DNA from: Streptomyces tsukubensis | Lineage (GTDB): Bacteria > Actinomycetota > Actinomycetes > Streptomycetales > Streptomycetaceae | Assembly: GCF_009296025.1 (NCBI RefSeq) | Contig: NZ_CP045178.1 | Coordinates: forward strand, 6,572,001-6,636,000 | DNA: 64,000 nt | Direction of reading: 5' to 3' | Part shown: positions 1 to 64,000 of the stretch, piece after piece | Position numbering within the stretch: the stretch's first letter is position 1 | Layout: every line of letters begins with the position of its first letter | Program-made: the position numbers and the translations under genes | Notes under the pieces: generated by a model | Told to the model about the DNA's origin: nothing | The model's input: only the letters and a program-made list of their open reading frames with translations | Database searches by the model: none

Positions 1-38
1 TCGTCCCGCGTTCCGGCAGAATCCCGTGGCTCGGTCAT
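1..38 (-). CDS. 5' end of an unidentified minus-strand gene (partial)
   Basis: An ATG on the minus strand at 38 is preceded by a purine-rich AGGAGAGAGAGA stretch that would serve as a ribosome binding site. The first residues read MTEPRDSAGTRD before the window edge. Too little is present to identify the product. The gene would be divergent from the sulfurtransferase at 345. Confidence 0.4.
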   Translation of the reverse strand, partial: MTEPRDSAGTRD

Positions 39-344
39 CGTCTCTCTCTCCTCGGGCTTTTGTCGTGGCCACTCGCACACGCGTGGACCCCTCGCATGGA
101 CGCGTACCCGTGCCGATGCTCGCACCGGTCGCCGCCCCGCGCGCTCCGGCCGCGCCGCGTCGCACGTCTCCGCGGAGCCGATCCACGGCCGCTGTTTCGC
201 AGCCGTTTCCAGGGCGTTCCGAGCCGATGACGGGCCGCTGTACAGCGAGTGTGCGGTCGGACACCCCACGTGTGCGGCGGTGTCCGGTCGAGCACGTTAG
301 CCGGACCAGGGCGCCGTGGCCAGCCTGTGCGCGAGGATGGAGCC
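39..344. other. Divergent intergenic region
   Basis: About 300 bases separate the partial minus-strand gene from the sulfurtransferase. It presumably holds both promoters. I see no clear operator, repeat or RNA element. Open frames across it are antisense or upstream extensions without ribosome binding sites. Confidence 0.35.
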
Positions 345-1175
345 ATGAATGCCATCATCTCCGCTACCGAACTCGCGCATGAGTCGGTGGGACCCCACCC
401 GCCCGTCCTTCTCGACGTCCGCTGGCAGCTCGGCGGCCCTCCGCAGCGCCCCGAGTATCTGAAGGGCCACATTCCTGGGGCCGTTTTCGTCGATCTCCCC
501 ACCGCGCTCGCCGGGCCGGCGGGCAGGACGGGCCGTCACCCGCTGCCCGATCTCACCGCTTTCGCCGAAGTGATGCGCGCGGCGGGTGTCAGCGGAGACA
601 GGGACGTCGTCGTGTACGACGGCGACAAGGGATGGGCCGCCGCGCGGGCCTGGTGGCTGCTGCGCTGGACGGGCCACGAGTCGGTTCGCGTCCTCGACGG
701 CGGGCTCGCGGCCTGGTCCGGCCCGCTGGAGACGGCTGTTCCGACACCTTCCCCCGGCGACTTCTCGCCGCAGCCCGGGGTCCTGCGGACACTGGACGCG
801 GACTCCGCGCTCGCCCTCGCGGATACGGGTGTACTCCTGGACGCGCGGGCCGGCGAACGCTACCGGGGCGAGGTGGAACCGATCGACCCGGTCGGCGGCC
901 ATATCCCCGGCGCCGTGTCGGCACCGACCACCGAGAACACGGGCGAGGACGGGCTGTTCCTGTCGAGGGAGGAGCTGACCGCCCGTTTCGCCGCGCTCGG
1001 AGCGGTGCCGGGCGGCAGGGAGGTCGGGGTGTACTGCGGTTCCGGGGTCTCCGCGGCCCAGCAGGTCCTGGCTCTCGAACTGGCCGGCGTCCCCGCCGCG
1101 CTCTACGTCGGTTCGTGGTCCGAATGGTCAGCGGACCCGTCCCGCCCGGTCGCGACGGGTCCCGAACGCGGCTGA
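345..1175 (+). CDS. Sulfurtransferase, tandem rhodanese (thiosulfate/3-mercaptopyruvate type)
   Basis: The 276-residue protein has two rhodanese domains. The N-terminal one (LLDVRWQLGG, about residues 19-28) is catalytically silent. The C-terminal one carries the active-site loop YCGSGVSA with the persulfide-forming Cys at about 231. A CGSG loop followed by a small residue is typical of 3-mercaptopyruvate or thiosulfate sulfurtransferases, which move sulfane sulfur to cyanide or thiols in the cytoplasm. I chose ATG 345 because the domain begins just after it and the longer open frame from 249 adds unrelated sequence. The gene converges on sepH, with a strong hairpin between. Confidence 0.85.
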   Translation: MNAIISATELAHESVGPHPPVLLDVRWQLGGPPQRPEYLKGHIPGAVFVDLPTALAGPAGRTGRHPLPDLTAFAEVMRAAGVSGDRDVVVYDGDKGWAAARAWWLLRWTGHESVRVLDGGLAAWSGPLETAVPTPSPGDFSPQPGVLRTLDADSALALADTGVLLDARAGERYRGEVEPIDPVGGHIPGAVSAPTTENTGEDGLFLSREELTARFAALGAVPGGREVGVYCGSGVSAAQQVLALELAGVPAALYVGSWSEWSADPSRPVATGPERG

Positions 1176-1209
1176 GCAACCCCGGTCGGCCCGCGGGCGA
1201 CCCGCACCC

Positions 1210-1248
1210 GGCCGGGGCCCGTACGCGTGGTGCGTACGGGCCCCGGCC
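1210..1248. terminator. Perfect 17-bp hairpin between convergent genes
   Basis: Arms 1210-1226 and 1232-1248 are perfectly complementary around the loop GTGGT. The stem is very GC-rich and lies between the stop codons of the sulfurtransferase (+) and sepH (-), so it probably works as a bidirectional terminator. Confidence 0.75.
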
Positions 1249-1264
1249 GAGGGCTGGCGTTTCG

Positions 1265-2332
1265 TTACTCCTGCTTCTTGCGCCGGGTACCGAAGACGAT
1301 CTCGTCCCAGCTCGGCACGGCGGCGCGACGCCCGGGACGCACCCCGTCGGCCTCCGCCTGACGGTCCGTGGAACCGACCAGGCGGTCCCGGTGGCTCGCC
1401 ACGGAACGAGGCATCAGCACATCCGCGTACGCGGAACCGGCCGAGGCGGCGGGCGCCGGCGGCTCCTCGGCCTCCGGCTCCTGCTCGGGCTCGTCGTGCG
1501 GGCGCTCGGTGAGGGCGGGCCGCTCCGGGACGATCATGTCGCCCCGGAAGCTCGGTACGGCCTCCAGCAGGCTGGTGAGCGAGTCACGGCCCTGATCGGA
1601 GGCGGAGAGCGGCGCGGGCGACTCCTCCTCGGGCTCCTCCGGGGGCTGCGGCGGGCTCGGCCGTTCCATCTGGCGGTCGAGGGCGCGGTCCAGCGGGCGG
1701 TCCCTCGGTAGCCGTGCGATGCGCGGTACGAACGGGAAGCTCGGCTCGGGCGGCGCGATGTCGTCGGACTCACCGATCAGCGAGCGCGCCTCGTCGTCGA
1801 CCGCCTGCACGAGCCGCCTCGGCGGGTCGTAGGTCCAGCTCGCCGCGTGCGGTTCACCGGCGACCAAGTAGACGAGGAGGACTTCCCAGGTGCCGTCGTC
1901 GCGGCGCCACGAGTCCCACTGGACGCTCTCCTTGTCGGCGCCGCGCAGCAGCAGCCGCTCCTGGACGGCCTCACCGAGCTGGGGACCGACGTTCTCGCCC
2001 GGCCTACGGACGGGGGTCTTCCGCGCGCGCTCGGCCATGAAGGCGCGCTCGGCGAGGACGGGGCCCTCGAACCTCCGCACGCGATCGACGGGGATACCGG
2101 CGAGCTGCGCGACTTCTTCCGCGCTGGCGCCGGCTCTTATACGTGCCTGAATGTCGCGGGGGCGGAGGTGGCTCTCGACCTCGATCTCGATCTGGCCGAG
2201 CCGTGGCCTGTCTCCGCGCACGGCGGCGCGCAGTCGCTCGTCGATCGCAAGCGTGTACTCCGTGCTGTCCGCAGCCTTCAGCACCAGCCGTGTGCCGTCG
2301 TTGCTGACGGCCACGACACGCAGTTCGGGCAT
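1265..2332 (-). CDS. sepH: Septation protein SepH (DUF3071)
   Basis: The 355-residue protein begins MPELRVVAVSNDGTRLVLKA and has the conserved N-terminal DUF3071 domain, with a helix-turn-helix-like segment around residues 70-95 (DIQARIRAGASAEEVAQLAG). A long, acidic, proline-rich disordered C-terminal half follows. In Streptomyces and mycobacteria SepH binds FtsZ and promotes assembly and bundling of its filaments during division. I chose ATG 2332, although the frame stays open to 2419, because homology begins exactly there. It converges on the sulfurtransferase and is divergent from the membrane protein at 2828. Confidence 0.88.
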   Translation of the reverse strand: MPELRVVAVSNDGTRLVLKAADSTEYTLAIDERLRAAVRGDRPRLGQIEIEVESHLRPRDIQARIRAGASAEEVAQLAGIPVDRVRRFEGPVLAERAFMAERARKTPVRRPGENVGPQLGEAVQERLLLRGADKESVQWDSWRRDDGTWEVLLVYLVAGEPHAASWTYDPPRRLVQAVDDEARSLIGESDDIAPPEPSFPFVPRIARLPRDRPLDRALDRQMERPSPPQPPEEPEEESPAPLSASDQGRDSLTSLLEAVPSFRGDMIVPERPALTERPHDEPEQEPEAEEPPAPAASAGSAYADVLMPRSVASHRDRLVGSTDRQAEADGVRPGRRAAVPSWDEIVFGTRRKKQE

Positions 2333-2827
2333 GGGGACCTCCCGGGTGGTGCCTGCCGACGTCACGTGCGTCGCTGCTTCCGCTAGTCGAGTGTGGCCTG
2401 CCCGGGCGCAGCCTGCCACAACCTTGCCGAGTTGCCCGGCGTGTCGGGGATCTATCCTGACACACCGTTATGGCACGGTTACTCATTTGCAACGCTGAGT
2501 GACCATCTTGGTCACCCTGGTGCGACGTGCCCCTCCCGGCGGTCCTGGCTGGGCCGCGGGTGCCCAGGCGGGAGACCGGACCCAGGGCTCGCAACAGTAC
2601 TCCATTAGGGCCACCCAGGTGGACCGGCACGCCACCGAACTTTCCTCGCCAGCGGCGGTCGGACGCCGGAGTGAGGGAATCCGATCCCGTCGTGCGGGGG
2701 CCACCGTGAGTGACTGTGAGGGAGTCGGGTGGCGCGCTTCACAAAAACGCCAGAAACGGAACCAATCGATTCGCCCAATTGTCCGTTCTTACGGCAAGGT
2801 GGATCGGAAGGCGATGTAAGGCTGGAG
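2333..2827. promoter_or_regulatory. Divergent promoter region with 7-3-7 palindrome
   Basis: This roughly 500-base non-coding region should drive sepH leftward and the 2828 gene rightward. At 2499-2515 lies a perfect inverted repeat, GTGACCA-TCT-TGGTCAC, which looks like a dimeric repressor or activator site. I cannot name the binding protein. Promoter boxes are not clear enough to assign. Confidence 0.45.
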
Positions 2828-4246
2828 ATGCGCGAGGCAGAAATACGACCGGACCCGGAGCACGAACCGGGGAAGAAACGGCTCGACTTGAGCGTGGCGC
2901 AGGTGGCGGGCAGCGCCGTGGCCGCCATCGCGGCGGCCGTCCTCGCCTCGAAGCTCGGCGTGTACGGGACCATCATCGGCGCGGGGGTCGTCAGTGTCGT
3001 GGCGACCACGGGCGGCACGGTCTTCCAACATCTGTTCCGGCGCACCGGCGAGCAGATACGCGAGGCCGCCGTCCAGACCAAGCCGAAGGCCCGTCAGGTT
3101 CCGCACGTCCGCGCGGGCGACGGCTCGGAGGTGCCTGGCACCTTCCTCGCCGAGCCTTGTACGGACCGGGCGGAGCCGTACGCGGACGGCGCGGAGCCGT
3201 ACGCGGACCACGGTGCGGGGAATCTCCCCTACGCCGGTAAGGACGGAGTGCCGGGACCCGCAGGCCCGCCGGCTTCCGCGCCACCCCGACATGACGCGAC
3301 CACGGTGCTGCCGAGGGCGCGGCAGGGAACGGGACCGGACGCGGGGCGGAGCGACATCGGTCGCGGCGGCGCGGGCCGTGACGGCGTCGGCCGTGACGGT
3401 GCGGGCGTCGACATCCAGAAGACCCAGATGATCTCGGCGCTCGACGGGACCAGGCCGCTCGGAGCGGCCTCCGTACCGGTGGCGGGCGAGGACGACAGGA
3501 CCAGGGCGCTGCGGATCCCGAACCCCGGCTCGGGCGCGGCGGGCGGCGGGCCCGGCGCCGAGGACGACGGGGCGACGCGGCTCATCCCCGTCACCGGGCA
3601 GGACATCCCGGGCGACCAGGAGACGCCGCTGCTGCGCGGCCCGGTCGACGGCGCCCGCGCGGCGGCGTCGACCCGTCGACTCGGCCGGGCCACGGACGGC
3701 CCCTCCGAGGAGTTCGGCGCCTCGGTCACCCACGGCACCCGCAAACGCCGCCGCCGGGGGCCCTTGATCACCGCGGCGATCGTCTTCGCTCTGTCCATGG
3801 CGGGGATCACCGGGTACGAGGTGCTCTCAGGACACTCCCTGAGCGGTGGCGACGGGTCGACGATCGGCCGGATCACCCACGGGAACTCCGGAGGCTCGCA
3901 CCAGGACCAGGAGCCCACGACCGACCCCTCGGGTGCCCCTTCGGACACGAACTCCCCGAGTGACGGCGCCACCTCGCCGCAGGACGGCGGCTCGGGCAGT
4001 CCGAGCGGGTCCCCTTCTCCAGGACAGGACGAGAGCGGGTCGGACTCCGGCAGCGGATCCGGGCAGCAGAAGGACGACGACACCGACCCCGGATCGGGCA
4101 CGGGAACGAGCGAAGGAAAGACGCCGACGCCCACCCCGACGCCGAGCGACACAGGAACGTCGAACGACCAGGGCGACGACGGTCAGGGCTCCGACGGCGA
4201 CCAGGGCGAAGTCCAGAAGCAGGAGGTCACCCCGCCGTCCACGTGA
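2828..4246 (+). CDS. Membrane-anchored protein with long disordered S/T/P-rich tail
   Basis: I do not recognise the function. Residues about 20-70 hold a hydrophobic Gly/Ala-rich region that could be one or two membrane helices. A low-complexity acidic linker follows, including a short direct DNA repeat coding EPYADGAEPYAD. After an RKRRRRG stop-transfer-like basic patch there is a clear helix at about 311-330, then some 130 residues rich in Ser, Gly, Asp, Thr and Pro. The basic patch preceding the helix suggests the tail is outside the cell. ATG 2828 has AAGG upstream. An in-frame GTG at 2729 is the alternative and would add 33 residues. Confidence 0.65.
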   Translation: MREAEIRPDPEHEPGKKRLDLSVAQVAGSAVAAIAAAVLASKLGVYGTIIGAGVVSVVATTGGTVFQHLFRRTGEQIREAAVQTKPKARQVPHVRAGDGSEVPGTFLAEPCTDRAEPYADGAEPYADHGAGNLPYAGKDGVPGPAGPPASAPPRHDATTVLPRARQGTGPDAGRSDIGRGGAGRDGVGRDGAGVDIQKTQMISALDGTRPLGAASVPVAGEDDRTRALRIPNPGSGAAGGGPGAEDDGATRLIPVTGQDIPGDQETPLLRGPVDGARAAASTRRLGRATDGPSEEFGASVTHGTRKRRRRGPLITAAIVFALSMAGITGYEVLSGHSLSGGDGSTIGRITHGNSGGSHQDQEPTTDPSGAPSDTNSPSDGATSPQDGGSGSPSGSPSPGQDESGSDSGSGSGQQKDDDTDPGSGTGTSEGKTPTPTPTPSDTGTSNDQGDDGQGSDGDQGEVQKQEVTPPST

Positions 4247-4264
4247 CGGCACCGACGGACGGAC

Positions 4265-4297
4265 GCGGGCCCCGGCGGGAAACCGCCCGGGGCCCGC
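4265..4297. terminator. GC-rich imperfect hairpin
   Basis: Two 15-base arms (4265-4279 and 4283-4297) pair with a central mismatch around an AAA loop. It sits between the converging stops of the disordered-tail gene and the FAD oxidoreductase, which fits a bidirectional terminator. Confidence 0.55.
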
Positions 4298-4307
4298 GCC
4301 CGTTCGT

Positions 4308-5660
4308 TCAGTCGCCCAGCACCCGCCGCAGATAAGGGTTGGCGAAGAGCCTGTCCGGGTCGAGCCGGTCGCGCAGAGCCGTGAACTCGCCGAAACGCGG
4401 ATAGACCTCGGAGAAGTACTCCGCGTCCCCGGTGTGCAGTTTGCCCCAGTGCGGCCGCCCCTCGTGAGCGGTGAAGATCTGCTCGGCCGCGGTGAAGTAC
4501 TCCCGACAAGGGGTACCGCGATAGAGATGGATCGCGATGTACGCGCTGTCGCGGCCCGAGGCCGTGGAGAGCGGGATGTCGTCGGCGGGCGCCGTGCGCA
4601 CCTCCACGGGGAAGCTGACGCGCAGCCGCGAGCGCTCCACCGTGGTCCGCAGCTCCCGCAGTACCGCCGGCAGGGCCTCGCGCGGCACGGCGTACTCCAT
4701 CTCCACGAAGCGGACCCGGCGCGGGCTGGTGAAGACCTTGTGGGGTACATCGGTGTAGGTACGGGCCGACAGGGCGCGGCTGGAGAGCCTGGCGATGGCC
4801 GGGATCGTCGCGGGCACGGTGCGGCCCAGTGAGTTGACCGCCTGGAAAAGGCCGTTCGACAGGAATTCGTCGTCGAACCAGCCGCTCAGTGGGGAGACGG
4901 GGGAAGCGGGGCCTTGGCTGCGGTTGTTGCGTTTGGTGTTGCAGTTGCCGGTGTGCGGGAACCAGTAGAACTCGAAGTGCTCGTTCTCCGTGGTCAGCCG
5001 GGTGAACTCGGTGAGGACCCGGTCGAGCGGCATCGGTTCCTCGCGGGCCGTGAGCAGGAAGACCGGTTCCACGGCGAAGGTCACCGCGGTGATGACGCCG
5101 AGGGCGCCGAGCCCGACCCTGGCTGCGGCGAAGATCTCCGGATGTTCCTCGGCCGAGCAGGTCAGCAGGGTCCCGTCCGCCGTCAGCAGCTCAAGGCCGC
5201 GGATCTGCGCGGAGACGGACGCCGAGTCACGTCCCGTGCCATGGGTCCCCGTACTGGTGGCGCCCGCGACGGTCTGTTCCACGATGTCGCCCATGTTGGT
5301 GAGCGAGAGACCCTCGCGCGCCAGGGCCTGGTTCAGCCGCTTGAGCGGCGTGCCCGCCTCCACGGTCACCGTGCCCGCGACGCGGTCGATGTGCCTGACC
5401 CCGGTGAGCAGCCCCGGACGTATCAGTACGCCGCCCGTGGCCGATACGGCGGTGAAGGAGTGGCCGGTGCCGGCCGCCTTGACGGTGAGGCCGTCCTCGG
5501 CGGCCCCGCGTATCGCCGCGGCCAGTTCCTCGACGGAGGCCGGGGTGACCTCTCTGGCGGGCCGGGCGGTGATGTTGCCCGCCCAGTTACGCCACGTCCC
5601 GCTGGCGGGTGTGACGGTGCCCCTTGTCCTTGCCGAGCGTTCCCTGTGATCCGTGATCAT
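4308..5660 (-). CDS. FAD-linked oxidoreductase, D-arabinono-1,4-lactone oxidase family
   Basis: The 450-residue protein has an N-terminal FAD_binding_4 (VAO/PCMH) domain, with the AAGTGHSFTA segment (about residues 60-70) and the GDIVEQTVAGATSTGTHGTG segment typical of the family. The C-terminal ALO domain ends FANPYLRRVLGD. Family members oxidise sugar lactones or alditols with O2. The exact substrate cannot be read from the sequence. ATG 5660 follows GGAGGGACCG. It overlaps the 3' end of the MFS gene by 74 bases, so the two are probably co-transcribed. Confidence 0.82.
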   Translation of the reverse strand: MITDHRERSARTRGTVTPASGTWRNWAGNITARPAREVTPASVEELAAAIRGAAEDGLTVKAAGTGHSFTAVSATGGVLIRPGLLTGVRHIDRVAGTVTVEAGTPLKRLNQALAREGLSLTNMGDIVEQTVAGATSTGTHGTGRDSASVSAQIRGLELLTADGTLLTCSAEEHPEIFAAARVGLGALGVITAVTFAVEPVFLLTAREEPMPLDRVLTEFTRLTTENEHFEFYWFPHTGNCNTKRNNRSQGPASPVSPLSGWFDDEFLSNGLFQAVNSLGRTVPATIPAIARLSSRALSARTYTDVPHKVFTSPRRVRFVEMEYAVPREALPAVLRELRTTVERSRLRVSFPVEVRTAPADDIPLSTASGRDSAYIAIHLYRGTPCREYFTAAEQIFTAHEGRPHWGKLHTGDAEYFSEVYPRFGEFTALRDRLDPDRLFANPYLRRVLGD

Positions 5661-6885
5661 CGGTCCCTCCCCGCTGTGGCGCCGGCCGGTTCAGCCGGCG
5701 GTAGCCAAGGAAACCGACCGCCACCGCGACGGCGCCGGCGGCTCCCGGCACCACGTATCCGGCGTCCGCCCCCGCGGCGTCGATGACCCACCCCGCGGAC
5801 GAGGAACCGAGCGCCACACCGACCGCGAGTCCGGTACTCACCCACGTCATGCCCTCTGTCAGCTTCGCGCGTGGTACGTGCTGTTCGACGAGGGCCATCG
5901 TGGTGATCATCGTCGGAGCGATGCAGAGGCCCGCGAAGAACAGCGCCACGGCCAAGAACGGAAGGTTCCCGACCAGTTGGAGAGGGATCATACTCACGCC
6001 CATGGCGCAGACCCCGGCGAGCCAGCGCCGCGCGGGCCGCCCCCCGAAGTGCAGCAGGCCGAAAACGGCCCCCGCCACGCACGAGCCGAGCGCGTAGACG
6101 GCGAGGACCAGGCTGGCCAGGCCCTTGTGGCCGTGGGCCTCCGCGAAGGCCACCGTCACCACATCGATGGCGCCGAAGATCGCACCCGTCGCCACAAAGG
6201 TGCCCACCAGCACCCGCAGCCCGACCGAACGCAGAGCGGAGCCGCCCGAATGGTGCTCACGGGAGTGCGGGACCGGCTCCGTGGAGCGCTGCGAGGTCAG
6301 CCAGAAGACCCCCGCGGCGAGGAAGACCCCCGCGAGCAGCGGCCCGGCCTCGGGGAACCAGGCGGTGGAGAGACCGATCGAGACGATCGGGCCGAAAATG
6401 AAGCACACCTCGTCGATGACGGACTCGAAGGAGTAGGCGGTGTGCAGCATCCGCGGGGTGTCGCGGTACAACGCGGCCCAACGTGCCCGGATCATCGACC
6501 CGATGCTCGGCACGGCGCCGACGCACGCGGCGAAGGCGAAGAGTGTCCAGTCGGGCAGACCGAACTTGGTCGCGAGCAGCAGGCCAGTGACGGCCGCCAG
6601 CGCCGCCAGCGTGGCGGGCCGCAGGACCTTGCGCTGACCGTGCCTGTCGACCAGCCGGGAGATCTGCGGGCCGATGGCGGCCGCCGAGAGCGCGACGGTG
6701 GCCGACAGCCCTCCCGCCAGCCCGTACCTGCCGGTGAGCTGCGAGATCATCGTGACGATGCCGATGCCCATCATGGCCAGAGGCATCCGCCCGAGCAGTC
6801 CCGCTGCCGAGAACCCCCGGCTTGCAGGGGCGGAGAAGATGGCGCGGTAGGGGCTGGACACTGGGCGCTCCGGGCGGACTGGCAC
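5587..6885 (-). CDS. MFS transporter, 12-helix type
   Basis: The 432-residue protein has about twelve hydrophobic segments. The loop between helices 2 and 3 reads RLVDRHGQRKVLRP, a form of the major facilitator signature. A hydrophilic central loop lies at about residues 185-205. No substrate-specific motif is visible. It starts at GTG 6885 and runs into the FAD oxidoreductase with a 74-base overlap, suggesting co-expression and perhaps a shared sugar-derived substrate (inference). Confidence 0.8.
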   Translation of the reverse strand: MPVRPERPVSSPYRAIFSAPASRGFSAAGLLGRMPLAMMGIGIVTMISQLTGRYGLAGGLSATVALSAAAIGPQISRLVDRHGQRKVLRPATLAALAAVTGLLLATKFGLPDWTLFAFAACVGAVPSIGSMIRARWAALYRDTPRMLHTAYSFESVIDEVCFIFGPIVSIGLSTAWFPEAGPLLAGVFLAAGVFWLTSQRSTEPVPHSREHHSGGSALRSVGLRVLVGTFVATGAIFGAIDVVTVAFAEAHGHKGLASLVLAVYALGSCVAGAVFGLLHFGGRPARRWLAGVCAMGVSMIPLQLVGNLPFLAVALFFAGLCIAPTMITTMALVEQHVPRAKLTEGMTWVSTGLAVGVALGSSSAGWVIDAAGADAGYVVPGAAGAVAVAVGFLGYRRLNRPAPQRGGTDDHGSQGTLGKDKGHRHTRQRDVA

Positions 6886-7222
6886 AGGGATACTGCGGGG
6901 CTGGATGAGGGAAGAGGACGGCGACCCGCACCCGGGTACACCTCACCGGCCGAGGACGCCGTGGGTAAGGCGTGAATTCAGTTTGTACAGCTTACTTATC
7001 CACACGTCTGAACGCACAGCCATTTCCTGTCCCCCGCACAGGGGACGGACAGCCGCCTCCCGCCCGACGCTCAGGGTCGCCGCTTCCCGGCCGTGCGGTA
7101 ACCGTCTCCCCGGCCGCGCGGTACCCGTTCCCCGGGCGGCGGGCGCGTCCGTTCGTACCCATGTGGGCCCGTGAGCGCGGGGTCCCTCACGCACGTGAAG
7201 CGGTGGATGGCAGGATCGAAAC
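6886..7222. promoter_or_regulatory. Divergent promoter region (MFS / hemH)
   Basis: These 337 bases lie between the leftward MFS gene and the rightward ferrochelatase. An AT-richer patch around 6970-7010 is unusual for this DNA and probably contains a promoter. I found no convincing operator or riboswitch. Confidence 0.35.
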
Positions 7223-8341
7223 ATGTCCGAAGCGCTCGAACCATCCCCCTATGACGCCCTGCTGCTCCTCTCCTTCGGAGGCCCCGAGGGTCCCGATGAC
7301 GTGGTCCCGTTCCTGGAGAACGTGACCCGCGGCAGGGGCATCCCCCGGGAACGGCTGGAGGAGGTAGGGGCGCACTACTTCCGTTTCGGCGGTGTCAGTC
7401 CGATCAACGGGCAGAACAGGACACTGCTCGACGCGCTGCGCAAGGACTTCGCGGAGAACGGTCTCGACCTGCCCGTCCACTGGGGCAACCGGAACTGGGC
7501 GCCCTATCTGACGGACACCCTGCGCGAAATGGTCAAGGACGGCCATCGCCGTATCGCCGTTCTCGCGACCAGTGCCTACGCCTCCTACTCCGGCTGCAGG
7601 CAGTACCGCGAGAACCTCGCGGACTCCCTCGCGACTCTGGAAGCGGAAGGGCTTCGAGCGCCGCGGGTCGACAAGCTCAGGCACTACTTCAACCACCCCG
7701 GATTCGTCGAGCCGATGATCGACGGCGTACTGCGTTCACTCGCCGCGCTGCCGGAGGATGTCAGGGCAGGGGCGCGTCTGGCCTTCACCACCCACTCCAT
7801 CCCGGTATCCGCGGCCGACACCTCGGGGCCCGTCGAGGACCACGGTGCCGGCGGTGCCTACGTCGCCCAGCACCTGGACGTCGCCCGCAAGATCGTGGAG
7901 GCCGTCACGGAGCGCACCGGGACCGAACACGCGTGGAGCCTCGTCTACCAGTCGCGCAGCGGCTCACCGAGCATCCCCTGGCTGGAGCCGGACATCTGCG
8001 ACCACCTGGAGGAACTGCGCGCCCAGGGGACCCCGGCGGCCGTCATGGTTCCGATCGGGTTCGTCTCCGACCACATGGAGGTCCTCTTCGACCTGGACAC
8101 GGAGGCGAAGGAGAAGGCCGCGGAACTCGGTCTGCCCGTCGAGCGCTCCGCGACCGTCGGAGCCGACCCCCGCTTCGCCGCGGCCGTACGCGACCTGCTG
8201 ATCGAGCGGGCCGAATCCGAACGGGGCCTCACACCCCGCCGGTGCGCCCTCGGCGCGCTCGGCCCCAGCCACGACGTGTGTCCCGTGGGGTGCTGCCCCG
8301 CCCGCACCCCACGTCCCGCGGCCGCGGGCGCCGACGCCTGA
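7223..8341 (+). CDS. hemH: Ferrochelatase (coproporphyrin-type, actinobacterial)
   Basis: The 372-residue protein inserts ferrous iron into the porphyrin in haem synthesis. In actinobacteria the substrate is coproporphyrin III. The metal-site histidine is in TTHSIP (His about 191) and the conserved acid is in SDHMEV (Glu about 286). Cysteines in SGCRQY and near the C terminus ([14 protein letters not shown]) match the pattern of [2Fe-2S]-containing actinobacterial ferrochelatases. ATG 7223 agrees with the usual length and N terminus. An inositol-phosphatase family gene follows. Confidence 0.92.
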
Positions 8342-8434
8342 CGCCGAGCCCGGCGGCGACACCTCGGACATGGCACCCGTCCCCGAAGGACTACGGTGAA
8401 CGATATGTCCATCGGACAAACCCACGGGAGCACT

Positions 8435-9235
8435 GTGACTGACCAGTTGAAGGCCGAACTGCTCGAACTCGCGCTGGAGGCCGCTCGCCGCGCGGGCGAG
8501 TTCCTGCGCGACGGACGCCCCGCCGACCTCGGCGTCGCGGCCACCAAGTCGAGCCCCGTGGATGTCGTCACCGAGATGGACATCGCCTCGGAGAAGCTGA
8601 TCACCGCTTTCCTGGCCGAGCACAGGCCCGATGACGGGGTGCTCGGCGAGGAGGGCGCCAGCGTCGAGGGCACCAGTGGCGTGGAATGGGTCATCGATCC
8701 TGTCGACGGCACCGTCAACTACCTGTACGACCTGCCGAGCTGGTGTGTCTCCATCGCCGCGAGGCGGGGCCGGGAAACGCTCGTGGGCGTGGTCCACGCC
8801 CCGATGCGCGGCGAGGTCTACCGCGCGGTCCTCGGCCAGGGCGCCTTCGTCAACGACGTGGCCGCCCGCGTCCGCGAGGCCCCGCCCTTCGAGCAGGCCC
8901 TCGTGGGCACGGGCTTCGGCTACCTGACCGAACGCCGGGTCAAGCAGGCCGAGGTCGCCAGGGAGCTGATCCCACGGGTGCGGGACATCAGGCGCGGCGG
9001 TTCGGCCGCCATCGACCTGTGCGATGTGGCGACGGGACGCCTCGACGCGTACTACGAGCGCGGGCTGCGCCCCTGGGACATGGCGGCGGGCGACCTGATC
9101 GCCCGCGAGGCGGGCGCGCGCACGGGCGGCAGGCCGGGAGAGCTTCCCGACGGCGGACTGGTGGTCGCCGCCCCGCCAGGCCTCTTCGAAGCGCTCCAGG
9201 CCACGCTGGAGGAGCTGGGCGCCTGGCACGACTAG
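8435..9235 (+). CDS. suhB: Inositol monophosphatase family protein
   Basis: The 266-residue enzyme shows the family's Mg2+-binding motifs: EEG at about residue 70, WVIDPVDGTVNYLY about 15 residues further on, and the C-terminal PWDMAAGDLIAREAG. It should remove phosphate from inositol phosphate or a related sugar phosphate in the cytoplasm; the true substrate is not readable. GTG 8435 is preceded by GGGAG at good spacing. ATG 8405 and GTG 8396 are in-frame alternatives. It lies 93 bases after hemH and ends at a repeat plus terminator. Confidence 0.85.
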   Translation: MTDQLKAELLELALEAARRAGEFLRDGRPADLGVAATKSSPVDVVTEMDIASEKLITAFLAEHRPDDGVLGEEGASVEGTSGVEWVIDPVDGTVNYLYDLPSWCVSIAARRGRETLVGVVHAPMRGEVYRAVLGQGAFVNDVAARVREAPPFEQALVGTGFGYLTERRVKQAEVARELIPRVRDIRRGGSAAIDLCDVATGRLDAYYERGLRPWDMAAGDLIAREAGARTGGRPGELPDGGLVVAAPPGLFEALQATLEELGAWHD

Positions 9236-9258
9236 GAGCCCGACCGGGGCAGGACGCC

Positions 9259-9350
9259 CCGTACCGGCATCGGACGGAGCGGCACGACGCTCCGTACCGG
9301 CATCGGACAGAGCGGAGTCCCGGCACCGAGCAGCGGTGCCGGGACTCCGC
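9259..9350. terminator. 24-bp direct repeat followed by 17-bp terminator hairpin
   Basis: Two 24-base copies (9259-9282 and 9292-9315) differ at one position. The second runs into a perfect stem, 9312-9328 with 9334-9350, around the loop AGCAG. The hairpin lies between converging stops and should end both transcripts. The repeat's role is unknown. Confidence 0.7.
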
Positions 9351-9395
9351 CCGTGCGCGTGTGCGTGTAGGTACAGGTCCTGCGGGTCCTGAAGG

Positions 9396-9569
9396 TCAGG
9401 CGTGCGTGACGCCGACCTCCACGCCGTACTCCTCGGCCAGCCGGTGCAGATCGTCCAGCTCGGACTGCTCGACATCGGCGAGGAAGTCGTCGCCCGTCTC
9501 GCGGGCCCTGGTGAGGTCGGACTCGGTGGCCTTTATCCGCTGCAGAAGACCTGCGGTGAATGCGTCCAT
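9396..9569 (-). CDS. Small conserved acidic helical protein
   Basis: The 57-residue protein starts MDAFTAGLLQRIKATESDLT and looks like a short, charged coiled-coil or helical hairpin. ATG 9569 follows GAGGGGGCGCACC, a strong ribosome binding site. The open frame continues upstream to 9740, but that extension lacks a signal. It is divergent from cutR. I recognise it only as a small Streptomyces protein found beside cutRS and do not assign a function. Confidence 0.65.
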   Translation of the reverse strand: MDAFTAGLLQRIKATESDLTRARETGDDFLADVEQSELDDLHRLAEEYGVEVGVTHA

Positions 9570-9868
9570 GGTGCGCCCCCTCGTCGTGGGTATGGGTCGT
9601 AGGCACGGGGGTGCCTCTGGAGGAACGATCACGCCCTCAGCAGCTCTGTGACATCGCTTTGTGGCGCGCCACATACAAGGCGTGATCGCGGGGTGTGCAC
9701 TGGTCTTCCCCTGGCTTCCTTCCGTGGAAACCTCAACCACGCGTACGAATCCTGAATTCCCCGGTCCGAGGACCGCCTTACAGCCGGTTTACGGCCGAAA
9801 GGGGCAGGATGGAGCCCTTACCCCGTACACCGGCGCCCGTTCCGGGTGCCCACAGGAAGGACAGCGAC

Positions 9869-10522
9869 GTGCGCGTACTCGTCGTCGAGGACGAGCAGCT
9901 ACTCGCGGATGCGGTGGCCACCGGACTCCGCCGGGAGGCGATGGCGGTCGACGTCGTGTACGACGGGGCGGCCGCCCTGGAGCGCATCGGTGTCAACGAC
10001 TACGACGTCGTCGTTCTCGACCGTGACCTCCCACTGATCCACGGCGACGACGTCTGCCGCAGGATCGTCGAGCTGGGTATGCCCACCCGAGTGCTGATGC
10101 TCACCGCCTCCGGTGACGTGAGCGACCGGGTGGAGGGCCTGGAGATCGGCGCGGACGACTATCTCCCCAAACCCTTCGCCTTCACCGAGCTGATCGCCCG
10201 GGTGCGGGCTCTCGGCCGCAGGACGAGCATGCCCCTGCCGCCCGTCCTGGAACGGGCCGGGATCAAGCTCGACCCCAACCGCCGTGAGGTCTTCAGGGAC
10301 AGCAAGGAGATCCAGCTCGCCCCGAAGGAGTTCGCCGTCCTTGAGGTGCTGATGCGCAGCGAGGGCGCCGTCGTCTCCGCGGAGCAGCTCCTGGAGAAGG
10401 CCTGGGACGAGAACACCGACCCCTTCACCAATGTCGTGCGGGTCACCGTCATGACGCTCCGCCGCAAGCTGGGCGAGCCCGCCGTCATCGTGACGGTCCC
10501 CGGCTCCGGCTACCGGATCTGA
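9869..10522 (+). CDS. cutR: Response regulator CutR (OmpR family)
   Basis: The 217-residue protein has a receiver domain with acidic pocket VVEDEQ, phospho-acceptor Asp about 51 in VVLDRDLP, and Lys in YLPKPFAF. A winged-helix OmpR-type DNA-binding domain ends VTVPGSGYRI. Its length equals the known Streptomyces CutR. GTG 9869 follows AGGAAGGACAGCGAC; the longer frame from 9695 is not needed. CutRS was first described in Streptomyces as affecting antibiotic production and is now linked to secretion and redox stress at the envelope. cutS starts eight bases downstream. Confidence 0.92.
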   Translation: MRVLVVEDEQLLADAVATGLRREAMAVDVVYDGAAALERIGVNDYDVVVLDRDLPLIHGDDVCRRIVELGMPTRVLMLTASGDVSDRVEGLEIGADDYLPKPFAFTELIARVRALGRRTSMPLPPVLERAGIKLDPNRREVFRDSKEIQLAPKEFAVLEVLMRSEGAVVSAEQLLEKAWDENTDPFTNVVRVTVMTLRRKLGEPAVIVTVPGSGYRI

Positions 10523-10529
10523 GCGGCAC

Positions 10530-11777
10530 ATGGCCTCCACCCCGACACCCTCGCCACCACACGCTCCACCGAAGCCCACCTGGGACCCGCGGCACCGCCC
10601 CGACCCGCCCTTCCCGTGGCTGCGGCCGACCATCCGCATACGGCTCACGCTGCTCTACGGAGGTATGTTCCTGATCGCGGGCATCCTGCTGCTCTCGATC
10701 ATCTACCTGCTCGCCGTGCAGGCGGTCGGCATGGGGCAGCGGCTTCCCTTCCAGATCGTCCCGGCCCGGGTCTACAGCGACGTCTGTCCCGCGCTCGGCT
10801 CGGCCACCGGTGACCAGGCGACCTTCAACAGCGCGCTCAACGACTGCGTGAACCACCAGCGCCAGCAGGCCCTGGACAATCTGCTCAGCCGTTCGCTGCT
10901 GGCTCTGCTGGGGCTGAGCGTGATCGCGTTCGCCTTCGGCTACGCGATGGCGGGCCGGGTCCTCGCACCGCTCGGGCGCATTACCCGCACGGCGCGACAG
11001 GTGGCCGGATCCGATCTCTCGCGCCGCATCGAGCTCGACGGTCCCGACGACGAGTTGAAGGAGCTCTCCGACACCTTCGACGACATGCTGGAGCGGCTGG
11101 AGCGCGCCTTCACCGCGCAGCAGAGGTTCGTCGGGAACGCGTCGCACGAGCTGCGCACACCCTTGGCGATCAACCGCACACTGCTTGAGGTGCAGCTCTC
11201 CGACCCCGGGGCGCCGGCCGAGCTTCACCAGCTCGGCAAGACCCTGCTCGCCACCAACGAGCGCAGCGAGCAGCTCGTGGAGGGGCTGCTGTTGCTTGCG
11301 CGCAGCGACAACCAGATCGTGGAGCGAAAACCGGTGGATCTGGCCGAGGTCGCCTCGCGCGCCATCGACCAGGTGCGGGCGGAGGCCGTGGAGCGGGGCG
11401 TGGAGCTGCGCGGCGAGTGCGGCGCCGCCGTGGTGCAGGGCAACGGCGTGCTGCTTGAGCGGATCGCCCTGAACCTGGTGCAGAACGCCGTGCGCTACAA
11501 CATCGCCGAGGACGGCTGGGTCGAAGTGGAGACCGAGGCACAGCACGGCCAGGCGGTGCTGGTGGTGACGAATACGGGGCCTGTGGTGCCCGCCTATGAG
11601 GTCGACAACATGTTCGAGCCTTTTCGGCGGCTGCGGACGGAGCGGACGGGAAGTGACAAGGGGGTGGGACTCGGCCTGTCGATCGTCAGGTCGGTGGCGC
11701 GGGCCCACGGGGGCCGTATCATCGCGGAGCCCCGAGAGGGAGGTGGGCTGGTGATGCGAGTCACCCTGCCCCTCTGA
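10530..11777 (+). CDS. cutS: Sensor histidine kinase CutS
   Basis: The 415-residue kinase has a proline-rich N-terminal tail, a first membrane helix near residues 38-62, an extracytoplasmic loop of about 60 residues containing two cysteines (SDVCPALG and NDCVNH), and a second helix. HAMP, HisKA (phospho-acceptor His about 206 in ASHELRTPL) and HATPase domains (NLVQNAVRYN, GVGLGLSIV) follow. The paired external cysteines could sense disulfide redox state. It pairs with CutR in the same operon. Confidence 0.92.
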   Translation: MASTPTPSPPHAPPKPTWDPRHRPDPPFPWLRPTIRIRLTLLYGGMFLIAGILLLSIIYLLAVQAVGMGQRLPFQIVPARVYSDVCPALGSATGDQATFNSALNDCVNHQRQQALDNLLSRSLLALLGLSVIAFAFGYAMAGRVLAPLGRITRTARQVAGSDLSRRIELDGPDDELKELSDTFDDMLERLERAFTAQQRFVGNASHELRTPLAINRTLLEVQLSDPGAPAELHQLGKTLLATNERSEQLVEGLLLLARSDNQIVERKPVDLAEVASRAIDQVRAEAVERGVELRGECGAAVVQGNGVLLERIALNLVQNAVRYNIAEDGWVEVETEAQHGQAVLVVTNTGPVVPAYEVDNMFEPFRRLRTERTGSDKGVGLGLSIVRSVARAHGGRIIAEPREGGGLVMRVTLPL

Positions 11778-12171
11778 CATGATCCCGCGGGCTCGCCGTG
11801 TTGTTCGCTTTAAGCGGAATTTTCGGGACCCCATCCCGGCCGGACCGTGTGTGATCGATCACAAGGGTCATGATTCGGTCATCCACTCTCCGTGACCGCT
11901 CTGATCCCTGAAAAGCCGGGAAAATGGGGGTTTTCAGGGGTCGGTATCACGGGAAGTACACGGGGTGACACCCGTGAAGTGCGACATTCGGACCGGCTAC
12001 GGTTCGCATCGCCACCTAGTCGTCGCCCTCCCAGGGGCTTCGGCGCAGGTGTCGATTGAGTAACAGACCTTGATGTGAGGCAAAATCTCCGCCTCGGGTC
12101 GGGCACAAGTCCGGCCTCTCACGCGTTACGTGCGCTGGAGACACCGCAGACACCCAGAGGGGGAGAGCGAC
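11778..12171. promoter_or_regulatory. Intergenic region upstream of the DUF4193 gene
   Basis: This 394-base gap holds no convincing gene. A CACGGG...CCCGTG inverted repeat within 11949-11980 could be a transcript-end hairpin for cutS or an operator. Bases from about 11850 to 11935 are AT-rich for this genome. A promoter for the downstream gene is expected near 12050-12120 but I cannot place it. Confidence 0.4.
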
Positions 12172-12468
12172 ATGGCAACGGACTACGACACCCCACGTAA
12201 GACCGATGACGACCTCAACGAGGACAGCCTTGAGGAGCTGAAGGCCCGGCGGAACGACAAGTCGACCTCGACTGTCGACGTCGACGAGTTCGAGGCCGCG
12301 GAAGGCCTGGAACTGCCCGGCGCGGACCTTTCCAACGAGGAACTGGCCGTACGGGTCCTCCCCAAGCAGCAGGACGAGTTCACCTGCATGAGCTGCTTCC
12401 TGGTGCACCACAGGAGCCAGCTCGCACGGGAGAAGAACGGCCAGCCCATCTGCCGCGACTGCGACTGA
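12172..12468 (+). CDS. DUF4193 zinc-ribbon protein
   Basis: The 98-residue protein has an acidic, charged N-terminal two-thirds. The C terminus has two CxxC-type pairs (FTCMSCFL and PICRDCD), a likely zinc ribbon. DUF4193 is an actinobacterial family of unknown function, possibly associated with transcription (inference from the fold only). ATG 12172 follows AGAGGGGGAGAGCGAC, a very strong ribosome binding site suggesting high expression. The EcsC-like gene follows after 11 bases. Confidence 0.88.
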   Translation: MATDYDTPRKTDDDLNEDSLEELKARRNDKSTSTVDVDEFEAAEGLELPGADLSNEELAVRVLPKQQDEFTCMSCFLVHHRSQLAREKNGQPICRDCD

Positions 12469-12479
12469 GACGGCCGGCT

Positions 12480-13400
12480 GTGACAGGCTCGACACCGCCC
12501 TGGAGGCGACGCTTCCGGAAGTCGGGCGCGGAAAGTGACCCGGTGGAGGGTGTGCGTGACGACGGGCGGGGCCACCCGGCCTCGCTCGAATCGGCGGACA
12601 CCACCGAGCAGGTCACCTCGGCTCGCGAGGCCCCCGTGGACGGACCGGGCGGCAAGCTGCCCCCCAGAGGGGCGGCCCGCCGTGCGGCGGCCGTCAGGGA
12701 CGGCGTACGCAGCGGGGTCCGCAAGGGCGGACAGAGCGCCAGGGCCGCACTCGGTCATGTGGCCGACCGCATCATCGAGATCGCGCCGCGTATCCCGGTG
12801 CGTGACCTGGCCACCCTCCGCAAGCAGTTTCCCGGCCTCGGCCCGGAGCAGCTCGCGGACAAACTCGTGTCGGGCGCCGCGCACGGCGCCTCGACCGTGG
12901 GAGCGGGCGTCGGCGCTGCCGCGATGATGCCGGTACCGCCCGCGATCCCCGCTGAGCTGGCCGCCGAGATCACCGGCGTCGCCGCGATAGAGCTCAAGCT
13001 GATCGCGGAACTCCACGAGGTCTACGGGCGACGCCCGGAAGGCGGCCTCAAGGAACGCAGCACCGCCTATCTGACGTCCTGGACCCAGGAGCGCGGTATC
13101 GACGTCGCGAGGCCGTCGACGATGAACAACGCGCTGAGCGGTCACGTCAAGCGGGAACTGCGTCAGCAAATCATGAAGCGCACGATACGGAACCTGCCGA
13201 ACCTGACGCCCTTCATGGTCGGCGCGGCCGTGGGGGCGTACATGAACCGCAGGGACACCAGGAAACTCGCCGACCACGTACGCGAGGACCTGCGCAAAAT
13301 CCAGATCCCCTGGGACGCGCTGCCCGCTCTCCCGCCGCTGGAGCGGCCGGAGGACCCGCCACCGCTCCCCGGTGGCTCCGCGGGTGAGCTGGGCCGCTAG
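12480..13400 (+). CDS. EcsC-like conserved membrane-associated protein
   Basis: The 306-residue protein starts at GTG 12480. After a charged N-terminal region it has glycine/alanine-rich hydrophobic segments at about residues 140-165 and an NLTPFMVGAAVGAYMNRRDT segment near 240-260. These resemble the glycine-rich segments and N-R/K motif of EcsC family proteins. The resemblance is from motif layout, so the family call is tentative. It is likely co-transcribed with DUF4193. Function unknown. Confidence 0.7.
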   Translation: MTGSTPPWRRRFRKSGAESDPVEGVRDDGRGHPASLESADTTEQVTSAREAPVDGPGGKLPPRGAARRAAAVRDGVRSGVRKGGQSARAALGHVADRIIEIAPRIPVRDLATLRKQFPGLGPEQLADKLVSGAAHGASTVGAGVGAAAMMPVPPAIPAELAAEITGVAAIELKLIAELHEVYGRRPEGGLKERSTAYLTSWTQERGIDVARPSTMNNALSGHVKRELRQQIMKRTIRNLPNLTPFMVGAAVGAYMNRRDTRKLADHVREDLRKIQIPWDALPALPPLERPEDPPPLPGGSAGELGR

Positions 13401-13598
13401 GGAGCCGTACACGGCGCTTGTGAGGCGCGTACGCCCGCGCTCCTCCGCACGGACCGCCCCCGGCCGGGGGCGGACACCTCCGTGGAACAGCCACCACCGG
13501 CCCCGCGCCTCTCCCGGCGCCCCTGAGCCTCTCCCAAGAGGACCAGTGCCCGAGAACACCACGACCGCGGAGCCTTTCGACCCCGGAGTCGCGACGTG

Positions 13599-14057
13599 TC
13601 AGGCGACCGGGGTCTCCGCGCGCGCCGCGGCCAGCGCGGCCAGCAGCCGCTGGGGCTCGCGCGTCGACAGGTAGACGTAGGGCGTGGGGTCGGCCGGGTC
13701 GGTGATCTCCACCCGGACCGCCTGCTTGATGTAGCTGCGCAGCAGCATGAAGGCGCGCGTATCGGCCTTGTAGGAGCGCCAGGCGCGCGCTTCCTCCTCC
13801 TCCAGGACCTCGCCCTCGCCCAGGGCGCCCACCGGGATCTTCGCCTCGCCCGCGATGAGCTGTCCCGCCACCACCCGGATCCGCGCCGAGCCGTAGGAGC
13901 TGGCCACTATGGCCGCCACCGCGGTGCCGCCGACCAGCGCCGCGAGCAGCGGCAGCACACCGAAGGGCAGGGCGACGATCGCGCAGGCGACACCGATGAG
14001 GAAGGAGACCAGCCACCACGAACGGGGCGTGGTGAGGCGTTCTTCATAAGGCTGCAT
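13599..14057 (-). CDS. DUF3093 membrane protein
   Basis: The 152-residue protein starts MQPYEERLTTPRSWWLVSFL. Two closely spaced hydrophobic helices (about residues 14-32 and 36-55) are followed by a cytoplasmic beta-rich domain. This is the DUF3093 pattern, conserved in actinobacteria next to dut. ATG 14057 is chosen because the open frame beyond it is antisense to dut. It is divergent from dut. Function unknown. Confidence 0.82.
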   Translation of the reverse strand: MQPYEERLTTPRSWWLVSFLIGVACAIVALPFGVLPLLAALVGGTAVAAIVASSYGSARIRVVAGQLIAGEAKIPVGALGEGEVLEEEEARAWRSYKADTRAFMLLRSYIKQAVRVEITDPADPTPYVYLSTREPQRLLAALAAARAETPVA

Positions 14058-14166
14058 GAATCCAAGCTTGGCACGGGGCCCGCGCCGGGCCCGCGCGCGG
14101 GTAAGGTCAGGCGCCGATGTCCGACCCCGACCAGGCCGGACGAGTCCGTGCCTTCGAGGTGAATCT

Positions 14167-14682
14167 GTGAACCGTGAGCTCCTCCCCGTACTCATCAGGC
14201 GGGTGGACCCCGATGTGCCGCTGCCTTCGTACGGGCATCCCGGTGACGCCGGCGCCGATCTGGTGACGACCGAGGGGGCCGATCTCGCGCCCGGGGAACG
14301 CGTGGTGCTGCCCACGGGCGTGTCGATCGCGCTGCCTGAGGGGTACGCCGCCTTCGTGCACCCCCGTTCCGGCCTCGCGGCCCGCTGCGGTGTCGCTCTC
14401 GTGAATGCCCCCGGGACGGTGGATGCCGGGTACCGTGGGGAGATCAAGGTGATCGTGGTGAATCTCGATCCGCGCGAGAGCGTGCGGTTCGAGCGCTTCG
14501 ACCGGATCGCCCAACTGGTCGTCCAGCAGGTCGAGAAGGTGCGCTTCCAGGAGGTGGCGGAGCTTCCCGGCTCCGTGCGGGCCGAGGGGGGCTTCGGGTC
14601 CACCGGTGGTCATTCCGCCGTGGGCGGCCGCGAGGGTGGGAACAGCTACGCTTCGGTCGTATCCGACCGGGAAGGACAGTGA
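14167..14682 (+). CDS. dut: Deoxyuridine 5'-triphosphate nucleotidohydrolase
   Basis: The 171-residue dUTPase hydrolyses dUTP to dUMP and pyrophosphate, preventing uracil incorporation and supplying thymidylate synthesis. All five trimeric dUTPase motifs are visible: DAGADL, HPRSGLA, GTVDAGYRGEI, RIAQLVV and GGFGSTG near the C terminus. GTG 14167 follows a GAGG box. A short tail continues beyond motif 5. The DUF3710 gene follows at once. Confidence 0.94.
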   Translation: MNRELLPVLIRRVDPDVPLPSYGHPGDAGADLVTTEGADLAPGERVVLPTGVSIALPEGYAAFVHPRSGLAARCGVALVNAPGTVDAGYRGEIKVIVVNLDPRESVRFERFDRIAQLVVQQVEKVRFQEVAELPGSVRAEGGFGSTGGHSAVGGREGGNSYASVVSDREGQ

Positions 14683-14683
14683 C

Positions 14684-15454
14684 GTGTTCGGACGTCGCAA
14701 GAACAGCAGTGCCGCCGACGACGCGGCGGGCGAGACCGAGCAGGTCGTCGACGGCAACGACGCGACCCAGGACGAGGGTGCCGGCTCCGACGCGCCCCGC
14801 AGGAACCTCCCCCCGGCCCCTCGGCCGGACGGCCCCTGGGACGACTCCGAGGTGCGCGAGCCCGGTGAGGGCCGTGTCGACCTCGGGGGCATGTTCGTGC
14901 CCGGTGTCGAGGGCATGGAGCTGCGGGTGGAGGTCGCGGGTGACGCGATCGTCGCGGCGACCGTCGTCCTGAACGACAGCGCCGTGCAGCTACAGGCCTT
15001 CGCCGCCCCCAAGAAGGAGGGCATCTGGGGCGAGGTCCGCGAGGAGATCGCCTCCGGCATCACCCGCCAGGGTGGCGTCATCGACGAGGTCGAGGGCTCG
15101 CTCGGCTGGGAGTTGCGCGCCCAGGTGCCGATCCAGCTCCCGGACGGCAAGAGCGGCTTCCAGGTGGTCCGTTTCATCGGTGTCGACGGCCCCCGCTGGT
15201 TCCTGCGCGGAGTGATCTCCGGCCAGGGCGCGGTGCAGCCGCAGGCGGCCGGGGTGCTTGAGCAGATCTTCAAGGACACCGTGGTGGTGCGTGGCGAGGG
15301 CCCGATGGCCCCACGCGACCCGATCGTCCTGAAACTGCCGGACGACGCGCAGATGGTGCCCGAGGGTGTGCAGCAGGACACCCAGGAGGGCTCCCGCTTC
15401 GCCGGTGGCATGGGGCAGCTTCAGCGTGGCCCCGAGATCACCGAGGTGCGCTGA
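14684..15454 (+). CDS. DUF3710 protein
   Basis: The 256-residue soluble protein begins MFGRRKNSSAADDAAGE, with an acidic disordered N terminus, then the conserved DUF3710 domain (VDLGGMFVPGVEGMELRVEV). It regularly follows dut in actinobacteria, but its biochemical role is unknown. GTG 14684 has GGAAGGACAGTGAC upstream and lies one base after the dut stop, so translation is probably coupled. Confidence 0.85.
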   Translation: MFGRRKNSSAADDAAGETEQVVDGNDATQDEGAGSDAPRRNLPPAPRPDGPWDDSEVREPGEGRVDLGGMFVPGVEGMELRVEVAGDAIVAATVVLNDSAVQLQAFAAPKKEGIWGEVREEIASGITRQGGVIDEVEGSLGWELRAQVPIQLPDGKSGFQVVRFIGVDGPRWFLRGVISGQGAVQPQAAGVLEQIFKDTVVVRGEGPMAPRDPIVLKLPDDAQMVPEGVQQDTQEGSRFAGGMGQLQRGPEITEVR

Positions 15455-15521
15455 GCGGACACCGGCGACCACGGTCGGTACCGGGCGGGAACACGTGCCG
15501 GCAGGACCGGCGGAAACCTTA

Positions 15522-15561
15522 CGGCTGAGGGCCGCACCCCACGGGGTGCGGCCCTCAGCCG
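15522..15561 (+). terminator. 18-bp rho-independent-like hairpin
   Basis: Arms 15522-15539 and 15544-15561 are perfect complements around a CACG loop, followed by a GTTGTGTGTG stretch. This should end the dut-DUF3710 transcript before the kdp operon. Confidence 0.75.
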
Positions 15562-15675
15562 TTGTGTGTGCGGCTGCCTTTTCCACCCGTCTTCACGCCC
15601 GCCTGCCGATGACCTCCGGGCGACGGGCGCGGACGTCCTCCGGGCGCCGGGCGGTCGGTGCCCGAGGAAGTCAGG

Positions 15676-15747
15676 TGTCAGGGAGTCGTCAACCCCTCGT
15701 CAACGTGTCGTCAACGCGAGGCCCGGCAGCGTCAGAGAGCCGTCAAC
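15676..15747 (+). promoter_or_regulatory. 11-bp-spaced CGTCAAC direct repeats, candidate KdpE operator
   Basis: Heptamers CGTCAAC start at 15687, 15698 and 15709, exactly 11 bases apart, with a degenerate unit TGTCAGG at 15676. A second pair follows: CGTCAGA at 15730 and CGTCAAC at 15741, again 11 apart. One-turn direct repeats are the usual site architecture of OmpR/PhoB-family regulators, to which KdpE belongs. The array lies 80-150 bases before the first gene of the kdp operon, so KdpE binding is a reasonable inference. Confidence 0.55.
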
Positions 15748-15825
15748 GGCGTCCGTTTCCAGCCATCCGAGAGGTTTGCTCAGGGGGTCAAGCAGTTGAT
15801 CCCTGAACTCACCTAGGAGCACACG

Positions 15826-15909
15826 ATGGCCGACGTGGCCTTCGTCGTCACCATGATCGCGGTCTTCGCACTGGTGGCCCTCATCGCAAAGGGGGTGGCG
15901 AAGCTGTGA
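15826..15909 (+). CDS. 27-residue single-helix membrane peptide heading the kdp operon
   Basis: The peptide MADVAFVVTMIAVFALVALI and seven more residues forms one hydrophobic helix with a basic C terminus (KGVAKL). ATG 15826 follows TAGGAGCACACG, a strong ribosome binding site. Its stop overlaps the kdpF GTG in the arrangement GTGA, indicating translational coupling. It resembles KdpF in size and topology but is separate from it, so it may be a second small accessory subunit. Function is not established. Confidence 0.7.
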   Translation: MADVAFVVTMIAVFALVALIAKGVAKL

Positions 15910-15995
15910 GCGTGGAGAACATCGTCGGGCTCATAGTCGGCTTCGCCCTCCTGTGCTACCTCGCCCTCGCCCTTGTGCACCCGGAGAGGTTCTGA
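15906..15995 (+). CDS. kdpF: KdpF, small subunit of the K+-transporting ATPase
   Basis: The 29-residue single-helix peptide [20 protein letters not shown] ends ALVHPERF, the usual KdpF ending. KdpF stabilises the KdpABC complex in the membrane. GTG 15906 overlaps the preceding small ORF's stop, and kdpA starts seven bases after the kdpF stop. Confidence 0.88.
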
Positions 15996-16002
15996 CAGCC
16001 CC

Positions 16003-17667
16003 ATGAGTCCCGTCCTCGCCGGCGTGCTCCAGCTGGTCGCCCTCGTGGCCGCCCTGGGCCTGGCCTACCGTCCCCTCGGCGACTACATGGCCGGGGTCTA
16101 CAGCTCGACCCGGCACCTCAGGGTCGAGAAGTGGATCTACAAGGCCATCGGCGCCAACCCCGCGGCCGATATGCGCTGGCCCGCCTATCTGCGCGCGGTG
16201 CTCGCCTTCTCCCTGGCCTGCCTCCTCTTCCTCTATCTGCTCCAGCGGCTCCAGGGCGTACTGCCCGGTTCCCTCGGCTTCGCGTCGATCGACCCCGACC
16301 AGGCGTTCAACACCGCCGCCTCCTTCGTCGCCAACACCAACTGGCAGTCGTACTACGGCGAGCAGGCCATGGGCCACGTCGTGCAGACCGGCGGCCTCGC
16401 GGTGCAGAACTTCGTCTCCGCCGCCGTCGGCATGGCCGTCGCCATCGCCCTCGTACGGGGCTTCGCCCGCTCCCGTACCGGTGAACTCGGCAACTTCTGG
16501 TCGGACCTGGTGCGCGGTACCTTCCGCGTCCTGCTGCCGATCGCCGCGATCGGCGCGATCGTCCTGGTGGCCTGTGGCGCCATCCAGAACTTCGCGGGGA
16601 TCCACGAGGTCGGACAGTTCGCCGGGGGCGCCCAGCAGTGGAACGGCGGGGCCGTCGCCTCCCAGGAGGCCATCAAGGAACTCGGTACGAACGGCGGCGG
16701 CTACTTCAACGCCAACTCCTCGCACCCGTTCGAGAACCCCAACCCGATCTCCAACCTGCTGGAGATCTTCCTCATCCTCCTCATCCCCTCCGCGCTGACC
16801 CGCACCTTCGGCCGGATGGTCGGCTCGCTCAAGCAGGGCTACGCCGTCCTCGCCACGATGGGGATCATCTGGCTGGGCTTCAACGCCCTGATGATGTGGA
16901 CCGAGTTCGCCCACCACGGGCCCGCCTTCGACATCGCGGGCGGCGCCATGGAGGGCAAGGAGACCCGTTTCGGGATCGGCGGCTCGTCGATCTTCGCGGT
17001 GGCCACCACCCTCACCTCGACCGGCGCGGTGAACTCCTTCCACTCCTCGTACACCGGCCTCGGCGGCGGTATCACCATGCTCGGGATGCAGCTCGGCGAG
17101 GTCGCGCCCGGCGGCGTCGGCTCCGGCCTCTACGGCATGCTGATCATCGCCGTGATCGCGGTGTTCATCGCGGGGCTGATGGTCGGACGCACCCCCGAGT
17201 ACCTGGGCAAGAAGATCGGCACTCGCGAGATCAAGCTGGCCGCGTGCTACATCCTCATCACCCCGGCGCTGGTCCTCGGCTTCACCGCCGTGGCGATGGC
17301 GCTGCCCACCCCGGGCCACTCCATGACCAACACGGGGGCCCACGGCTTCTCCGAGATCCTCTACGCCTATACCTCGGGGGCCAACAACAACGGCTCCGCC
17401 TTCGCCGGGCTCAACGCCGACACCCAGTGGTTCAACACCACCATCGGGCTCGCGATGCTGCTCGGCCGCTTCCTGCCCATGGTCTTCGTCCTCGCTCTCG
17501 CGGGCTCGCTCGGCGGACAGCGGCCGGTACCCGAGACCGCGGGCACGCTGCGTACGGCGAAACCCCTGTTCACCGGCGTACTAGTCGGAACCCTCCTCAT
17601 CGTCACCGGTCTGACCTACTTCCCGGCGCTGGCCCTCGGGCCGCTCGCCGAAGGGCTGGCGTCATGA
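16003..17667 (+). CDS. kdpA: K+-transporting ATPase subunit A
   Basis: The 554-residue, ten-helix protein is the K+-selective channel-like subunit of the Kdp ATPase. The expected selectivity-filter loops are visible, including [37 protein letters not shown] and the glycine-rich GGSSIFAV region. Its length matches the family. ATG 16003 is used; an in-frame GTG at 15973 lies inside kdpF. The stop overlaps a possible kdpB ATG at 17664. Confidence 0.95.
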
Positions 17668-17696
17668 CCCCCCGTACAGAGAGCCAGGAGGACGCT

Positions 17697-19907
17697 GTGT
17701 CTTCCACCAGTACCCCTACCAACACGACCACGGCGGGGCCGGCGGCCTCCGCGGCCTCCGCGGGCGGTCCCGGTGGGCCCGCCCCCGACGGTGGAGCGCC
17801 CGGCTCCAAGGATCAAGGACGGGCCGGCTCGGGGCTGTTCGACCCCGCTCTGATGCTCGCCTCGCTGCCGCAGGCGCTGCGCAAGCTTCACCCCCGCACG
17901 ATGATCAAGTCGCCCGTCATGTTCGTAGTGCTCGTCGGCTCGGTGCTGACCACCGTCTTCGCCGTCAAGGACGCGGGCGACTGGTTCGGCTGGGCGATCG
18001 CCGCCTGGCTCTGGCTCACCGTGATCTTCGCCAACCTGGCTGAGGCCGTGGCCGAGGGACGTGGCAAGGCTCAGGCCGACACGTTGCGGGCGGCCAGGAC
18101 GGACACCGTCGCACGCCGTCTCACCGGGACGGACGCGATCACCGGGACGAGGACGGCCGGGGGAGCGGGCACGGCCGCAGGGGCGGGCGCCGAAGAACAC
18201 GTCCCCGGCACCGAACTGCGCGTCGGCGACCTGGTCGTCTGCGAGAGCGGCGACATCATCCCCGGCGACGGGGACGTCATCGACGGTGTGGCCTCGGTCG
18301 ACGAGTCGGCTGTCACCGGTGAATCCGCTCCCGTCATCCGGGAGTCGGGCGGTGACAGGTCCGCGGTGACCGGTGGTACGAAAGTGCTCTCCGACCGGAT
18401 CGTCGTCAAGATCACGACGAAGCCGGGCGAGACCTTCATCGACCGCATGATCGCGCTGGTCGAGGGGGCGGCGCGGAAGAAGACGCCCAACGAGATCGCC
18501 CTGAACATCCTTCTCGCCTCGCTGACCATCGTCTTCCTGCTGGCCGTCGTCACCCTCAAGCCGTTCGCGCTGTACGCGGGGACCGACCTCGACATGGTGG
18601 TCCTGGTCGCCCTCCTGGTCTGTCTGATCCCGACCACCATCGGCGCGCTGCTCTCCGCCATCGGCATCGCGGGGATGGACCGGCTGGTGCAGCGCAATGT
18701 GCTGGCCATGTCGGGGCGGGCCGTCGAGGCGGCGGGCGATGTGTCGACACTGCTCCTCGACAAGACAGGCACCATCACCCTCGGAAACAGGCAGGCCGCC
18801 GAGTTCGTGCCCGTACGAGGGGGCACCGCGCCAGGACTGGCGGACGCCGCTCAGCTCTCCTCCCTCGCCGACGAGACGCCGGAGGGCAGGTCGGTGGTGG
18901 CCCTCGCCATGGGGGAGTACGGGCTCGGGGAACGGCACCGGTCCGATCTGACCGGCGCCGACTGGGTGCCGTTCACCGCGCAGACCAGGATGTCCGGCGT
19001 CGACCTGGAAGACCGCAAGGTCAGGAAGGGCGCCTCGGGTTCCGTCATGGCCTGGGTGCGTGAGCGCGGCGGGCGTGTCGCCGACGACGCGCGGGAGCTG
19101 ACCGAGTCCATCGCGCAGGCGGGTGGCACCCCGCTGCTCGTCGCCGTCGAGGACGCGGACGGCGCGCGGGTGCTCGGCGTCATCCACCTCAAGGACGTGG
19201 TCAAGGACGGGATGCGGGAGCGGTTCGACGAACTGCGCCGCATGGGCATCAAGACCGTGATGATCACCGGTGACAACCCGCTCACCGCCAAGGCCATCGC
19301 GGACGAGGCAGGCGTGGACGACTTCCTCGCGGAGGCCACGCCCGAGGACAAGATGGCTCTCATCGAGCGGGAGCAGGCCGGCGGCAAGCTCGTCGCCATG
19401 ACGGGCGACGGCACCAACGACGCGCCCGCGCTGGCCCAGGCGGACGTCGGCGTGGCCATGAACACCGGCACCTCGGCCGCCAAGGAGGCCGGGAACATGG
19501 TGGACCTGGACTCCGACCCGACCAAACTGATCGAGATCGTCGAGATCGGCAAACAGCTGCTGATCACGCGTGGCGCGCTGACGACGTTCTCCATCGCCAA
19601 CGACGTCGCGAAGTACTTCGCGATCATCCCCGCGCTGTTCGCCGCGGTCCATCCGGGCCTCGACAAGCTGAACATCATGCGGCTGTCCTCCCCGGACTCG
19701 GCGATCCTCTCGGCCGTCGTCTTCAACGCGCTGATCATCGTGGCGCTGGTGCCGCTCGCCCTGCGGGGCGTGCGCTACCGGCCCATGGGCGCGGACCGGA
19801 TGCTCCGGCGCAACCTCGGGATCTACGGCCTCGGCGGACTGGTCGCCCCCTTCATCGGGATCAAGATCATCGACATGGTCATCTCCCTCATCCCCGGCAT
19901 CGGGTGA
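17697..19907 (+). CDS. kdpB: K+-transporting P-type ATPase subunit B
   Basis: This P-type ATPase couples ATP hydrolysis to K+ uptake. It shows the phosphorylation motif [10 protein letters not shown] (Asp about 355), the actuator TGES motif, and the [16 protein letters not shown] hinge. The first 45 residues or so are a Thr/Ala/Gly-rich extension, giving 736 residues against about 680 in E. coli. GTG 17697 is preceded by AGGAGG at ideal spacing. ATG 17664, overlapping the kdpA stop, is the alternative start. kdpC overlaps the 3' end. Confidence 0.94.
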
Positions 19908-20593
19908 ACGGCATGAGCGCTATGAACAACTCGGCGGGCACCACTGCCCGGCTTCTGTGGGCGGGGCTGCGCGCCCTGCTGGTCCTGACCGTCCTCACCG
20001 GAGTCGTCTATCCGCTGGCGGTCACCGGGATCGCACAGGCCGCCTTCCCGGCAAAGGCCAACGGCTCGGAGATCAAGTCGGAGGGGAAGGTGGCCGGTTC
20101 CTCACTCATCGGACAGAGCTACACCCTGCCGCTGAAGAAGGGCCAGGACACTCCGGCGCCCGACCTGAGGTGGTTCCAGCCCCGCCCTTCCAATGGGCTC
20201 GGCACCAACAGCGTCAACCCCCAGTACCAATTGATTCTCTCGGGCGCCACCAACCGATCGGGCGACAACAAGGAACTGATCCAGTGGGTCAAGGAGGCCA
20301 AGGCCGCGGTGGTCAAGGACAACTCCACGCCGAAGTACCGCGTCAGCCCCTCGGACGTACCCGCGGACGCCGTGACCTCCTCGGCCTCGGGCCTCGACCC
20401 CGACATCTCCCCGCGGTACGCGAAACTCCAGGTTCACAGGATCGCCGAGCGCAACGGGCTGGACGTACGACGGGTGGACGAGTTGGTGTCCGCACACACG
20501 GACAGCAGGATTCTGGGGTTCATGGGTGAACCGAGGGTCAACGTCCTGGAGCTGAACGTCGCGTTGCGGGAGCTGGTGGGAAAGGGCTCCTAG
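19904..20593 (+). CDS. kdpC: K+-transporting ATPase subunit C
   Basis: KdpC has one N-terminal membrane helix (about residues 20-42), then an extracytoplasmic domain with the family motifs [15 protein letters not shown] and [16 protein letters not shown]. At 229 residues it is somewhat longer than E. coli KdpC. The GTG start overlaps the kdpB stop (GTGA); in-frame ATGs at 19913 and 19922 are also possible. Its stop codon TAG is made by the CTAG at the left end of the adjacent MITE, so the native C terminus may have been altered by that insertion. Confidence 0.92.
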
Positions 20594-20770
20594 GGCGTGT
20601 ATCGAAAGTCCCGTCTGGCCCGCGACGCCTGGCACGGCACCTCGCCGCGTTGTCGGGATCGCCCACGTACACCCAGTACGCGGACGACCCTCCGCCTTGC
20701 GATGCACCGCACCAGACGCCGCGGGCCCCGCCCTCCGGGCGGACGACGCTACTTTCGAAACACGCCCTAG
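20590..20770. mobile_element. MITE-like element with near-perfect terminal inverted repeats and CTAG ends
   Basis: The left end AGGGCGTGTATCGAAAGT (20592-20609) and the right end ACTTTCGAAACACGCCCT (20751-20768) are inverted repeats with one mismatch in 18. CTAG occurs at both outer edges (20590-20593 and 20767-20770), consistent with target duplication. The interior of about 140 bases has no ORF. This is the structure of a non-autonomous element mobilised by an IS5-like transposase elsewhere. It abuts kdpC and separates it from the TetR gene. Confidence 0.8.
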
Positions 20771-20910
20771 GGCACCTGCTCCTCGTCCGCCGCCGCCCTT
20801 GGGGTGTGCGGCGCACGGGGAGGCCCCGGCGTGCGCGGGACCCACACCACCGCGGCGGTGGCTACGAGTGGCCTCGCCCCGGTGGCGCACGCCAATCCCC
20901 TCGGGATTCA

Positions 20911-20942
20911 AGTCCCACGGGGACACATGTCCCATGGGGACA
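20911..20942. promoter_or_regulatory. Two tandem 15-bp palindromes, TetR operator
   Basis: AGTCCCACGGGGACA (20911-20925) and TGTCCCATGGGGACA (20928-20942) are inverted repeats built from the same half-sites with a 3-base centre, and are two bases apart. They lie directly before the TetR gene. TATGGT at 20953 could be a -10 box seven bases before the ATG. Binding would therefore block the regulator's own promoter, implying autoregulation of the TetR-SDR pair. Confidence 0.7.
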
Positions 20943-20965
20943 TCATCGGGTGTATGGTCGAACGT

Positions 20966-21796
20966 ATGAAGGCGACAGAGGCTGTGGGGGACGCGCGGGG
21001 CGGAGCACCCGCCCCGGCCGGAGCGGGTGCGGGACTCGCGTCCGGTGGGGCGAGCACCCCCGACGTGCGCGCGGAGGACCGCAGGCAGCGCAAGGCGCGG
21101 CAGACCAGGGAGGCCCTGGCCGGGTCCGCCCTGGAGCTGATCGTCGAGCGTGGCCTCGCGGACGTCACCGTCGAGGCCATCGCCGAGCGCGCGGACGTCA
21201 CTCGGCGCACCTTCAGCAGACACTTCGCGGGCAAGGAGGACGCGGCCCTCGACTTCGTCCGCCACGATGTCGACCGCATCAACGCGGCCCTGCGCGCCAG
21301 GCCCGCCACCGAACCGCCCCTGCTGGCCTACCGCAGGGCCGTCGCCGCCTGGCTGGCCGACCCCGACCTGCCGGGCTGGGACAGTCGCCCCTACGCCGCG
21401 GGGGTGCTGGCCCTGGTCGACAGGGAGCCCGCGCTGTTCGCCGCGTACGAGCGTGTGCGGGTCGACGCCCAGGACCAGTCCGTCCGCATCATCGCCGACC
21501 GGCTCGGCGCCGACCCCGACAAGGACCTGCGTCCCGGAGTGGTCGTCGGCGCCGCCGCCGGTGTGCTCACCGCCGCACTGCGGCTGTGGGTGCGTACAGG
21601 ACGCGAGGGCACGGAGAGCCTCCCCGAACTGGTGGAGCGCGCCTACGAGGCCCTCGCGGGAGAGGCCGCCGTCGACGACGGCCCCCCGAGCCGCGACACC
21701 GGCGACAGCGTCGCGGCACAGGCGAGAACAACATCGCGACACGAGCAAGAACAAGAGAGTGAACCGCACCATGAGCACCAACAGCACCACCACTGA
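20966..21796 (+). CDS. TetR/AcrR family regulator
   Basis: A Gly/Ala/Pro-rich leader of about 35 residues precedes the TetR helix-turn-helix (TVEAIAERADVTRRTFSRHF, about residues 72-91). An all-helical ligand domain and a His/Glu-rich tail follow. ATG 20966 would be nearly leaderless if the TATGGT box is used; ATG 20954 and the longer frame from 20804 are less likely because they run into the operator. The 3' end overlaps the SDR gene by 26 bases, so the SDR is the probable regulated target. The ligand is unknown. Confidence 0.82.
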   Translation: MKATEAVGDARGGAPAPAGAGAGLASGGASTPDVRAEDRRQRKARQTREALAGSALELIVERGLADVTVEAIAERADVTRRTFSRHFAGKEDAALDFVRHDVDRINAALRARPATEPPLLAYRRAVAAWLADPDLPGWDSRPYAAGVLALVDREPALFAAYERVRVDAQDQSVRIIADRLGADPDKDLRPGVVVGAAAGVLTAALRLWVRTGREGTESLPELVERAYEALAGEAAVDDGPPSRDTGDSVAAQARTTSRHEQEQESEPHHEHQQHHH

Positions 21797-22571
21797 CGTC
21801 ACCGCCACCGCCACCGCCACCGGCGCGGAGTTCGCCGGCAGGACCGCGTTCGTCACCGGGGCCGCCTCCGGCATCGGGTTCGCCACCGCCAGGCAGCTCG
21901 GCGCGGCCGGAGCCTCCGTCGTCATCGCCGACTACAACGCGGACGGAGCCCGCAAGGCCGCGGACGAGCTGAAGGCCGAGGGCATCGTCGCCGCCGCCGT
22001 CACCGTCGACGTCACCGACCCGGAGTCGGTCCGCGCCGCCGTCCAGTTCGCCGTCGACACCTTCGGCGGGCTCGACCTCGCGGTGAACAACGCGGGCATC
22101 GGCGGCCAGAGCGCCCCGACGGGCGACTACGACATAGACAGCTGGAACCGCGTCGTCCGCACCAACCTCGACGGTGTCTTCTACTCGATGCGCCACGAAC
22201 TGCCCGTCATGGCCGCCGCGGGTCGGGGCGCGATCGTCAACACCGCGTCCATCCTCGGCTCCGTGGGCTTCGCGGGATCGCCCGCCTACGTGGCCGCCAA
22301 GCACGGCGTCGTCGGCCTCACCAAGGCCGCGGGCATCGAGTACGCGGCCAAGGGTGTACGGGTCAATGCCGTGGGCCCCGGATTCATCGAGACCCCGCTG
22401 CTCAAGGGCATGGAGAAGGAGGCCTACGACGGCCTCGTCGCCCTCCACCCGGCCGGCCGCCTCGGCACCTCCGAGGAGGTCGCGGAGCTGATCGTCTTCC
22501 TGCTCTCCGACCGCGCCTCGTTCATCCAGGGCAGCTATCACCTGGTCGACGGCGCCTACACGGCCCGCTGA
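21771..22571 (+). CDS. Short-chain dehydrogenase/reductase (classical SDR)
   Basis: The 266-residue enzyme has the Rossmann motif TGAASGIG near residue 27, NNAG at about 110, catalytic Ser in the NTASILGSVG strand, and YxxxK as YVAAKHGV. The C-terminal IQGSYHLVDGAYTAR is usual for classical SDRs. It should oxidise or reduce an alcohol/ketone with NAD(P)H. Substrate cannot be inferred. It starts inside the 3' end of the TetR gene and is followed by a strong terminator. Confidence 0.88.
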   Translation: MSTNSTTTDVTATATATGAEFAGRTAFVTGAASGIGFATARQLGAAGASVVIADYNADGARKAADELKAEGIVAAAVTVDVTDPESVRAAVQFAVDTFGGLDLAVNNAGIGGQSAPTGDYDIDSWNRVVRTNLDGVFYSMRHELPVMAAAGRGAIVNTASILGSVGFAGSPAYVAAKHGVVGLTKAAGIEYAAKGVRVNAVGPGFIETPLLKGMEKEAYDGLVALHPAGRLGTSEEVAELIVFLLSDRASFIQGSYHLVDGAYTAR

Positions 22572-22632
22572 GCGGGGCTCCCGCACGGCCCGCTGAGCGA
22601 CGGAGCCCGCCATCCTCCTCGTACGGATTCCA

Positions 22633-22673
22633 GGGCCGGGCGCCGACGGATCGGTTCTGTCGGCGCCCGGCCC
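22633..22673 (+). terminator. 15-bp hairpin after the SDR gene
   Basis: Arms 22633-22647 and 22659-22673 are perfect complements around an 11-base loop. It should end the TetR-SDR transcript. The rest of the gap to kdpD (22674-22934) holds no gene and presumably the kdpDE promoter, which I cannot pinpoint. Confidence 0.65.
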
Positions 22674-22934
22674 TCGGCCCGGTACGTGGGCGGCCCGGCG
22701 TTGTACGAGTCCGGGTGGGGTGCGGCCCCGTACGAGCGCGCGAAGTGCACGGCTGAGGGGCGCGGGGCCCGCGGCGTCGGGACACTGAACCCGCGGGCGC
22801 ATCAGGGTTGCGTCAAGGAGTCACCCGCACCCGTACCCCGTCCGATATGCCGCATTCACCGGCTGTAGATTCGCCAGGAGCGGCTACGTCGTGCGACACA
22901 GGGTGCGCGACGGCTTCTGGAAGACAATGGGGCC

Positions 22935-25478
22935 ATGGGACGCGGCAAGCTTCGGATATATCTCGGCGCGGCGCCGGGCGTGGGCAAGACGTACGCCATG
23001 CTCTCGGAGGCACACCGCCGTACCGAGCGCGGCACCGACTGCGTCGTGGCGTTCGTGGAGCATCACGACAGGTCCCGCACCGAGGTCATGCTGCACGGCC
23101 TCGAACAGGTGAGCCGCACGGAGATCGAGTACCGCGGGGCCCGGTTCACGGAGATGGACACCGACGCGGTCCTGTCCCGCGCCCCCGAGGTCGCCCTGGT
23201 GGACGAACTCGCCCACACCAATGTGCCGGGCTCCCGCAACGCCAAGCGCTGGCAGGACGTCGAAGAACTCCTCGCCGCGGGCATCGACGTGGTCAGCACC
23301 GTCAACATCCAGCATCTTGAGTCGCTGGGGGACGTCGTCGAGTCGATAACGGGGGTGAGGCAGCAGGAGACCGTCCCCGACGAGGTGGTACGCAGGGCCG
23401 CCCAGATCGAACTTGTCGACATGTCGCCGCAGGCGCTGCGCCGCCGTATGGCGCACGGCAACATCTACAAGTCCGACAAGGTCGACGCGGCCCTCTCCAA
23501 CTACTTCCGCCCCGGCAACCTCACCGCCCTGCGGGAACTCGCCCTGCTCTGGGTCGCCGACCGCGCCGACGAATACCTCCAGCAGTACCGCGGTGAACAC
23601 AACATCCGCACCACCTGGCAGGCGCGCGAACGCATCGTCGTCGGACTCACCGGAGGCCCCGAGGGGCGCACACTCATCCGCAGGGCCTCCCGGATGGCCG
23701 CCAAGGGGTCGGGCAGCGAGATCCTCGCCGTCTACATCGCGCGCAGCGACGGCCTCACCGCCGCCTCACCCAAGGAGCTGGCCCTCCAGCGGACCCTCGT
23801 CGAAGACCTGGGCGGCACCTTCCACCACGTCATCGGCGACGACATACCGGCCGCGCTCCTCGACTTCGCCCGCGGTGTCAACGCCACCCAGATCGCGCTC
23901 GGCTCCTCGCGCCGCAGGAGCTGGCAGTACGTCTTCGGGCCGGGGGTCGGTGTGACCGTCGCTCGCGAATCGGGCCCCGATCTGGACGTCCACATCGTCA
24001 CCCACGACGAGGTGGCCAAGGGACGCGGACTGCCGGTCGCGCGGGGCGCCAGGCTCGGCCGTTCGCGGATCGTCGCGGGCTGGCTGGTCGGCGTAGCGGG
24101 CCCCGCGCTCCTCGCGCTGATCCTCACGGGGATCGACGACGGTCCCGGGCTCGCCAACGACGTCCTGCTCTTCCTCTCCCTCACCGTCGGCGCGGCCCTG
24201 CTCGGCGGACTGCTCCCCTCGCTCGCCTCGGCCGCAGCGGGCTCGCTCCTGCTGAACTTCTACTTCACCCCGCCCACCCGCACACTCACGGTCAGCGACC
24301 CCGCCAACATCGTGGCCATCGTCGTCTTCTTCGCTGTGGCGCTCTCGGTGGCCTCGGTGGTGGATCTCGCGGCCCGCCGTACCCATCAGGCGGCCAGACT
24401 GCGCGCCGAGTCCGAGATCCTGTCGTTCCTCGCCGGCAGTGTCCTGCGCGGCGAGACCACCCTGGACGCCCTCCTTGAGCGGGTCAGGGAGACCTTCGCC
24501 ATGGACTCGGTCGCGCTGCTCGAACGCGCGGGGGACATGGAGCCGTGGACCTGTGCGGGGAGCGTCGGCCCCGCACCGCTGGCCCGCCCCGAGGAGGCAG
24601 ACGTGGACATGCCGGTCGGTGACCACATGGCGCTCGCCCTCTCCGGACGCGTGCTGCCCGCCGAGGACCGCAGGGTGCTCTCCGCCTTCGCCGCGCAGGC
24701 CGCCGTCGTACTCGACAGGCAGCGGCTGAAGAGCGAGGCGGACCAGGCCCGCACCCTCGCCGAGGGCAACCGCATCCGCACCGCCCTGCTCGCCGCCGTC
24801 AGCCACGACCTGCGCACCCCACTGGCCGCCATCAAGGCCGCGGTCTCCTCGCTGCGCTCGGACGACGTGGCCTGGTCGGAGGAGGACAGGGCGGAACTCC
24901 TCGAAGGCATCGAGCACGGTTCTGACCGCCTCGACCACCTCGTGGGCAACCTCCTTGACATGTCCCGCCTCCAGACCGGCACCGTCACCCCACTGATCCG
25001 CGAGATCGACCTGGACGAGGTGGTCCCCATGGCACTCGGTGGCGTCCCGGAGGCGGAGGTCGTCCTCGATGTCCCGGAGTCCCTTCCCATGGTGGCCGTC
25101 GATCCTGGGCTGTTGGAGCGGGCCGTCGCCAACGTGGTGGAGAACGCCGTCAAGTACAGCCCTCCCGGGCAGCACGTCCTGGTCGCGGCCAGTGCCCTTG
25201 GGGAGCGGGTCGAGGTCCGTGTCGTGGACCGGGGGCCCGGCGTGCCCGACGAGGCGAAGGACCGTATCTTCGCCCCGTTCCAGCGCTACGGTGACGCTCC
25301 GCGCGGTGCCGGCGTGGGCCTCGGCCTCGCTGTCGCCCGAGGCTTCACCGAGGCCATCGGAGGCACCCTCAACGCCGAGGACACTCCCGGCGGCGGCCTC
25401 ACCATGGTCCTCACCCTGCGGGCCGCCGCGGGCCGCCCGCCCGTACCCGCCGATCCGCCCGCGCGGGCGATCACATGA
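22935..25478 (+). CDS. kdpD: Sensor histidine kinase KdpD
   Basis: The 847-residue kinase senses K+ limitation or turgor and phosphorylates KdpE. Domains in order: KdpD N-terminal domain with Walker motif GAAPGVGKT (residues 11-19) and DELAHTNVPGS; a UspA-like domain (about 235-365); four membrane helices of the DUF4118 region (about 375-475); a GAF-like segment; HisKA with phospho-acceptor His about 624 in AVSHDLRTPL; and an HATPase domain (VENAVKYS, GVGLGLAVARG). ATG 22935 fits the family N terminus. kdpE lies 229 bases downstream, beyond a repeat tract. Confidence 0.94.
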   Translation: MGRGKLRIYLGAAPGVGKTYAMLSEAHRRTERGTDCVVAFVEHHDRSRTEVMLHGLEQVSRTEIEYRGARFTEMDTDAVLSRAPEVALVDELAHTNVPGSRNAKRWQDVEELLAAGIDVVSTVNIQHLESLGDVVESITGVRQQETVPDEVVRRAAQIELVDMSPQALRRRMAHGNIYKSDKVDAALSNYFRPGNLTALRELALLWVADRADEYLQQYRGEHNIRTTWQARERIVVGLTGGPEGRTLIRRASRMAAKGSGSEILAVYIARSDGLTAASPKELALQRTLVEDLGGTFHHVIGDDIPAALLDFARGVNATQIALGSSRRRSWQYVFGPGVGVTVARESGPDLDVHIVTHDEVAKGRGLPVARGARLGRSRIVAGWLVGVAGPALLALILTGIDDGPGLANDVLLFLSLTVGAALLGGLLPSLASAAAGSLLLNFYFTPPTRTLTVSDPANIVAIVVFFAVALSVASVVDLAARRTHQAARLRAESEILSFLAGSVLRGETTLDALLERVRETFAMDSVALLERAGDMEPWTCAGSVGPAPLARPEEADVDMPVGDHMALALSGRVLPAEDRRVLSAFAAQAAVVLDRQRLKSEADQARTLAEGNRIRTALLAAVSHDLRTPLAAIKAAVSSLRSDDVAWSEEDRAELLEGIEHGSDRLDHLVGNLLDMSRLQTGTVTPLIREIDLDEVVPMALGGVPEAEVVLDVPESLPMVAVDPGLLERAVANVVENAVKYSPPGQHVLVAASALGERVEVRVVDRGPGVPDEAKDRIFAPFQRYGDAPRGAGVGLGLAVARGFTEAIGGTLNAEDTPGGGLTMVLTLRAAAGRPPVPADPPARAIT

Positions 25479-25500
25479 CCGGCCGCCCCTCGGGGGGCGC

Positions 25501-25644
25501 GGTACGTACGGACACGGTGTACGCGGTACCTGGGGACACGGTCCGCGCGGCGCGTACGGACGCGGGCTGCGCGGCGCGTACGGACGCGCTGTCCGCGACA
25601 CGTACGGACACGGTGTCCGCGGCACGAGCCGGAGCGGCGGCCTG
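25501..25644. repeat. 24-bp tandem repeat array between kdpD and kdpE
   Basis: Five diverged 24-base units start at 25501, 25525, 25549, 25573 and 25597, with a decayed sixth at 25621. The shared core is GTACGGAC followed by CGG or CGC. Because 24 is a multiple of three, one frame stays open and would read an RGxYGHGV-like octapeptide, but no start codon or ribosome binding site uses it. It may be a copy-number-variable spacer in the kdpDE transcript. Confidence 0.75.
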
Positions 25645-25707
25645 ACGACAGACGTGACGGCGAACAACGACGGACGCGACGGCGACAGAACGACAGAAAG
25701 GCCCCAC

Positions 25708-26391
25708 ATGACCCGGGTGCTCGTGGTCGACGACGAGCCGCAGATCGTGCGTGCCCTCGTGATCAACCTGAAGGCGCGCAGGTACGAGGTGGACGCGGCC
25801 CACGACGGCGCCTCCGCCCTCCAGGCGGCGGCGGCCCGCCATCCCGATGTGATCGTGCTCGACCTCGGGCTGCCCGACATGGACGGCGTAGAGGTGATCA
25901 AGGGGCTACGGGGCTGGACACGGGTGCCGATCCTCGTACTGTCCGCCAGGCACAGCTCCGACGAGAAGGTCGAGGCGCTGGACGCGGGCGCCGACGACTA
26001 CGTCACCAAGCCGTTCGGCATGGACGAACTGCTGGCCAGGCTCCGCGCCGCCGTCCGTAGGGCCGAGCCCACCGGGGGTGGCGAGGACGACGTGCTGGTC
26101 GAGACCGGTGAGTTCACCGTCGACCTGGCCGCGAAGAAGGTCAACAAGGGCGGGAGGGACGTCCGGCTCACCCCCACCGAGTGGCACCTGCTGGAAGTGC
26201 TGGTCCGTAACGGGGGCAGGCTGGTCAGCCAGAAACAGCTCCTCCAGGAAGTCTGGGGACCCTCGTACGGCACGGAGACCAACTATCTGCGTGTGTACAT
26301 GGCACAACTGCGCCGCAAGCTGGAGATCGACCCTTCCCATCCGCGCCATTTCATTACGGAACCAGGGATGGGGTATCGGTTCGAGAAGTGA
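25708..26391 (+). CDS. kdpE: Response regulator KdpE
   Basis: The 227-residue OmpR-family regulator has a receiver domain with DDEP, phospho-acceptor Asp about 52 (VIVLDLGLPDMDG) and YVTKPF. A winged-helix DNA-binding domain ends RHFITEPGMGYRFEK, very close to E. coli KdpE. It activates kdpFABC when phosphorylated by KdpD. ATG 25708 follows GAAAGGCCCCAC. The frame is open far upstream through the repeat array, but no signal supports a longer protein. Confidence 0.93.
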   Translation: MTRVLVVDDEPQIVRALVINLKARRYEVDAAHDGASALQAAAARHPDVIVLDLGLPDMDGVEVIKGLRGWTRVPILVLSARHSSDEKVEALDAGADDYVTKPFGMDELLARLRAAVRRAEPTGGGEDDVLVETGEFTVDLAAKKVNKGGRDVRLTPTEWHLLEVLVRNGGRLVSQKQLLQEVWGPSYGTETNYLRVYMAQLRRKLEIDPSHPRHFITEPGMGYRFEK

Positions 26392-26762
26392 CAAAGTCGC
26401 GGTGAGTGTGCGCATGGTCGCGGAGCGTGTGGAATGGGTGGCACAGGGCCGGGCACCTGGAGACGGAACGACCGACGGGGTGACGGGTGGGACGTCAGGC
26501 GGGACGAGGGGTGACGACGGATGCGAGCGCCCGTCGCGGACAGTGGCCGGCGATGCCGAGCAGGAGGAACCAGTGATCGAGGAAGACGCCCGGCCGGCGG
26601 GCGGAGAGTCCGAGCGGCCGGCGAAAGGGCCGACGGAGGTGCCGGTGAGCGGGCGGCCAAGGTGTCGGCGGAGGCGCGGGTGAGCGGGGCGGCGGAGGTG
26701 TCGGCGGAAGAGGCGTACGCCGGGCTCGAATCCGTGTCCGAGGACCCCGGTAGGCTTCCGGT
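26392..26762. other. Low-complexity GC-rich spacer after kdpE
   Basis: The 371 bases contain repetitive GCGGAGGTGTCGGCGGA-like runs. A frame from GTG 26402 to 26683 could code 93 residues (MSVRMVAERVEWVAQGRAPG at the start), but the composition is low-complexity and no clear ribosome binding site precedes it. I do not call a gene here. Confidence 0.4.
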
Positions 26763-27164
26763 ATGAGCGCTGCTCCTCGCCCGGAAAAGTCCGGCGGCCG
26801 TTTCCGCCGCATGCTGGACCGGCTCTCCACGTCCCAGGAGGACCTTGAGTCCGAGGAGCTCCAGGAGGACACCGAGACCACGTCCGGGTGTACGCGTATC
26901 GGTGACGTGGGCGACCGACAGATGGTCACGGTTACTGGTACCTTGCGCACGGTCACCCTGCGGCCACGTGCCGGAGTCCCCGCCCTGGAGGCGGAACTGT
27001 TCGACGGCTCCGCCGCCGTGGACGTGGTGTGGCTCGGCAGGCGCTCCATCGTGGGAATCGAACCGGGGCGCAAGCTGATCGCCTCGGGCCGTATCTCCAT
27101 GAGCCACGGCCGGCGGGTGCTGTTCAATCCGAAGTACGAACTCAAGCCCCTCGGACGGGAGTAG
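26763..27164 (+). CDS. OB-fold nucleic-acid-binding protein
   Basis: The 133-residue protein has an acidic N terminus, then a compact beta-barrel domain (about residues 45-133) with the OB-fold pattern MVTVTGTLRTVTL, AELFDGSAAVDVVWLG and KLIASGRISMS. Such stand-alone OB proteins in actinobacteria are assumed to bind RNA or DNA; no experimental role is known to me. ATG 26763 is close behind an AGG-containing stretch. The DUF3159 gene starts four bases after the stop, so the two form an operon. Confidence 0.82.
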   Translation: MSAAPRPEKSGGRFRRMLDRLSTSQEDLESEELQEDTETTSGCTRIGDVGDRQMVTVTGTLRTVTLRPRAGVPALEAELFDGSAAVDVVWLGRRSIVGIEPGRKLIASGRISMSHGRRVLFNPKYELKPLGRE

Positions 27165-27167
27165 CCG

Positions 27168-27977
27168 GTGACGTCCCTCGACAAGCCGACCGACCACCGT
27201 AAACGCAAGCAGGATCGTGACGCGCCCGATCAGGCACAGGACGCGGCCTCGAAAGCGGTGACGGAGGCCGCGCTCTTCGACGCCTTCGGCGGCGTGCGCG
27301 GCATGGTGGAAACGGTTCTGCCGGGTCTCCTCTTCGTCACCATCTTCACGATCAACAAGAACCTGCATGTGTCCGCCATCGCGGCCCTCGTGGTCTCGCT
27401 GGTCCTCGCGGGGGCCCGGCTGATCAAGCGGGACACCGTCAAGCACGCCTTCAGCGGCGTCTTCGGCGTCGCCTTCGGCGTGGTCTTCGCGATGATGACC
27501 GGCAACGCCAAGGACTTCTACCTGCCGGGCATGATCTACACGCTGGGGCTCGCCCTCGCGTACATCGTGACCACGCTCGCAGGCGTCCCCCTGATCGGGC
27601 TCATCCTGGGCCCCGTCTTCAAGGAGAACCTGTCCTGGCGGACGAGGAACCCCGGCCGCAAGAAGGCGTACGCGAAGGCCAGCTGGGCCTGGGGCCTGAT
27701 TCTGCTCGCCAAGTGCGCGATCCTCTTCCCGCTGTACTGGTGGGCGGACACGACCTCGCTCGGCTGGATCCTCATCGCCCTGAAGATCCCGCCCTTCCTG
27801 CTGGCTGTCTGGCTTACCTGGGTCTTCCTCGCCAAGGCGCCCGCGCCCATCGACGTCTTCGCGGAGATGGAAGAGCAGGAGAAGGCGGAGAAGGAAGAGA
27901 AGGCGCGGCGCGCGGCGGAGCGGGAGCAGAGCGACGCCGCGGCACGCGCGGATGCGGAGCGGCGGCCTCGGTTGTAG
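27168..27977 (+). CDS. DUF3159 multispanning membrane protein
   Basis: The 269-residue protein has a charged N terminus, about five or six hydrophobic segments between residues 45 and 220, and a charged C-terminal coiled coil rich in Glu, Lys, Arg and Ala. DUF3159 is an actinobacterial family of unknown function. GTG 27168 is four bases after the OB-fold gene. Its position between kdp and two RCK-domain genes hints at a link with ion homeostasis, but this is inference from context only. Confidence 0.8.
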   Translation: MTSLDKPTDHRKRKQDRDAPDQAQDAASKAVTEAALFDAFGGVRGMVETVLPGLLFVTIFTINKNLHVSAIAALVVSLVLAGARLIKRDTVKHAFSGVFGVAFGVVFAMMTGNAKDFYLPGMIYTLGLALAYIVTTLAGVPLIGLILGPVFKENLSWRTRNPGRKKAYAKASWAWGLILLAKCAILFPLYWWADTTSLGWILIALKIPPFLLAVWLTWVFLAKAPAPIDVFAEMEEQEKAEKEEKARRAAEREQSDAAARADAERRPRL

Positions 27978-28132
27978 CACGAGGCCGTGGTCGTAGCCCC
28001 GGCTGAGGTGGAGCCGGGAGCCGAGGCCGGAGACGGAACCGGTGGGTGCGTACGAGGTGAGGGGGCCGGGCCTGCGGGCGTCGGCCCCCTCGCCGTATCC
28101 GGTGTATTCCCGCTGTACACCGTCCGGCCGTC

Positions 28133-28172
28133 GCTCGCCCGCTCGCCCGCTCGCCCGCTCGCCCGCTCGCCC
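28133..28172. repeat. Five perfect GCTCGCCC octamer repeats
   Basis: GCTCGCCC is repeated head-to-tail five times. It lies in the 364-base gap between the converging DUF3159 and RCK genes, which otherwise holds only GC-rich sequence and a terminator. A slippage-prone microsatellite; no coding function is evident. Confidence 0.75.
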
Positions 28173-28293
28173 GGCCGCCGTCCGCTCGCCCGGCTGCCGC
28201 CCGTCCGTCCGCGCGCCCGGTTGCGACCGTCGCCCGTCCTCTGGAACGCCGACGGCCCGGCTGCCGGGCGCGAACGCCGGGCCCCGGGCCGTC

Positions 28294-28321
28294 GACCCGA
28301 CGGGAACCAGCCCGTCGGGTC
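28294..28321. terminator. 11-bp perfect hairpin between convergent genes
   Basis: GACCCGACGGG (28294-28304) pairs with CCCGTCGGGTC (28311-28321) around AACCAG. It precedes the 3' end of the minus-strand RCK gene and follows DUF3159, so it can act as a terminator in either direction. Confidence 0.6.
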
Positions 28322-28341
28322 ACGCCATCACACGCACGCCA

Positions 28342-29022
28342 TCACACCGCCTGGTCGTCCTCCCGGCGTACCGAGAGCAGATCCTCCAGCTGCTCCTCAC
28401 GGGCCTGCGCGGCCACGAACAGCAGCTCGTCGCCGGCTTCCAGTGAGTCCTCGGGCGAGGGAGCCAGTACCCGCGTACCGCGAATGATCGTGACCAGCGA
28501 GGTGTCCTCGGGCCAGCGCACGTCGCCGACCTGCGTGCCGGCCAGCGCGGACTCGGGTGGCAGCGTCAGCTCCACCAGGTTGGCGTCGCCGTGACTGAAG
28601 CGCAGCAGCCGTACGAGATCACCGACGCTCACCGCCTCCTCGACCAGCGCCGACATCAGGCGCGGCGTGGAGACCGCGACGTCGACACCCCACGACTCGT
28701 TGAAGAGCCACTCGTTCTTGGGGTTGTTGACGCGGGCGACGACGCGCGGCACCGCGTACTCCGTCTTGGCCAGCAGCGACACGACGAGATTGACCTTGTC
28801 GTCACCGGTCGCGGCGATCACGACATTGCAGCGCTGCAACGCCGCCTCATCGAGTGAGGTGATCTCGCACGCGTCGGCCAGCAGCCACTCCGCCTGCGGC
28901 ACCCGCTCGACCGAGATCGCCGTGGGCGTCTTGTCGATGAGCAGCACCTCGTGCCCGTTCTCCAGCAGCTCACCCGCGATGGAACGGCCGACCGCACCCG
29001 CTCCGGCAATGGCGATACGCAT
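28342..29022 (-). CDS. RCK-domain K+ transport regulator (TrkA/CeoC-like)
   Basis: The 226-residue protein has an N-terminal RCK_N Rossmann domain starting MRIAIAGAGAVGRSIAGELL, with the NAD-binding glycine pattern and the acidic LLIDKTP loop. A C-terminal RCK_C (TrkA_C) domain occupies about residues 135-220. Such proteins gate K+ channels or transporters in response to nucleotides such as NAD(H) or c-di-AMP. ATG 29022 overlaps the upstream RCK gene's stop by one base. No TrkH-type pore gene is present in this window. Confidence 0.87.
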   Translation of the reverse strand: MRIAIAGAGAVGRSIAGELLENGHEVLLIDKTPTAISVERVPQAEWLLADACEITSLDEAALQRCNVVIAATGDDKVNLVVSLLAKTEYAVPRVVARVNNPKNEWLFNESWGVDVAVSTPRLMSALVEEAVSVGDLVRLLRFSHGDANLVELTLPPESALAGTQVGDVRWPEDTSLVTIIRGTRVLAPSPEDSLEAGDELLFVAAQAREEQLEDLLSVRREDDQAV

Positions 29023-29690
29023 CACTCACCGCCTTCCCTGGGGCCCTCGGCGAAGGCCTCTTCGACCTTCTGGACATCGCCGGTGCGCATCATCACGTGT
29101 ACGAGGTCGCCCTCCTGGACGACGGTCTGCGAGGTCGGAAGCATCGCTTCACCCAGACGCGTGACGAAGGCGACACGGACGCCGGTCTCCTCCTGGAGAC
29201 GGCTGACCTTCTGCCCGACCCACGCTTCCGAGGCGTAGACCTCGGCGAGCTGCACGGCGCCCGTAGGGTCCCGCCAGAGCGGCTCCGCGCCGGACGGCAA
29301 CAGCCTGCGGAGCATCTGGTCCGCCGTCCAGCGGACCGTGGCGACGGTCGGAATGCCCAGCCGCTGATAGACCTCGGCGCGACGCGGGTCATAGATACGA
29401 GCCGCGACGTTGTCGATGGAGAACATCTCCCTGGCGACCCGCGCCGCGATGATGTTCGAGTTGTCACCGCTGCTCACGGCGGCGAACGCGCCCGCTTCCT
29501 CGATGCCCGCCTCACGGAGGGTGTCCTGGTCGAACCCGATGCCGGTGACACGGCGGCCGCCGAAACCGGAGCCCAGACGGCGGAAGGCCGTGGGGTCCCG
29601 GTCGATCACGGCGACCGTGTGCCCCTGCTGCTCCAGGGTCTGCGCGAGAGCGGATCCCACTCTCCCGCAGCCCATGATGACGATGTGCAC
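29022..29690 (-). CDS. RCK-domain K+ transport regulator (TrkA/CeoB-like)
   Basis: The 222-residue paralogue starts MHIVIMGCGRVGSALAQTLE (RCK_N). Its RCK_C domain lies at about residues 140-215, with QKVSRLQEETGVRVAFVTRLG. Two consecutive RCK genes are typical of actinobacteria, where they are often named ceoB/ceoC. It is the first gene of the minus-strand pair and diverges from the KimA-type importer, so a shared promoter region and functional pairing are likely. Confidence 0.87.
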   Translation of the reverse strand: MHIVIMGCGRVGSALAQTLEQQGHTVAVIDRDPTAFRRLGSGFGGRRVTGIGFDQDTLREAGIEEAGAFAAVSSGDNSNIIAARVAREMFSIDNVAARIYDPRRAEVYQRLGIPTVATVRWTADQMLRRLLPSGAEPLWRDPTGAVQLAEVYASEAWVGQKVSRLQEETGVRVAFVTRLGEAMLPTSQTVVQEGDLVHVMMRTGDVQKVEEAFAEGPREGGE

Positions 29691-30116
29691 GACCGTCCTT
29701 CCGGCTGTTCATAGGTGTGTTGGCGCGGCCCCGGCGCTACCGGTCACCGCGAGGCGTGCTGGGTCTCTGCCGAGCGCCCCAAGGATCTCAGACAGGGGCC
29801 CAAGCTACACACGCGCGGTCCGCGCCGGGGAGACTCGTGCGGACCCGGCGGTGGTTTCCCCATGTGCGACCGGTGTACGACCCGTGTGCGACCCCGTCAG
29901 CTATCCGCGTACGGATCCCTCCGGGCTCACGCGTGCGAGCCGCTTTTCCCCCCGTGTCGTACCCGCGCGCGGGGCGTGTGGGAGGCGTACCTGGCGCGCG
30001 TGTGGGGCGCTTTCCCCCGTGCGGGAGTCGCGCGTTGCCGAGTTTCCCCAGGCATGACTCGCGCGATACCGGTGGCGGGTGGGCGCGCCCCCGTTCGACC
30101 GCTTACGATCCTCTGC
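29691..30116. promoter_or_regulatory. Divergent region between RCK genes and KimA-type importer
   Basis: These 426 bases separate the two K+ transcription units. GTGTGCGACC- and CGTACCCGCG-like short motifs recur. TACGAT at 30103, nine bases before the importer's GTG, could be a -10 box for a nearly leaderless transcript. I looked for the conserved ydaO/c-di-AMP riboswitch that precedes kimA in Bacillus and did not see it. Confidence 0.4.
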
Positions 30117-32180
30117 GTGTCCAAACTGACCGACGTGCCCAAACGCATCCTCATCGGGCGCGCACTGCGCAGCGACAAACTGGGAGAGACACTTCTCCCC
30201 AAGCGCATCGCACTACCCGTCTTCGCCTCCGACCCGCTCTCCTCCGTGGCCTACGCCCCTGGAGAGGTCCTGCTGGTCCTGTCGATCGCGGGTGTGTCGG
30301 CCTACCACTTCAGTCCCTGGATCGCGGTCGCCGTGGTGGTCCTGATGGGGACCGTCGTCGCCTCCTACCGGCAGAACGTGCACGCCTACCCGAGCGGCGG
30401 CGGTGACTACGAGGTCGCCACCACCAACCTCGGCCCGAAAGCGGGGCTGACCGTCGCGAGCGCGCTGCTCGTCGACTACGTCATGACCGTCGCGGTCTCC
30501 ATCGCCTCGGGCGTCGAGAACCTCGGCTCGGCCGTCCCCTTCGTCGTCGAGCACAAAGTGCTGTGCGCCGTCGTGGTCGTCCTGCTGCTGACCGTGATGA
30601 ACCTGCGTGGTGTACGCGAATCGGGCAAGCTCTTCGCCATCCCGACGTACGTCTTCGTCGGCGGCGTCTTCCTGATGATCATCTGGGGAGTCGTACGCGG
30701 GCTGATGCTCGGCGACGACCTCACCTCGCCCACCGCCGACTACACGATCAAGCCGGAGCACCAGGGCCTCGCGGGCATCGCCCTCGTCTTCCTGCTGCTG
30801 CGCGCCTTCTCGTCCGGCTGCGCGGCGCTCACCGGTGTCGAGGCCATCAGCAACGGCGTGCCGGCCTTCCGTAAGCCCAAGAGCAGGAACGCGGCGACGA
30901 CCCTCGCCCTCATGGGCGGCCTGGCCGTCACCATGTTCTGCGGGATCATCGGCCTCGCCATGGTCTCCGACGTGCACATGGCGGAGAACCCGGCGAAGGA
31001 CCTCTTCCGCGACGGTTCGCCCGTCGGTGGCGCCTACGTACAGAACCCCGTGATCACCCAGGTCGCGGCGGCGGTCTTCGGGGACGGCACCTTCTTCTTC
31101 GTGGTGCTGGCCGCGGCCACCGCACTGGTCCTCTTCCTGGCGGCGAACACCGCGTACAACGGTTTCCCGCTGCTCGGATCGATCCTCGCCCAGGACCGCT
31201 ACCTGCCCCGCCAGCTCCACACCCGAGGAGACCGCCTCACCTTCTCCAACGGCATCGTGCTCCTGGCGGGCGCCGCCGTACTTCTCCTCGTGATCTACGG
31301 CGCGGACTCCACCCGACTGATCCAGCTCTACATCGTGGGCGTCTTCGTCTCCTTCACGCTCAGCCAGATCGGCATGGTCAGGCACTGGAACAGGCACCTC
31401 GCCACCGAGCGGGACCAGGCGAAGCGGCGCCGCATGATCCGTTCCCGCGCGATCAACTCCTTCGGCGCGTTCCTCACGGGCGTCGTCCTCGTCGTGGTCC
31501 TGCTGACCAAGTTCACGCACGGTGCGTGGGTCGCGCTGCTCGGCATGGTCATCTTCTACGGCACGATGACCGCGATCCGTAAGCACTACGACCGGGTCGC
31601 CGCGGAGATCGCGGTCCCCGACGAGCCCACCGAGGACAGCGTGCGCCCCTCCCGGGTCCACTCGATCGTCCTCGTCTCCCGGCTGCACAGGCCGACCCTG
31701 CGCGCGCTGAGCTACGCGAGGCTGATGCGCTCGGACTCCCTCGAAGCGCTCAGCATCAACGTCGACCCCGACGAGACGAAGACGCTCAGGCAGGAGTGGG
31801 AGCGCCGGGGCATCGACGTACCGCTCAAGATCCTCGACTCCCCGTACCGCGAGATCACCAGGCCTGTCATCGAGTACGTGAAGCGGCTCCGCAAGGAGAG
31901 CCCGCGCGACGCGGTCAGCGTGATCATCCCGGAGTACGTGGTCGGCCACTGGTACGAGCACCTGCTGCACAACCAGAGCGCGCTGCGCCTCAAGGGACGG
32001 CTGCTCTTCACCCCCGGGGTGATGGTCACCTCCGTCGCCTACCAACTCGAATCGTCCGAGGCCGCGAAGAAGCGGGCCCGCAGGCGCCAGAACTGGGTCG
32101 CCCCGGGCGCGGTAAGGCGAGGCCCCGTGGAGAAGCGCCAGAAGGAGCCGAACGGTTCGAAGGAGCCGAGCGGCAAGTAG
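30117..32180 (+). CDS. kimA: KimA-type K+ importer (APC superfamily)
   Basis: The 687-residue protein has about twelve membrane helices and a cytosolic C-terminal region of about 150 residues. Diagnostic KimA segments are visible: KRIALPVFASDPLSSVAYAP at the N terminus, SYRQNVHAYPSGGGDYEVA, and LLLRAFSSGCAALTGVEAIS followed by NGVPAF. The C-terminal part (RVHSIVLVSRLHRPTLRALS onward) matches the dimerising UspA-like domain. In Bacillus KimA is a high-affinity K+/H+ symporter inhibited by c-di-AMP. It is often annotated only as amino acid permease. GTG 30117 starts the conserved region; upstream frame to 29715 is discarded. Confidence 0.85.
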   Translation: MSKLTDVPKRILIGRALRSDKLGETLLPKRIALPVFASDPLSSVAYAPGEVLLVLSIAGVSAYHFSPWIAVAVVVLMGTVVASYRQNVHAYPSGGGDYEVATTNLGPKAGLTVASALLVDYVMTVAVSIASGVENLGSAVPFVVEHKVLCAVVVVLLLTVMNLRGVRESGKLFAIPTYVFVGGVFLMIIWGVVRGLMLGDDLTSPTADYTIKPEHQGLAGIALVFLLLRAFSSGCAALTGVEAISNGVPAFRKPKSRNAATTLALMGGLAVTMFCGIIGLAMVSDVHMAENPAKDLFRDGSPVGGAYVQNPVITQVAAAVFGDGTFFFVVLAAATALVLFLAANTAYNGFPLLGSILAQDRYLPRQLHTRGDRLTFSNGIVLLAGAAVLLLVIYGADSTRLIQLYIVGVFVSFTLSQIGMVRHWNRHLATERDQAKRRRMIRSRAINSFGAFLTGVVLVVVLLTKFTHGAWVALLGMVIFYGTMTAIRKHYDRVAAEIAVPDEPTEDSVRPSRVHSIVLVSRLHRPTLRALSYARLMRSDSLEALSINVDPDETKTLRQEWERRGIDVPLKILDSPYREITRPVIEYVKRLRKESPRDAVSVIIPEYVVGHWYEHLLHNQSALRLKGRLLFTPGVMVTSVAYQLESSEAAKKRARRRQNWVAPGAVRRGPVEKRQKEPNGSKEPSGK

Positions 32181-32408
32181 TGAGGAGGGGGCGCGACGCC
32201 CGGAAGTGGGGGCCGGACACCCGCTTCGGAACCGGCGTCCCCGCCCGCTCGGATATCTGGCGCGGGAGGTGGAGCGGGGCCCGTAGACTGGACGGCTGTT
32301 GTCCGGGTGCTGTGTCGCACCCCTCTCCGTCCCCTGTCATCCCCCCGTAGCCCCCGTACCCCCCGTACCCCCCGTATCGCCCCCTGTATCGCTTGGAGCC
32401 ACCCCACC

Positions 32409-33755
32409 ATGTCGGAAGAACCGAAGATTTCGGAAGAACCGAAGAATTCGCTGGTGGGGGAGGAGTACGAGGTCGAGATCGGCCCCGTCGCCCACGGCGG
32501 GCACTGCATCGCCCGCACCGCGGAGGGCCAGGTGCTCTTCGTCCGCCACGCGCTGCCGGGAGAGCGGGTCATCGCCCGGGTCACGGACGGCGAGGACGAC
32601 TCCCGCTTCTTGCGCGCCGACGCGGTGACCGTCCTCGAACCGTCCAAGGACCGGGTGGAGGCCCCCTGTCCTTACGCGGGCCCCGGTAAGTGCGGCGGCT
32701 GCGACTGGCAGCACGCGAAACCGGGCGCGCAGCGCCGGCTCAAGGGCGAGGTGATCGCCGAGCAGCTCCAGCGGCTCGCGGGCCTCACCCCGGAGGAGGC
32801 GGGCTGGGACGGCACCGTCATGCCGGTACCCGGCGACAAGCTGCCCGCGGGCCAGGTACCCGCCTGGCGCACCCGCGTGCAGTACGCGATCGACGCCGAC
32901 GGCAACGCGGGACTGCGCCGCCACCGCTCGCACGAGATCGAGCCGATCGAGCACTGCATGATCGCGGCGGAGGGCGTCAGCGAACTGGGCATCGAGAAGC
33001 GCGACTGGTCAGGCATGGAGTCGGTCGAGGCGATCGCCGCCAGCGGCTCGGGCGACCGCCAGGTCGTCCTCGCCCCGCGCCCCGGCGCACGCCTCCCGCT
33101 GGTCGAACTGGACAAGCCCGTCTCGGTCCTGCGGGTCGACGAACGCGACGGGGGCGTCCACCGCGTCCACGGCCGCGCCTTCGTACGCGAGCGGGCCGAC
33201 GACCACACCTGGCGCGTCGGCAACGGCGGCTTCTGGCAGGTCCACCCGAAGGCCGCGGACCTGCTGGTCGAGGCGGCGATGCAGGGCCTGATGCCGCGCA
33301 AGGGCGAGACGGCGCTCGACCTGTACTGCGGCGTGGGCCTCTTCGCGGGAGCACTCGCCGACCGCCTCGGCGAGCAGGGCGCGGTGCTGGGCATCGAGAC
33401 GACGAAGCGAGCGGTCGAGGACGCGCGCCACAACCTGCGGGAGTTCCCGAGGGTCAGCATCGAACAGGGCAAGGTCGAACAGGTCCTGCCCCGCACAGGC
33501 ATCTCAGAGGCCAACCTGATCATCCTGGACCCGCCCCGCGCGGGCGCGGGCCGCCGCACCATCTCCCACCTGACCACCCTCGGCGCCCGCCGCATCGCCT
33601 ACGTGGCCTGCGACCCGGCGGCGCTGGCACGGGACTTGGCGTACTTCAAGGAGGGTGGCTACAAGGTGCGGACGCTGCGGGCTTTTGATTTGTTTCCGAT
33701 GACGCATCATGTGGAGTGCGTGGCGATCCTTGAGCCGGTGGCTAAGGGCGCCTGA
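32409..33755 (+). CDS. Class I SAM-dependent RNA methyltransferase, TrmA/RlmD (RumA) family
   Basis: The 448-residue protein has an N-terminal TRAM domain (about residues 14-75), a Cys cluster (CPYAGPGKCGGCDWQ) like the Fe-S motif of RumA enzymes, and a C-terminal Rossmann methyltransferase domain with DLYCGVGLFAG, DPPRAGAG and catalytic YVACDPAAL. The FPMTHHVE ending is diagnostic. It methylates C5 of a uridine in rRNA or tRNA; which site is not readable. ATG 32409 begins a short SEEPKI/SEEPKN repeat. A hairpin 139 bases downstream ends the transcript. Confidence 0.9.
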   Translation: MSEEPKISEEPKNSLVGEEYEVEIGPVAHGGHCIARTAEGQVLFVRHALPGERVIARVTDGEDDSRFLRADAVTVLEPSKDRVEAPCPYAGPGKCGGCDWQHAKPGAQRRLKGEVIAEQLQRLAGLTPEEAGWDGTVMPVPGDKLPAGQVPAWRTRVQYAIDADGNAGLRRHRSHEIEPIEHCMIAAEGVSELGIEKRDWSGMESVEAIAASGSGDRQVVLAPRPGARLPLVELDKPVSVLRVDERDGGVHRVHGRAFVRERADDHTWRVGNGGFWQVHPKAADLLVEAAMQGLMPRKGETALDLYCGVGLFAGALADRLGEQGAVLGIETTKRAVEDARHNLREFPRVSIEQGKVEQVLPRTGISEANLIILDPPRAGAGRRTISHLTTLGARRIAYVACDPAALARDLAYFKEGGYKVRTLRAFDLFPMTHHVECVAILEPVAKGA

Positions 33756-33811
33756 CCTGCGGGTTTGATTGGTGTGCGCTATGGGCGGTGTGGGCGTTAC
33801 GGGCGGTATCC

Positions 33812-33860
33812 TGACGCATGAGCGACGCACGTGACGCATGCCTGACGCACGTTTGACGCA
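33812..33860. repeat. TGACGCA direct repeats with mostly 11-bp spacing
   Basis: Heptamers start at 33812 (TGACGCA), 33823 (CGACGCA), 33832, 33843 and 33854 (all TGACGCA). Three of four intervals are 11 bases and one is 9. The array follows the methyltransferase stop and precedes a terminator-like hairpin. One-turn spacing suggests a protein-binding array, but there is no obvious target promoter. Confidence 0.55.
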
Positions 33861-33893
33861 CGCCGGGCCGAAAAACTGATTGGCCGTCAGGCG

Positions 33894-33947
33894 CATGAAA
33901 GCCGCCTCCGAACCCAAATGATTTCGGGTTCGGAGGCGGCTTTCATG
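33894..33947. terminator. 22-bp perfect hairpin
   Basis: Arms 33894-33915 and 33926-33947 are perfectly complementary around a 10-base AT-rich loop. The left arm begins CATGAAAGCCGCCTCC. It lies downstream of the methyltransferase gene and is the longest perfect stem seen in the window, consistent with a very strong terminator. Confidence 0.75.
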
Positions 33948-34010
33948 TAGTCGCAGGGAATTGCAGGTCGGGCCGGCGAGGTCGTACCCGCTCGGAGGGA
34001 TGGTGTCGTG

Positions 34011-34085
34011 ATGATGCCTTTCGACGCAGTGGTCAGCAAGTGGCGGTGGAGCTACAAGGATGCGGCGGATCCCCGGTTTCGGTAA
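34011..34085 (+). CDS. Possible 24-residue micro-ORF
   Basis: ATG 34011 follows GGAGGGATGGTGTCGTG, a good ribosome binding site, and opens MMPFDAVVSKWRWSYKDAAD plus PRFR before TAA. The stop falls in the loop of a 17-bp hairpin at 34062-34100. It could be a real micropeptide, the 3' remnant of a longer gene, or chance. Confidence 0.3.
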   Translation: MMPFDAVVSKWRWSYKDAADPRFR

Positions 34086-34100
34086 CCGGGGATCCGCCGC
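34062..34100. terminator. 17-bp perfect hairpin
   Basis: GCGGCGGATCCCCGGTT (34062-34078) pairs perfectly with 34084-34100 around TCGGT. The stem contains both the end of the micro-ORF and the ATG at 34060 that would open the downstream frame, so that ATG is not a credible start. Probably a terminator at the edge of a rearrangement. Confidence 0.65.
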
Positions 34101-34770
34101 TGTATTGCCGTGCTCCTGTTGCCTGAGTGGTTGCGAGCAGTGCCGGTATCTGTCCAACATCACCTACCCGATCACCGTCAACCCCGCGACGGCCCACAGG
34201 AGTGGAATCTACTTCGCCCAGCAATTCGGCTTCGCCAACGCCCCGGACGTCGGCTACACGGGCCTCCAGCCGCGCGAGAACAGCGGCGGTGCGGAGCGGC
34301 TCTCCGCCCGCTTCTCCAGCTTCGTCGCGGGAACGACGACGTCCGACCCGCTCTGCGCCGAAGGGGCCGACGGTGGGCCCGGTGTCACCTGTGCGGTGGA
34401 CTTCGACGCCGTCTACGGCCACCGCTACGACACCAAGGTCGAGCGCACCGGAGGCGACACCTGGACCGGTACGGCGAAAGACACGGTCAGTGGCAAGGAG
34501 ACCCACCTGGGGGCCTGGACGCTGCCCGCGGGCAGCGGGAATCCGCGGGGCTCCCAAGGTGGCTTCGTCGAGTACTGCTCGGCGATCCCCAGCTGCGCCG
34601 AGATGCCCAGGTCCGACGTGGTCTTCGGCGGCCCCACGTCCACCGACGCGGGCGGCCAGACCGGCACGACCAGGGCCAACTACGAGTACAGCGACTGCGT
34701 CGGCGAGTCCGGCTACCACGCCGAGAACGAAGAGACGGGTACGCACGTCACCCGCGGCTCCGTCTCATAA
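34101..34770 (+). pseudogene. 3' fragment of a DUF3472-like secreted protein gene
   Basis: The frame from about 34140 to 34770 codes some 210 residues beginning CRYLSNITYPITVNPATAHR, with VGYTGLQPR, RFSSFVAGTTTSDP and several cysteines (PLCAEG, VTCAV, EYCSAIPSCAE, SDCVG). The pattern resembles DUF3472-type extracellular proteins with disulfides, but no start codon or signal peptide is present. The only ATG (34060) is buried in a terminator hairpin. I read this as a gene that lost its 5' end. Family assignment is tentative. Confidence 0.5.
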
Positions 34771-34854
34771 GGACCCACTACCGACCGGCGGTCGCCGACG
34801 AGTACGTGGCGCTGCCCGAGGTGGGTGGCGGGGCCCCCGGAGCCCCGCCTCGCT

Positions 34855-35862
34855 TCACCAGCGCCGGTGGACCTCCTCGGCCCAGCCGAACAGGTCCCGC
34901 ACCTCCACGGCCTTGCCCTCGTCGTCGACGACCCGGCCCTGGTAGCGGCCGAACGCCTGGTCCTCCCGGCTGCGCATCCACAGTCGGGAGACGTCGGAGG
35001 AGCGTACGTACTCGGGCTGGAACTCCAGGTCGACGCGTTCACCGGTGATCTGCCACGGGGCGTACCAGTTCTTGCTGTCGTAGCGCCACACCAGCTCTTC
35101 GCTGATCTTGTGGAGGCGGCCGTCGAGGAAGAGGCCGTTCTCCACACTTCCGGTGCCGTCGGTCCACTTGCCGCCGATCTGCAGGCCGATCTCCCGGCCG
35201 TCGCGGTGGCCGTGCGCGGCCCCCCAGTTCCACATGATGTCGTTGGGCCAGCGGCCACGGCCGTGATCCAGGGTCGCGACGGATTCGTCGGCCGAGACCG
35301 GTATTTCCTTCCCCCGCACGGTGAGGGTCCCCTCCACGGGGCGGCCGATGTCCTTCACCGTGTACTGGAAGCGCCGGTCCGACCAGGGCACCACCACTCC
35401 CAGGCTGTCCCGGCCCGCGACGCGTTCCACCCGCAGGTCCGCCTGGAGCTCACCGGCGTTCACCCGCAGCCGCGTGTGCCCGGGAACCTCCTCGATGGAG
35501 ACGGAGTTCTTGCCCGCCCCCAGCCATACGCTGCCTTCACCGCAGCGGTTCGGGAAGCTCACGCCGCGGGCCGGCTTGATCACCTCCATCGAGAGGACGG
35601 GAGTGTTCGTGCGGCGGTCCAGGCACCAGGCGCCCTTGCTGGAGAGGTAGTCGAGGCTGGACGCGGTGATGGCGAAGATGTGGGTCGGCGTGACGACGCA
35701 CCAGTACTCCCAGCGCATCGTGCGGCCCCAGCCCTGGATGTTGGTGTGGTGCAGGGGAGTCCGGGTCCAGCCGACGGCGTCCGGGTCGAGCCGCCCGTCG
35801 GGACGGCACAGGTTGGTCCGTTCGGTGATCTCGCGCTCCGTTACACGGTGCCCGGTGTGCAT
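34855..35862 (-). CDS. DUF2804 protein
   Basis: The 335-residue soluble protein starts MHTGHRVTEREITERTNLCR and shows DUF2804 segments such as WEYWCVVTPTHIFAITAS and TLDHGRGRWPNDIMWNWGAA (GHGHR-like repeat follows), ending with SRLWMRSREDQAFGRYQGRV. Distant resemblance of the family to lipocalin-like hydratases (AttH/CrtC fold) is known, but no activity is established to me. ATG 35862 follows AAGGAGAGTCTC. It is the last gene of the minus-strand sugar-acid operon, an unusual partner for it. Confidence 0.8.
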   Translation of the reverse strand: MHTGHRVTEREITERTNLCRPDGRLDPDAVGWTRTPLHHTNIQGWGRTMRWEYWCVVTPTHIFAITASSLDYLSSKGAWCLDRRTNTPVLSMEVIKPARGVSFPNRCGEGSVWLGAGKNSVSIEEVPGHTRLRVNAGELQADLRVERVAGRDSLGVVVPWSDRRFQYTVKDIGRPVEGTLTVRGKEIPVSADESVATLDHGRGRWPNDIMWNWGAAHGHRDGREIGLQIGGKWTDGTGSVENGLFLDGRLHKISEELVWRYDSKNWYAPWQITGERVDLEFQPEYVRSSDVSRLWMRSREDQAFGRYQGRVVDDEGKAVEVRDLFGWAEEVHRRW

Positions 35863-35933
35863 GAGACTCTCCTTGGATTCGTGGCCCTCGCCTGCGCGGC
35901 CGAGCCGTGGGTGGTGAGGGGCGTGGCCGGCGG

Positions 35934-37475
35934 TCACCGGCCGACTCCGACGCTGAGGTACTTGTGGTCGAGGAAACCCTCCACGCCCAAGTGGCCTCCC
36001 TCCCGGCCGTATCCGCTGCCCTTGACTCCTCCGAAGGGGGCCTGCGGAGGAGCGAGAGGCGCGCCGTTGACCGTGACCATGCCGAACCTGAGAGCCTCCG
36101 AGACGCGCATGGTGCGTCCGAGATCGCGGGTCCACACATAGGCCACGAGTCCGTACGGGGTGGCGTTGGCACGGGCGACGACGGCCTCGTTGTCATGGTC
36201 GGTACTCGCTTTGTGGCCGGCCCCCGCAGGACGTTGTTCCTCGTCACCGAAGACGAGGACGGGCGCCACGGGGCCGAAGGTCTCCTCGTGGCAGATGAGC
36301 ATCTCCTCGTCGACGTCTGCCAGGACGGTGGGCTCGTAGAAAGCGCCGCCGGAGAAGCGGTCACCCTCGGGGCGGCGACCGCCGGTGACCACCCGGGCTC
36401 CGCGCGCGAGCGCGTCCTCGACGTGCCGCTCGACCTTGGCACGGGCGCGTTCGTTGATCAACGGCCCCAGCGTGGAGCCCGGGTCGGACCCCGGCGCCGC
36501 CGTCAACTGTGCCGCCTGACCGGCCAGTTGGCGGATGAATTCCTCCGCGACTCGCCTGTGCACGAAAATCCGGTTGGGGGAGGTGCAGGCCTGCCCGCAG
36601 TTGAGGAACTTGGAGCGGGCCACGGCCGCCGCGGCGGCCGGGATGTCCGCGTCGGGAAAGACGAGGACGGGGGCGTGGCCGCCGAGCTCGATCGCCAGCC
36701 GTTTGACGTCCTGCGCGCTCTGCTCGATGAGCCGCCGGCCCACAACCGTGGAACCGGTGAAGGAAACTTTCCGCACCCTGCTGTCCGCCATCACCGCGGC
36801 GGCGAACAGCTCCGGCCGGGAGGTCGGTACGAGGTTGAACACCCCCGCAGGCAGTCCGGCGTCCATCAGGGCCCGGCCGACGGCGGCGGCGCAGAGCGGT
36901 GTCAGCTCGGAGGGCTTCAGTAGGACGGTGCAGCCGGCAGCGAGGGCCGGTCCGAGCTTGCGGGTGATCATGGAGGCAGGGAAGTTCCACGGAGTGATCG
37001 CGGCGACCACACCCACCGGCTCGGGCAGCACCCATATCCGGCTGTCCGCAGTGGCGGCGGGGACGGTCTCGCCGTACACCCTGCGCGTCTCCTCCGCGGC
37101 CCAGAGAAGATGTTCCCCTGCCGATTCGACCTCGCCCACCGCTTCCAGCGACGGCTTGCCCTGCTCGCGGGTCATCAGCGCGCCGATCTCCGCGGCCCGC
37201 TCGGCAAGCAGTGCGGCGGCCCCCCGCAAGATGTCCGCCCGCCGGTGCGCCGGCATGGCCCGCCAACCGGGCAGGGCCCGCTCCGCCGCGTCGACGGCCG
37301 CGCCGGTGCGCCCGGGACCACAGTCCGCCACCTCGGCCACCACCGAGCCGTCCGCCGGGTCGGTGACCTCGAAGACCGCCCCGTCCTCGGCGTCGGCCCA
37401 CTCGCCGTCGATCAGGGCCTGTACACCGTCGGCCAGGATCTGCTCGCCTTCGGCCGGGGCCTGTGTGCTGCTCAT
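35934..37475 (-). CDS. NAD(P)-dependent aldehyde dehydrogenase, semialdehyde dehydrogenase type
   Basis: The 513-residue enzyme has the ALDH cofactor motif ITPWNFPASMITRK, catalytic Glu about 263 in ELGGHAP and catalytic Cys about 297 in NCGQACTSPNR. It is closest in motif to succinate-semialdehyde or alpha-ketoglutarate-semialdehyde dehydrogenases. An insertion of about 18 residues (QRPAGAGHKASTDHD region, near 415-432) interrupts the usual FxxEEEAI segment, a departure that may reflect an indel. In this operon it would oxidise the semialdehyde at the end of a sugar-acid pathway (inference). Confidence 0.87.
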   Translation of the reverse strand: MSSTQAPAEGEQILADGVQALIDGEWADAEDGAVFEVTDPADGSVVAEVADCGPGRTGAAVDAAERALPGWRAMPAHRRADILRGAAALLAERAAEIGALMTREQGKPSLEAVGEVESAGEHLLWAAEETRRVYGETVPAATADSRIWVLPEPVGVVAAITPWNFPASMITRKLGPALAAGCTVLLKPSELTPLCAAAVGRALMDAGLPAGVFNLVPTSRPELFAAAVMADSRVRKVSFTGSTVVGRRLIEQSAQDVKRLAIELGGHAPVLVFPDADIPAAAAAVARSKFLNCGQACTSPNRIFVHRRVAEEFIRQLAGQAAQLTAAPGSDPGSTLGPLINERARAKVERHVEDALARGARVVTGGRRPEGDRFSGGAFYEPTVLADVDEEMLICHEETFGPVAPVLVFGDEEQRPAGAGHKASTDHDNEAVVARANATPYGLVAYVWTRDLGRTMRVSEALRFGMVTVNGAPLAPPQAPFGGVKGSGYGREGGHLGVEGFLDHKYLSVGVGR

Positions 37476-37557
37476 GGTTCTGCTTTCCTCTCGTCTCGTC
37501 GTACGTGCTCGCCCGCTCCGAGGCGCCGCCCCGTCGCGGGGCGGCGCCTCGGAGGAT

Positions 37558-38280
37558 CTACGGGGTGGCGTCCTCGCCCGCGCGCTGTTCGTCGAGCGCC
37601 CGGACCAGTGCGTGCATCGCCGCCAGTTCGTGCGTGCCCACCAGCTCCGCGGCCGCCTGGAGTCTTCCCTCCGCGAGCGCGTCCCTGATGGCCACGTGCT
37701 CGGCGTGGGACTCGGGAAGCCGCCACGGCACCAGGCGGAAGCCGCGCTGGGCCGTCGCGGTCTTGGACCAGACCCCGGTCAGCATCCGGTGGATCATCTG
37801 TGTCTGCGCGGTGTCGCAGAGGAGCGAGTGGAACCTCCGGTTGAGGGTGGCGAACCGTGCCACATCCTCCTGGGCCACCGCCTCGGCGGACTCGGCGAGG
37901 ACCGCGTCCACCTGTGCGAGTCTGGTGCCGGTCAGTGGTCCGCCGAGCTCCAGGGCCAAGGCCGAGAGCGAAGCTCTGATCCCGTACAGCTCACGTGCGT
38001 TGTCCACCGTCACCTGCGCCACCACCGCGCCCACGTGCGGCCGTTCCGCCAGCCAGCCCTCCGAGACCAGCTGCTTGACGGCCTCCCGCACGGGGGTCTC
38101 GCTGACGCCGACGGCTTCCGCGACCGTGCGCGCCACGAGCTTCGTGCCCGGTTCGGCCTGCCCGGACATGATCTGCTGTTTGATGTACTCGGCGGCGAGA
38201 TCGGCCTTCGTGCGGAAAGGCTCGGGCCGCCACGGAGCCGCTGTGCCGGAGGGGGGCTGGGAGGGGAGTCTTCGGTTCAT
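37558..38280 (-). CDS. GntR family regulator, FadR/FCD subfamily
   Basis: The 240-residue regulator has an N-terminal winged helix (AAEYIKQQIMSGQAEPGTKL, then VSETPVREAVKQLVSEGWL, about residues 30-95) and an all-helical FCD effector domain (about 105-225) with metal-ligand histidines. FCD-type GntR proteins usually bind sugar acids or related carboxylates and repress the adjacent catabolic operon. It sits between the dehydratase and aldehyde dehydrogenase genes, so it probably controls this cluster. Confidence 0.87.
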   Translation of the reverse strand: MNRRLPSQPPSGTAAPWRPEPFRTKADLAAEYIKQQIMSGQAEPGTKLVARTVAEAVGVSETPVREAVKQLVSEGWLAERPHVGAVVAQVTVDNARELYGIRASLSALALELGGPLTGTRLAQVDAVLAESAEAVAQEDVARFATLNRRFHSLLCDTAQTQMIHRMLTGVWSKTATAQRGFRLVPWRLPESHAEHVAIRDALAEGRLQAAAELVGTHELAAMHALVRALDEQRAGEDATP

Positions 38281-38289
38281 GTATGCCTC

Positions 38290-39450
38290 TCACACCTGCT
38301 GTACGGTCAGCGGCTCCATCGCCGCGTGGTCAAGTTCGACACCGATCCCCGGCCCCTCGGGGAGCGGTACGTTCCCCGAGGCGTCAGGCAGCAGTGGCCG
38401 GGTGAGCATCACGTGGAAGACGTCCGGCACGATCACCGGGGGGTCGTACGGATACTCCAGCCACTCGCAGTTCGGCAGCGAAGCACACAACTGCAGGTTG
38501 CCCGCCACGCCCAGGCCCGTCGCCCAGGCGTGCGGGATCACCTTGCGCTGTCGCGCGGCGGCCATCATCCCGAACATCCGTAGCGCGCCGATCTCCTCGC
38601 TCTCGTTGGCGTCCGGCTGGTAGATGTTGAAGCAGTCGTCCTCCAGCAGGTGCACGAGGTGGCCGAAGCCGCGATTGTGCTCGCCGCCCGCGATCGGGAT
38701 GGGGGACGCGGCCGTCAGTTCCCGCAGGGAACGGTAGTCGTGACGGCCGAGTGGTTCCTCCAGCCAGGCCACATCGAGATCGGCCAACTCCCTGGCCGTG
38801 GCCAGTGCCCGGTCGAAGTCCCAGATCATCCGGGTGCCGTCGGGACGGTAACGCCAAGATGCGGCGGCCTGGTTGGCGTCCACCATGAGTGCGACATCAG
38901 GACCGACCGCCTCCCGCACGGCCGCCACCTGTGCGACGTCCTCGGCGATCGTGTCCGCGTGGACCCGCAGCTTGATGCCGGTGAACCCCTCCTCGACCAC
39001 TCTGAGGGCGTCTTCGGCCCGCTGCTGGGCGCCGCGCACCTCGCCGAAGCTGGCGTACGCGCGCACGGGGGACGGGTCGCCGCCCCACAGTCTGTGCAGC
39101 GGCTGTCCGCAGGCCTTGCCCACGGCGTCCCAGACGGCGACACCCACCACCCAGGGCCGGGGAAAGACGTATTCGGCCACGTACCGCAGCCGGTTGGCGA
39201 TGCCCTGGGTCTCGAAGATGTCGAGGCCGACGAGCTGGGGGCGCAGCCACGTACGGATCGCCTCAAGGAGTATCGGCCCGGTGCCGTGACCCATGTCCCC
39301 GCCGGACACTCCGACGATGCCGTCCTCCGTCTCCACCTCGACGATCACGGCCGACATTGAGCGGTGGCCGCCCTCCGGCGCCCAGGAGGGCCGGAACGGA
39401 CGCGGGTAGGGCAGTTCGATGAGCCGGGCGCGGACGTCTCGTATGCGCAT
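38290..39450 (-). CDS. Enolase-superfamily dehydratase (mandelate racemase/muconate lactonizing family)
   Basis: The 386-residue enzyme has the capping domain and a TIM barrel with Lys160-x-Arg162 (GIKLRVH), metal ligands Asp191 (MVDANQ), Glu231/232 (WLEEPL) and Glu257 (AGGEH), and a C-terminal His307 (IPHAWATG). A K-x-R pair with an acting His is typical of acid-sugar dehydratases. It would abstract the proton alpha to a sugar carboxylate to give a 2-keto-3-deoxy acid. ATG 39450 begins MRIRDVRARLIELPYPRPFR. The specific aldonate cannot be determined. Confidence 0.88.
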   Translation of the reverse strand: MRIRDVRARLIELPYPRPFRPSWAPEGGHRSMSAVIVEVETEDGIVGVSGGDMGHGTGPILLEAIRTWLRPQLVGLDIFETQGIANRLRYVAEYVFPRPWVVGVAVWDAVGKACGQPLHRLWGGDPSPVRAYASFGEVRGAQQRAEDALRVVEEGFTGIKLRVHADTIAEDVAQVAAVREAVGPDVALMVDANQAAASWRYRPDGTRMIWDFDRALATARELADLDVAWLEEPLGRHDYRSLRELTAASPIPIAGGEHNRGFGHLVHLLEDDCFNIYQPDANESEEIGALRMFGMMAAARQRKVIPHAWATGLGVAGNLQLCASLPNCEWLEYPYDPPVIVPDVFHVMLTRPLLPDASGNVPLPEGPGIGVELDHAAMEPLTVQQV

Positions 39451-39512
39451 GGTGTCGTGTGTCTCCGCGGGGTGGAGGGGAACGGAACCAGGGTGCTGGC
39501 GGCGGGGCGGGG

Positions 39513-40423
39513 TCAGCCCTTGGTCGCTCCGTCCGCGAGCCCCTTGACGAGGTACTTCTGCACGGCGAGGGCGAAGATGACCACCGGCAGCACCGTCAGT
39601 ACTCCGACGGCCGCGAGGGGACCCCACAGCCCGCCCTGTTCCGTGTCCGCGGCCATGCCGGCGATGGCTACCGGGATGGTCACCGCCCGGTCGTTGGTCA
39701 GTACCAGCGCGAACAGCAACTCCTCCCAGGCCAGGATGATGCAGTAGATCAACGTCGAGACGAGACCACCGAGGCTGCACGGCACGATGATGCGGAAAAG
39801 GCGCCGAACCTCGTGCACCCGTCGACCATCGCCGACTCCTCCAACTCCCGCGGCAGTCCGCGGAAGAAGGCCTGCATCAACCACACCACGTACGGGATGA
39901 GGAACGTCATGTAGGCGAGGATCACGGTGATGTACTGGTCGGTCAGCTGGAGCTTCCTCGCGACGAGGAACATCGGGACGACCAGGGCGATCGGCGGCAC
40001 CGCGCGGGAAGCGAGGATCAGTCCCGCGACCACCCCGGCCCCGCGCATCCGCAGCCGCGACAGCGCGTAGCCGGCCATCGAGCCGACGACCATCGAGATG
40101 ACGGCGGAGCCACCCGCCACGATGACCGTGTTGATCATCCGCGGCAGGATCCTGGCCTGCTTGAAGTAGCTCGTGTAGTTCACAGAGGTCAGTTCGCTGA
40201 AGATGCGGGGCGGGGCGGTGAAGATGTCCCGCGGCAGCTTCAGGGAGATGATGACCATCCACAGCACCGGGAAGAGGAAGGCCAGCGTCACAAGGACGGC
40301 CCCGGTGATGGCCAGGACCCGGCCCCACTTGATGCCCGGCCGCCCGACGCGCCTGCCGTGTCGGGCCCCGGGAGCGGGCCGCTTCCGTGCCCCGGAGGGG
40401 GCCTGCACTGTCTCGCTCACCAT
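39513..40423 (-). pseudogene. Carbohydrate ABC transporter permease (MalG type) with one-base frameshift
   Basis: The start at 40423 gives MVSETVQAPSGARKRPAPG and membrane helices up to the EAA-loop region ESAMVDGCTRFGAF. There the frame breaks. The remaining helices (FRIIVPCSLGGLVSTLIYC to the C terminus YLVKGLADGATKG) continue in another frame to 39513. Adding one base to the run of four A (39796-39799 on the plus strand) restores a full permease. This is either a sequencing error in a homopolymer or a real inactivating deletion. It overlaps the upstream permease by seven bases. Confidence 0.8.
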
Positions 40424-41343
40424 CGGTTCTCCAGCCGCCGTGTTATCCAGAAGAGGGCGTAGGTGACCACCAGCGTCAGCAGCAGCACCAGGGTGGCCAT
40501 GGAGGACGCGCTGCCGAACTCCAGGCTGCGGAAACCCTTGTCGTAGATGTAGAGGTTCACCACGTCGGTGGCCTGTCCCGGGCCGCCCTTGGTGGCCGCC
40601 AGTGCGATGTCGAACATCTTCACCGCACCCAGCCACCGCACGATGAACGCGGCCGACATGACCGGTACGAGGAGCGGCAGCGTGATCCGCCACAGGGTGC
40701 GCCACGCGGACGCGCCGTCCATGCGGGCCGCCTCGTACACCTCCGAGGGCAGCGCCATGATCCCGGCGGAGGCGATGAGAACCACGAAGGGCGTCCAGCG
40801 CCAGGTGTCGATCACCACGAGGCTGACCATGGCCAGGTTCGGGTCACCGAGCCACTCCACGGGCCCGAGTCCGACCAGTCCCAGAACGTGGTTGACGATG
40901 CCCCACATAGGGTCGAGCAGCATCCGCCAGATGCCGCCCGCGACGACGGGGGCGACCACCATCGGAATCAGGAACAGCGCCCGCAGCACCCCGCGCCCCT
41001 TCCACTCGACGTTGAGCAGAAAGGCGATGGCGAACCCCAGCACCATTTGGAGCGGGAGAGCGAGCACCAGATAGACGCCGGTCACCTTCAGGGACTTGAT
41101 GAAACCCGGATCCTCAAGCACCAGCCGGTAGTTGTTCCAGCCCACCCAGCCGGAGGGCTCGAACTTCGCGAGGTCGAAGGAGGAGAAGCTGACCCAGACC
41201 GTGTAGGCGATCGGGTAGAGCAGCATGCCGCCGAGCAGTACGAGCGCGGGGGTGAGGAACAGCCACGCGGTGCCGGGCTCGCCGAGCCGTGTGCCGCGGC
41301 GGAACGGCAGCAGCCCGCGGGGTGTCATCGTGCGGCCGCTCAC
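40417..41343 (-). CDS. Carbohydrate ABC transporter permease (MalF type)
   Basis: The 308-residue membrane protein has six helices and the EAA loop YEAARMDGASAWRTLWRITL (about residues 197-216), which docks the ATPase. It pairs with the frameshifted MalG-type permease and the lipoprotein encoded upstream. GTG 41343 overlaps the upstream stop (GTGA); ATG 41328 is also possible. No ATPase gene is in the cluster. In Streptomyces the shared MsiK ATPase commonly energises such importers. Confidence 0.9.
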   Translation of the reverse strand: MSGRTMTPRGLLPFRRGTRLGEPGTAWLFLTPALVLLGGMLLYPIAYTVWVSFSSFDLAKFEPSGWVGWNNYRLVLEDPGFIKSLKVTGVYLVLALPLQMVLGFAIAFLLNVEWKGRGVLRALFLIPMVVAPVVAGGIWRMLLDPMWGIVNHVLGLVGLGPVEWLGDPNLAMVSLVVIDTWRWTPFVVLIASAGIMALPSEVYEAARMDGASAWRTLWRITLPLLVPVMSAAFIVRWLGAVKMFDIALAATKGGPGQATDVVNLYIYDKGFRSLEFGSASSMATLVLLLTLVVTYALFWITRRLENRW

Positions 41344-42692
41344 TGGTCGTACCCCTTTGCCGCGAGGAGCTTGGACATGTCCTCTTCCGCCTGGTCGAGT
41401 GCGCCCTTCGCGCTCGTCTCGCCGGACATCGCCCTACTGGTCTGCAGGGCGAGGATCTGCTGGACGGCGTCGGACTCCGGGAGCCTGGGACGGTACATCT
41501 TCCCGGCCTGCACCGCCTTGTCCCCCTTCTTGATGGCGTCGTACACGGGGCCCAGCCAGGCGGCAGGAGGTGCGGCCAGCGTGGACCGTCGGGCGGGGAA
41601 CGAGCCCAGATGGGCGCCGGCCCACTTCTCACCCTTCTTCGAGGTCACCCACTGCAGGAACGTCCAGGCCGCGGCCTGATGGGGAGATTTCTTCGTGACA
41701 GCGGCGGACCAGATGCCGCGGTGCGTGCTGGGTCCTGCCGAACCGGCGGGCATGGTGGTGATGCCGACGTCTCCGGGAGCGAGCTTCGTCGACGCCTTGT
41801 CGAGGGCGGTGCCCTTGTAGACGCTGCCCCACATGAACATGGTGGCCGTCCTGCCCTGCCGGAACGCCTCCAGCGGCTCGTTGAACTGGTAGGTACTCGC
41901 CCCGGGTGGCGCGTGTTTGAGCAGGTCGACGTGGGTCTGCAACGCTTTGACGCCCTTTGCGTTGTTGAACGTCACGTGGTGTTGGCTGTCCATCAGCTGC
42001 CCGCCGTCGGCGTTGAGGATCGACTGCCAGATGGTGGGGGTCAGAGGGTCCTTGGTGAAGTACGTGCCGACCGCCCAGGAGTCCTTCTTGCCGTCGCCGT
42101 CGGTGTCCTGGTCGAGCTTGCCGGCGTCCTTGAGGTACTGCTTCCAGGTCGTCCGCTCGTCGGGTTCGGCGACCCCGGCCTTCTTGTAAAGGGCCTTGTT
42201 GTAGAACATCAGCATCAGGTTGGTGCGTACGGGGACGGCGTACTGATGGCCCTGGGCCTGTCCGGCCGCGAGGTCGGAGGGTGTGAAGTCGTCCCAGTCG
42301 TAGGCCTTGTCCGTGAATTTGCCGACGCTGTCCTTGCGAAGGTCGAGGAGCGCGCCGCTTTCCGCGAGCCTGGGTATCCACGGGTCGTCGGCGAGCACGA
42401 TGTCGTACGTCGGTTTGACGCCGGTCAGATCCAGCATGGTCTTCGGCAACTGGTCGTCATAGGGCAGGCCGTCGACCCTGACCTTGATGTTCGGGTACTC
42501 CTCGCGGAACCGCGGGACGAGCTTGTCCTGCCACTGCTTGGCGAAGGCGTCGTTGGCCAGCACCCGTATCTCCACCGGCTTTCGGTCGGTGCCGAGACTG
42601 CCCGCACTGCCCTCCTGCGGGGGCGAGGTACAGCCGGCGGCCAGCAGGGCCAGGGCCGCCGCGACGGTGGCCGGCGCGGGGATTCTGCGCAT
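41340..42692 (-). CDS. Sugar ABC transporter substrate-binding lipoprotein
   Basis: The 450-residue extracellular solute-binding protein (family 1) has a lipoprotein signal, MRRIPAPATVAAALALLAAG followed by Cys (lipobox LAAGC). The mature binding protein contains WDDFTPSDLAAGQAQGHQYA and NADGGQLMDS. It captures the sugar or sugar acid for the two permeases. ATG 42692 has GAGGAGACC upstream; ATG 42710 is the alternative. It heads the catabolic operon, and a candidate operator lies about 300 bases upstream. Confidence 0.9.
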   Translation of the reverse strand: MRRIPAPATVAAALALLAAGCTSPPQEGSAGSLGTDRKPVEIRVLANDAFAKQWQDKLVPRFREEYPNIKVRVDGLPYDDQLPKTMLDLTGVKPTYDIVLADDPWIPRLAESGALLDLRKDSVGKFTDKAYDWDDFTPSDLAAGQAQGHQYAVPVRTNLMLMFYNKALYKKAGVAEPDERTTWKQYLKDAGKLDQDTDGDGKKDSWAVGTYFTKDPLTPTIWQSILNADGGQLMDSQHHVTFNNAKGVKALQTHVDLLKHAPPGASTYQFNEPLEAFRQGRTATMFMWGSVYKGTALDKASTKLAPGDVGITTMPAGSAGPSTHRGIWSAAVTKKSPHQAAAWTFLQWVTSKKGEKWAGAHLGSFPARRSTLAAPPAAWLGPVYDAIKKGDKAVQAGKMYRPRLPESDAVQQILALQTSRAMSGETSAKGALDQAEEDMSKLLAAKGYDQ

Positions 42693-43162
42693 GGAAAACG
42701 GTCTCCTCATCTCAGTTGGGAGAGAACGGGCGAGGGAAGGGAGGGGGAGGTGCGTGGAGGGACGGGGGCAAGTCGCAGAGCCGGCGGTGGCCCTTGATGG
42801 CGCCCCGGTGGGTGCTCCCGGCCTGCCGTCCGCAGAGGGTGTGCGCGTCCGGGCCGTACACGCCGGTGAGTTCCGCGTTCGGCGCGAACCGGCCGGGGTC
42901 GGGCCCCTCGACGTCACGGGGCTCGACGGTTTCCACGGTGCGGGCGGCGACGGCCGCACGTGACTTCACTGACCGCGCCCTCCCCATATTCTGGATTCTA
43001 TGGAATGTGGGATGAGTGTAGGTGGAAGATCACCGACCGTCCAGGGGTGCGGAGAAAGGCCGCCGCAGGCGGCCCGCGAGGCCGGTGGCTGTGCGCTGAT
43101 GGGCCAACCGGCGGGTGGGAAAGCAGTGGTTGCTGACCCGTGAGGCCAGTCGCACCACGTAA
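42693..43162. promoter_or_regulatory. Operon leader with GntR-like palindrome
   Basis: This region precedes the minus-strand ABC/catabolic operon. ATTC-TATG-GAAT at 42995-43006 is a small palindrome of the kind bound by GntR-family dimers and could be the operator of the operon's own FCD regulator. A minus-strand frame at 42712-42987 is proline/arginine-rich and unsupported. The surrounding AT-rich patch 42985-43020 probably contains the promoter. Confidence 0.4.
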
Positions 43163-43200
43163 AAGAGGAGCCCCACACCTGTCCGGGTGTCGGCCTCCTC
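43163..43200 (-). terminator. Hairpin downstream of a minus-strand gene remnant
   Basis: GAGGAGCCCCACACC pairs imperfectly with GGGTGTCGGCCTCCTC around TGTCC. It lies just past the stop of the truncated minus-strand gene at 43242 and would end that transcript. Confidence 0.55.
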
Positions 43201-43241
43201 CTATATGTGCGGTTACCAGGGTGAACCACTCGACAAGCGGG

Positions 43242-43470
43242 TCAAGTCCGCCGCGAGGTGCCGCCTCCCGCCCCCCGCGTCGCCGGGGACGGGGCGTGTC
43301 CATCCGCGCCGGTCCACCGCAGCGGCCCGTACAGCAGCTCGGTGGCGCCCGGCATGAAGCGGGAACCGTGGTGGTAGACCGGGTCCATCGTGGTCACGAT
43401 CAGCCTGCCCGCGGTCGACACACGGTTCTCGTACAGCAGCACCTGCTGTCGCTCAGGGTTACCCTCGCGC
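43242..43470 (-). pseudogene. 3' remnant of an unidentified minus-strand gene
   Basis: The minus frame ending at 43242 reads QQVLLYENRVSTAGRLIVTT, then MDPVYHHGSRFMPGATELLY and GPLRWTGADGHA. This looks like the natural C-terminal domain of a globular protein, with a terminator after the stop. Further upstream the same frame is antisense to the rep gene and meaningless. The gene's 5' part was therefore replaced at about 43460-43480 by the integrative element. I cannot name the family. Confidence 0.5.
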
Positions 43471-44814
43471 TGCCGGGTCAACCACCCCGACTTCGACCGC
43501 GCACAGCAGCAGATCGAACGCCTCGGAGGATGCACCGAACCCGTACGCCTGACCGGCCACACCACCACCGTCGACACCACGACGGGTGAGGTACTGCGCG
43601 CCTATACCTCCTCCGACGAACCGACGGGCAGCCTGCTCACCGCGTGCGGCAACCGCCGCTCCTCACGCTGCCCGGCCTGCTCCCGCCTCTACGCCGCCGA
43701 CACCTACCACCTCATCCGCGCCGGCCTCTCCGGCGGCAAGACCGTGCCCGACACCGTCCGCACCCACCCCCGTGTCTTCGCCACCCTCACCGCCCCCTCC
43801 TTCGGCCCCGTCCACAACCGCCCCGACGCCCGCCCTTGCCACTGCGGCACCCGCCACGAACCCGCTGACCCTCTGCTCGGCACACCGCTGAATCCGGCGA
43901 TGTACGACTACGCGGGCGCAGTCCTCTTCAACGTCCACGCCGGGGCCTTGTGGGCCCGCTTCACCACCTACCTGCGCCGTGAGATCGCCACCCGACTCGG
44001 CCTGACCCAGAAGGCCGCCCACGCGGTCCTGCGAGTGTCCTTCGCCAAGGTCGCCGAGTACCAGAAGCGCGGCCTGGTCCACTTCCATGCCGTGATCCCG
44101 CTCGACGGCCCCGAAGGCAGCACTCAGCCCCCACCTCGGTACGCCACCGTCTCAGTGCTCACCGACGCCATCCGGGCCGCCGCCTCGCGGGTCCGCATCA
44201 CGGTCGAGTCGGACGCGGTCGGGGAACGCGAACTCGCCTGGGGCGAACAGCTCGACGTCCGCGAGATCGCCGCCTTCGGCACCGACGCCGAACTGACCGA
44301 TCAAGCGGTCGCCGCCTACGTAGCCAAGCACGTCACCAAGTCCGCCGACGCCTCCGGCACCCTTGACCGTGCCCTGTTCTGCCGTCCCTGCCCGGGACGC
44401 GGCGCCACCCTCTTGCCCCAGGGGACCCCGCTGCCGTGCACCGCGTGCGGCGGCACCGGGCAGGCCCGGCCCCTGCCACGCCTTGGCGTCGCCCGGCACG
44501 TGCGGCAGATGATCCGCACCTGCTGGGAGCTGGGCAGGCTGCCGGAGTTCGCTGGCCTGAAGCTTTGGAAGTGGGCTCACATGCTCGGCTTCCGGGGCCA
44601 CTTCTCCGCGAAATCCCGCCGCTACTCCACCACCCTCAGCGCGCTGCGTGGCGTCCGCCGGGCCTGGCGTACCGAACGGGCCGGCACGTCGCCGCCTACA
44701 TCGCCAAGTACGCCACCAAGGGCGCCGAGACCACCACCGGCACCCTCGACCGCCGCCTCCGCTTCCTCGCCGAACTCGCGGGCCACGACATCACCGACCA
44801 CGCCCGCCGACTGA
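43390..44814 (+). pseudogene. Replication initiator of a pSAM2/SLP1-type element, truncated and chimeric
   Basis: From about 43480 the frame reads CRVNHPDFDRAQQQIERLGG, CTEPVRLTGHTTT and HLIRAGLSGGKTVPD, the conserved RepSA-like initiator of actinomycete integrative elements. Zinc-type CxxC motifs (CPACSR, CRPCPG, CTACGG) and HMLGFRGHFSAKSRRYSTTL follow. The first 30 codons (43390-43479) overlap a foreign gene remnant and are not Rep, so the 5' end is lost. After AWRTERAG (about 44680) the frame leaves Rep homology and reads nonsense to 44814 because it fuses out of frame with a second rep fragment. Confidence 0.75.
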
Positions 44815-45332
44815 TCCACACCGCCTGGCACCTCGCCACCAACCGTCGGCACGCCCGCCTCCGCCTGCTCCAGTGGGCCCACATGCTCGGCTTCCGAGGC
44901 CACTTCTCCACCCGCACCCGCCACTACTCCACCACCCTCGCCCACCTCCGCGCCGAACGCACCGCCTGGCGAACCGGCCGCCCCGACACTCAGACCCCCA
45001 CCCCAGCGTCGGTTGAGACGCAGGCCGGTCAGACAGGCGGCTTTCCGGTCGGTGAGCGCGCCGGACACTCCACTGACCCGGTCGCCGGTCACCGCGATAT
45101 CACCGGTCAGCACGTGGACTCGGACACGACCCTGGTCATCTCCCACTGGCAGTACACCGGAACCGGCCTCCTACCCGAACACGATCACCTCGCCAACCTC
45201 CTGACCGCGAAACGGCAGACCCGACCCGAGCAACCACCCCGAACCCAGCACTCGGAACGCTCCGCCGTTCACCCGGTCGGTCACTCAACTGATCGGTTGA
45301 CCGGCACCGTCCGGACGGGGGCCGCCGCATGA
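44682..45332 (+). pseudogene. 3' half of a second rep gene
   Basis: This frame starts abruptly with RHVAAYIAKYATKGAETTTG and runs through WAHMLGFRGHFSTRTRHYST, repeating the C-terminal Rep domain already present just upstream (AAYVAKHVTKSADASG ... WAHMLGFRGHFSAKSRRYST). It continues through a long hydrophilic tail to 45332, where its stop overlaps the xis start. It is a second, diverged rep gene whose 5' half was deleted when the two recombined. Confidence 0.7.
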
Positions 45333-45520
45333 CCGCCAACACAGAGCTCCTCACCGTCCCCCAGGTCATGGAACGCCTCCAACTCGGCCGCACCGCCGTC
45401 TACGACCTCATCCGCTCTCGTCAGCTCACCTCCCTCACCCTCGGCCGAGCCCGCCGGATCCCCGCCCACGCCCTCACCGACTTCATCCGCACCCGCCTCG
45501 ACCAGGAAGCCGCCGCCTGA
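45329..45520 (+). CDS. xis: Excisionase / MerR-like helix-turn-helix protein
   Basis: The 63-residue protein LLTVPQVMERLQLGRTAVYD continues LIRSRQLTSLTLGRARRIPA, a typical DNA-binding excisionase of actinomycete integrative elements. It directs integrase towards excision. It overlaps the rep fragment stop (ATGA) and the integrase start, the usual rep-xis-int order, and it is the only intact gene of the element. Confidence 0.88.
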   Translation: MTANTELLTVPQVMERLQLGRTAVYDLIRSRQLTSLTLGRARRIPAHALTDFIRTRLDQEAAA

Positions 45521-46787
45521 TGATCACACCCCGCGAAACCCCCGCCTCCCGCCGAACCCGCGCCAACGGCGACGGAACCGTCTACCAGCGAAAAGACCGC
45601 CGCTGGGAAGCCGCCGACTACGTCCTCGCCCCCGGCAACACCCGCAAACGCATCCGCGTCTACGGCAACTCGCGCACGGAGGCACTGGCCAAACTGACCG
45701 AGAAGATCGCCGCCAGCAACCGCGGCGTCCCTGCCGTCACCGCCCAGGGCAGCCTGTGGGCCTTTCTTACGTACTGGCTGGAGAACGTCGCCGTCCACCA
45801 CCTCCGTGAGACCACCCACACCCGCTACACCGCCGTCGCCGAGCAGTACCTCATACCGGGCCTGAGCAGGAAAAAGGCTCACCAAGCTCACCGCCAAAGA
45901 CGTCCGCACCTGGCTCAAACCAGCTCCGCACCACCTGTCAGTGCTGCACGCCTCACCTCGACGCGGCCCGCGACGAGCCCCGCTGCTGCGCCGCCAGCCA
46001 GTGCTGCTTCAAGCTGCTCTCTCCACTGACGCTCACCTACATCCACTCCGTACTCAAGTCCGCCTTGGAACACGCGGTGCGGGAGGAGGAGATCCCGCGC
46101 AACGTCGCCCGCAACGTCCGCACCGCAGACGAAGCCCGCCAGCTCCTCGCCACCGCCCAAGGTCACCGGCTGCACGCGCTGTTCGAACTCGCTCTCCACA
46201 CCGGACTCCGCAAGGGCGAACTCCTCGGCTTGCGATGGGAAGACCTCGACCTCGACGCGGGCACCGCCGCCATCCGCCGCACCCTCCAGCGCACCACCGC
46301 AGGTGGGCTCACCACGCTGCCCACCAAGACCCGGGCCTCCGAGCGCCGCATCGTCCTCCCCACCCGCTGCGTTCAGTCGCTGAAGTTCCACTACGAGCAG
46401 CAGCAGCGCGAGGCCGAGAGCACCGCATGGCGGCACAGCGGGCAGGTGTTCACCACTGCGCAGGGCGGAGCGATCGACCTGACCAACCTCACCCGCACCT
46501 TCGCCACGCTCCTCCGCAAGGCCGGACTCCGTCGCATCCGCTTCCACGACCTCAGGCACTCGACCGCGACCCTGCTCCTGGAGCAGGGAGTCGAACTCGT
46601 CGTGATCAAGGAACTCCTCGGCCACGCCCACATCGGCGTCACCGCCACCGTCTACGCCCACGTCCGACTCCGCCTCCAGCGCCAAGCCATCGACACCCTC
46701 AGCACCGCCCTCGGCAGCCCAAAGACCACCGAGACGGCACGCTCCGACGGCGACGAACCGCCGCCCCGGAACGCCTTCGTCCGCTGA
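45520..46787 (+). pseudogene. int: Tyrosine recombinase (integrase) with two one-base insertions
   Basis: The N-terminal part (MITPRETPASRRTRANGDGT to EQYLIPGLSRK) and the catalytic part (EHAVREEEIPRNVARNVRT onward) are in different frames. Removing one A from the AAAAA at 45871-45875 and one from the AAA at 45917-45919 restores LTKLTAKDVRTWLNQLRTTC and an intact Int. Catalytic residues are present: Arg in TGLRKGELLGL, HDLRHSTATLLL, and GHAHIGVTATVYAHV with the Tyr. Two indels so close suggest either decay or base-calling error. No duplicated att site was found. Confidence 0.82.
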
Positions 46788-46821
46788 CGTTGCCGTCAAC
46801 TACTGCCGTCACCCCACGCAA

Positions 46822-46852
46822 AAGCCCCGCCAGGACACGCCTGGCGGGGCTT
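46822..46852. terminator. 13-bp hairpin between int and the immunity candidate
   Basis: AAGCCCCGCCAGG (46822-46834) pairs perfectly with 46840-46852 around ACACG, followed by a short T-containing run. It lies between converging genes, so it can terminate both. Confidence 0.75.
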
Positions 46853-46883
46853 CAGATTTGCATGAGCGATCACATCACGGCAG

Positions 46884-47081
46884 TTAACTCCCGCCACTGA
46901 GTGGCAGATCTGGCAGGCTGTCCAAGAGAGCCCTCACCTCATCCTTGGTCGCCCCTACACGCGTCTGAAAGTCGCGGTCATCCCCGGTCTCAAGCACTTC
47001 CATCATCAGCGCTTCAACCAGAAAGAATTCCGCTCTAGGCATCGTGATCACGACCTGCTCCCCGCGATCCTCCACATACAT
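46884..47081 (-). CDS. Candidate immunity protein for the RHS toxin
   Basis: The 65-residue acidic protein MYVEDRGEQVVITMPRAEFF is followed by helical segments (LVEALMMEVLETGDD, TKDEVRALLDSLPD). ATG 47081 follows AGAGGACGATTCTG. It starts 13 bases after the toxin stop on the same strand. Position, size, acidity and lower GC are what is expected of a cognate immunity protein in polymorphic toxin loci. I do not recognise the immunity family, so the role is inferred from context. Confidence 0.65.
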   Translation of the reverse strand: MYVEDRGEQVVITMPRAEFFLVEALMMEVLETGDDRDFQTRVGATKDEVRALLDSLPDLPLSGGS

Positions 47082-47094
47082 CAGAATCGTCCTC

Positions 47095-50000
47095 TCACTC
47101 TGACTTGAAGTTCCTGGTGAAGTACCTGTGGCCCTCTTGAGGTGCGAAGACAGTACCACCGTCCCTCGATCCGGGGTTGCGGATCACGATTACCCCGTTT
47201 CGCCAATAGGCAGACGCACCATCGGATCGCACGCGACGCTCTCCGTTCAGGATTACACCTTCAATCATGTCGGAGAATTGTGCGCGGGTCCGAATTCCGG
47301 GGAACTCCCCCTGCTCTACAACATGCTTCTGGAAGGAGTGACCGTCCGCTCCAGCGAGCTCATCTGCTGCGAGTCGAGCTTGAAGGCGGGGGCCATCCGC
47401 AACGTTGCAGCCGCCGGAATTGTGAACGAGTACCGGAGTCTTCCCCGCCAGCACATAGTACGTGTGGAGGCCGGCAACCGTAAGGTTGTAGGTCCTCGCT
47501 TGCTTAGTGAACGGGTGGTTGCTGGCCACAGCAACCGTCTTGCCTGATGCTGTCAGCAGGGTTGCGCCCGGCTTGAGGTTCGTGGCCTTCATCCAGCGGT
47601 GTACGGACGGGGACCAGAAGGGGTGTTCGTGGGTCGCGACCAGGGTGCTTACGCCTGTGCTGGTCATCAGCGACAGCTTATTGAACTTCTTGTCGTCATC
47701 CGTGACGATAAGTCTGGTCACCTTCCGAAGGGCTGTTTTTCCAGTCTTCGGGTTCGTTGCCGTCACTTGGTCGCCGGGTCTGAGGTCTTCGATCTTTTTG
47801 GTTGATCCATCGCCCATGAGGACTTTGGTGCCGGCGAGGAAGCATTTGCATCCGGTTGCTTTGGTGCCCTTTGATTTGATCCCGTAGAGGCCGGCTAGCT
47901 CTTCTGGCAATTTAGCCAGAATCTCTTGTGCGGCGTCATAGCTGCTTGCTTCCTTGATGCATTGTGCTCGGTGGGTGATGCAGTAGGTTGCCGCTATCTT
48001 CTTCGTTTCCTCGATACTGCCGCCGTTGGCGAGGTGCTGATAGGCGGCCCGGCATCCGGCGCGTCCGAAGCAGGCTTGCGCGGTCCTGTCTCCATCGCCT
48101 ACAGGTGTATTCCAGAAGCTGTTTCCATCCGTCCCCAGATATGACGTCAGGTAGTTACTGAGCTGGGAACGGTCTTCTGTGCGGGGTTCGAGACCTATCA
48201 GGGTACGTATGCTGGACCTGCGGATCTGCCCACGTCCTGTTGCACCGGTTGACTTCGGCTGTCCGAGGCTTTGGCTGAATCGGGAAAAATTTTTGGGTGC
48301 CGTGGTGACGATTCGGAGGGGGTTGTTCTTGCCTGTTCCTGTTCCGCCGATGGGGTAGCCGTTGCCGCAGAGGTCTGGCGGACAGAGGCCGGTGGGGTCG
48401 GAGTGTGTGGAGGGGTTGTTGTTGGAGTAGGTGTAGCCGTTCATCTGCTGGGAGTCGGTGAGGTCGAGGACCGGGTCGACGGAGATGAAGCGGCCGGTGG
48501 TGGGGTCGTATTCGCGGGCGCCGAGGTGGGTGAGGCCGGTGTCCTGGGTGTCGTCGGTTCCGCCGACGAACCCCTTGCTTCCGGGCCAGTCCTTGGCTGT
48601 TTCTCCACGCGGTCCGCCGAAGGGGAGGGTGCGGCGCTGGGTGAGGGCCTGGTTGCCGGCGTTGATGGCGAGCTGGCCGGTGCCCTGGTGGTCGGCGATG
48701 GTGAACGAGAAGGTGCCGTCGTCCTTCTGGACGGCGTTCTGTCCGCCACCGAGGTCGATGTAGCGGGTGGCGCGGGGCTTGTCCGCGCCCTTGGGCAGGG
48801 TGATTTCGGTGGTGCCCAGGTAGAGGGTGGTGCCGGTCGCGGTCCGGGAGATGAGGCGATTGCCTGCGGTGTCGTAGAGGTACTCGGTGGTTTTGCTGCC
48901 TTCGGTGACCTTGCTGAGGTGGCCTTCCGCGTCCCAGGTCAGTTTCTGGCCCGGGCGGCTGGTGGTGTTGCCAACCTGGTCGTAGGTGTAGTCACTGGTA
49001 GTGGTGTCGGAGGACACGGTGGTGGTGCGGGAGGTGAGGCTGTGTGCCTGCGGTTGGCTTGGCTTGGGGTACGTGTAGGTGCTTTTGGAGTCTTTGCTGG
49101 TGTCGCCGGCGGGGTTGTGCTGGGTTTCGGTGGTGCGGTTGCCTGATTTGTCGTAGCTGTAGGACTGCCAGTAGGGGGCGGGCCCGGATATCTTTCCGGT
49201 GGGCGGGGTCGTCGTGCAGGATGTGGTGTTCTGGGTCCAGGCTTCGTTGAGCCGGCCGAGATAGTCGTAGGTGAAGCATTGGTTGTCGATGCCGCTGCGT
49301 GACGTGTCGGCCATTCCGAGGACGTTGCCGGCTTCGTCGTAGTGGTAAGCGGTGCTGCGGTCGACGCCGTTTTGCTCTTCCCTGTCCACGCGGGAAGTGG
49401 CCAGCCGCTGGGTACCCCACTCGTAGGTGTTGGTGACCTGGTTCTTCTTGCCGCCGGTGAGGTTCATCGTGTATTGCAGCGGCTTGCCGGTGAGGCTGTA
49501 GTTGGTGCCGCTCGACATGCCCTGGCCGAAGACCGCGTTGGGGCGCAGGGTCTGGTCCTCGTACCCGTATGTGACTGTGCCGCCGGGTAGGGAGCCGACT
49601 CCGGAGTAGGCGATGGCCGCGGTGAGGCCGGAGGGCTTGTAGGTGGTCTTGGTCTGGTACGTCCCCTGGAGTTTGCCTTCCGATGCCGGCACCACTGTGG
49701 CGGCCTGGGTCGGGCGGTAGAGCCGGTCGTATGCCATGACCTTGGAGGTGTAAGCCTGGCCGTCGGCGTACCGGGTGGTTTCGGCGAGCTGACCCTTGGC
49801 GCCGGCGACCGTGTCGTACACCCACTTCGCGCGCAGAGTCCCGCCGGCTGTGCCGTCGTGGGTTTCGGTTTTACGGCCGAGGTTGTCGTAGATGTTGACG
49901 AGGGTGGTGCCACGGGCGTCGGTGCTGGAGACGAGCTGGCCGTGATCGTCGTATTTGCTGGTGGTAGTTCCCTTGTCTGGGTCTACGGACTTGGTCTGCC

Positions 50001-53000
50001 GGCCGAGCTGGTCGTAGGCGTAGCTCCAGCTGTTTCCTGCGGGGTCAGTGGCTTTGGCGAGATCACCGCCGGGCGTGTACTCATAACTGATTGTGTCGAA
50101 TGGGGCGTCCGCATTGCGCTCATGGTGCTGGAGCAATTGCGTGGTGCGGCCGCGGGCGTCGGTGACGGTGGTGGTAGCGGTGGCGCCGACGGGGGGAATG
50201 ACGGTGGTGCGGTCACCGCCGTAGATAGTTTTGGTGGTGTTCAGGACGGTGCCGCCGTCGCCGTTGCCGGCGATCTGGCGGGTTTCTGTCGGGCGCCCCA
50301 TGCCGTCGAAATCGGTGCGGGTTTGGGTTTCCACGGCCAGGGAGTCGTTCGGCTCGACGAGCTTGGTGGAGGGCTTGACCGTGGCGTAGTAGGGAGCGAA
50401 CGTTTTTGTGGCCTGACCGCGTTCGTCGTAGAAGGTGTCAGTGAGGATGGTGCCGCCGTCAGGGCCCGGGGCTTGTTCCTGGCGGTTGCGCAGGAGTCCG
50501 TCGTAGAGGCTGTGGGCGGTGAGCTGTCCGCCGTTATTGTCGAGTGTTTTGGTGGTGACGGCAGTGGGTTGACCGTCGGTGGTGGTGTAGGTGAATTCGT
50601 AGTCGGGCGTTGAGGTATTGCGCCGGTTGGCCAGCCAGACTTTGCTGGAGCGGCCGAGAGCGTCGTAGGTGGTCTCGGTGATGTTGCCGTTGGCGTCGGT
50701 CAGTTTCAGCGGTAGTCCGCGCTGGGGGTCGAGGGTCTGGCTGCTGGACTGCGTGGTTGTGGCATCACCGGCCTTGGCGGGCGGTGTCGTGGTCTTGATC
50801 TGTGTGGGCAGGCCCGTGGTGGGGGTGTATGCCGTGGTGGTGGTGACACCGTCACTGCGCTTGACGCGAACGGGTGCTTGTGTGCCGTCGACCGTGATGT
50901 CGGCGGTCAGGTCCGTGCTGGTGAGGGCGCGGCCGTAGGAGTCAAAGGTGGCGCCGGTCTCCAGGTAGGTGGCCTTCGTGCCGGCGTAGCTCTTCAGGGT
51001 CGCGGTGCCGGTGGTGTCGCCCTTGGTGGGCGCCGCGCCGTAGGCACCGTTGTCGTAGGCGGTTCTGACGTCGGAGATGACGTCCTTGGAGCGGTCGGTG
51101 GCGGCGGCGCACGGCTTCGCGACCGTCTCAATGCGGGCGGTGCTGTCGAGGATGTTGGCGTCGGTGTTGGTGGCGTAGGTGGTGCGCGTGCAGGTGTTGT
51201 CAGCGGCAGTGGTGCCGTCGCCGTAGTCGTCCATCTGGGTGACGCGCCCCGCTACGGTGTCCTGCGTCGTGGCGGAAGAGGTAGTGCGCCACTTGGTTCC
51301 CGCGCCATTGTCGAGGGAGTCCCAGTTCTTTGTGGTTGAGGTGCCGGTGAGGTTGGCGGTGACGGTGCCCCAGTCGCGGACCTTTTTTGCGGTTTCGTGG
51401 TGCCAGGGGCGGTTGACGGTTTTGGACAGGACCTTGCCGTCGGGTTTGTCGAACGTGACTGTCTTGTAGGCGAAGCCTGCCGTTGAGGCGTGGTCGGTGA
51501 GGGGGTCTCCTTCCCCGGAGCCAAGGGGGACGGTGACTGTTTTTGTGCCGCCGCTGGTGTCTTTACGGTCGTCGTCCATGCCCCGCAGGTAGTAGGAGTC
51601 CTGCTGGGATTTCAGGGCGGCTCCGGCGCCTTCGCCGCCGGCTTGGACACGCACGTGGCCGTAGCCGCGCCACTGGGACCAGGTCTTCTCCTTCTCCTTG
51701 GTCAGTCCGTCGTCGTCGTCGTAATGCCAGGCGGCGCCGTCCAGGTACTGGTATTTGGTGACCTGGTCGGGGGAGCCGCCGGTGCGGTCGGTAGCGGTGG
51801 TGGAGGTGACGACATATTTGTTGAACCACGCCTTGTCCGCGGCATCCGAACCGTCACCGCCGATGTACTGGGGAAAACAGCGGCTTGTGTTCGTCTGAGG
51901 GGTCGGTAGGGCACTCCAGTCGCAGGCGGCGGTGCTGTAGTTGGCGTCTACCTGGCCGCCGGACTCGTCGGCGACGGTGGACAGACGGGCTTTTATGAAG
52001 GGCGCGTAGCCGTCGCCGGTCTTGTCGAGCCGGTTTTCGAGCTGGGTGTAGGCGAAGGTTGTCTTCGGCAGGGTGATGGCCGGTGTGTTGGATTCACCCG
52101 TGTGCTGGACGGAATCGAGCAGCAGCTGGTAATCGGTGTCCGCCATTCCCCAGCGGTGGGCGAGTTTCCAGCTGTCGACCTTGCCGTAGGTGTTGTCGGG
52201 CTTGAGGACCTGAGTGGTGACGGCGGTCAGGCGCTTGCGCGTCCAGAAAGAGGGCGACAGGCGGCCTTTATCGCATTTGGTGCCGGCCGCGCAGTTCAGG
52301 TCCCAGGGGGTGTCGTACCAGTAGAAGGCTTTGTCCTTGATGGTGGAGGCGTCGCAGGTGACGCCGCTCTGGGGAAGACAGCGTTCCGCGTTGTCGAAGA
52401 CGACTTGGGCCTGCGGCTTCTCCGAGTACATCTTCGAGGACGTGAGCCCGTAGTCGATGCGCTTGAGGTAGCCGCCGCGGGTGTAGCTGGTGTCGTCCTC
52501 GGCCTTGAGATTGCGGCCGTAGGAGTTGCTCTCTTTGCCGTAGTGGTAGGCGATGCTGTTGCCGTGGGTGTCGACGGCGTAGTCGAGATTCCACCGCCAG
52601 GCTTGTTGGCACCAGGAGCCGGCGAAGTCGCTGGCGTGACAGGGCTCGCCCGCGTTGTTGCCGTAGACGGGTGCGGTCCAGGTGGAGTCGGTGGTCTCCT
52701 TGCCGTCGCTCCACCCCGGCAGTCGGTTGTAGCCGAAGTAGTAGCGGGTGCCGTCCGGTGTGGTCAGGCGCCAGTACTCGCCATCGTTGTCCCCGTTGCC
52801 CCGGTCTGCGGATGTTAGCCGTTTGATCTTGGTGCCGTTGTCCTGCTGCAGCTTGAATTCGTCATTGCCTGCCGGGACAAGTTCGCCGCCCTTACCGTCG
52901 AAGGAGAGGAAAGCGTTGTCGTAGGCCCAGCACTGGTCGCCGGGCTTGTTGCCGTCGGCGTTCTTTTCCCCGTCCTCGGCGCACGGCTTGTAACGGCGTT

Positions 53001-54018
53001 CGATCGAGCCGGGCCACAGGTCGAAGCCGTCGCCGGCCCAGGACGCCTGATTGTTGGTGCCGCCGGTGCGGCCATCGACCGTTCCCGAGGAGTAGGACAG
53101 ACCGACATCGGGCGTCAGGCCACCGGGTACCTGGGGGACAGGCATGTCATAGGACCAACTGAAGTCACCAGTGTTCAGGTTGGTGCTCCACGCGGCGGAC
53201 GGCGACAGAGCGGTCGCTTTGTAGTCGCCCTTGTCTCCTTCGGTTGCGGCCGCTGCCATCAGCACGGTCGGCGAACCCGTACGCAGCTGGACCACATCTG
53301 CGCTCAGTGTCTGCTTTGCGGTGTCGTTGGTAGTGGCGACCGCAGTCTGGGTACGGCAGACGTCATTCGCTGTGTCGAGTACGCACGCTGGCAGTTCGAA
53401 CAACCGCATGCGGGAGGCGTAAGAACCGCCGAAAGCTCCGGCGAACGCCGAGTAGTCGACGTTGACGGCTACCTCGCCATTCTTGGCCAGTGGGGTCTTC
53501 GAGACGCCTCCTGGCCTTGCGGGGCTCTTGGCTTGCAGGGTGAACAACATGCCCTGCTGACCCGCGCGTTTGGTCATTGCGCGGTCCAGCACTCGCGCGG
53601 TGACCCTCACCGGTCCGGAGTCCTTGGAGGCGTGCGGTGCCCTGGCGGCGGTTTTGGTCACGGGAGCAAGGGTGAGTGGGGTGTCGGCAACACGGATAAA
53701 GCCGGGCTTGGCAGTTTTGCTGCCGTTCGGGACATCGACCGTCGCGACGGCGGCGTCAGGCCATTTCCTGTGAGGAGTCGTGGCGGGGGCTCTGGGGCCC
53801 TTTTGCAGGGTGCGGGGTACCGCCTTGACACTGGCGGTGACGGAGACGGGCTTCTCCGAGGCGGGCAGACCGGGCAGTTTGCTGCCGACGGCCTCAGCGG
53901 GTGGCGTAGTGATTTGGAGGAAGGTGGCGACCATGACGGCCGACAGGGCCAGCGAGGTACGGCGTAGAGCGCCGCCTCGGGGGAAGGGAACGGTGGGTCT
54001 TTTCATGCGAGTGTCCAT
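47095..54018 (-). CDS. Secreted RHS-repeat polymorphic toxin with Hint domain and C-terminal toxin
   Basis: This 2,307-residue protein starts with a signal peptide (MDTRMKRPTVPFPRGGALRR, hydrophobic core, PPAEA). An N-terminal SpvB-like region (SWSYDMPVPQVPGGLTPDVG) and many RHS/YD repeats follow, then the core-ending signature YDPTTGRFISVDP near residue 1,850. A Hint autoprocessing domain (CFLAGTKVLMGDGSTKKIED, Cys near 2,058, ending PVLVHNS near 2,198) precedes about 105 C-terminal toxin residues. The toxin has HSFQKHVVEQGEFPGIRTR, RRVRSDGASAYWR and RNPGSRDGGTVF; conserved His, Arg and Gly-Thr suggest an RNase of the BECR type (inference). GTG 54123 is an alternative start. Confidence 0.85.
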   Translation of the reverse strand: MDTRMKRPTVPFPRGGALRRTSLALSAVMVATFLQITTPPAEAVGSKLPGLPASEKPVSVTASVKAVPRTLQKGPRAPATTPHRKWPDAAVATVDVPNGSKTAKPGFIRVADTPLTLAPVTKTAARAPHASKDSGPVRVTARVLDRAMTKRAGQQGMLFTLQAKSPARPGGVSKTPLAKNGEVAVNVDYSAFAGAFGGSYASRMRLFELPACVLDTANDVCRTQTAVATTNDTAKQTLSADVVQLRTGSPTVLMAAAATEGDKGDYKATALSPSAAWSTNLNTGDFSWSYDMPVPQVPGGLTPDVGLSYSSGTVDGRTGGTNNQASWAGDGFDLWPGSIERRYKPCAEDGEKNADGNKPGDQCWAYDNAFLSFDGKGGELVPAGNDEFKLQQDNGTKIKRLTSADRGNGDNDGEYWRLTTPDGTRYYFGYNRLPGWSDGKETTDSTWTAPVYGNNAGEPCHASDFAGSWCQQAWRWNLDYAVDTHGNSIAYHYGKESNSYGRNLKAEDDTSYTRGGYLKRIDYGLTSSKMYSEKPQAQVVFDNAERCLPQSGVTCDASTIKDKAFYWYDTPWDLNCAAGTKCDKGRLSPSFWTRKRLTAVTTQVLKPDNTYGKVDSWKLAHRWGMADTDYQLLLDSVQHTGESNTPAITLPKTTFAYTQLENRLDKTGDGYAPFIKARLSTVADESGGQVDANYSTAACDWSALPTPQTNTSRCFPQYIGGDGSDAADKAWFNKYVVTSTTATDRTGGSPDQVTKYQYLDGAAWHYDDDDGLTKEKEKTWSQWRGYGHVRVQAGGEGAGAALKSQQDSYYLRGMDDDRKDTSGGTKTVTVPLGSGEGDPLTDHASTAGFAYKTVTFDKPDGKVLSKTVNRPWHHETAKKVRDWGTVTANLTGTSTTKNWDSLDNGAGTKWRTTSSATTQDTVAGRVTQMDDYGDGTTAADNTCTRTTYATNTDANILDSTARIETVAKPCAAATDRSKDVISDVRTAYDNGAYGAAPTKGDTTGTATLKSYAGTKATYLETGATFDSYGRALTSTDLTADITVDGTQAPVRVKRSDGVTTTTAYTPTTGLPTQIKTTTPPAKAGDATTTQSSSQTLDPQRGLPLKLTDANGNITETTYDALGRSSKVWLANRRNTSTPDYEFTYTTTDGQPTAVTTKTLDNNGGQLTAHSLYDGLLRNRQEQAPGPDGGTILTDTFYDERGQATKTFAPYYATVKPSTKLVEPNDSLAVETQTRTDFDGMGRPTETRQIAGNGDGGTVLNTTKTIYGGDRTTVIPPVGATATTTVTDARGRTTQLLQHHERNADAPFDTISYEYTPGGDLAKATDPAGNSWSYAYDQLGRQTKSVDPDKGTTTSKYDDHGQLVSSTDARGTTLVNIYDNLGRKTETHDGTAGGTLRAKWVYDTVAGAKGQLAETTRYADGQAYTSKVMAYDRLYRPTQAATVVPASEGKLQGTYQTKTTYKPSGLTAAIAYSGVGSLPGGTVTYGYEDQTLRPNAVFGQGMSSGTNYSLTGKPLQYTMNLTGGKKNQVTNTYEWGTQRLATSRVDREEQNGVDRSTAYHYDEAGNVLGMADTSRSGIDNQCFTYDYLGRLNEAWTQNTTSCTTTPPTGKISGPAPYWQSYSYDKSGNRTTETQHNPAGDTSKDSKSTYTYPKPSQPQAHSLTSRTTTVSSDTTTSDYTYDQVGNTTSRPGQKLTWDAEGHLSKVTEGSKTTEYLYDTAGNRLISRTATGTTLYLGTTEITLPKGADKPRATRYIDLGGGQNAVQKDDGTFSFTIADHQGTGQLAINAGNQALTQRRTLPFGGPRGETAKDWPGSKGFVGGTDDTQDTGLTHLGAREYDPTTGRFISVDPVLDLTDSQQMNGYTYSNNNPSTHSDPTGLCPPDLCGNGYPIGGTGTGKNNPLRIVTTAPKNFSRFSQSLGQPKSTGATGRGQIRRSSIRTLIGLEPRTEDRSQLSNYLTSYLGTDGNSFWNTPVGDGDRTAQACFGRAGCRAAYQHLANGGSIEETKKIAATYCITHRAQCIKEASSYDAAQEILAKLPEELAGLYGIKSKGTKATGCKCFLAGTKVLMGDGSTKKIEDLRPGDQVTATNPKTGKTALRKVTRLIVTDDDKKFNKLSLMTSTGVSTLVATHEHPFWSPSVHRWMKATNLKPGATLLTASGKTVAVASNHPFTKQARTYNLTVAGLHTYYVLAGKTPVLVHNSGGCNVADGPRLQARLAADELAGADGHSFQKHVVEQGEFPGIRTRAQFSDMIEGVILNGERRVRSDGASAYWRNGVIVIRNPGSRDGGTVFAPQEGHRYFTRNFKSE

Positions 54019-54135
54019 CGCTGCAGGGCACCTTGGCTCTATGGGCAACCATGGCGCAGGCTGAGGGGGTGGGTCGTGCGCAGTGCCGGGATGCGCTTCC
54101 AGCCGAACGGTTGTGAAGCGCACCCCGTGGTGCTG

Positions 54136-57100
54136 TCAGGTGCCCGCGGGCACCTGGGTCGGGATGTCTTCAAAGGAGCCGGCGAGTTCTTCGACCTGGC
54201 TGTCGTTGAGTGCCCCCTGGAAGGCCCAGACGTCGTCGATGGCTCCGGGGAAATAGCTGCCGGTGCTGGTGCCGGTGGTGCTGGCTCCGACCTGGAGTGT
54301 CTTGGCCGCCTTGTAGGTCAGGACGTTGTCGGCCCAGGCGATCAGGTCTTCGCAGCCCGCGGTGTCGGCGTCGCCGTCACCGTTGTCATCACTGCAGGCG
54401 ACTTCCTGCAGGACACCGTTGACGTAGAGGCGTGCCTCTTTGGCGAACCCGTCGTATGCGACGGTGAGATGGTTCCAATCACGGACATCATAGAATTCGG
54501 TGTTGGCCACCTGTTTTGTGCCGGCGTCGCCGGTGTCCTTGTCCGCCGTGGCCAGTTCCCAGCGACCCAGTCCTTCGGGGTCCTTGGCATCGGGGACGAA
54601 GCGGAGGTCGAAGGCGCTGCGGCTGGTGCCGGGGGCGCTGACGACGCTCGCCGCATGCCCGGGGGTGGCGGCGGCCTGAGCCCAGGCGGAGACGGTGAAG
54701 CTGGCGCTGGTGTCCACGGGCACGAAGGCCGTCGTGGCGTAGGCGTCGGTGCCGTTCAACTGAAGTCCGCTGAAGCCCATCGTTCCGGCGCCGAGTGTGG
54801 CCTTCCCCTTCAGCGCCATCGCGTTCCCCTCCTGGGAGGAGTCGGGCGAGGTGGCGGGGGTACCCGTGGTCTCTTCGAACTGCCAGCGTCCCTTCACCAG
54901 GGGGCGCTGTTTGAACAGCTGCTGGACTTCCTCCGCGGAGACGGGCCGGTCGTAGAGGCGCACGTCGTCGATGGTGCCGGGGAAGAAGTTCTTGGTCTGT
55001 CCGCTGTAGTCGCCGGCGCCGATGTACATGGACTGGTCCGCGTAGAAGGCGCCGGCGAGGGTCGTTGATCCGGCCTTGGCGCCGTTGACGTACAGGGTGA
55101 GGGTGTTGGCGACGGTGTCGTGGACGCCGACGAGGTGGGCCCATTCACCGGCGCGGGCGGTGGCGCCTTCAGGCTGCATCGCTCTGATGACGGAGGCGTC
55201 GGGGCTGTCGGAGGCGTACTGGTTGACGACCCACCGGTCGTAGGCGGAGGAGTAGTAGAGCTCGAATCCGGGCCGGTCCTTGCCCGCCTGGGAGGTGATG
55301 ATGGCCGCGCCGTCCGGTTTCTTGTCGAGTTTCGCCCAGGCGGAGACGGTGAAGCTGCGTGAAGTGTTGACGTGCGGCCCGCTCGTCTGGCCGATGCGGC
55401 CATAGGCGTCGCTGCCGTTGAAGTGGGCGGCCTTGCCCACGACGCCGGGCTCCCCGGCGTTGACGCCGCCGTGGTACTGGGCGGGCAGCACTCCGCCGTG
55501 GCCTTCGATTTGTTTGGCGGTGGCGGGTTCGTCGAGGGGGAAGAGGGCGACGGCAGGGCGTCCGGGGTCACCGACGGCCTTGTGGGTGTAGAGCTTGTCG
55601 ATCTCGTCCTGGGCGAGGGGCTTGTCGAAGATCTGAACGTCGTCGATGCTGCCGGGGAAGAACGCGCCCGGCGCGCCGTTGTAGGAGCCGGCGCCGAGCT
55701 GGAGGCCGCGGCGGGCTTCCCAAGGGGTGCTGTAGGGGGTCTGGCCGACCAGCTTGCCGTTGACGAACAGTTCCAGGACGTTGCGGACGGAGTCGTAGGA
55801 GCCGGCCAGGTGAGTCCACTTGCCGGTACTCGCGTCGCCGGGTTTGTCCGCCATGACACGGGTGACGCCCGCGCCGGCCTCGTCGGCCTTGTACTGGTTG
55901 AAGACCCACCGGTCGTAGGCGGCGGAATAGTACAGCTCGAATCCCGGGGCGTAGTTGCCGGGCTGGCTGGCGATGACCGCCGCGTCGGTGGGCATGGTGG
56001 AGAGGCTGGCCCAGGCCGAGACGGCGAAGCCGCCGCTGGTGTTGACGACTGGCAGGTCGGTGGAGGCATAGCCGTCGGTGCCGTTGAAGGTGACGGCCGT
56101 GCCCGTGGCGCCGGGTTCGCCGGGGGTTGCTCCGCCGTGCAGGTCGGCGGTGCGGGCCGGGGTGGAGCCTTCGGCCTGTGCGGCGCCGGGGGCTTCGTCG
56201 AGCTGCCAGGTCGCACGGTCGGGCTGTCCTGCCTTGACCCGGTACTGGTAGGTACGGATCTCGCTGCCGTTGCCGGCCGCGTCGAATGCCTGGGCGGTGA
56301 CGAAGTTCAGGCCGGTCCGCGCGGGCAGGATTTTCGCGGTCTTGGCGGCGCCGGCCTTGGTGGTGATCTTGTTTTTCGATGAGGGGTCGTTGTTGATGCC
56401 GTACCAGTAGGAGGTCACGTCACTGTCGGCGGCCTTGATGTCGAAGAAGCCGTACTTGCCGACCCCGTCGAACCACGGGTCGTCCGGGTTCTCCGGGTCG
56501 GAGGCCGGATACTCACCCGAGGTGATCGAGGGAGCGTGCGGGACCTTCGTGTCGTAAGTGAAGTAGCAGGCGGTCGGGTCCCCGGCGTAGGACCAGGGCG
56601 AGTACTGCGCTCCGTCGTAAGAACGCACGTACCAGTTGACGAGCTTGTTGGCCGTCACGTTCTTGGGCAGGCTGATGGAGAAGTCGGAGCCGGACTTCTT
56701 CGAGGATGTTCGGGCCGGGCTCCACCGGGTGATCAGGCCCTTGCCGTCGCCCGCGTCCCACTTGGCCTGGAACTGGACCGACACACTGTCGCCGTCGGGG
56801 TCGGTGACATGGTTTGCGTGGATCTTTCCCAGGGAGCGGACGTGCGGGGCGCTGCCGGACTTCTTGCAGGTGCCGCCGTACTCGCTGTTCAGCTGCGACA
56901 TCTTGATCTGCGGGGGTGGGCGGTTGTACTTGACCCGCAGATACGCCTTGTTGGAGAACCGCTTCCAGCCCATGCCGTCCGACTCGCTCGCGGCCCGCAG
57001 GCCGAACGTCATGGAGGCCGACTTGCTGGTGGCGGCGCTCTGCACGGCGGACTTCACGTCGAACTCGGCGTCCTTGGCCGCGCACCCGTTATAGCCGTAG

Positions 57101-57258
57101 GCGAACGACGCACTCTTCAGCTTCTTGATCCAGAACCCGGAGGCGTTCTGCGAATTCCAGGTCGTGGAGGACGAGATGCCCTTGGTGCTCCAGAGCGTTG
57201 GGGCGATCTCTGTGGGCGTCGGGTGGCGGCCGTCGGGCGTCGCGCGCCGGGTGGCGCG
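54136..57258 (-). pseudogene. 5'-truncated LamG-domain cell-surface protein
   Basis: The frame holds three LamG/concanavalin-like domains (about residues 285-440, 465-630 and 660-840 counted from 57057), each with VSAWA and a final GxIDDV motif. Before them are fibronectin-like segments. Real protein homology runs upstream of the first start codon: LWSTKGISSSTTWNSQNASG is encoded around 57160-57210, yet there is no start between it and the MFS stop at 57259. The usual N-terminal half of several hundred residues and the signal peptide are therefore missing. Such proteins normally sit immediately upstream of RHS toxins, as here. Confidence 0.75.
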
Positions 57259-58662
57259 TCAGGCGGTCTGTCCGTGCGCTCCGGAGGCCGGCTCCCGCCG
57301 GGTCCGCTCCGGTCCCGGACCGGGCCGTCGCAGCCGGAGGGCGATCAGTGCCGTGAGTACGAAGACCGCGGCCTCGTAGGCCATCGCGTGGGCGAACGCC
57401 GCGTTCGCACCGTCGGCCGGCGCGAAATAGGCCAGCCCGGCCGCCGTCACCCCGATCGAGCCGCCGAGTTGCTGGGCCGTGGGCAGCAGCCCCGACACCG
57501 AACTCGCGGCGGCGCCACCCACCCCCGCCAGCACCAGCGTGAACACCGCGGCCGTGAACAGGCCGAACGCTGCGCCTCCGGCCGCCAGTACCGGCAGTGC
57601 CGCACGGCGCCCCGGTCCGGTTTCGATGAGCGGCGCGAGCGCCACGGAGGTGCCCGCCAGCACGAGCGTGGCGGCGGTCAGCGCCTTCGCGCCCAGGAGG
57701 CGGGAGAGGGCCGGGGCGGCACGGCTGCCCACCACGGCCGCCGCGGCGAACGGCGCCGACGTCAGCGCGGCCGAGAGCGCCGAATACCCGAGTGCCGATT
57801 GCAGATGCAGGAACAGCAGGTATGTGAACGACGGGACTCCGGCGTTGAAGACGAACACCAGCAGCACGCCCCGCCGCGCGGTCCCGTCCCGCAGGACCGA
57901 CGGGTGGATCAGGGGGTCCTGCCGGTGCCGGAGCGTGCGGACGAAGCAGGTGAGGGACACCGCGGCCACGGCGAACGAGGCCCAAGTCCACCAGGGCCAG
58001 CCGGCCTCCCTGCCCAGCGCGCACGGCAGGATCAGCGTGGCGAATCCTGTGGTGGCCAGCGCCGAGCCCACCCAGTCCACGCGTTGTCCTTCCGTACCGC
58101 GCGTGGGAGGCAGCAGGGCCGCACCCGCCAGCGAGACGAGTGCCACGGGCACCGTGACCAGAAAGACCGCGCGCCAGCCGAGGCCGAAGAGGTCCGCGCC
58201 GACGAGCAGCCCACCGATGAGCGGCCCCGCCAGTGACGCCACGCCCATCGTGGCGCCGTACAGGGCGAGGGCTCGTGGGCGGCGGTCCGGCGAAACGCCG
58301 GTGCGGATGAGTGAGAGCACCTGCGGGGCGACCAGCCCGCTGCCCGCCCCCTGCACCAGCCGGGCCGCGATCAGGCATCCGGAGCCGGGCGCGGCCGCGC
58401 AGGCCACCGAGCCGGCTGCGAACACCGCGGAGCCCAGCATGAACAGCCGCCGGTATCCGTAGCGTTCGCCCAGCCGTGCGGCGGTGATGAGCAGGCACGC
58501 GTACGCCAGGGTGTATCCGGCCAGCACGAGTTGTACCGCGCCGGAGCCCGCGCCCAGGCCGGACTGGATGGCCGGAGCGGCGATCTGCGCGATTGTGACG
58601 TTGAGCAGTTGCACGAAGGTCGCACTCAGCACCACCGGAAGCAGGAAGCGTCGGCCGTTCAC
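57259..58662 (-). CDS. MFS drug exporter, DHA2 (EmrB/QacA) type
   Basis: The 467-residue protein has about fourteen hydrophobic segments. Signature motifs are RLGERYGYRRLFMLG (loop 2-3) and the motif C-like GPLIGGLLVG in helix 5. It should export a small lipophilic compound by proton antiport. GTG 58662 overlaps the hydrolase stop (GTGA), so it is translationally coupled to that gene. Its own stop marks the junction with the truncated LamG gene. Confidence 0.85.
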   Translation of the reverse strand: MNGRRFLLPVVLSATFVQLLNVTIAQIAAPAIQSGLGAGSGAVQLVLAGYTLAYACLLITAARLGERYGYRRLFMLGSAVFAAGSVACAAAPGSGCLIAARLVQGAGSGLVAPQVLSLIRTGVSPDRRPRALALYGATMGVASLAGPLIGGLLVGADLFGLGWRAVFLVTVPVALVSLAGAALLPPTRGTEGQRVDWVGSALATTGFATLILPCALGREAGWPWWTWASFAVAAVSLTCFVRTLRHRQDPLIHPSVLRDGTARRGVLLVFVFNAGVPSFTYLLFLHLQSALGYSALSAALTSAPFAAAAVVGSRAAPALSRLLGAKALTAATLVLAGTSVALAPLIETGPGRRAALPVLAAGGAAFGLFTAAVFTLVLAGVGGAAASSVSGLLPTAQQLGGSIGVTAAGLAYFAPADGANAAFAHAMAYEAAVFVLTALIALRLRRPGPGPERTRREPASGAHGQTA

Positions 58663-59623
58663 CGGATCAGGGCCTCGGCGAGTTCCTGCGGGCGGGCGGC
58701 GAACGGGTTGTGGCTGCCCGGCAGCGTGCGGACGGTGAACGGCTCGCCCGGCGTGGCCAGGTCGGCCTCCGCGATCATCAGGTCCTGTGCGGCCGTCGGC
58801 AGTGCCCGGTCCTGCGCGCAACGCAGGAAGGTGCGCGGGATACGGCCCCACCGTGCCGCGGTCAGGGTGATGGGGGTCGCCGGGACGGCCAGCGGCAGAT
58901 CGGGGCTGAGCGCGGAGCGCCAGCGGTCGAAGCGGTCGACGGGTGTGTCGTGGTAATGCGTCTGCCGCAGCTCCTCGACGTAGGCGGGGTCCGACGAGAG
59001 CGGGTCGACGCGTACGGCGCCCAGCGCCTCGGGATCACCGAGGTTGAGGCCCTGCCCCCGCGCGGTGGCGTTCTCGGGTGCGCTCAGGTAGTCGAAGAAC
59101 CGGGGTCGGCCCGCGGGGACGAACGCCGAGAGGTAGACGACGTGGTCGACCAACTCGGGCGCGCGCTCCGCGGCCAGCGAGGCGGGACCGCCGCCCGCGC
59201 TGTGCGCGACGAGAACGACACGGCCGTAGCGGCGGACCCGGCGCAGTGTGTCCAGGACGGCGTCGGCGCAGTCGTCCATCGTGATGTCGGCGAGCTGTGA
59301 TCTCTCGGTCAGCAGGCCGGGGCGGCCGGGCAGCAGGTACCCGCTGGGCAGGGGAGCGCCGAAGCCGTGGCCGGGCAGGTCGACGGCCACGCTCGCGGCA
59401 CCGAGACCGGCGAGCGCCCGCTGCGTCGCCGCCCACTGCCACGAGCCGTGCCAGGCACCGTGGACGAGGACGAAGACAGTGTTGTTCAGATCGGTGTTCG
59501 TGGGAGCCGTGGTGGTAGTAGTCGGGGTCGTGGGGGTCGTGGGGATCGTGGGGGTTGTGGGGGTTGTGGGGGTTGTGGGGGTGTGGGGGTCGGGGTGTTC
59601 GGGGTGTTCAGTGAGGGAGCCAT
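58659..59623 (-). pseudogene. Alpha/beta hydrolase with frameshift in an N-terminal repeat tract
   Basis: The hydrolase core includes the oxyanion-hole strand VFVLVHGAWHGSWQW and nucleophile elbow VVLVAHSAGG, ending HNPFAARPQELAEALIR. In this frame the only start, GTG 59390, would cut off the first beta strand and the HGAWHG motif. ATG 59623 (after GATGAGGAC) is in another frame. Adding one base to the short copy of a 9-bp repeat at 59575-59582 joins them through a Pro-Thr-Thr repeat linker. Family members hydrolyse esters or lactones; substrate unknown. It precedes the MFS exporter in an operon. Confidence 0.7.
59530..59591. repeat. 9-bp tandem repeat with one 8-bp copy
   Basis: Seven copies of GTGGGGGTY run head-to-tail. 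On the minus strand each codes Pro-Thr-Thr or a variant. The sixth copy (59575-59582) has lost one T and is 8 bases, which breaks the hydrolase frame. Copy number changes would keep frame; a single-base change in one copy does not. Confidence 0.75.
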
Positions 59624-60059
59624 GTCCTCATCTCAAGCGATCGCGGCGAGTCGATCCAGTTAAGGATATGGAGCACGCTGTGGCAATACTTTGTGCGTAT
59701 GGATGGAGCGGTCATGTGAGCGGGGTATTCGAGGGACACGTCGGCCTTCGCCGGGTACGGGCACTTCGGCCCGGCCGTACGCGTGCTGGGTGCCGTGCCG
59801 CCCGCGCACCGGGTGCCGTGCAGGCTCCGCTGTCCGCGCGGACCGCCGGCCTGGCGCCATGACCGACGTCGGCCGAGCGCGGCGGGGCTCCGCGTGAGCG
59901 CCGTCCCTCACGCCCGCGTCTCCGTTCGCCGACCGGGTCAGTATCCTCAGACGCCCATGGCCGGTGTCCACGCGAGGGCACCTCCCGTATCCGGTCTGCC
60001 TCTGCGCCGGTGCGGCCGCCGTCGACCGGTGCACCGGCGTTCCGCCTGCTGACAGCACG
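59624..60059. other. Intergenic region before the cobalamin riboswitch
   Basis: No gene is supported in these bases. An AT-richer stretch at 59660-59715 (CAATACTTTGTG) may be a promoter for the leftward hydrolase-exporter pair. The remaining frames are arginine/proline-rich shadows. The promoter of the riboswitch transcript must lie near 59950-60050. Confidence 0.35.
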
Positions 60060-60245
60060 GCCGACGGGGTGGAAGGATGCGCGGAGCAACAAGGCGACGG
60101 CGGTCCGAGGAAGCCGGTGTGAATCCGGCGCGGTCCCGCCACTGTGATCGGTGAGCGAGCCCCGCACACGACCACTGCCCGCGAGGGTGGGAAGGCGCGG
60201 AGCGAGCTGTGACCCGAGAGCCAGGAGACTCACGCGGTCGCCTCC
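60060..60245 (+). ncRNA. Cobalamin (adenosylcobalamin) riboswitch
   Basis: The conserved core GAAGCCGGTGTGAATCCGGC, then GCGGTCCCGCCACTGTGA, lies at about 60110-60147. The B12-box-like GAGCCAGGAGACT is at 60218-60230. These are the hallmark segments of the cobalamin riboswitch. It ends about 50 bases before the [2Fe-2S] protein gene and should repress it, by translation or termination, when B12 is plentiful. Exact ends are approximate. Confidence 0.88.
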
Positions 60246-60293
60246 TCGACGGACCACCGGGGCGGATCTCCCCGGAAGAGAGGAACGTGCGGC

Positions 60294-60671
60294 ATGCCCG
60301 CCCACACCGACCCGTCCGGCCGCGAACCGGTTCCCTGCCGTGTCGTCGTATGCCGCGACTGCTGCTGCGGCACCCCGAAGGTGACCGGCGTCGACCACGC
60401 CGTCCAGACCGCGCGTCTGCGCGCCCAGGTGCCTGTGCGGGTCTCCGCATGCCTGGACCTCTGCGAACAGGCCAACGTCATCGTCGTCCAGCCTTCCGCG
60501 GCCGGCCGCGCCGCCGGTGGACGGCCTGTCTGGCTGGGGTTGGTCAACGACCCGGACGCGACCGAGGACATCGCCGCCTGGGCACGCGCCGGCGGCCCCG
60601 GTGTCGCACCCCGCCCGGACATCCTCGACCTCTACACCATCAGGCCACCGCGACGCCGTACGGTCTCCTGA
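60294..60671 (+). CDS. (2Fe-2S) ferredoxin-like protein under B12 control
   Basis: The 125-residue protein has the thioredoxin-like ferredoxin cysteine pattern CRDCCCGTPKVTG and, about 33 residues later, SACLDLCEQANVIVVQPS, then GRPVWLGLVND. It should carry a [2Fe-2S] cluster and act in electron transfer. Relatives commonly accompany cobalamin-riboswitch-controlled genes in Streptomyces. ATG 60294 is 49 bases after the riboswitch. The C terminus is arginine-rich, possibly altered by the downstream rearrangement. Confidence 0.82.
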   Translation: MPAHTDPSGREPVPCRVVVCRDCCCGTPKVTGVDHAVQTARLRAQVPVRVSACLDLCEQANVIVVQPSAAGRAAGGRPVWLGLVNDPDATEDIAAWARAGGPGVAPRPDILDLYTIRPPRRRTVS

Positions 60672-60777
60672 CCCGTACGACGCACGGCCTCCTGCCCCGC
60701 ACGGCGTACGGTCTCCCGACCCACAGGCGGAGAGCGGGACGGAGAGCGGGACGGAGAGACCGGACCAGAAGGGGACC

Positions 60778-61026
60778 GTGGACGACGCCCCGGCCCCAGC
60801 CTCTGCTCCAGCCCCTTCCTCTTCCGTTATCGCCGCCCTGCGCGATGTGGCGGAACTCGGTGGCTTCTTCGTGCTGCACGTGGGCGGGCGGGACGACGGC
60901 TGGCATCCGCTGGACCGTTCCTACGCGGCGGGTTTCACGGACCACGCCGAGGCCGTCGCCCGCCGCCATCACACCCCTGAGCCGCGCACCGACGTCTCCA
61001 CGGTATCGGCGCAGCCCTCGTGCTGA
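60778..61026 (+). pseudogene. 5' fragment of a FhuF-like iron-sulfur reductase gene
   Basis: GTG 60778 follows AAGGGGACC. After an Ala/Pro-rich leader the frame reads SVIAALRDVAELGGFFVLHV and DRSYAAGFTDHAEAVARRHH, which resembles the N terminus of the FhuF-like ferric reductase/siderophore-utilisation proteins often next to this ferredoxin. After TPEPR (about 60985) homology stops and the frame ends at 61026. The remainder, with its C-terminal cysteine cluster, is missing. Family call is tentative. Confidence 0.5.
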
Positions 61027-61511
61027 CGCTGCCCGCGGCGTCGTTCGAGGCCGCCGTGCCCTGGCTGCTGGCCTTCGCCACCCTGCTCGTCGCCTTTGGG
61101 CGCCACGTCTCGCACGCGCTGCGCAACATCCTCGGCCGCCCGGTCGGCATGAGTGCGCGCGCCGTGCTGATCGGTCAGTTCGTCCTCGCCATCTACGGCG
61201 GATACTTCGGCGGTGCCGTAGGCATCATGATGATGGCGGTGTGGAGCGTCGGCCTCGGCCTCGACGCGGCGGTCAGCAACCCGATGCGGGTCACCCGGCT
61301 CGCGGCCATCTATGTCAGCGCGACCGTGCTCCTCCTCGTCACATCGGACGCGTTGGGCTCCCCGATGATCCTCCTCACCATGCTGGCCGGAGCGGCGGTG
61401 GGCGGCTACGGCGGTGCCCACCTCGCCCGCCGTCTCCCCGCCGGGGCACTGCGAGGACTCCTCGTCGCCTCCGCCTGCGCCACGACCGTCCTCTACTTCC
61501 TGCGCGGTTGA
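60981..61511 (+). pseudogene. 3' fragment of a TauE/SafE (TSUP) family membrane protein gene
   Basis: The frame is open from 60981 without a start and reads GIGAALVLTLPAASFEAAVP, WLLAFATLLVAFG, then GYFGGAVGIMMMAVW and the C-terminal helices AGAAVGGYGGAHLARRLPAG. This is the second half of a TSUP transporter (sulfite or related anion exporter), with about five helices. The first half is absent. GTG 61020 is in frame but internal to a helix. The fragment is fused end to end with the FhuF-like remnant. Confidence 0.72.
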
Positions 61512-61888
61512 CCGAGCGGCAGCATGGCCCACCGTTTCCACCCTCCTCCCGGTCGGCCGGCTCCCGCGCCGGGTGGGGTTCCTCCGCCGGGCCGCGGCCG
61601 GATCCGTCCTGGCCTGTGCCTGCTGGGTGGCAGTTGTGGGTGCCGGAGGAGTCGGTGGCGCCCTCCGCGGTTCCTGCTCCCCAAGCTGGTGCGGGCCCCT
61701 GCCCGGCTGAGGGGGTGCACCCGTGCGTACGGGCACCGTCCGCGCGGGCGGTTCCGTACGGAATGGCCCTCGGCGGCCAGAGCTGAGGCGTACGTGACGT
61801 GTGTGCCCGGCTGTTGCCCGGGAGGGGGGTTCGGCGACAGGATGCCTCTGTTGCCTCTCGTGTGTCACCAGCCCTGATGGAGCGTGAA
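61512..61888. other. Intergenic region before GH97 gene
   Basis: The 377 bases between the TSUP remnant and the GH97 gene hold no supported gene. Open frames are proline/arginine-rich shadows. The promoter for the glycosidase is expected near 61780-61860. No operator was recognised. Confidence 0.35.
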
Positions 61889-63967
61889 GTGGTCGGCAAG
61901 CCGAATCGTCGTACCGTGCTGGGTGTTACCGCCGGGGCCGCTGGGGCCGTCCTCTCGGGAGCGCTCACCGTGCCCGCCCGTGCCGCAGCGCCCGCCGATA
62001 ACGCAGCGTCCTCCGATGCCGCCGCGCAGGACCGGGTCGTGGTCCGTTCTCCCGATGGCCGGCTGCGGGTGGATGTGCGCGTGACGGACGGGCGGCTCTC
62101 CTACGAGGTCGCGCGTGGTGGGCGGGTTCTGGTGGCGCGTTCCGGGCTCGGTCTCGACCTGGCGGGGAAGCCGTCGCTGACCAGCGGGCTGGTGCTCGAT
62201 TCCGTTCGGCGTCGGACGATCAACGAGTCGTGGCGTCCTGTGTGGGGGGCCGACGCGCTCGTCCGTAACCATGCCAAGGAGTGCGTACTGCGGACCGTGC
62301 AGCCGGAGACCGGCGTGCGCCTGGACGTGGTCCTCCGCGTCTTCGCCGACGGGGTCGGGCTGCGCTATCACCTCCCCACGCAGGACGGGCTCGACACCTG
62401 GACCGTCACCGCCGAGCACACCGAGTTCGCGCTGCCGCCCACCGCCACGAGCTGGTCACTGGCCGCGGGCACCGACTGGAACGCCGACGAGCGGCACTAC
62501 CGGCAGCTTCAACTGTCCGAGGTCGAGACCGCGCAGACCCCGCTCACCCTGGCCACCGGGGACGGCGAGCACATCGTGGTGCACGAGGCCGCGCTCATCG
62601 ACTACCCGAGCATGACCCTCGCCGCCGCCCCCGGTCGCCCCGGTGTTCTCACCAGCGAGTTGATCAGTCTGCCTGACGGTACGAAGGCGCACCTGTCGGG
62701 AGAGTTCTCCACGCCGTGGCGCACGCTGACCATCGGTGACCGACCCGGTGATCTCGCCGAGTCCCATCTGATCGAGAACCTCAACGAGCCGTGCGCGCTG
62801 CCCGACACCTCGTGGGTTTCGCCCGGTACGTATGTCGGTGTGTGGTGGGAATTGCAGCGCCGGTACACGACCTGGACCGAGGGGCCGCAGCACGGGGCGA
62901 CGACGGAACGCGTCAAGCAGTACATCGACTTCGCCAAGGAAGCGGGTGCGAGCCACGTACTCGCCGAGGGCTGGAACACCGGCGCCGGCAATCAGTGGAC
63001 CGGTCAGGATTTCCTCACCCCGCAGCGGGACTTCGACCTGCCCGAGGTGTTGCGCTATGCCCGTACCAACGGTGTCGGGTTCATCGCGCACAACGAGACC
63101 CGCGGTTTCGTCGACTACTACGAGCAGAACATGGACAAGATCTTCGCGCGCTACGCCGAACTCGGCATCCACGCGGTGAAGACGGGCTACGCCACCAAGT
63201 TCGTACTGGGCGGGACGCAGCGCAGCCATTTCGATCAGGAAGCCGTCCGTCACTTCCAGCGGGTCATCACCACCGCGGCCCGCCACCGGATCATGATCGA
63301 CGCGCACGAGGCGATCAAGCCGACCGGTCTGGCGCGCACCTACCCGAACATGATGACGGGGGAGGGGGTGGCCGGGATGGAACAGCAGAACTACAAGGGG
63401 CGGCTCGGGAATCCACCCGCCCAGGCCACGATTCTGCCCTTCACCCGGTACATGGGCGGGCCCGCCGACTACACCCCTGGTGTCCTCAATGTGACGTGGG
63501 ACCCGGCGGGCCTCGGCACCCGGGTGCAGACGACCTCCGCTGCCCAACTCGCTCTGTATTCGCTGTTCTTCAGCCCCACGCAGATGCTGGCCGATACCCC
63601 CGAGAACTATCGAGACCACCCTGGCTTCGCGTATCTGAAGGGTATGCCCGCCAGTTGGGACGAGACCAGGTTCCTCGACTGTGTGATCGGTGACTACACG
63701 GTCGCGGCCCGTCGGAAGGGTGACACCTGGTATCTCGGCGCCATCACGGACGAGAACGAGCGGACCCTGCGGATACCGCTGCGCTTCCTCGGACCCGGCA
63801 GCCACGAGGCCGAGATCTATCGCGACGCCGACGACACCGACTGGCACGACAATCCGCTGCCGATCGACATCCTGACCCGTACGGTGCGTTCGTCGACCGT
63901 ACTCACCCTGCGGCTGGTCGCCGGTGGTGGCACGGCCATTCGGTTCCGTCCCGGACGTTCCGCGTGA
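61889..63967 (+). CDS. Secreted glycoside hydrolase family 97 protein (alpha-glucosidase/galactosidase type)
   Basis: The 692-residue enzyme has a twin-arginine signal (RRTVLGVTAGAAGAVLSGAL, ending VPARA), an N-terminal beta-sandwich (about 60-310), a TIM barrel (about 320-600) and a C-terminal beta domain. GH97 landmarks are VLAEGWNTG, FIAHNETRG, GIHAVKTGY, MIDAHEAIKPTGLARTYPNM and EGVAGMEQQNY. Gly rather than Asp after VKT suggests the inverting, SusB-like mechanism using the Glu residues (inference). GTG 61889 has GGAG six bases upstream; ATG 61877 has no ribosome binding site. Confidence 0.88.
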   Translation: MVGKPNRRTVLGVTAGAAGAVLSGALTVPARAAAPADNAASSDAAAQDRVVVRSPDGRLRVDVRVTDGRLSYEVARGGRVLVARSGLGLDLAGKPSLTSGLVLDSVRRRTINESWRPVWGADALVRNHAKECVLRTVQPETGVRLDVVLRVFADGVGLRYHLPTQDGLDTWTVTAEHTEFALPPTATSWSLAAGTDWNADERHYRQLQLSEVETAQTPLTLATGDGEHIVVHEAALIDYPSMTLAAAPGRPGVLTSELISLPDGTKAHLSGEFSTPWRTLTIGDRPGDLAESHLIENLNEPCALPDTSWVSPGTYVGVWWELQRRYTTWTEGPQHGATTERVKQYIDFAKEAGASHVLAEGWNTGAGNQWTGQDFLTPQRDFDLPEVLRYARTNGVGFIAHNETRGFVDYYEQNMDKIFARYAELGIHAVKTGYATKFVLGGTQRSHFDQEAVRHFQRVITTAARHRIMIDAHEAIKPTGLARTYPNMMTGEGVAGMEQQNYKGRLGNPPAQATILPFTRYMGGPADYTPGVLNVTWDPAGLGTRVQTTSAAQLALYSLFFSPTQMLADTPENYRDHPGFAYLKGMPASWDETRFLDCVIGDYTVAARRKGDTWYLGAITDENERTLRIPLRFLGPGSHEAEIYRDADDTDWHDNPLPIDILTRTVRSSTVLTLRLVAGGGTAIRFRPGRSA

Positions 63968-64000
63968 CCCGCGCGGTCACGGCGTTCTGCCTGTCGGGAG

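Follow-up and report, generated by a model that had tools for sequence, protein, structure and literature searches.

How does an RHS polymorphic toxin gene come by its toxic C-terminal tip and the immunity gene that goes with it? The question is raised by a 64,000-nucleotide stretch of Streptomyces tsukubensis contig NZ_CP045178.1, referred to here as the window (Table 1), in which the initial annotation had recognised a large RHS gene encoding a signal peptide, an RHS core, a Hint domain and, at the C terminus, a short module. Layout and coordinates proved right: the 2,307-codon frame opens with an ATG at 54018 and its stop codon ends at 47095 on the minus strand (an alternative GTG at 54123 would give 2,342 codons), and the product matched SpvB, RHS repeats and the pretoxin Hint domain in Pfam and the RHS-associated core in NCBIfam, with an N terminus that, judged by eye, does resemble a signal peptide. 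A secreted RHS protein with this core and a pretoxin Hint domain is an RHS/Hint polymorphic toxin. On the same strand, a 973-residue protein with four LamG (concanavalin-like) stretches is encoded at 54136–57057, ending 117 nt before the RHS ATG, and the two genes possibly form one operon. Elsewhere in the window, short tandem repeats with 24-nt and 8-nt units lie at 25491–25625 and 28132–28179.

Table 1. Features of the toxin–immunity locus and of the element behind it, in window coordinates.
Feature	Position	Strand	Evidence or remark
RHS-Hint polymorphic toxin gene, 2,307 aa	47095..54018	-	Pfam SpvB, RHS_repeat, PT-HINT; NCBIfam Rhs_assc_core
Pretoxin Hint domain, about residues 2056-2202	47413..47853	-	PT-HINT E 1.2e-19, residues 2073-2201
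Putative att core CACACGTACTATGTGCT, encoding HTYYVLA at the Hint end	47450..47466	-	conserved across loci
Toxin tip, 107 aa + stop, predicted BECR-fold RNase	47095..47418	-	
Immunity gene, 65 aa, predicted beta-hairpin + three helices	46884..47081	-	
Terminator-like hairpin then TTTT, behind the immunity gene	46820..46850	-	read by eye from the sequence
Tyrosine integrase, catalytic part, convergent with the immunity gene	46065..46787	+	Phage_integrase E 8.5e-29
Integrase N-terminal part, other frame	45520..46029	+	Phage_int_SAM_3 E 0.002, below its cut-off
Excisionase-like helix-turn-helix gene	45329..45520	+	HTH_17 E 8.5e-10; 90% identical in L088
RepSA replication initiator, pSAM2 type	43390..44814	+	RepSA E 3.1e-143

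The small ORF had been described as acidic and as carrying a strong ribosome-binding site. Indeed, its 65 codons begin 13 nt past the RHS stop, AGAGGA precedes the ATG and the product has a net charge of −8. All 32 close homologues are 51–68 residues long (29 of them 63–68) in a search that admits only lengths of 0.55–1.75 times the query, and synonymous changes per site outnumber nonsynonymous ones against six relatives, from 0.07 versus 0.05 for the closest to 0.61 versus 0.19. Because homologue lengths are uniform and synonymous changes are in excess, we regard the ORF as a real gene. The model of its beta-hairpin and three helices (pLDDT 90.4) had no convincing match among solved structures. 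The sequence, which the initial annotation did not recognise as a named family, falls into an immunity family that has no name: a wider profile gathered 329 relatives, and among the 120 listed none has a Pfam domain and almost every named one is called ‘hypothetical’ (a truncated UniRef name begins ‘Chaperone-modul’). Four relatives of 118–136 residues (P0059, P0060, P0061 and P0146), about twice the usual length, possibly consist of tandem domains.

The proposal that this ORF is the antidote is supported by co-occurrence. A profile built from actinobacterial members only was run on the 850 ORFs of 26 toxin loci, taken from a scan with one genome per species, and placed an immunity homologue (E < 1e-4) downstream of the toxin frame in 21 of the 26, as the next gene in 20 and as the second ORF, 211 nt downstream, in L052. 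Matches were weak in three loci (L039, L048 and L049; E 0.006–0.24), and there was none in L038, where the contig ends, or in L051. All 24 matches below E = 1 among the 850 ORFs adjoin the toxin frame on its downstream side; the 65-residue gene is placed beside the toxin module beyond chance. Across 392 Streptomyces genomes, the immunity gene was adjacent at all seven strong toxin places (in six genomes); these account for seven of 12 immunity places in 11 genomes, two of the others standing behind a different tip and three without a toxin. With loci ranging from Streptomyces RHS genes to Proteobacteria, the pattern points to a cognate immunity gene directly downstream of the toxin. Genes of 97–107 residues downstream of related toxins in L046, L047, L048, L049 and L039 carry the C-terminal motif of the immunity family and match its profile at E 3e-5 to 0.24; by sequence, a wider superfamily embracing both is possible.

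The tip has no family match in Pfam, NCBIfam or PADLOC, and 21 toxin sequences searched up to E 10 had none in Pfam, which may not hold Ntox35 or Ntox41. Its structural model came closest, with middling Z scores, to the BECR-fold RNases CdiA-CT of E. coli O32:H37 and colicin D, and profile search and fold comparison agreed on 8ey4. In colicin D and the CdiA-CTs, helices at the N terminus lead into a beta meander, a layout that the tip may have. Neither outcome that the initial annotation had named as counting against it, a small ORF lacking co-occurrence or a C-terminal module of a non-toxic kind, was obtained. The module matches no non-toxic domain and its predicted fold resembles RNase toxins; together with the co-occurrence, this supports the annotated toxin–immunity pair, for which we infer both toxicity and neutralisation. 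In our reading, the tip is likely to be a metal-independent RNase of the BECR fold, with tRNA as its probable substrate, and the 65-residue protein would most likely cover the active site.

Although the initial reading is supported, the more important result is one that it missed, an integrase-type cassette boundary beside a mobile element. G+C content is 59% in the tip and 57% in the immunity gene, against 64% in the RHS body and 69% in the window. Tip and immunity protein share 93–97% and 91–94% identity with their counterparts in L028, L030 and L031, whereas the Hint domains of these loci are just 42–67% identical. Two traits of polymorphic RHS/Hint toxins were thus observed, tips that vary on related chassis and tips common to diverged ones. 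The boundary falls at the 17-bp core, whose layout, GCACA-CGTACTA-TGTGC, has inverted arms flanking a 7-nt spacer. Crossover sites of tyrosine recombinases are expected as inverted arms around a spacer of about 7 nt, and the core looks like such a site. A 21-nt version with up to three mismatches allowed matched the window this once, with 0 matches expected. Between junctions with fused and with displaced tips at six loci, similarity upstream stops at one point, CACACGTACTATGTGCT remains common and similarity downstream continues through the TPVLVHN codons. Displaced copies are preceded by a common element-end sequence around ACCTGCGAAAACGCAGGT, with an in-frame stop immediately before the core (often CGTAG) or at most 19 codons away. 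The longest common string measures 17–26 nt within pairs and 17–51 nt between loci; the core is therefore constant across the genus and not pair-specific.

The exact 17-mer is present in 169 of the 392 Streptomyces genomes, and the reversed 17-mer, our control, had 0 occurrences among the matches listed in that scan. In a class sample of 197 genomes the core was found in nine, comprising 7 of 16 assigned to Streptomyces and 2 of 181 others. All 76 distinct copies in the loci examined encode HTYYVLA; upstream of it, 47 have an in-frame Hint, three another open frame and 26 neither. Of these 26, pattern matching found the element-end motif in 25, although 3 of the 47 Hint-type copies fitted the pattern too, and the motif was recognised by eye in one (L095). 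Among 19 junctions collected from protein searches alone, the core was exact in nine, had one mismatch in eight and two mismatches in two. For the second Tyr, 16 of these 19 use TAT, whereas the window RHS gene uses TAT for only 9 of its 101 Tyr residues; the count does not amount to a probability since the loci are related. The flanks examined held no integrase match at the TAC junctions L009, L033 and L034, and likewise none at the TAT junctions L005, L006, L008 and L010. A 43,570-base IMG/VR contig filed as viral (L167) has a core preceded by Hint-like residues, and its tip resembles the GIY-YIG-like tip of L123 and L130.

The arrangement around paired cores was followed in 30 regions longer than 9 kb (10 chosen for toxin or integrase matches, 18 for two cores, and two others) and in S. 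lushanensis (L031), in which a second, orphan tip behind the integrase starts at the last Hint residues. These gave 26 adjacent same-strand core pairs, of which 19 run from a Hint-type to a displaced copy; one is displaced/displaced, one displaced/open, and in five a Hint-type or open copy follows another such copy. The 19 share the order RHS–Hint–core–tip–immunity–integrase (antisense)–element end–core–displaced tip, with an antisense integrase between the cores in every case and a spacing of 1,445–13,666 bp. Fourteen hold int, xis and rep (repSA) together in one gene order; the integrase frame has at least 431 codons in 13 of these full elements and is broken in L139, and eight of the 14 have a TraB-like gene (E ≤ 1e-5; two of the eight weak). 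By their sequences, 14 of the 19 pairs thus appear to be pSAM2-like actinomycete integrative elements (AICEs), with RepSA, xis and a tyrosine integrase between direct repeats. A tip joined to RHS in one genome can stand displaced in another: for 8 of 24 displaced tips, the sample contains a relative fused to Hint (46–100% identity), and since the genes that follow such pairs look alike by eye, tip and immunity gene seem to travel together. Twenty of 42 tips were scanned against Pfam, and eight matched (Fic, DUF7587, Colicin-DNase/WHH, GIY-YIG, EndoU, Tox-HNH-EHHH, Scabin-like and Ntox21). An S. goshikiensis plasmid (L168; NZ_CP108578.1) carries two stacked integrase modules beside two displaced-type cores, one module with an FtsK-type gene and a replication initiator, and no annotated RHS gene in the stretch examined.

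Given this fixed part order and tips that are fused here and displaced there, pSAM2-like elements probably integrate in RHS genes, replacing toxin and immunity. In the mechanism we propose, tip and immunity gene would form one cassette delivered by a pSAM2-like AICE, whose tyrosine integrase would join the 17-bp core of the element to the identical core in the Hint-coding end of the RHS gene. In the integrated state, the RHS frame would read into the element’s tip, with its immunity gene behind, and the resident tip and immunity gene would come to lie beyond the element’s distal end, cut off by a stop codon. If the element were excised, the previous tip would be rejoined to the frame. We consider the whole chain likely, namely that an RNase tip and its immunity gene were installed as a cassette in the RHS gene by the integrase of a pSAM2-like AICE. 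The toxin–immunity pair alone commands greater confidence than this chain, and reversible excision less.

In the window, integrase, excisionase-like gene and RepSA sit behind the immunity gene, the integrase convergent with it. The element looks decayed because the integrase is split between two frames and RepSA is overlapped by another partial rep match (44676–45002): the catalytic part, in an open frame of 325 codons, is in a different frame from the N-terminal part, which is homologous to the integrase N-terminal parts of other elements. Within 44570–45194, where RepSA ends and just beyond, the second rep match and a direct repeat of 118 nt suggest a chimaeric or decayed element. No second core lies within the 64-kb window, a search of the window element for TraB gave no match, and the copy has neither the intact integrase nor the second att site of a pSAM2-like AICE. 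With the neighbouring element decayed, the window tip is therefore probably fixed. The genome holds one other exact core, at 6546978–6546994 (G000 C2; L128, L148). It lies left of the window core by 72.5 kb and is oriented alike, with element-end sequence before it and after it a displaced tip that two other genomes carry joined to RHS (82% identity); an integrase and a rep fragment, both distinct from those in the window, adjoin it. Ten ORFs scanned between the two cores include three for metabolism or transport (a lactone oxidase, an aldehyde dehydrogenase and a solute-binding protein); the other seven, some perhaps not genes, had no match. We do not claim this 72.5-kb stretch as one element.

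Tips might instead be swapped by homologous recombination, the Hint end and integrase remnants acting as homology arms and the integrase being a passenger, as in the model published for enterobacterial rhs (available text of PMC2935791). Ahead of the core, the displaced tips of the L143, L144 and L145 arrays retain 72–166 open codons that are Hint-like in part, and integrase pieces are short or absent; these arrays probably arose by homologous recombination, and both routes may therefore operate. As an account of the exchange at large, we find it quite improbable: 26 of the 76 core copies lack Hint and start at the core behind a common element-end sequence, int, xis and rep keep a single order in 14 pairs, and the TAT codon is retained despite codon bias. 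An AICE that inserted downstream of an ancestral RHS locus and was then inherited, unrelated to an otherwise correctly read pair, would accord with the decayed look of the window integrase and rep and with a far end that was not found in the window. We give this very little credence, as the same convergent integrase family occupies the same position behind unrelated tips (L012, L027 and L064) and recurs in many genomes, and as annotation by others places such an integrase behind a HINT polymorphic toxin gene on an S. xanthophaeus plasmid and, in Streptomyces sp. NBC_01343, behind a long gene whose core has one mismatch.

It is also conceivable, and in our judgement unlikely, that the tip is an enzyme other than an RNase or that the 65-residue ORF is a SinI-like regulator and not an immunity protein. 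The missing family match and middling Z scores of the tip would agree with the former, and weak SinI matches in 15 of 33 immunity relatives with the latter; however, the best solved fold matches are RNase toxins, 8ey4 emerges from both profile and fold, and the small gene trails the toxin in RHS and proteobacterial loci alike. We favour delivery of an RNase tip and its antidote by an integrating element.

If such delivery occurs, RHS genes would be a recurrent docking site for AICEs, and conjugation would be tied to killing and immunity in Streptomyces. Whether Streptomyces conjugative elements act as mobile toxin-tip exchangers for any RHS gene with a Hint core is, to us, evenly balanced; were they to do so, weapon and antidote would be switched in one reversible site-specific step, with the old pair shelved and restorable, element-free siblings would become targets and the installed weapon would keep the element in the population. 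Because core, integrase, excisionase and replication gene occur in one repeated order within one genus, the question of tip acquisition is directly testable. The 17-mer offers a simple handle for finding toxin–immunity pairs (12 of the 20 scanned tips had no Pfam match), and the immunity family of 329 proteins connects actinobacterial RHS toxins with proteobacterial ones.

Compared with known toxins, the predicted fold of the tip is like that of BECR-fold CdiA-CTs and colicin D, as far as the available text of PMC9086364 and PMC3482391 describes them. Like the predicted class Ntox35 (H, KH, S/T) in those texts, the tip has an N-terminal H and KH, with a T in its C-terminal part. It also stands near Ntox41, likewise a predicted class, for which the same portions give [RK]H, [KR] and [ST]xxP, association with RHS, FilH and HINT, and list no immunity protein, but its spacing is TxxxP, not TxxP. 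It has no Pfam match to any class of this kind and comes with a cognate immunity family.

Previous explanations for the gain of tips and immunity genes invoked homologous recombination and a predicted episomal supply of tips (PMC2935791 and PMC5361080, in the parts available). For rhs, the displacement of old C-terminal tips was ascribed to homologous recombination and circular intermediates (PMC2935791, same parts), and for Vibrio effector–immunity arrays the accessible text has the authors stating no evidence for an integrase (PMC5361080). As in these accounts, acquired tips oust old ones, which pile up behind the gene, and tip and core evolve apart. Their available sections proposed an episomal tip pool with circular intermediates and homologous or illegitimate recombination; unlike there, a core, an integrase, an excisionase and a replication gene accompany the swap here. 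We found no description in the literature of integrase-mediated exchange of an RHS tip with its antidote. Tip displacement is known, and the integrase would be new as its agent and mechanism; we regard this as a known phenomenon with a new proposed agent.

The elements resemble pSAM2-like AICEs, as portrayed in the portions available of PMC3218068 and PMC9513070, in RepSA, a small helix–turn–helix excisionase, a tyrosine integrase, direct repeats at the ends, a TraB-like translocase (8 of 14 here) and the accretion of several elements. Sites of AICEs are there mostly tRNA genes and in some cases protein genes, rlmN for example (14 of 51 in PMC9513070), and the string RHS is absent from the main texts of both papers, the site table of the latter lying outside that text. 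Unlike in described AICEs, integration here would take place within a toxin gene, and a replacement tip and immunity gene would come with the element. Gene-internal integration that replaces the 3′ end of the gene is known for elements in icd.
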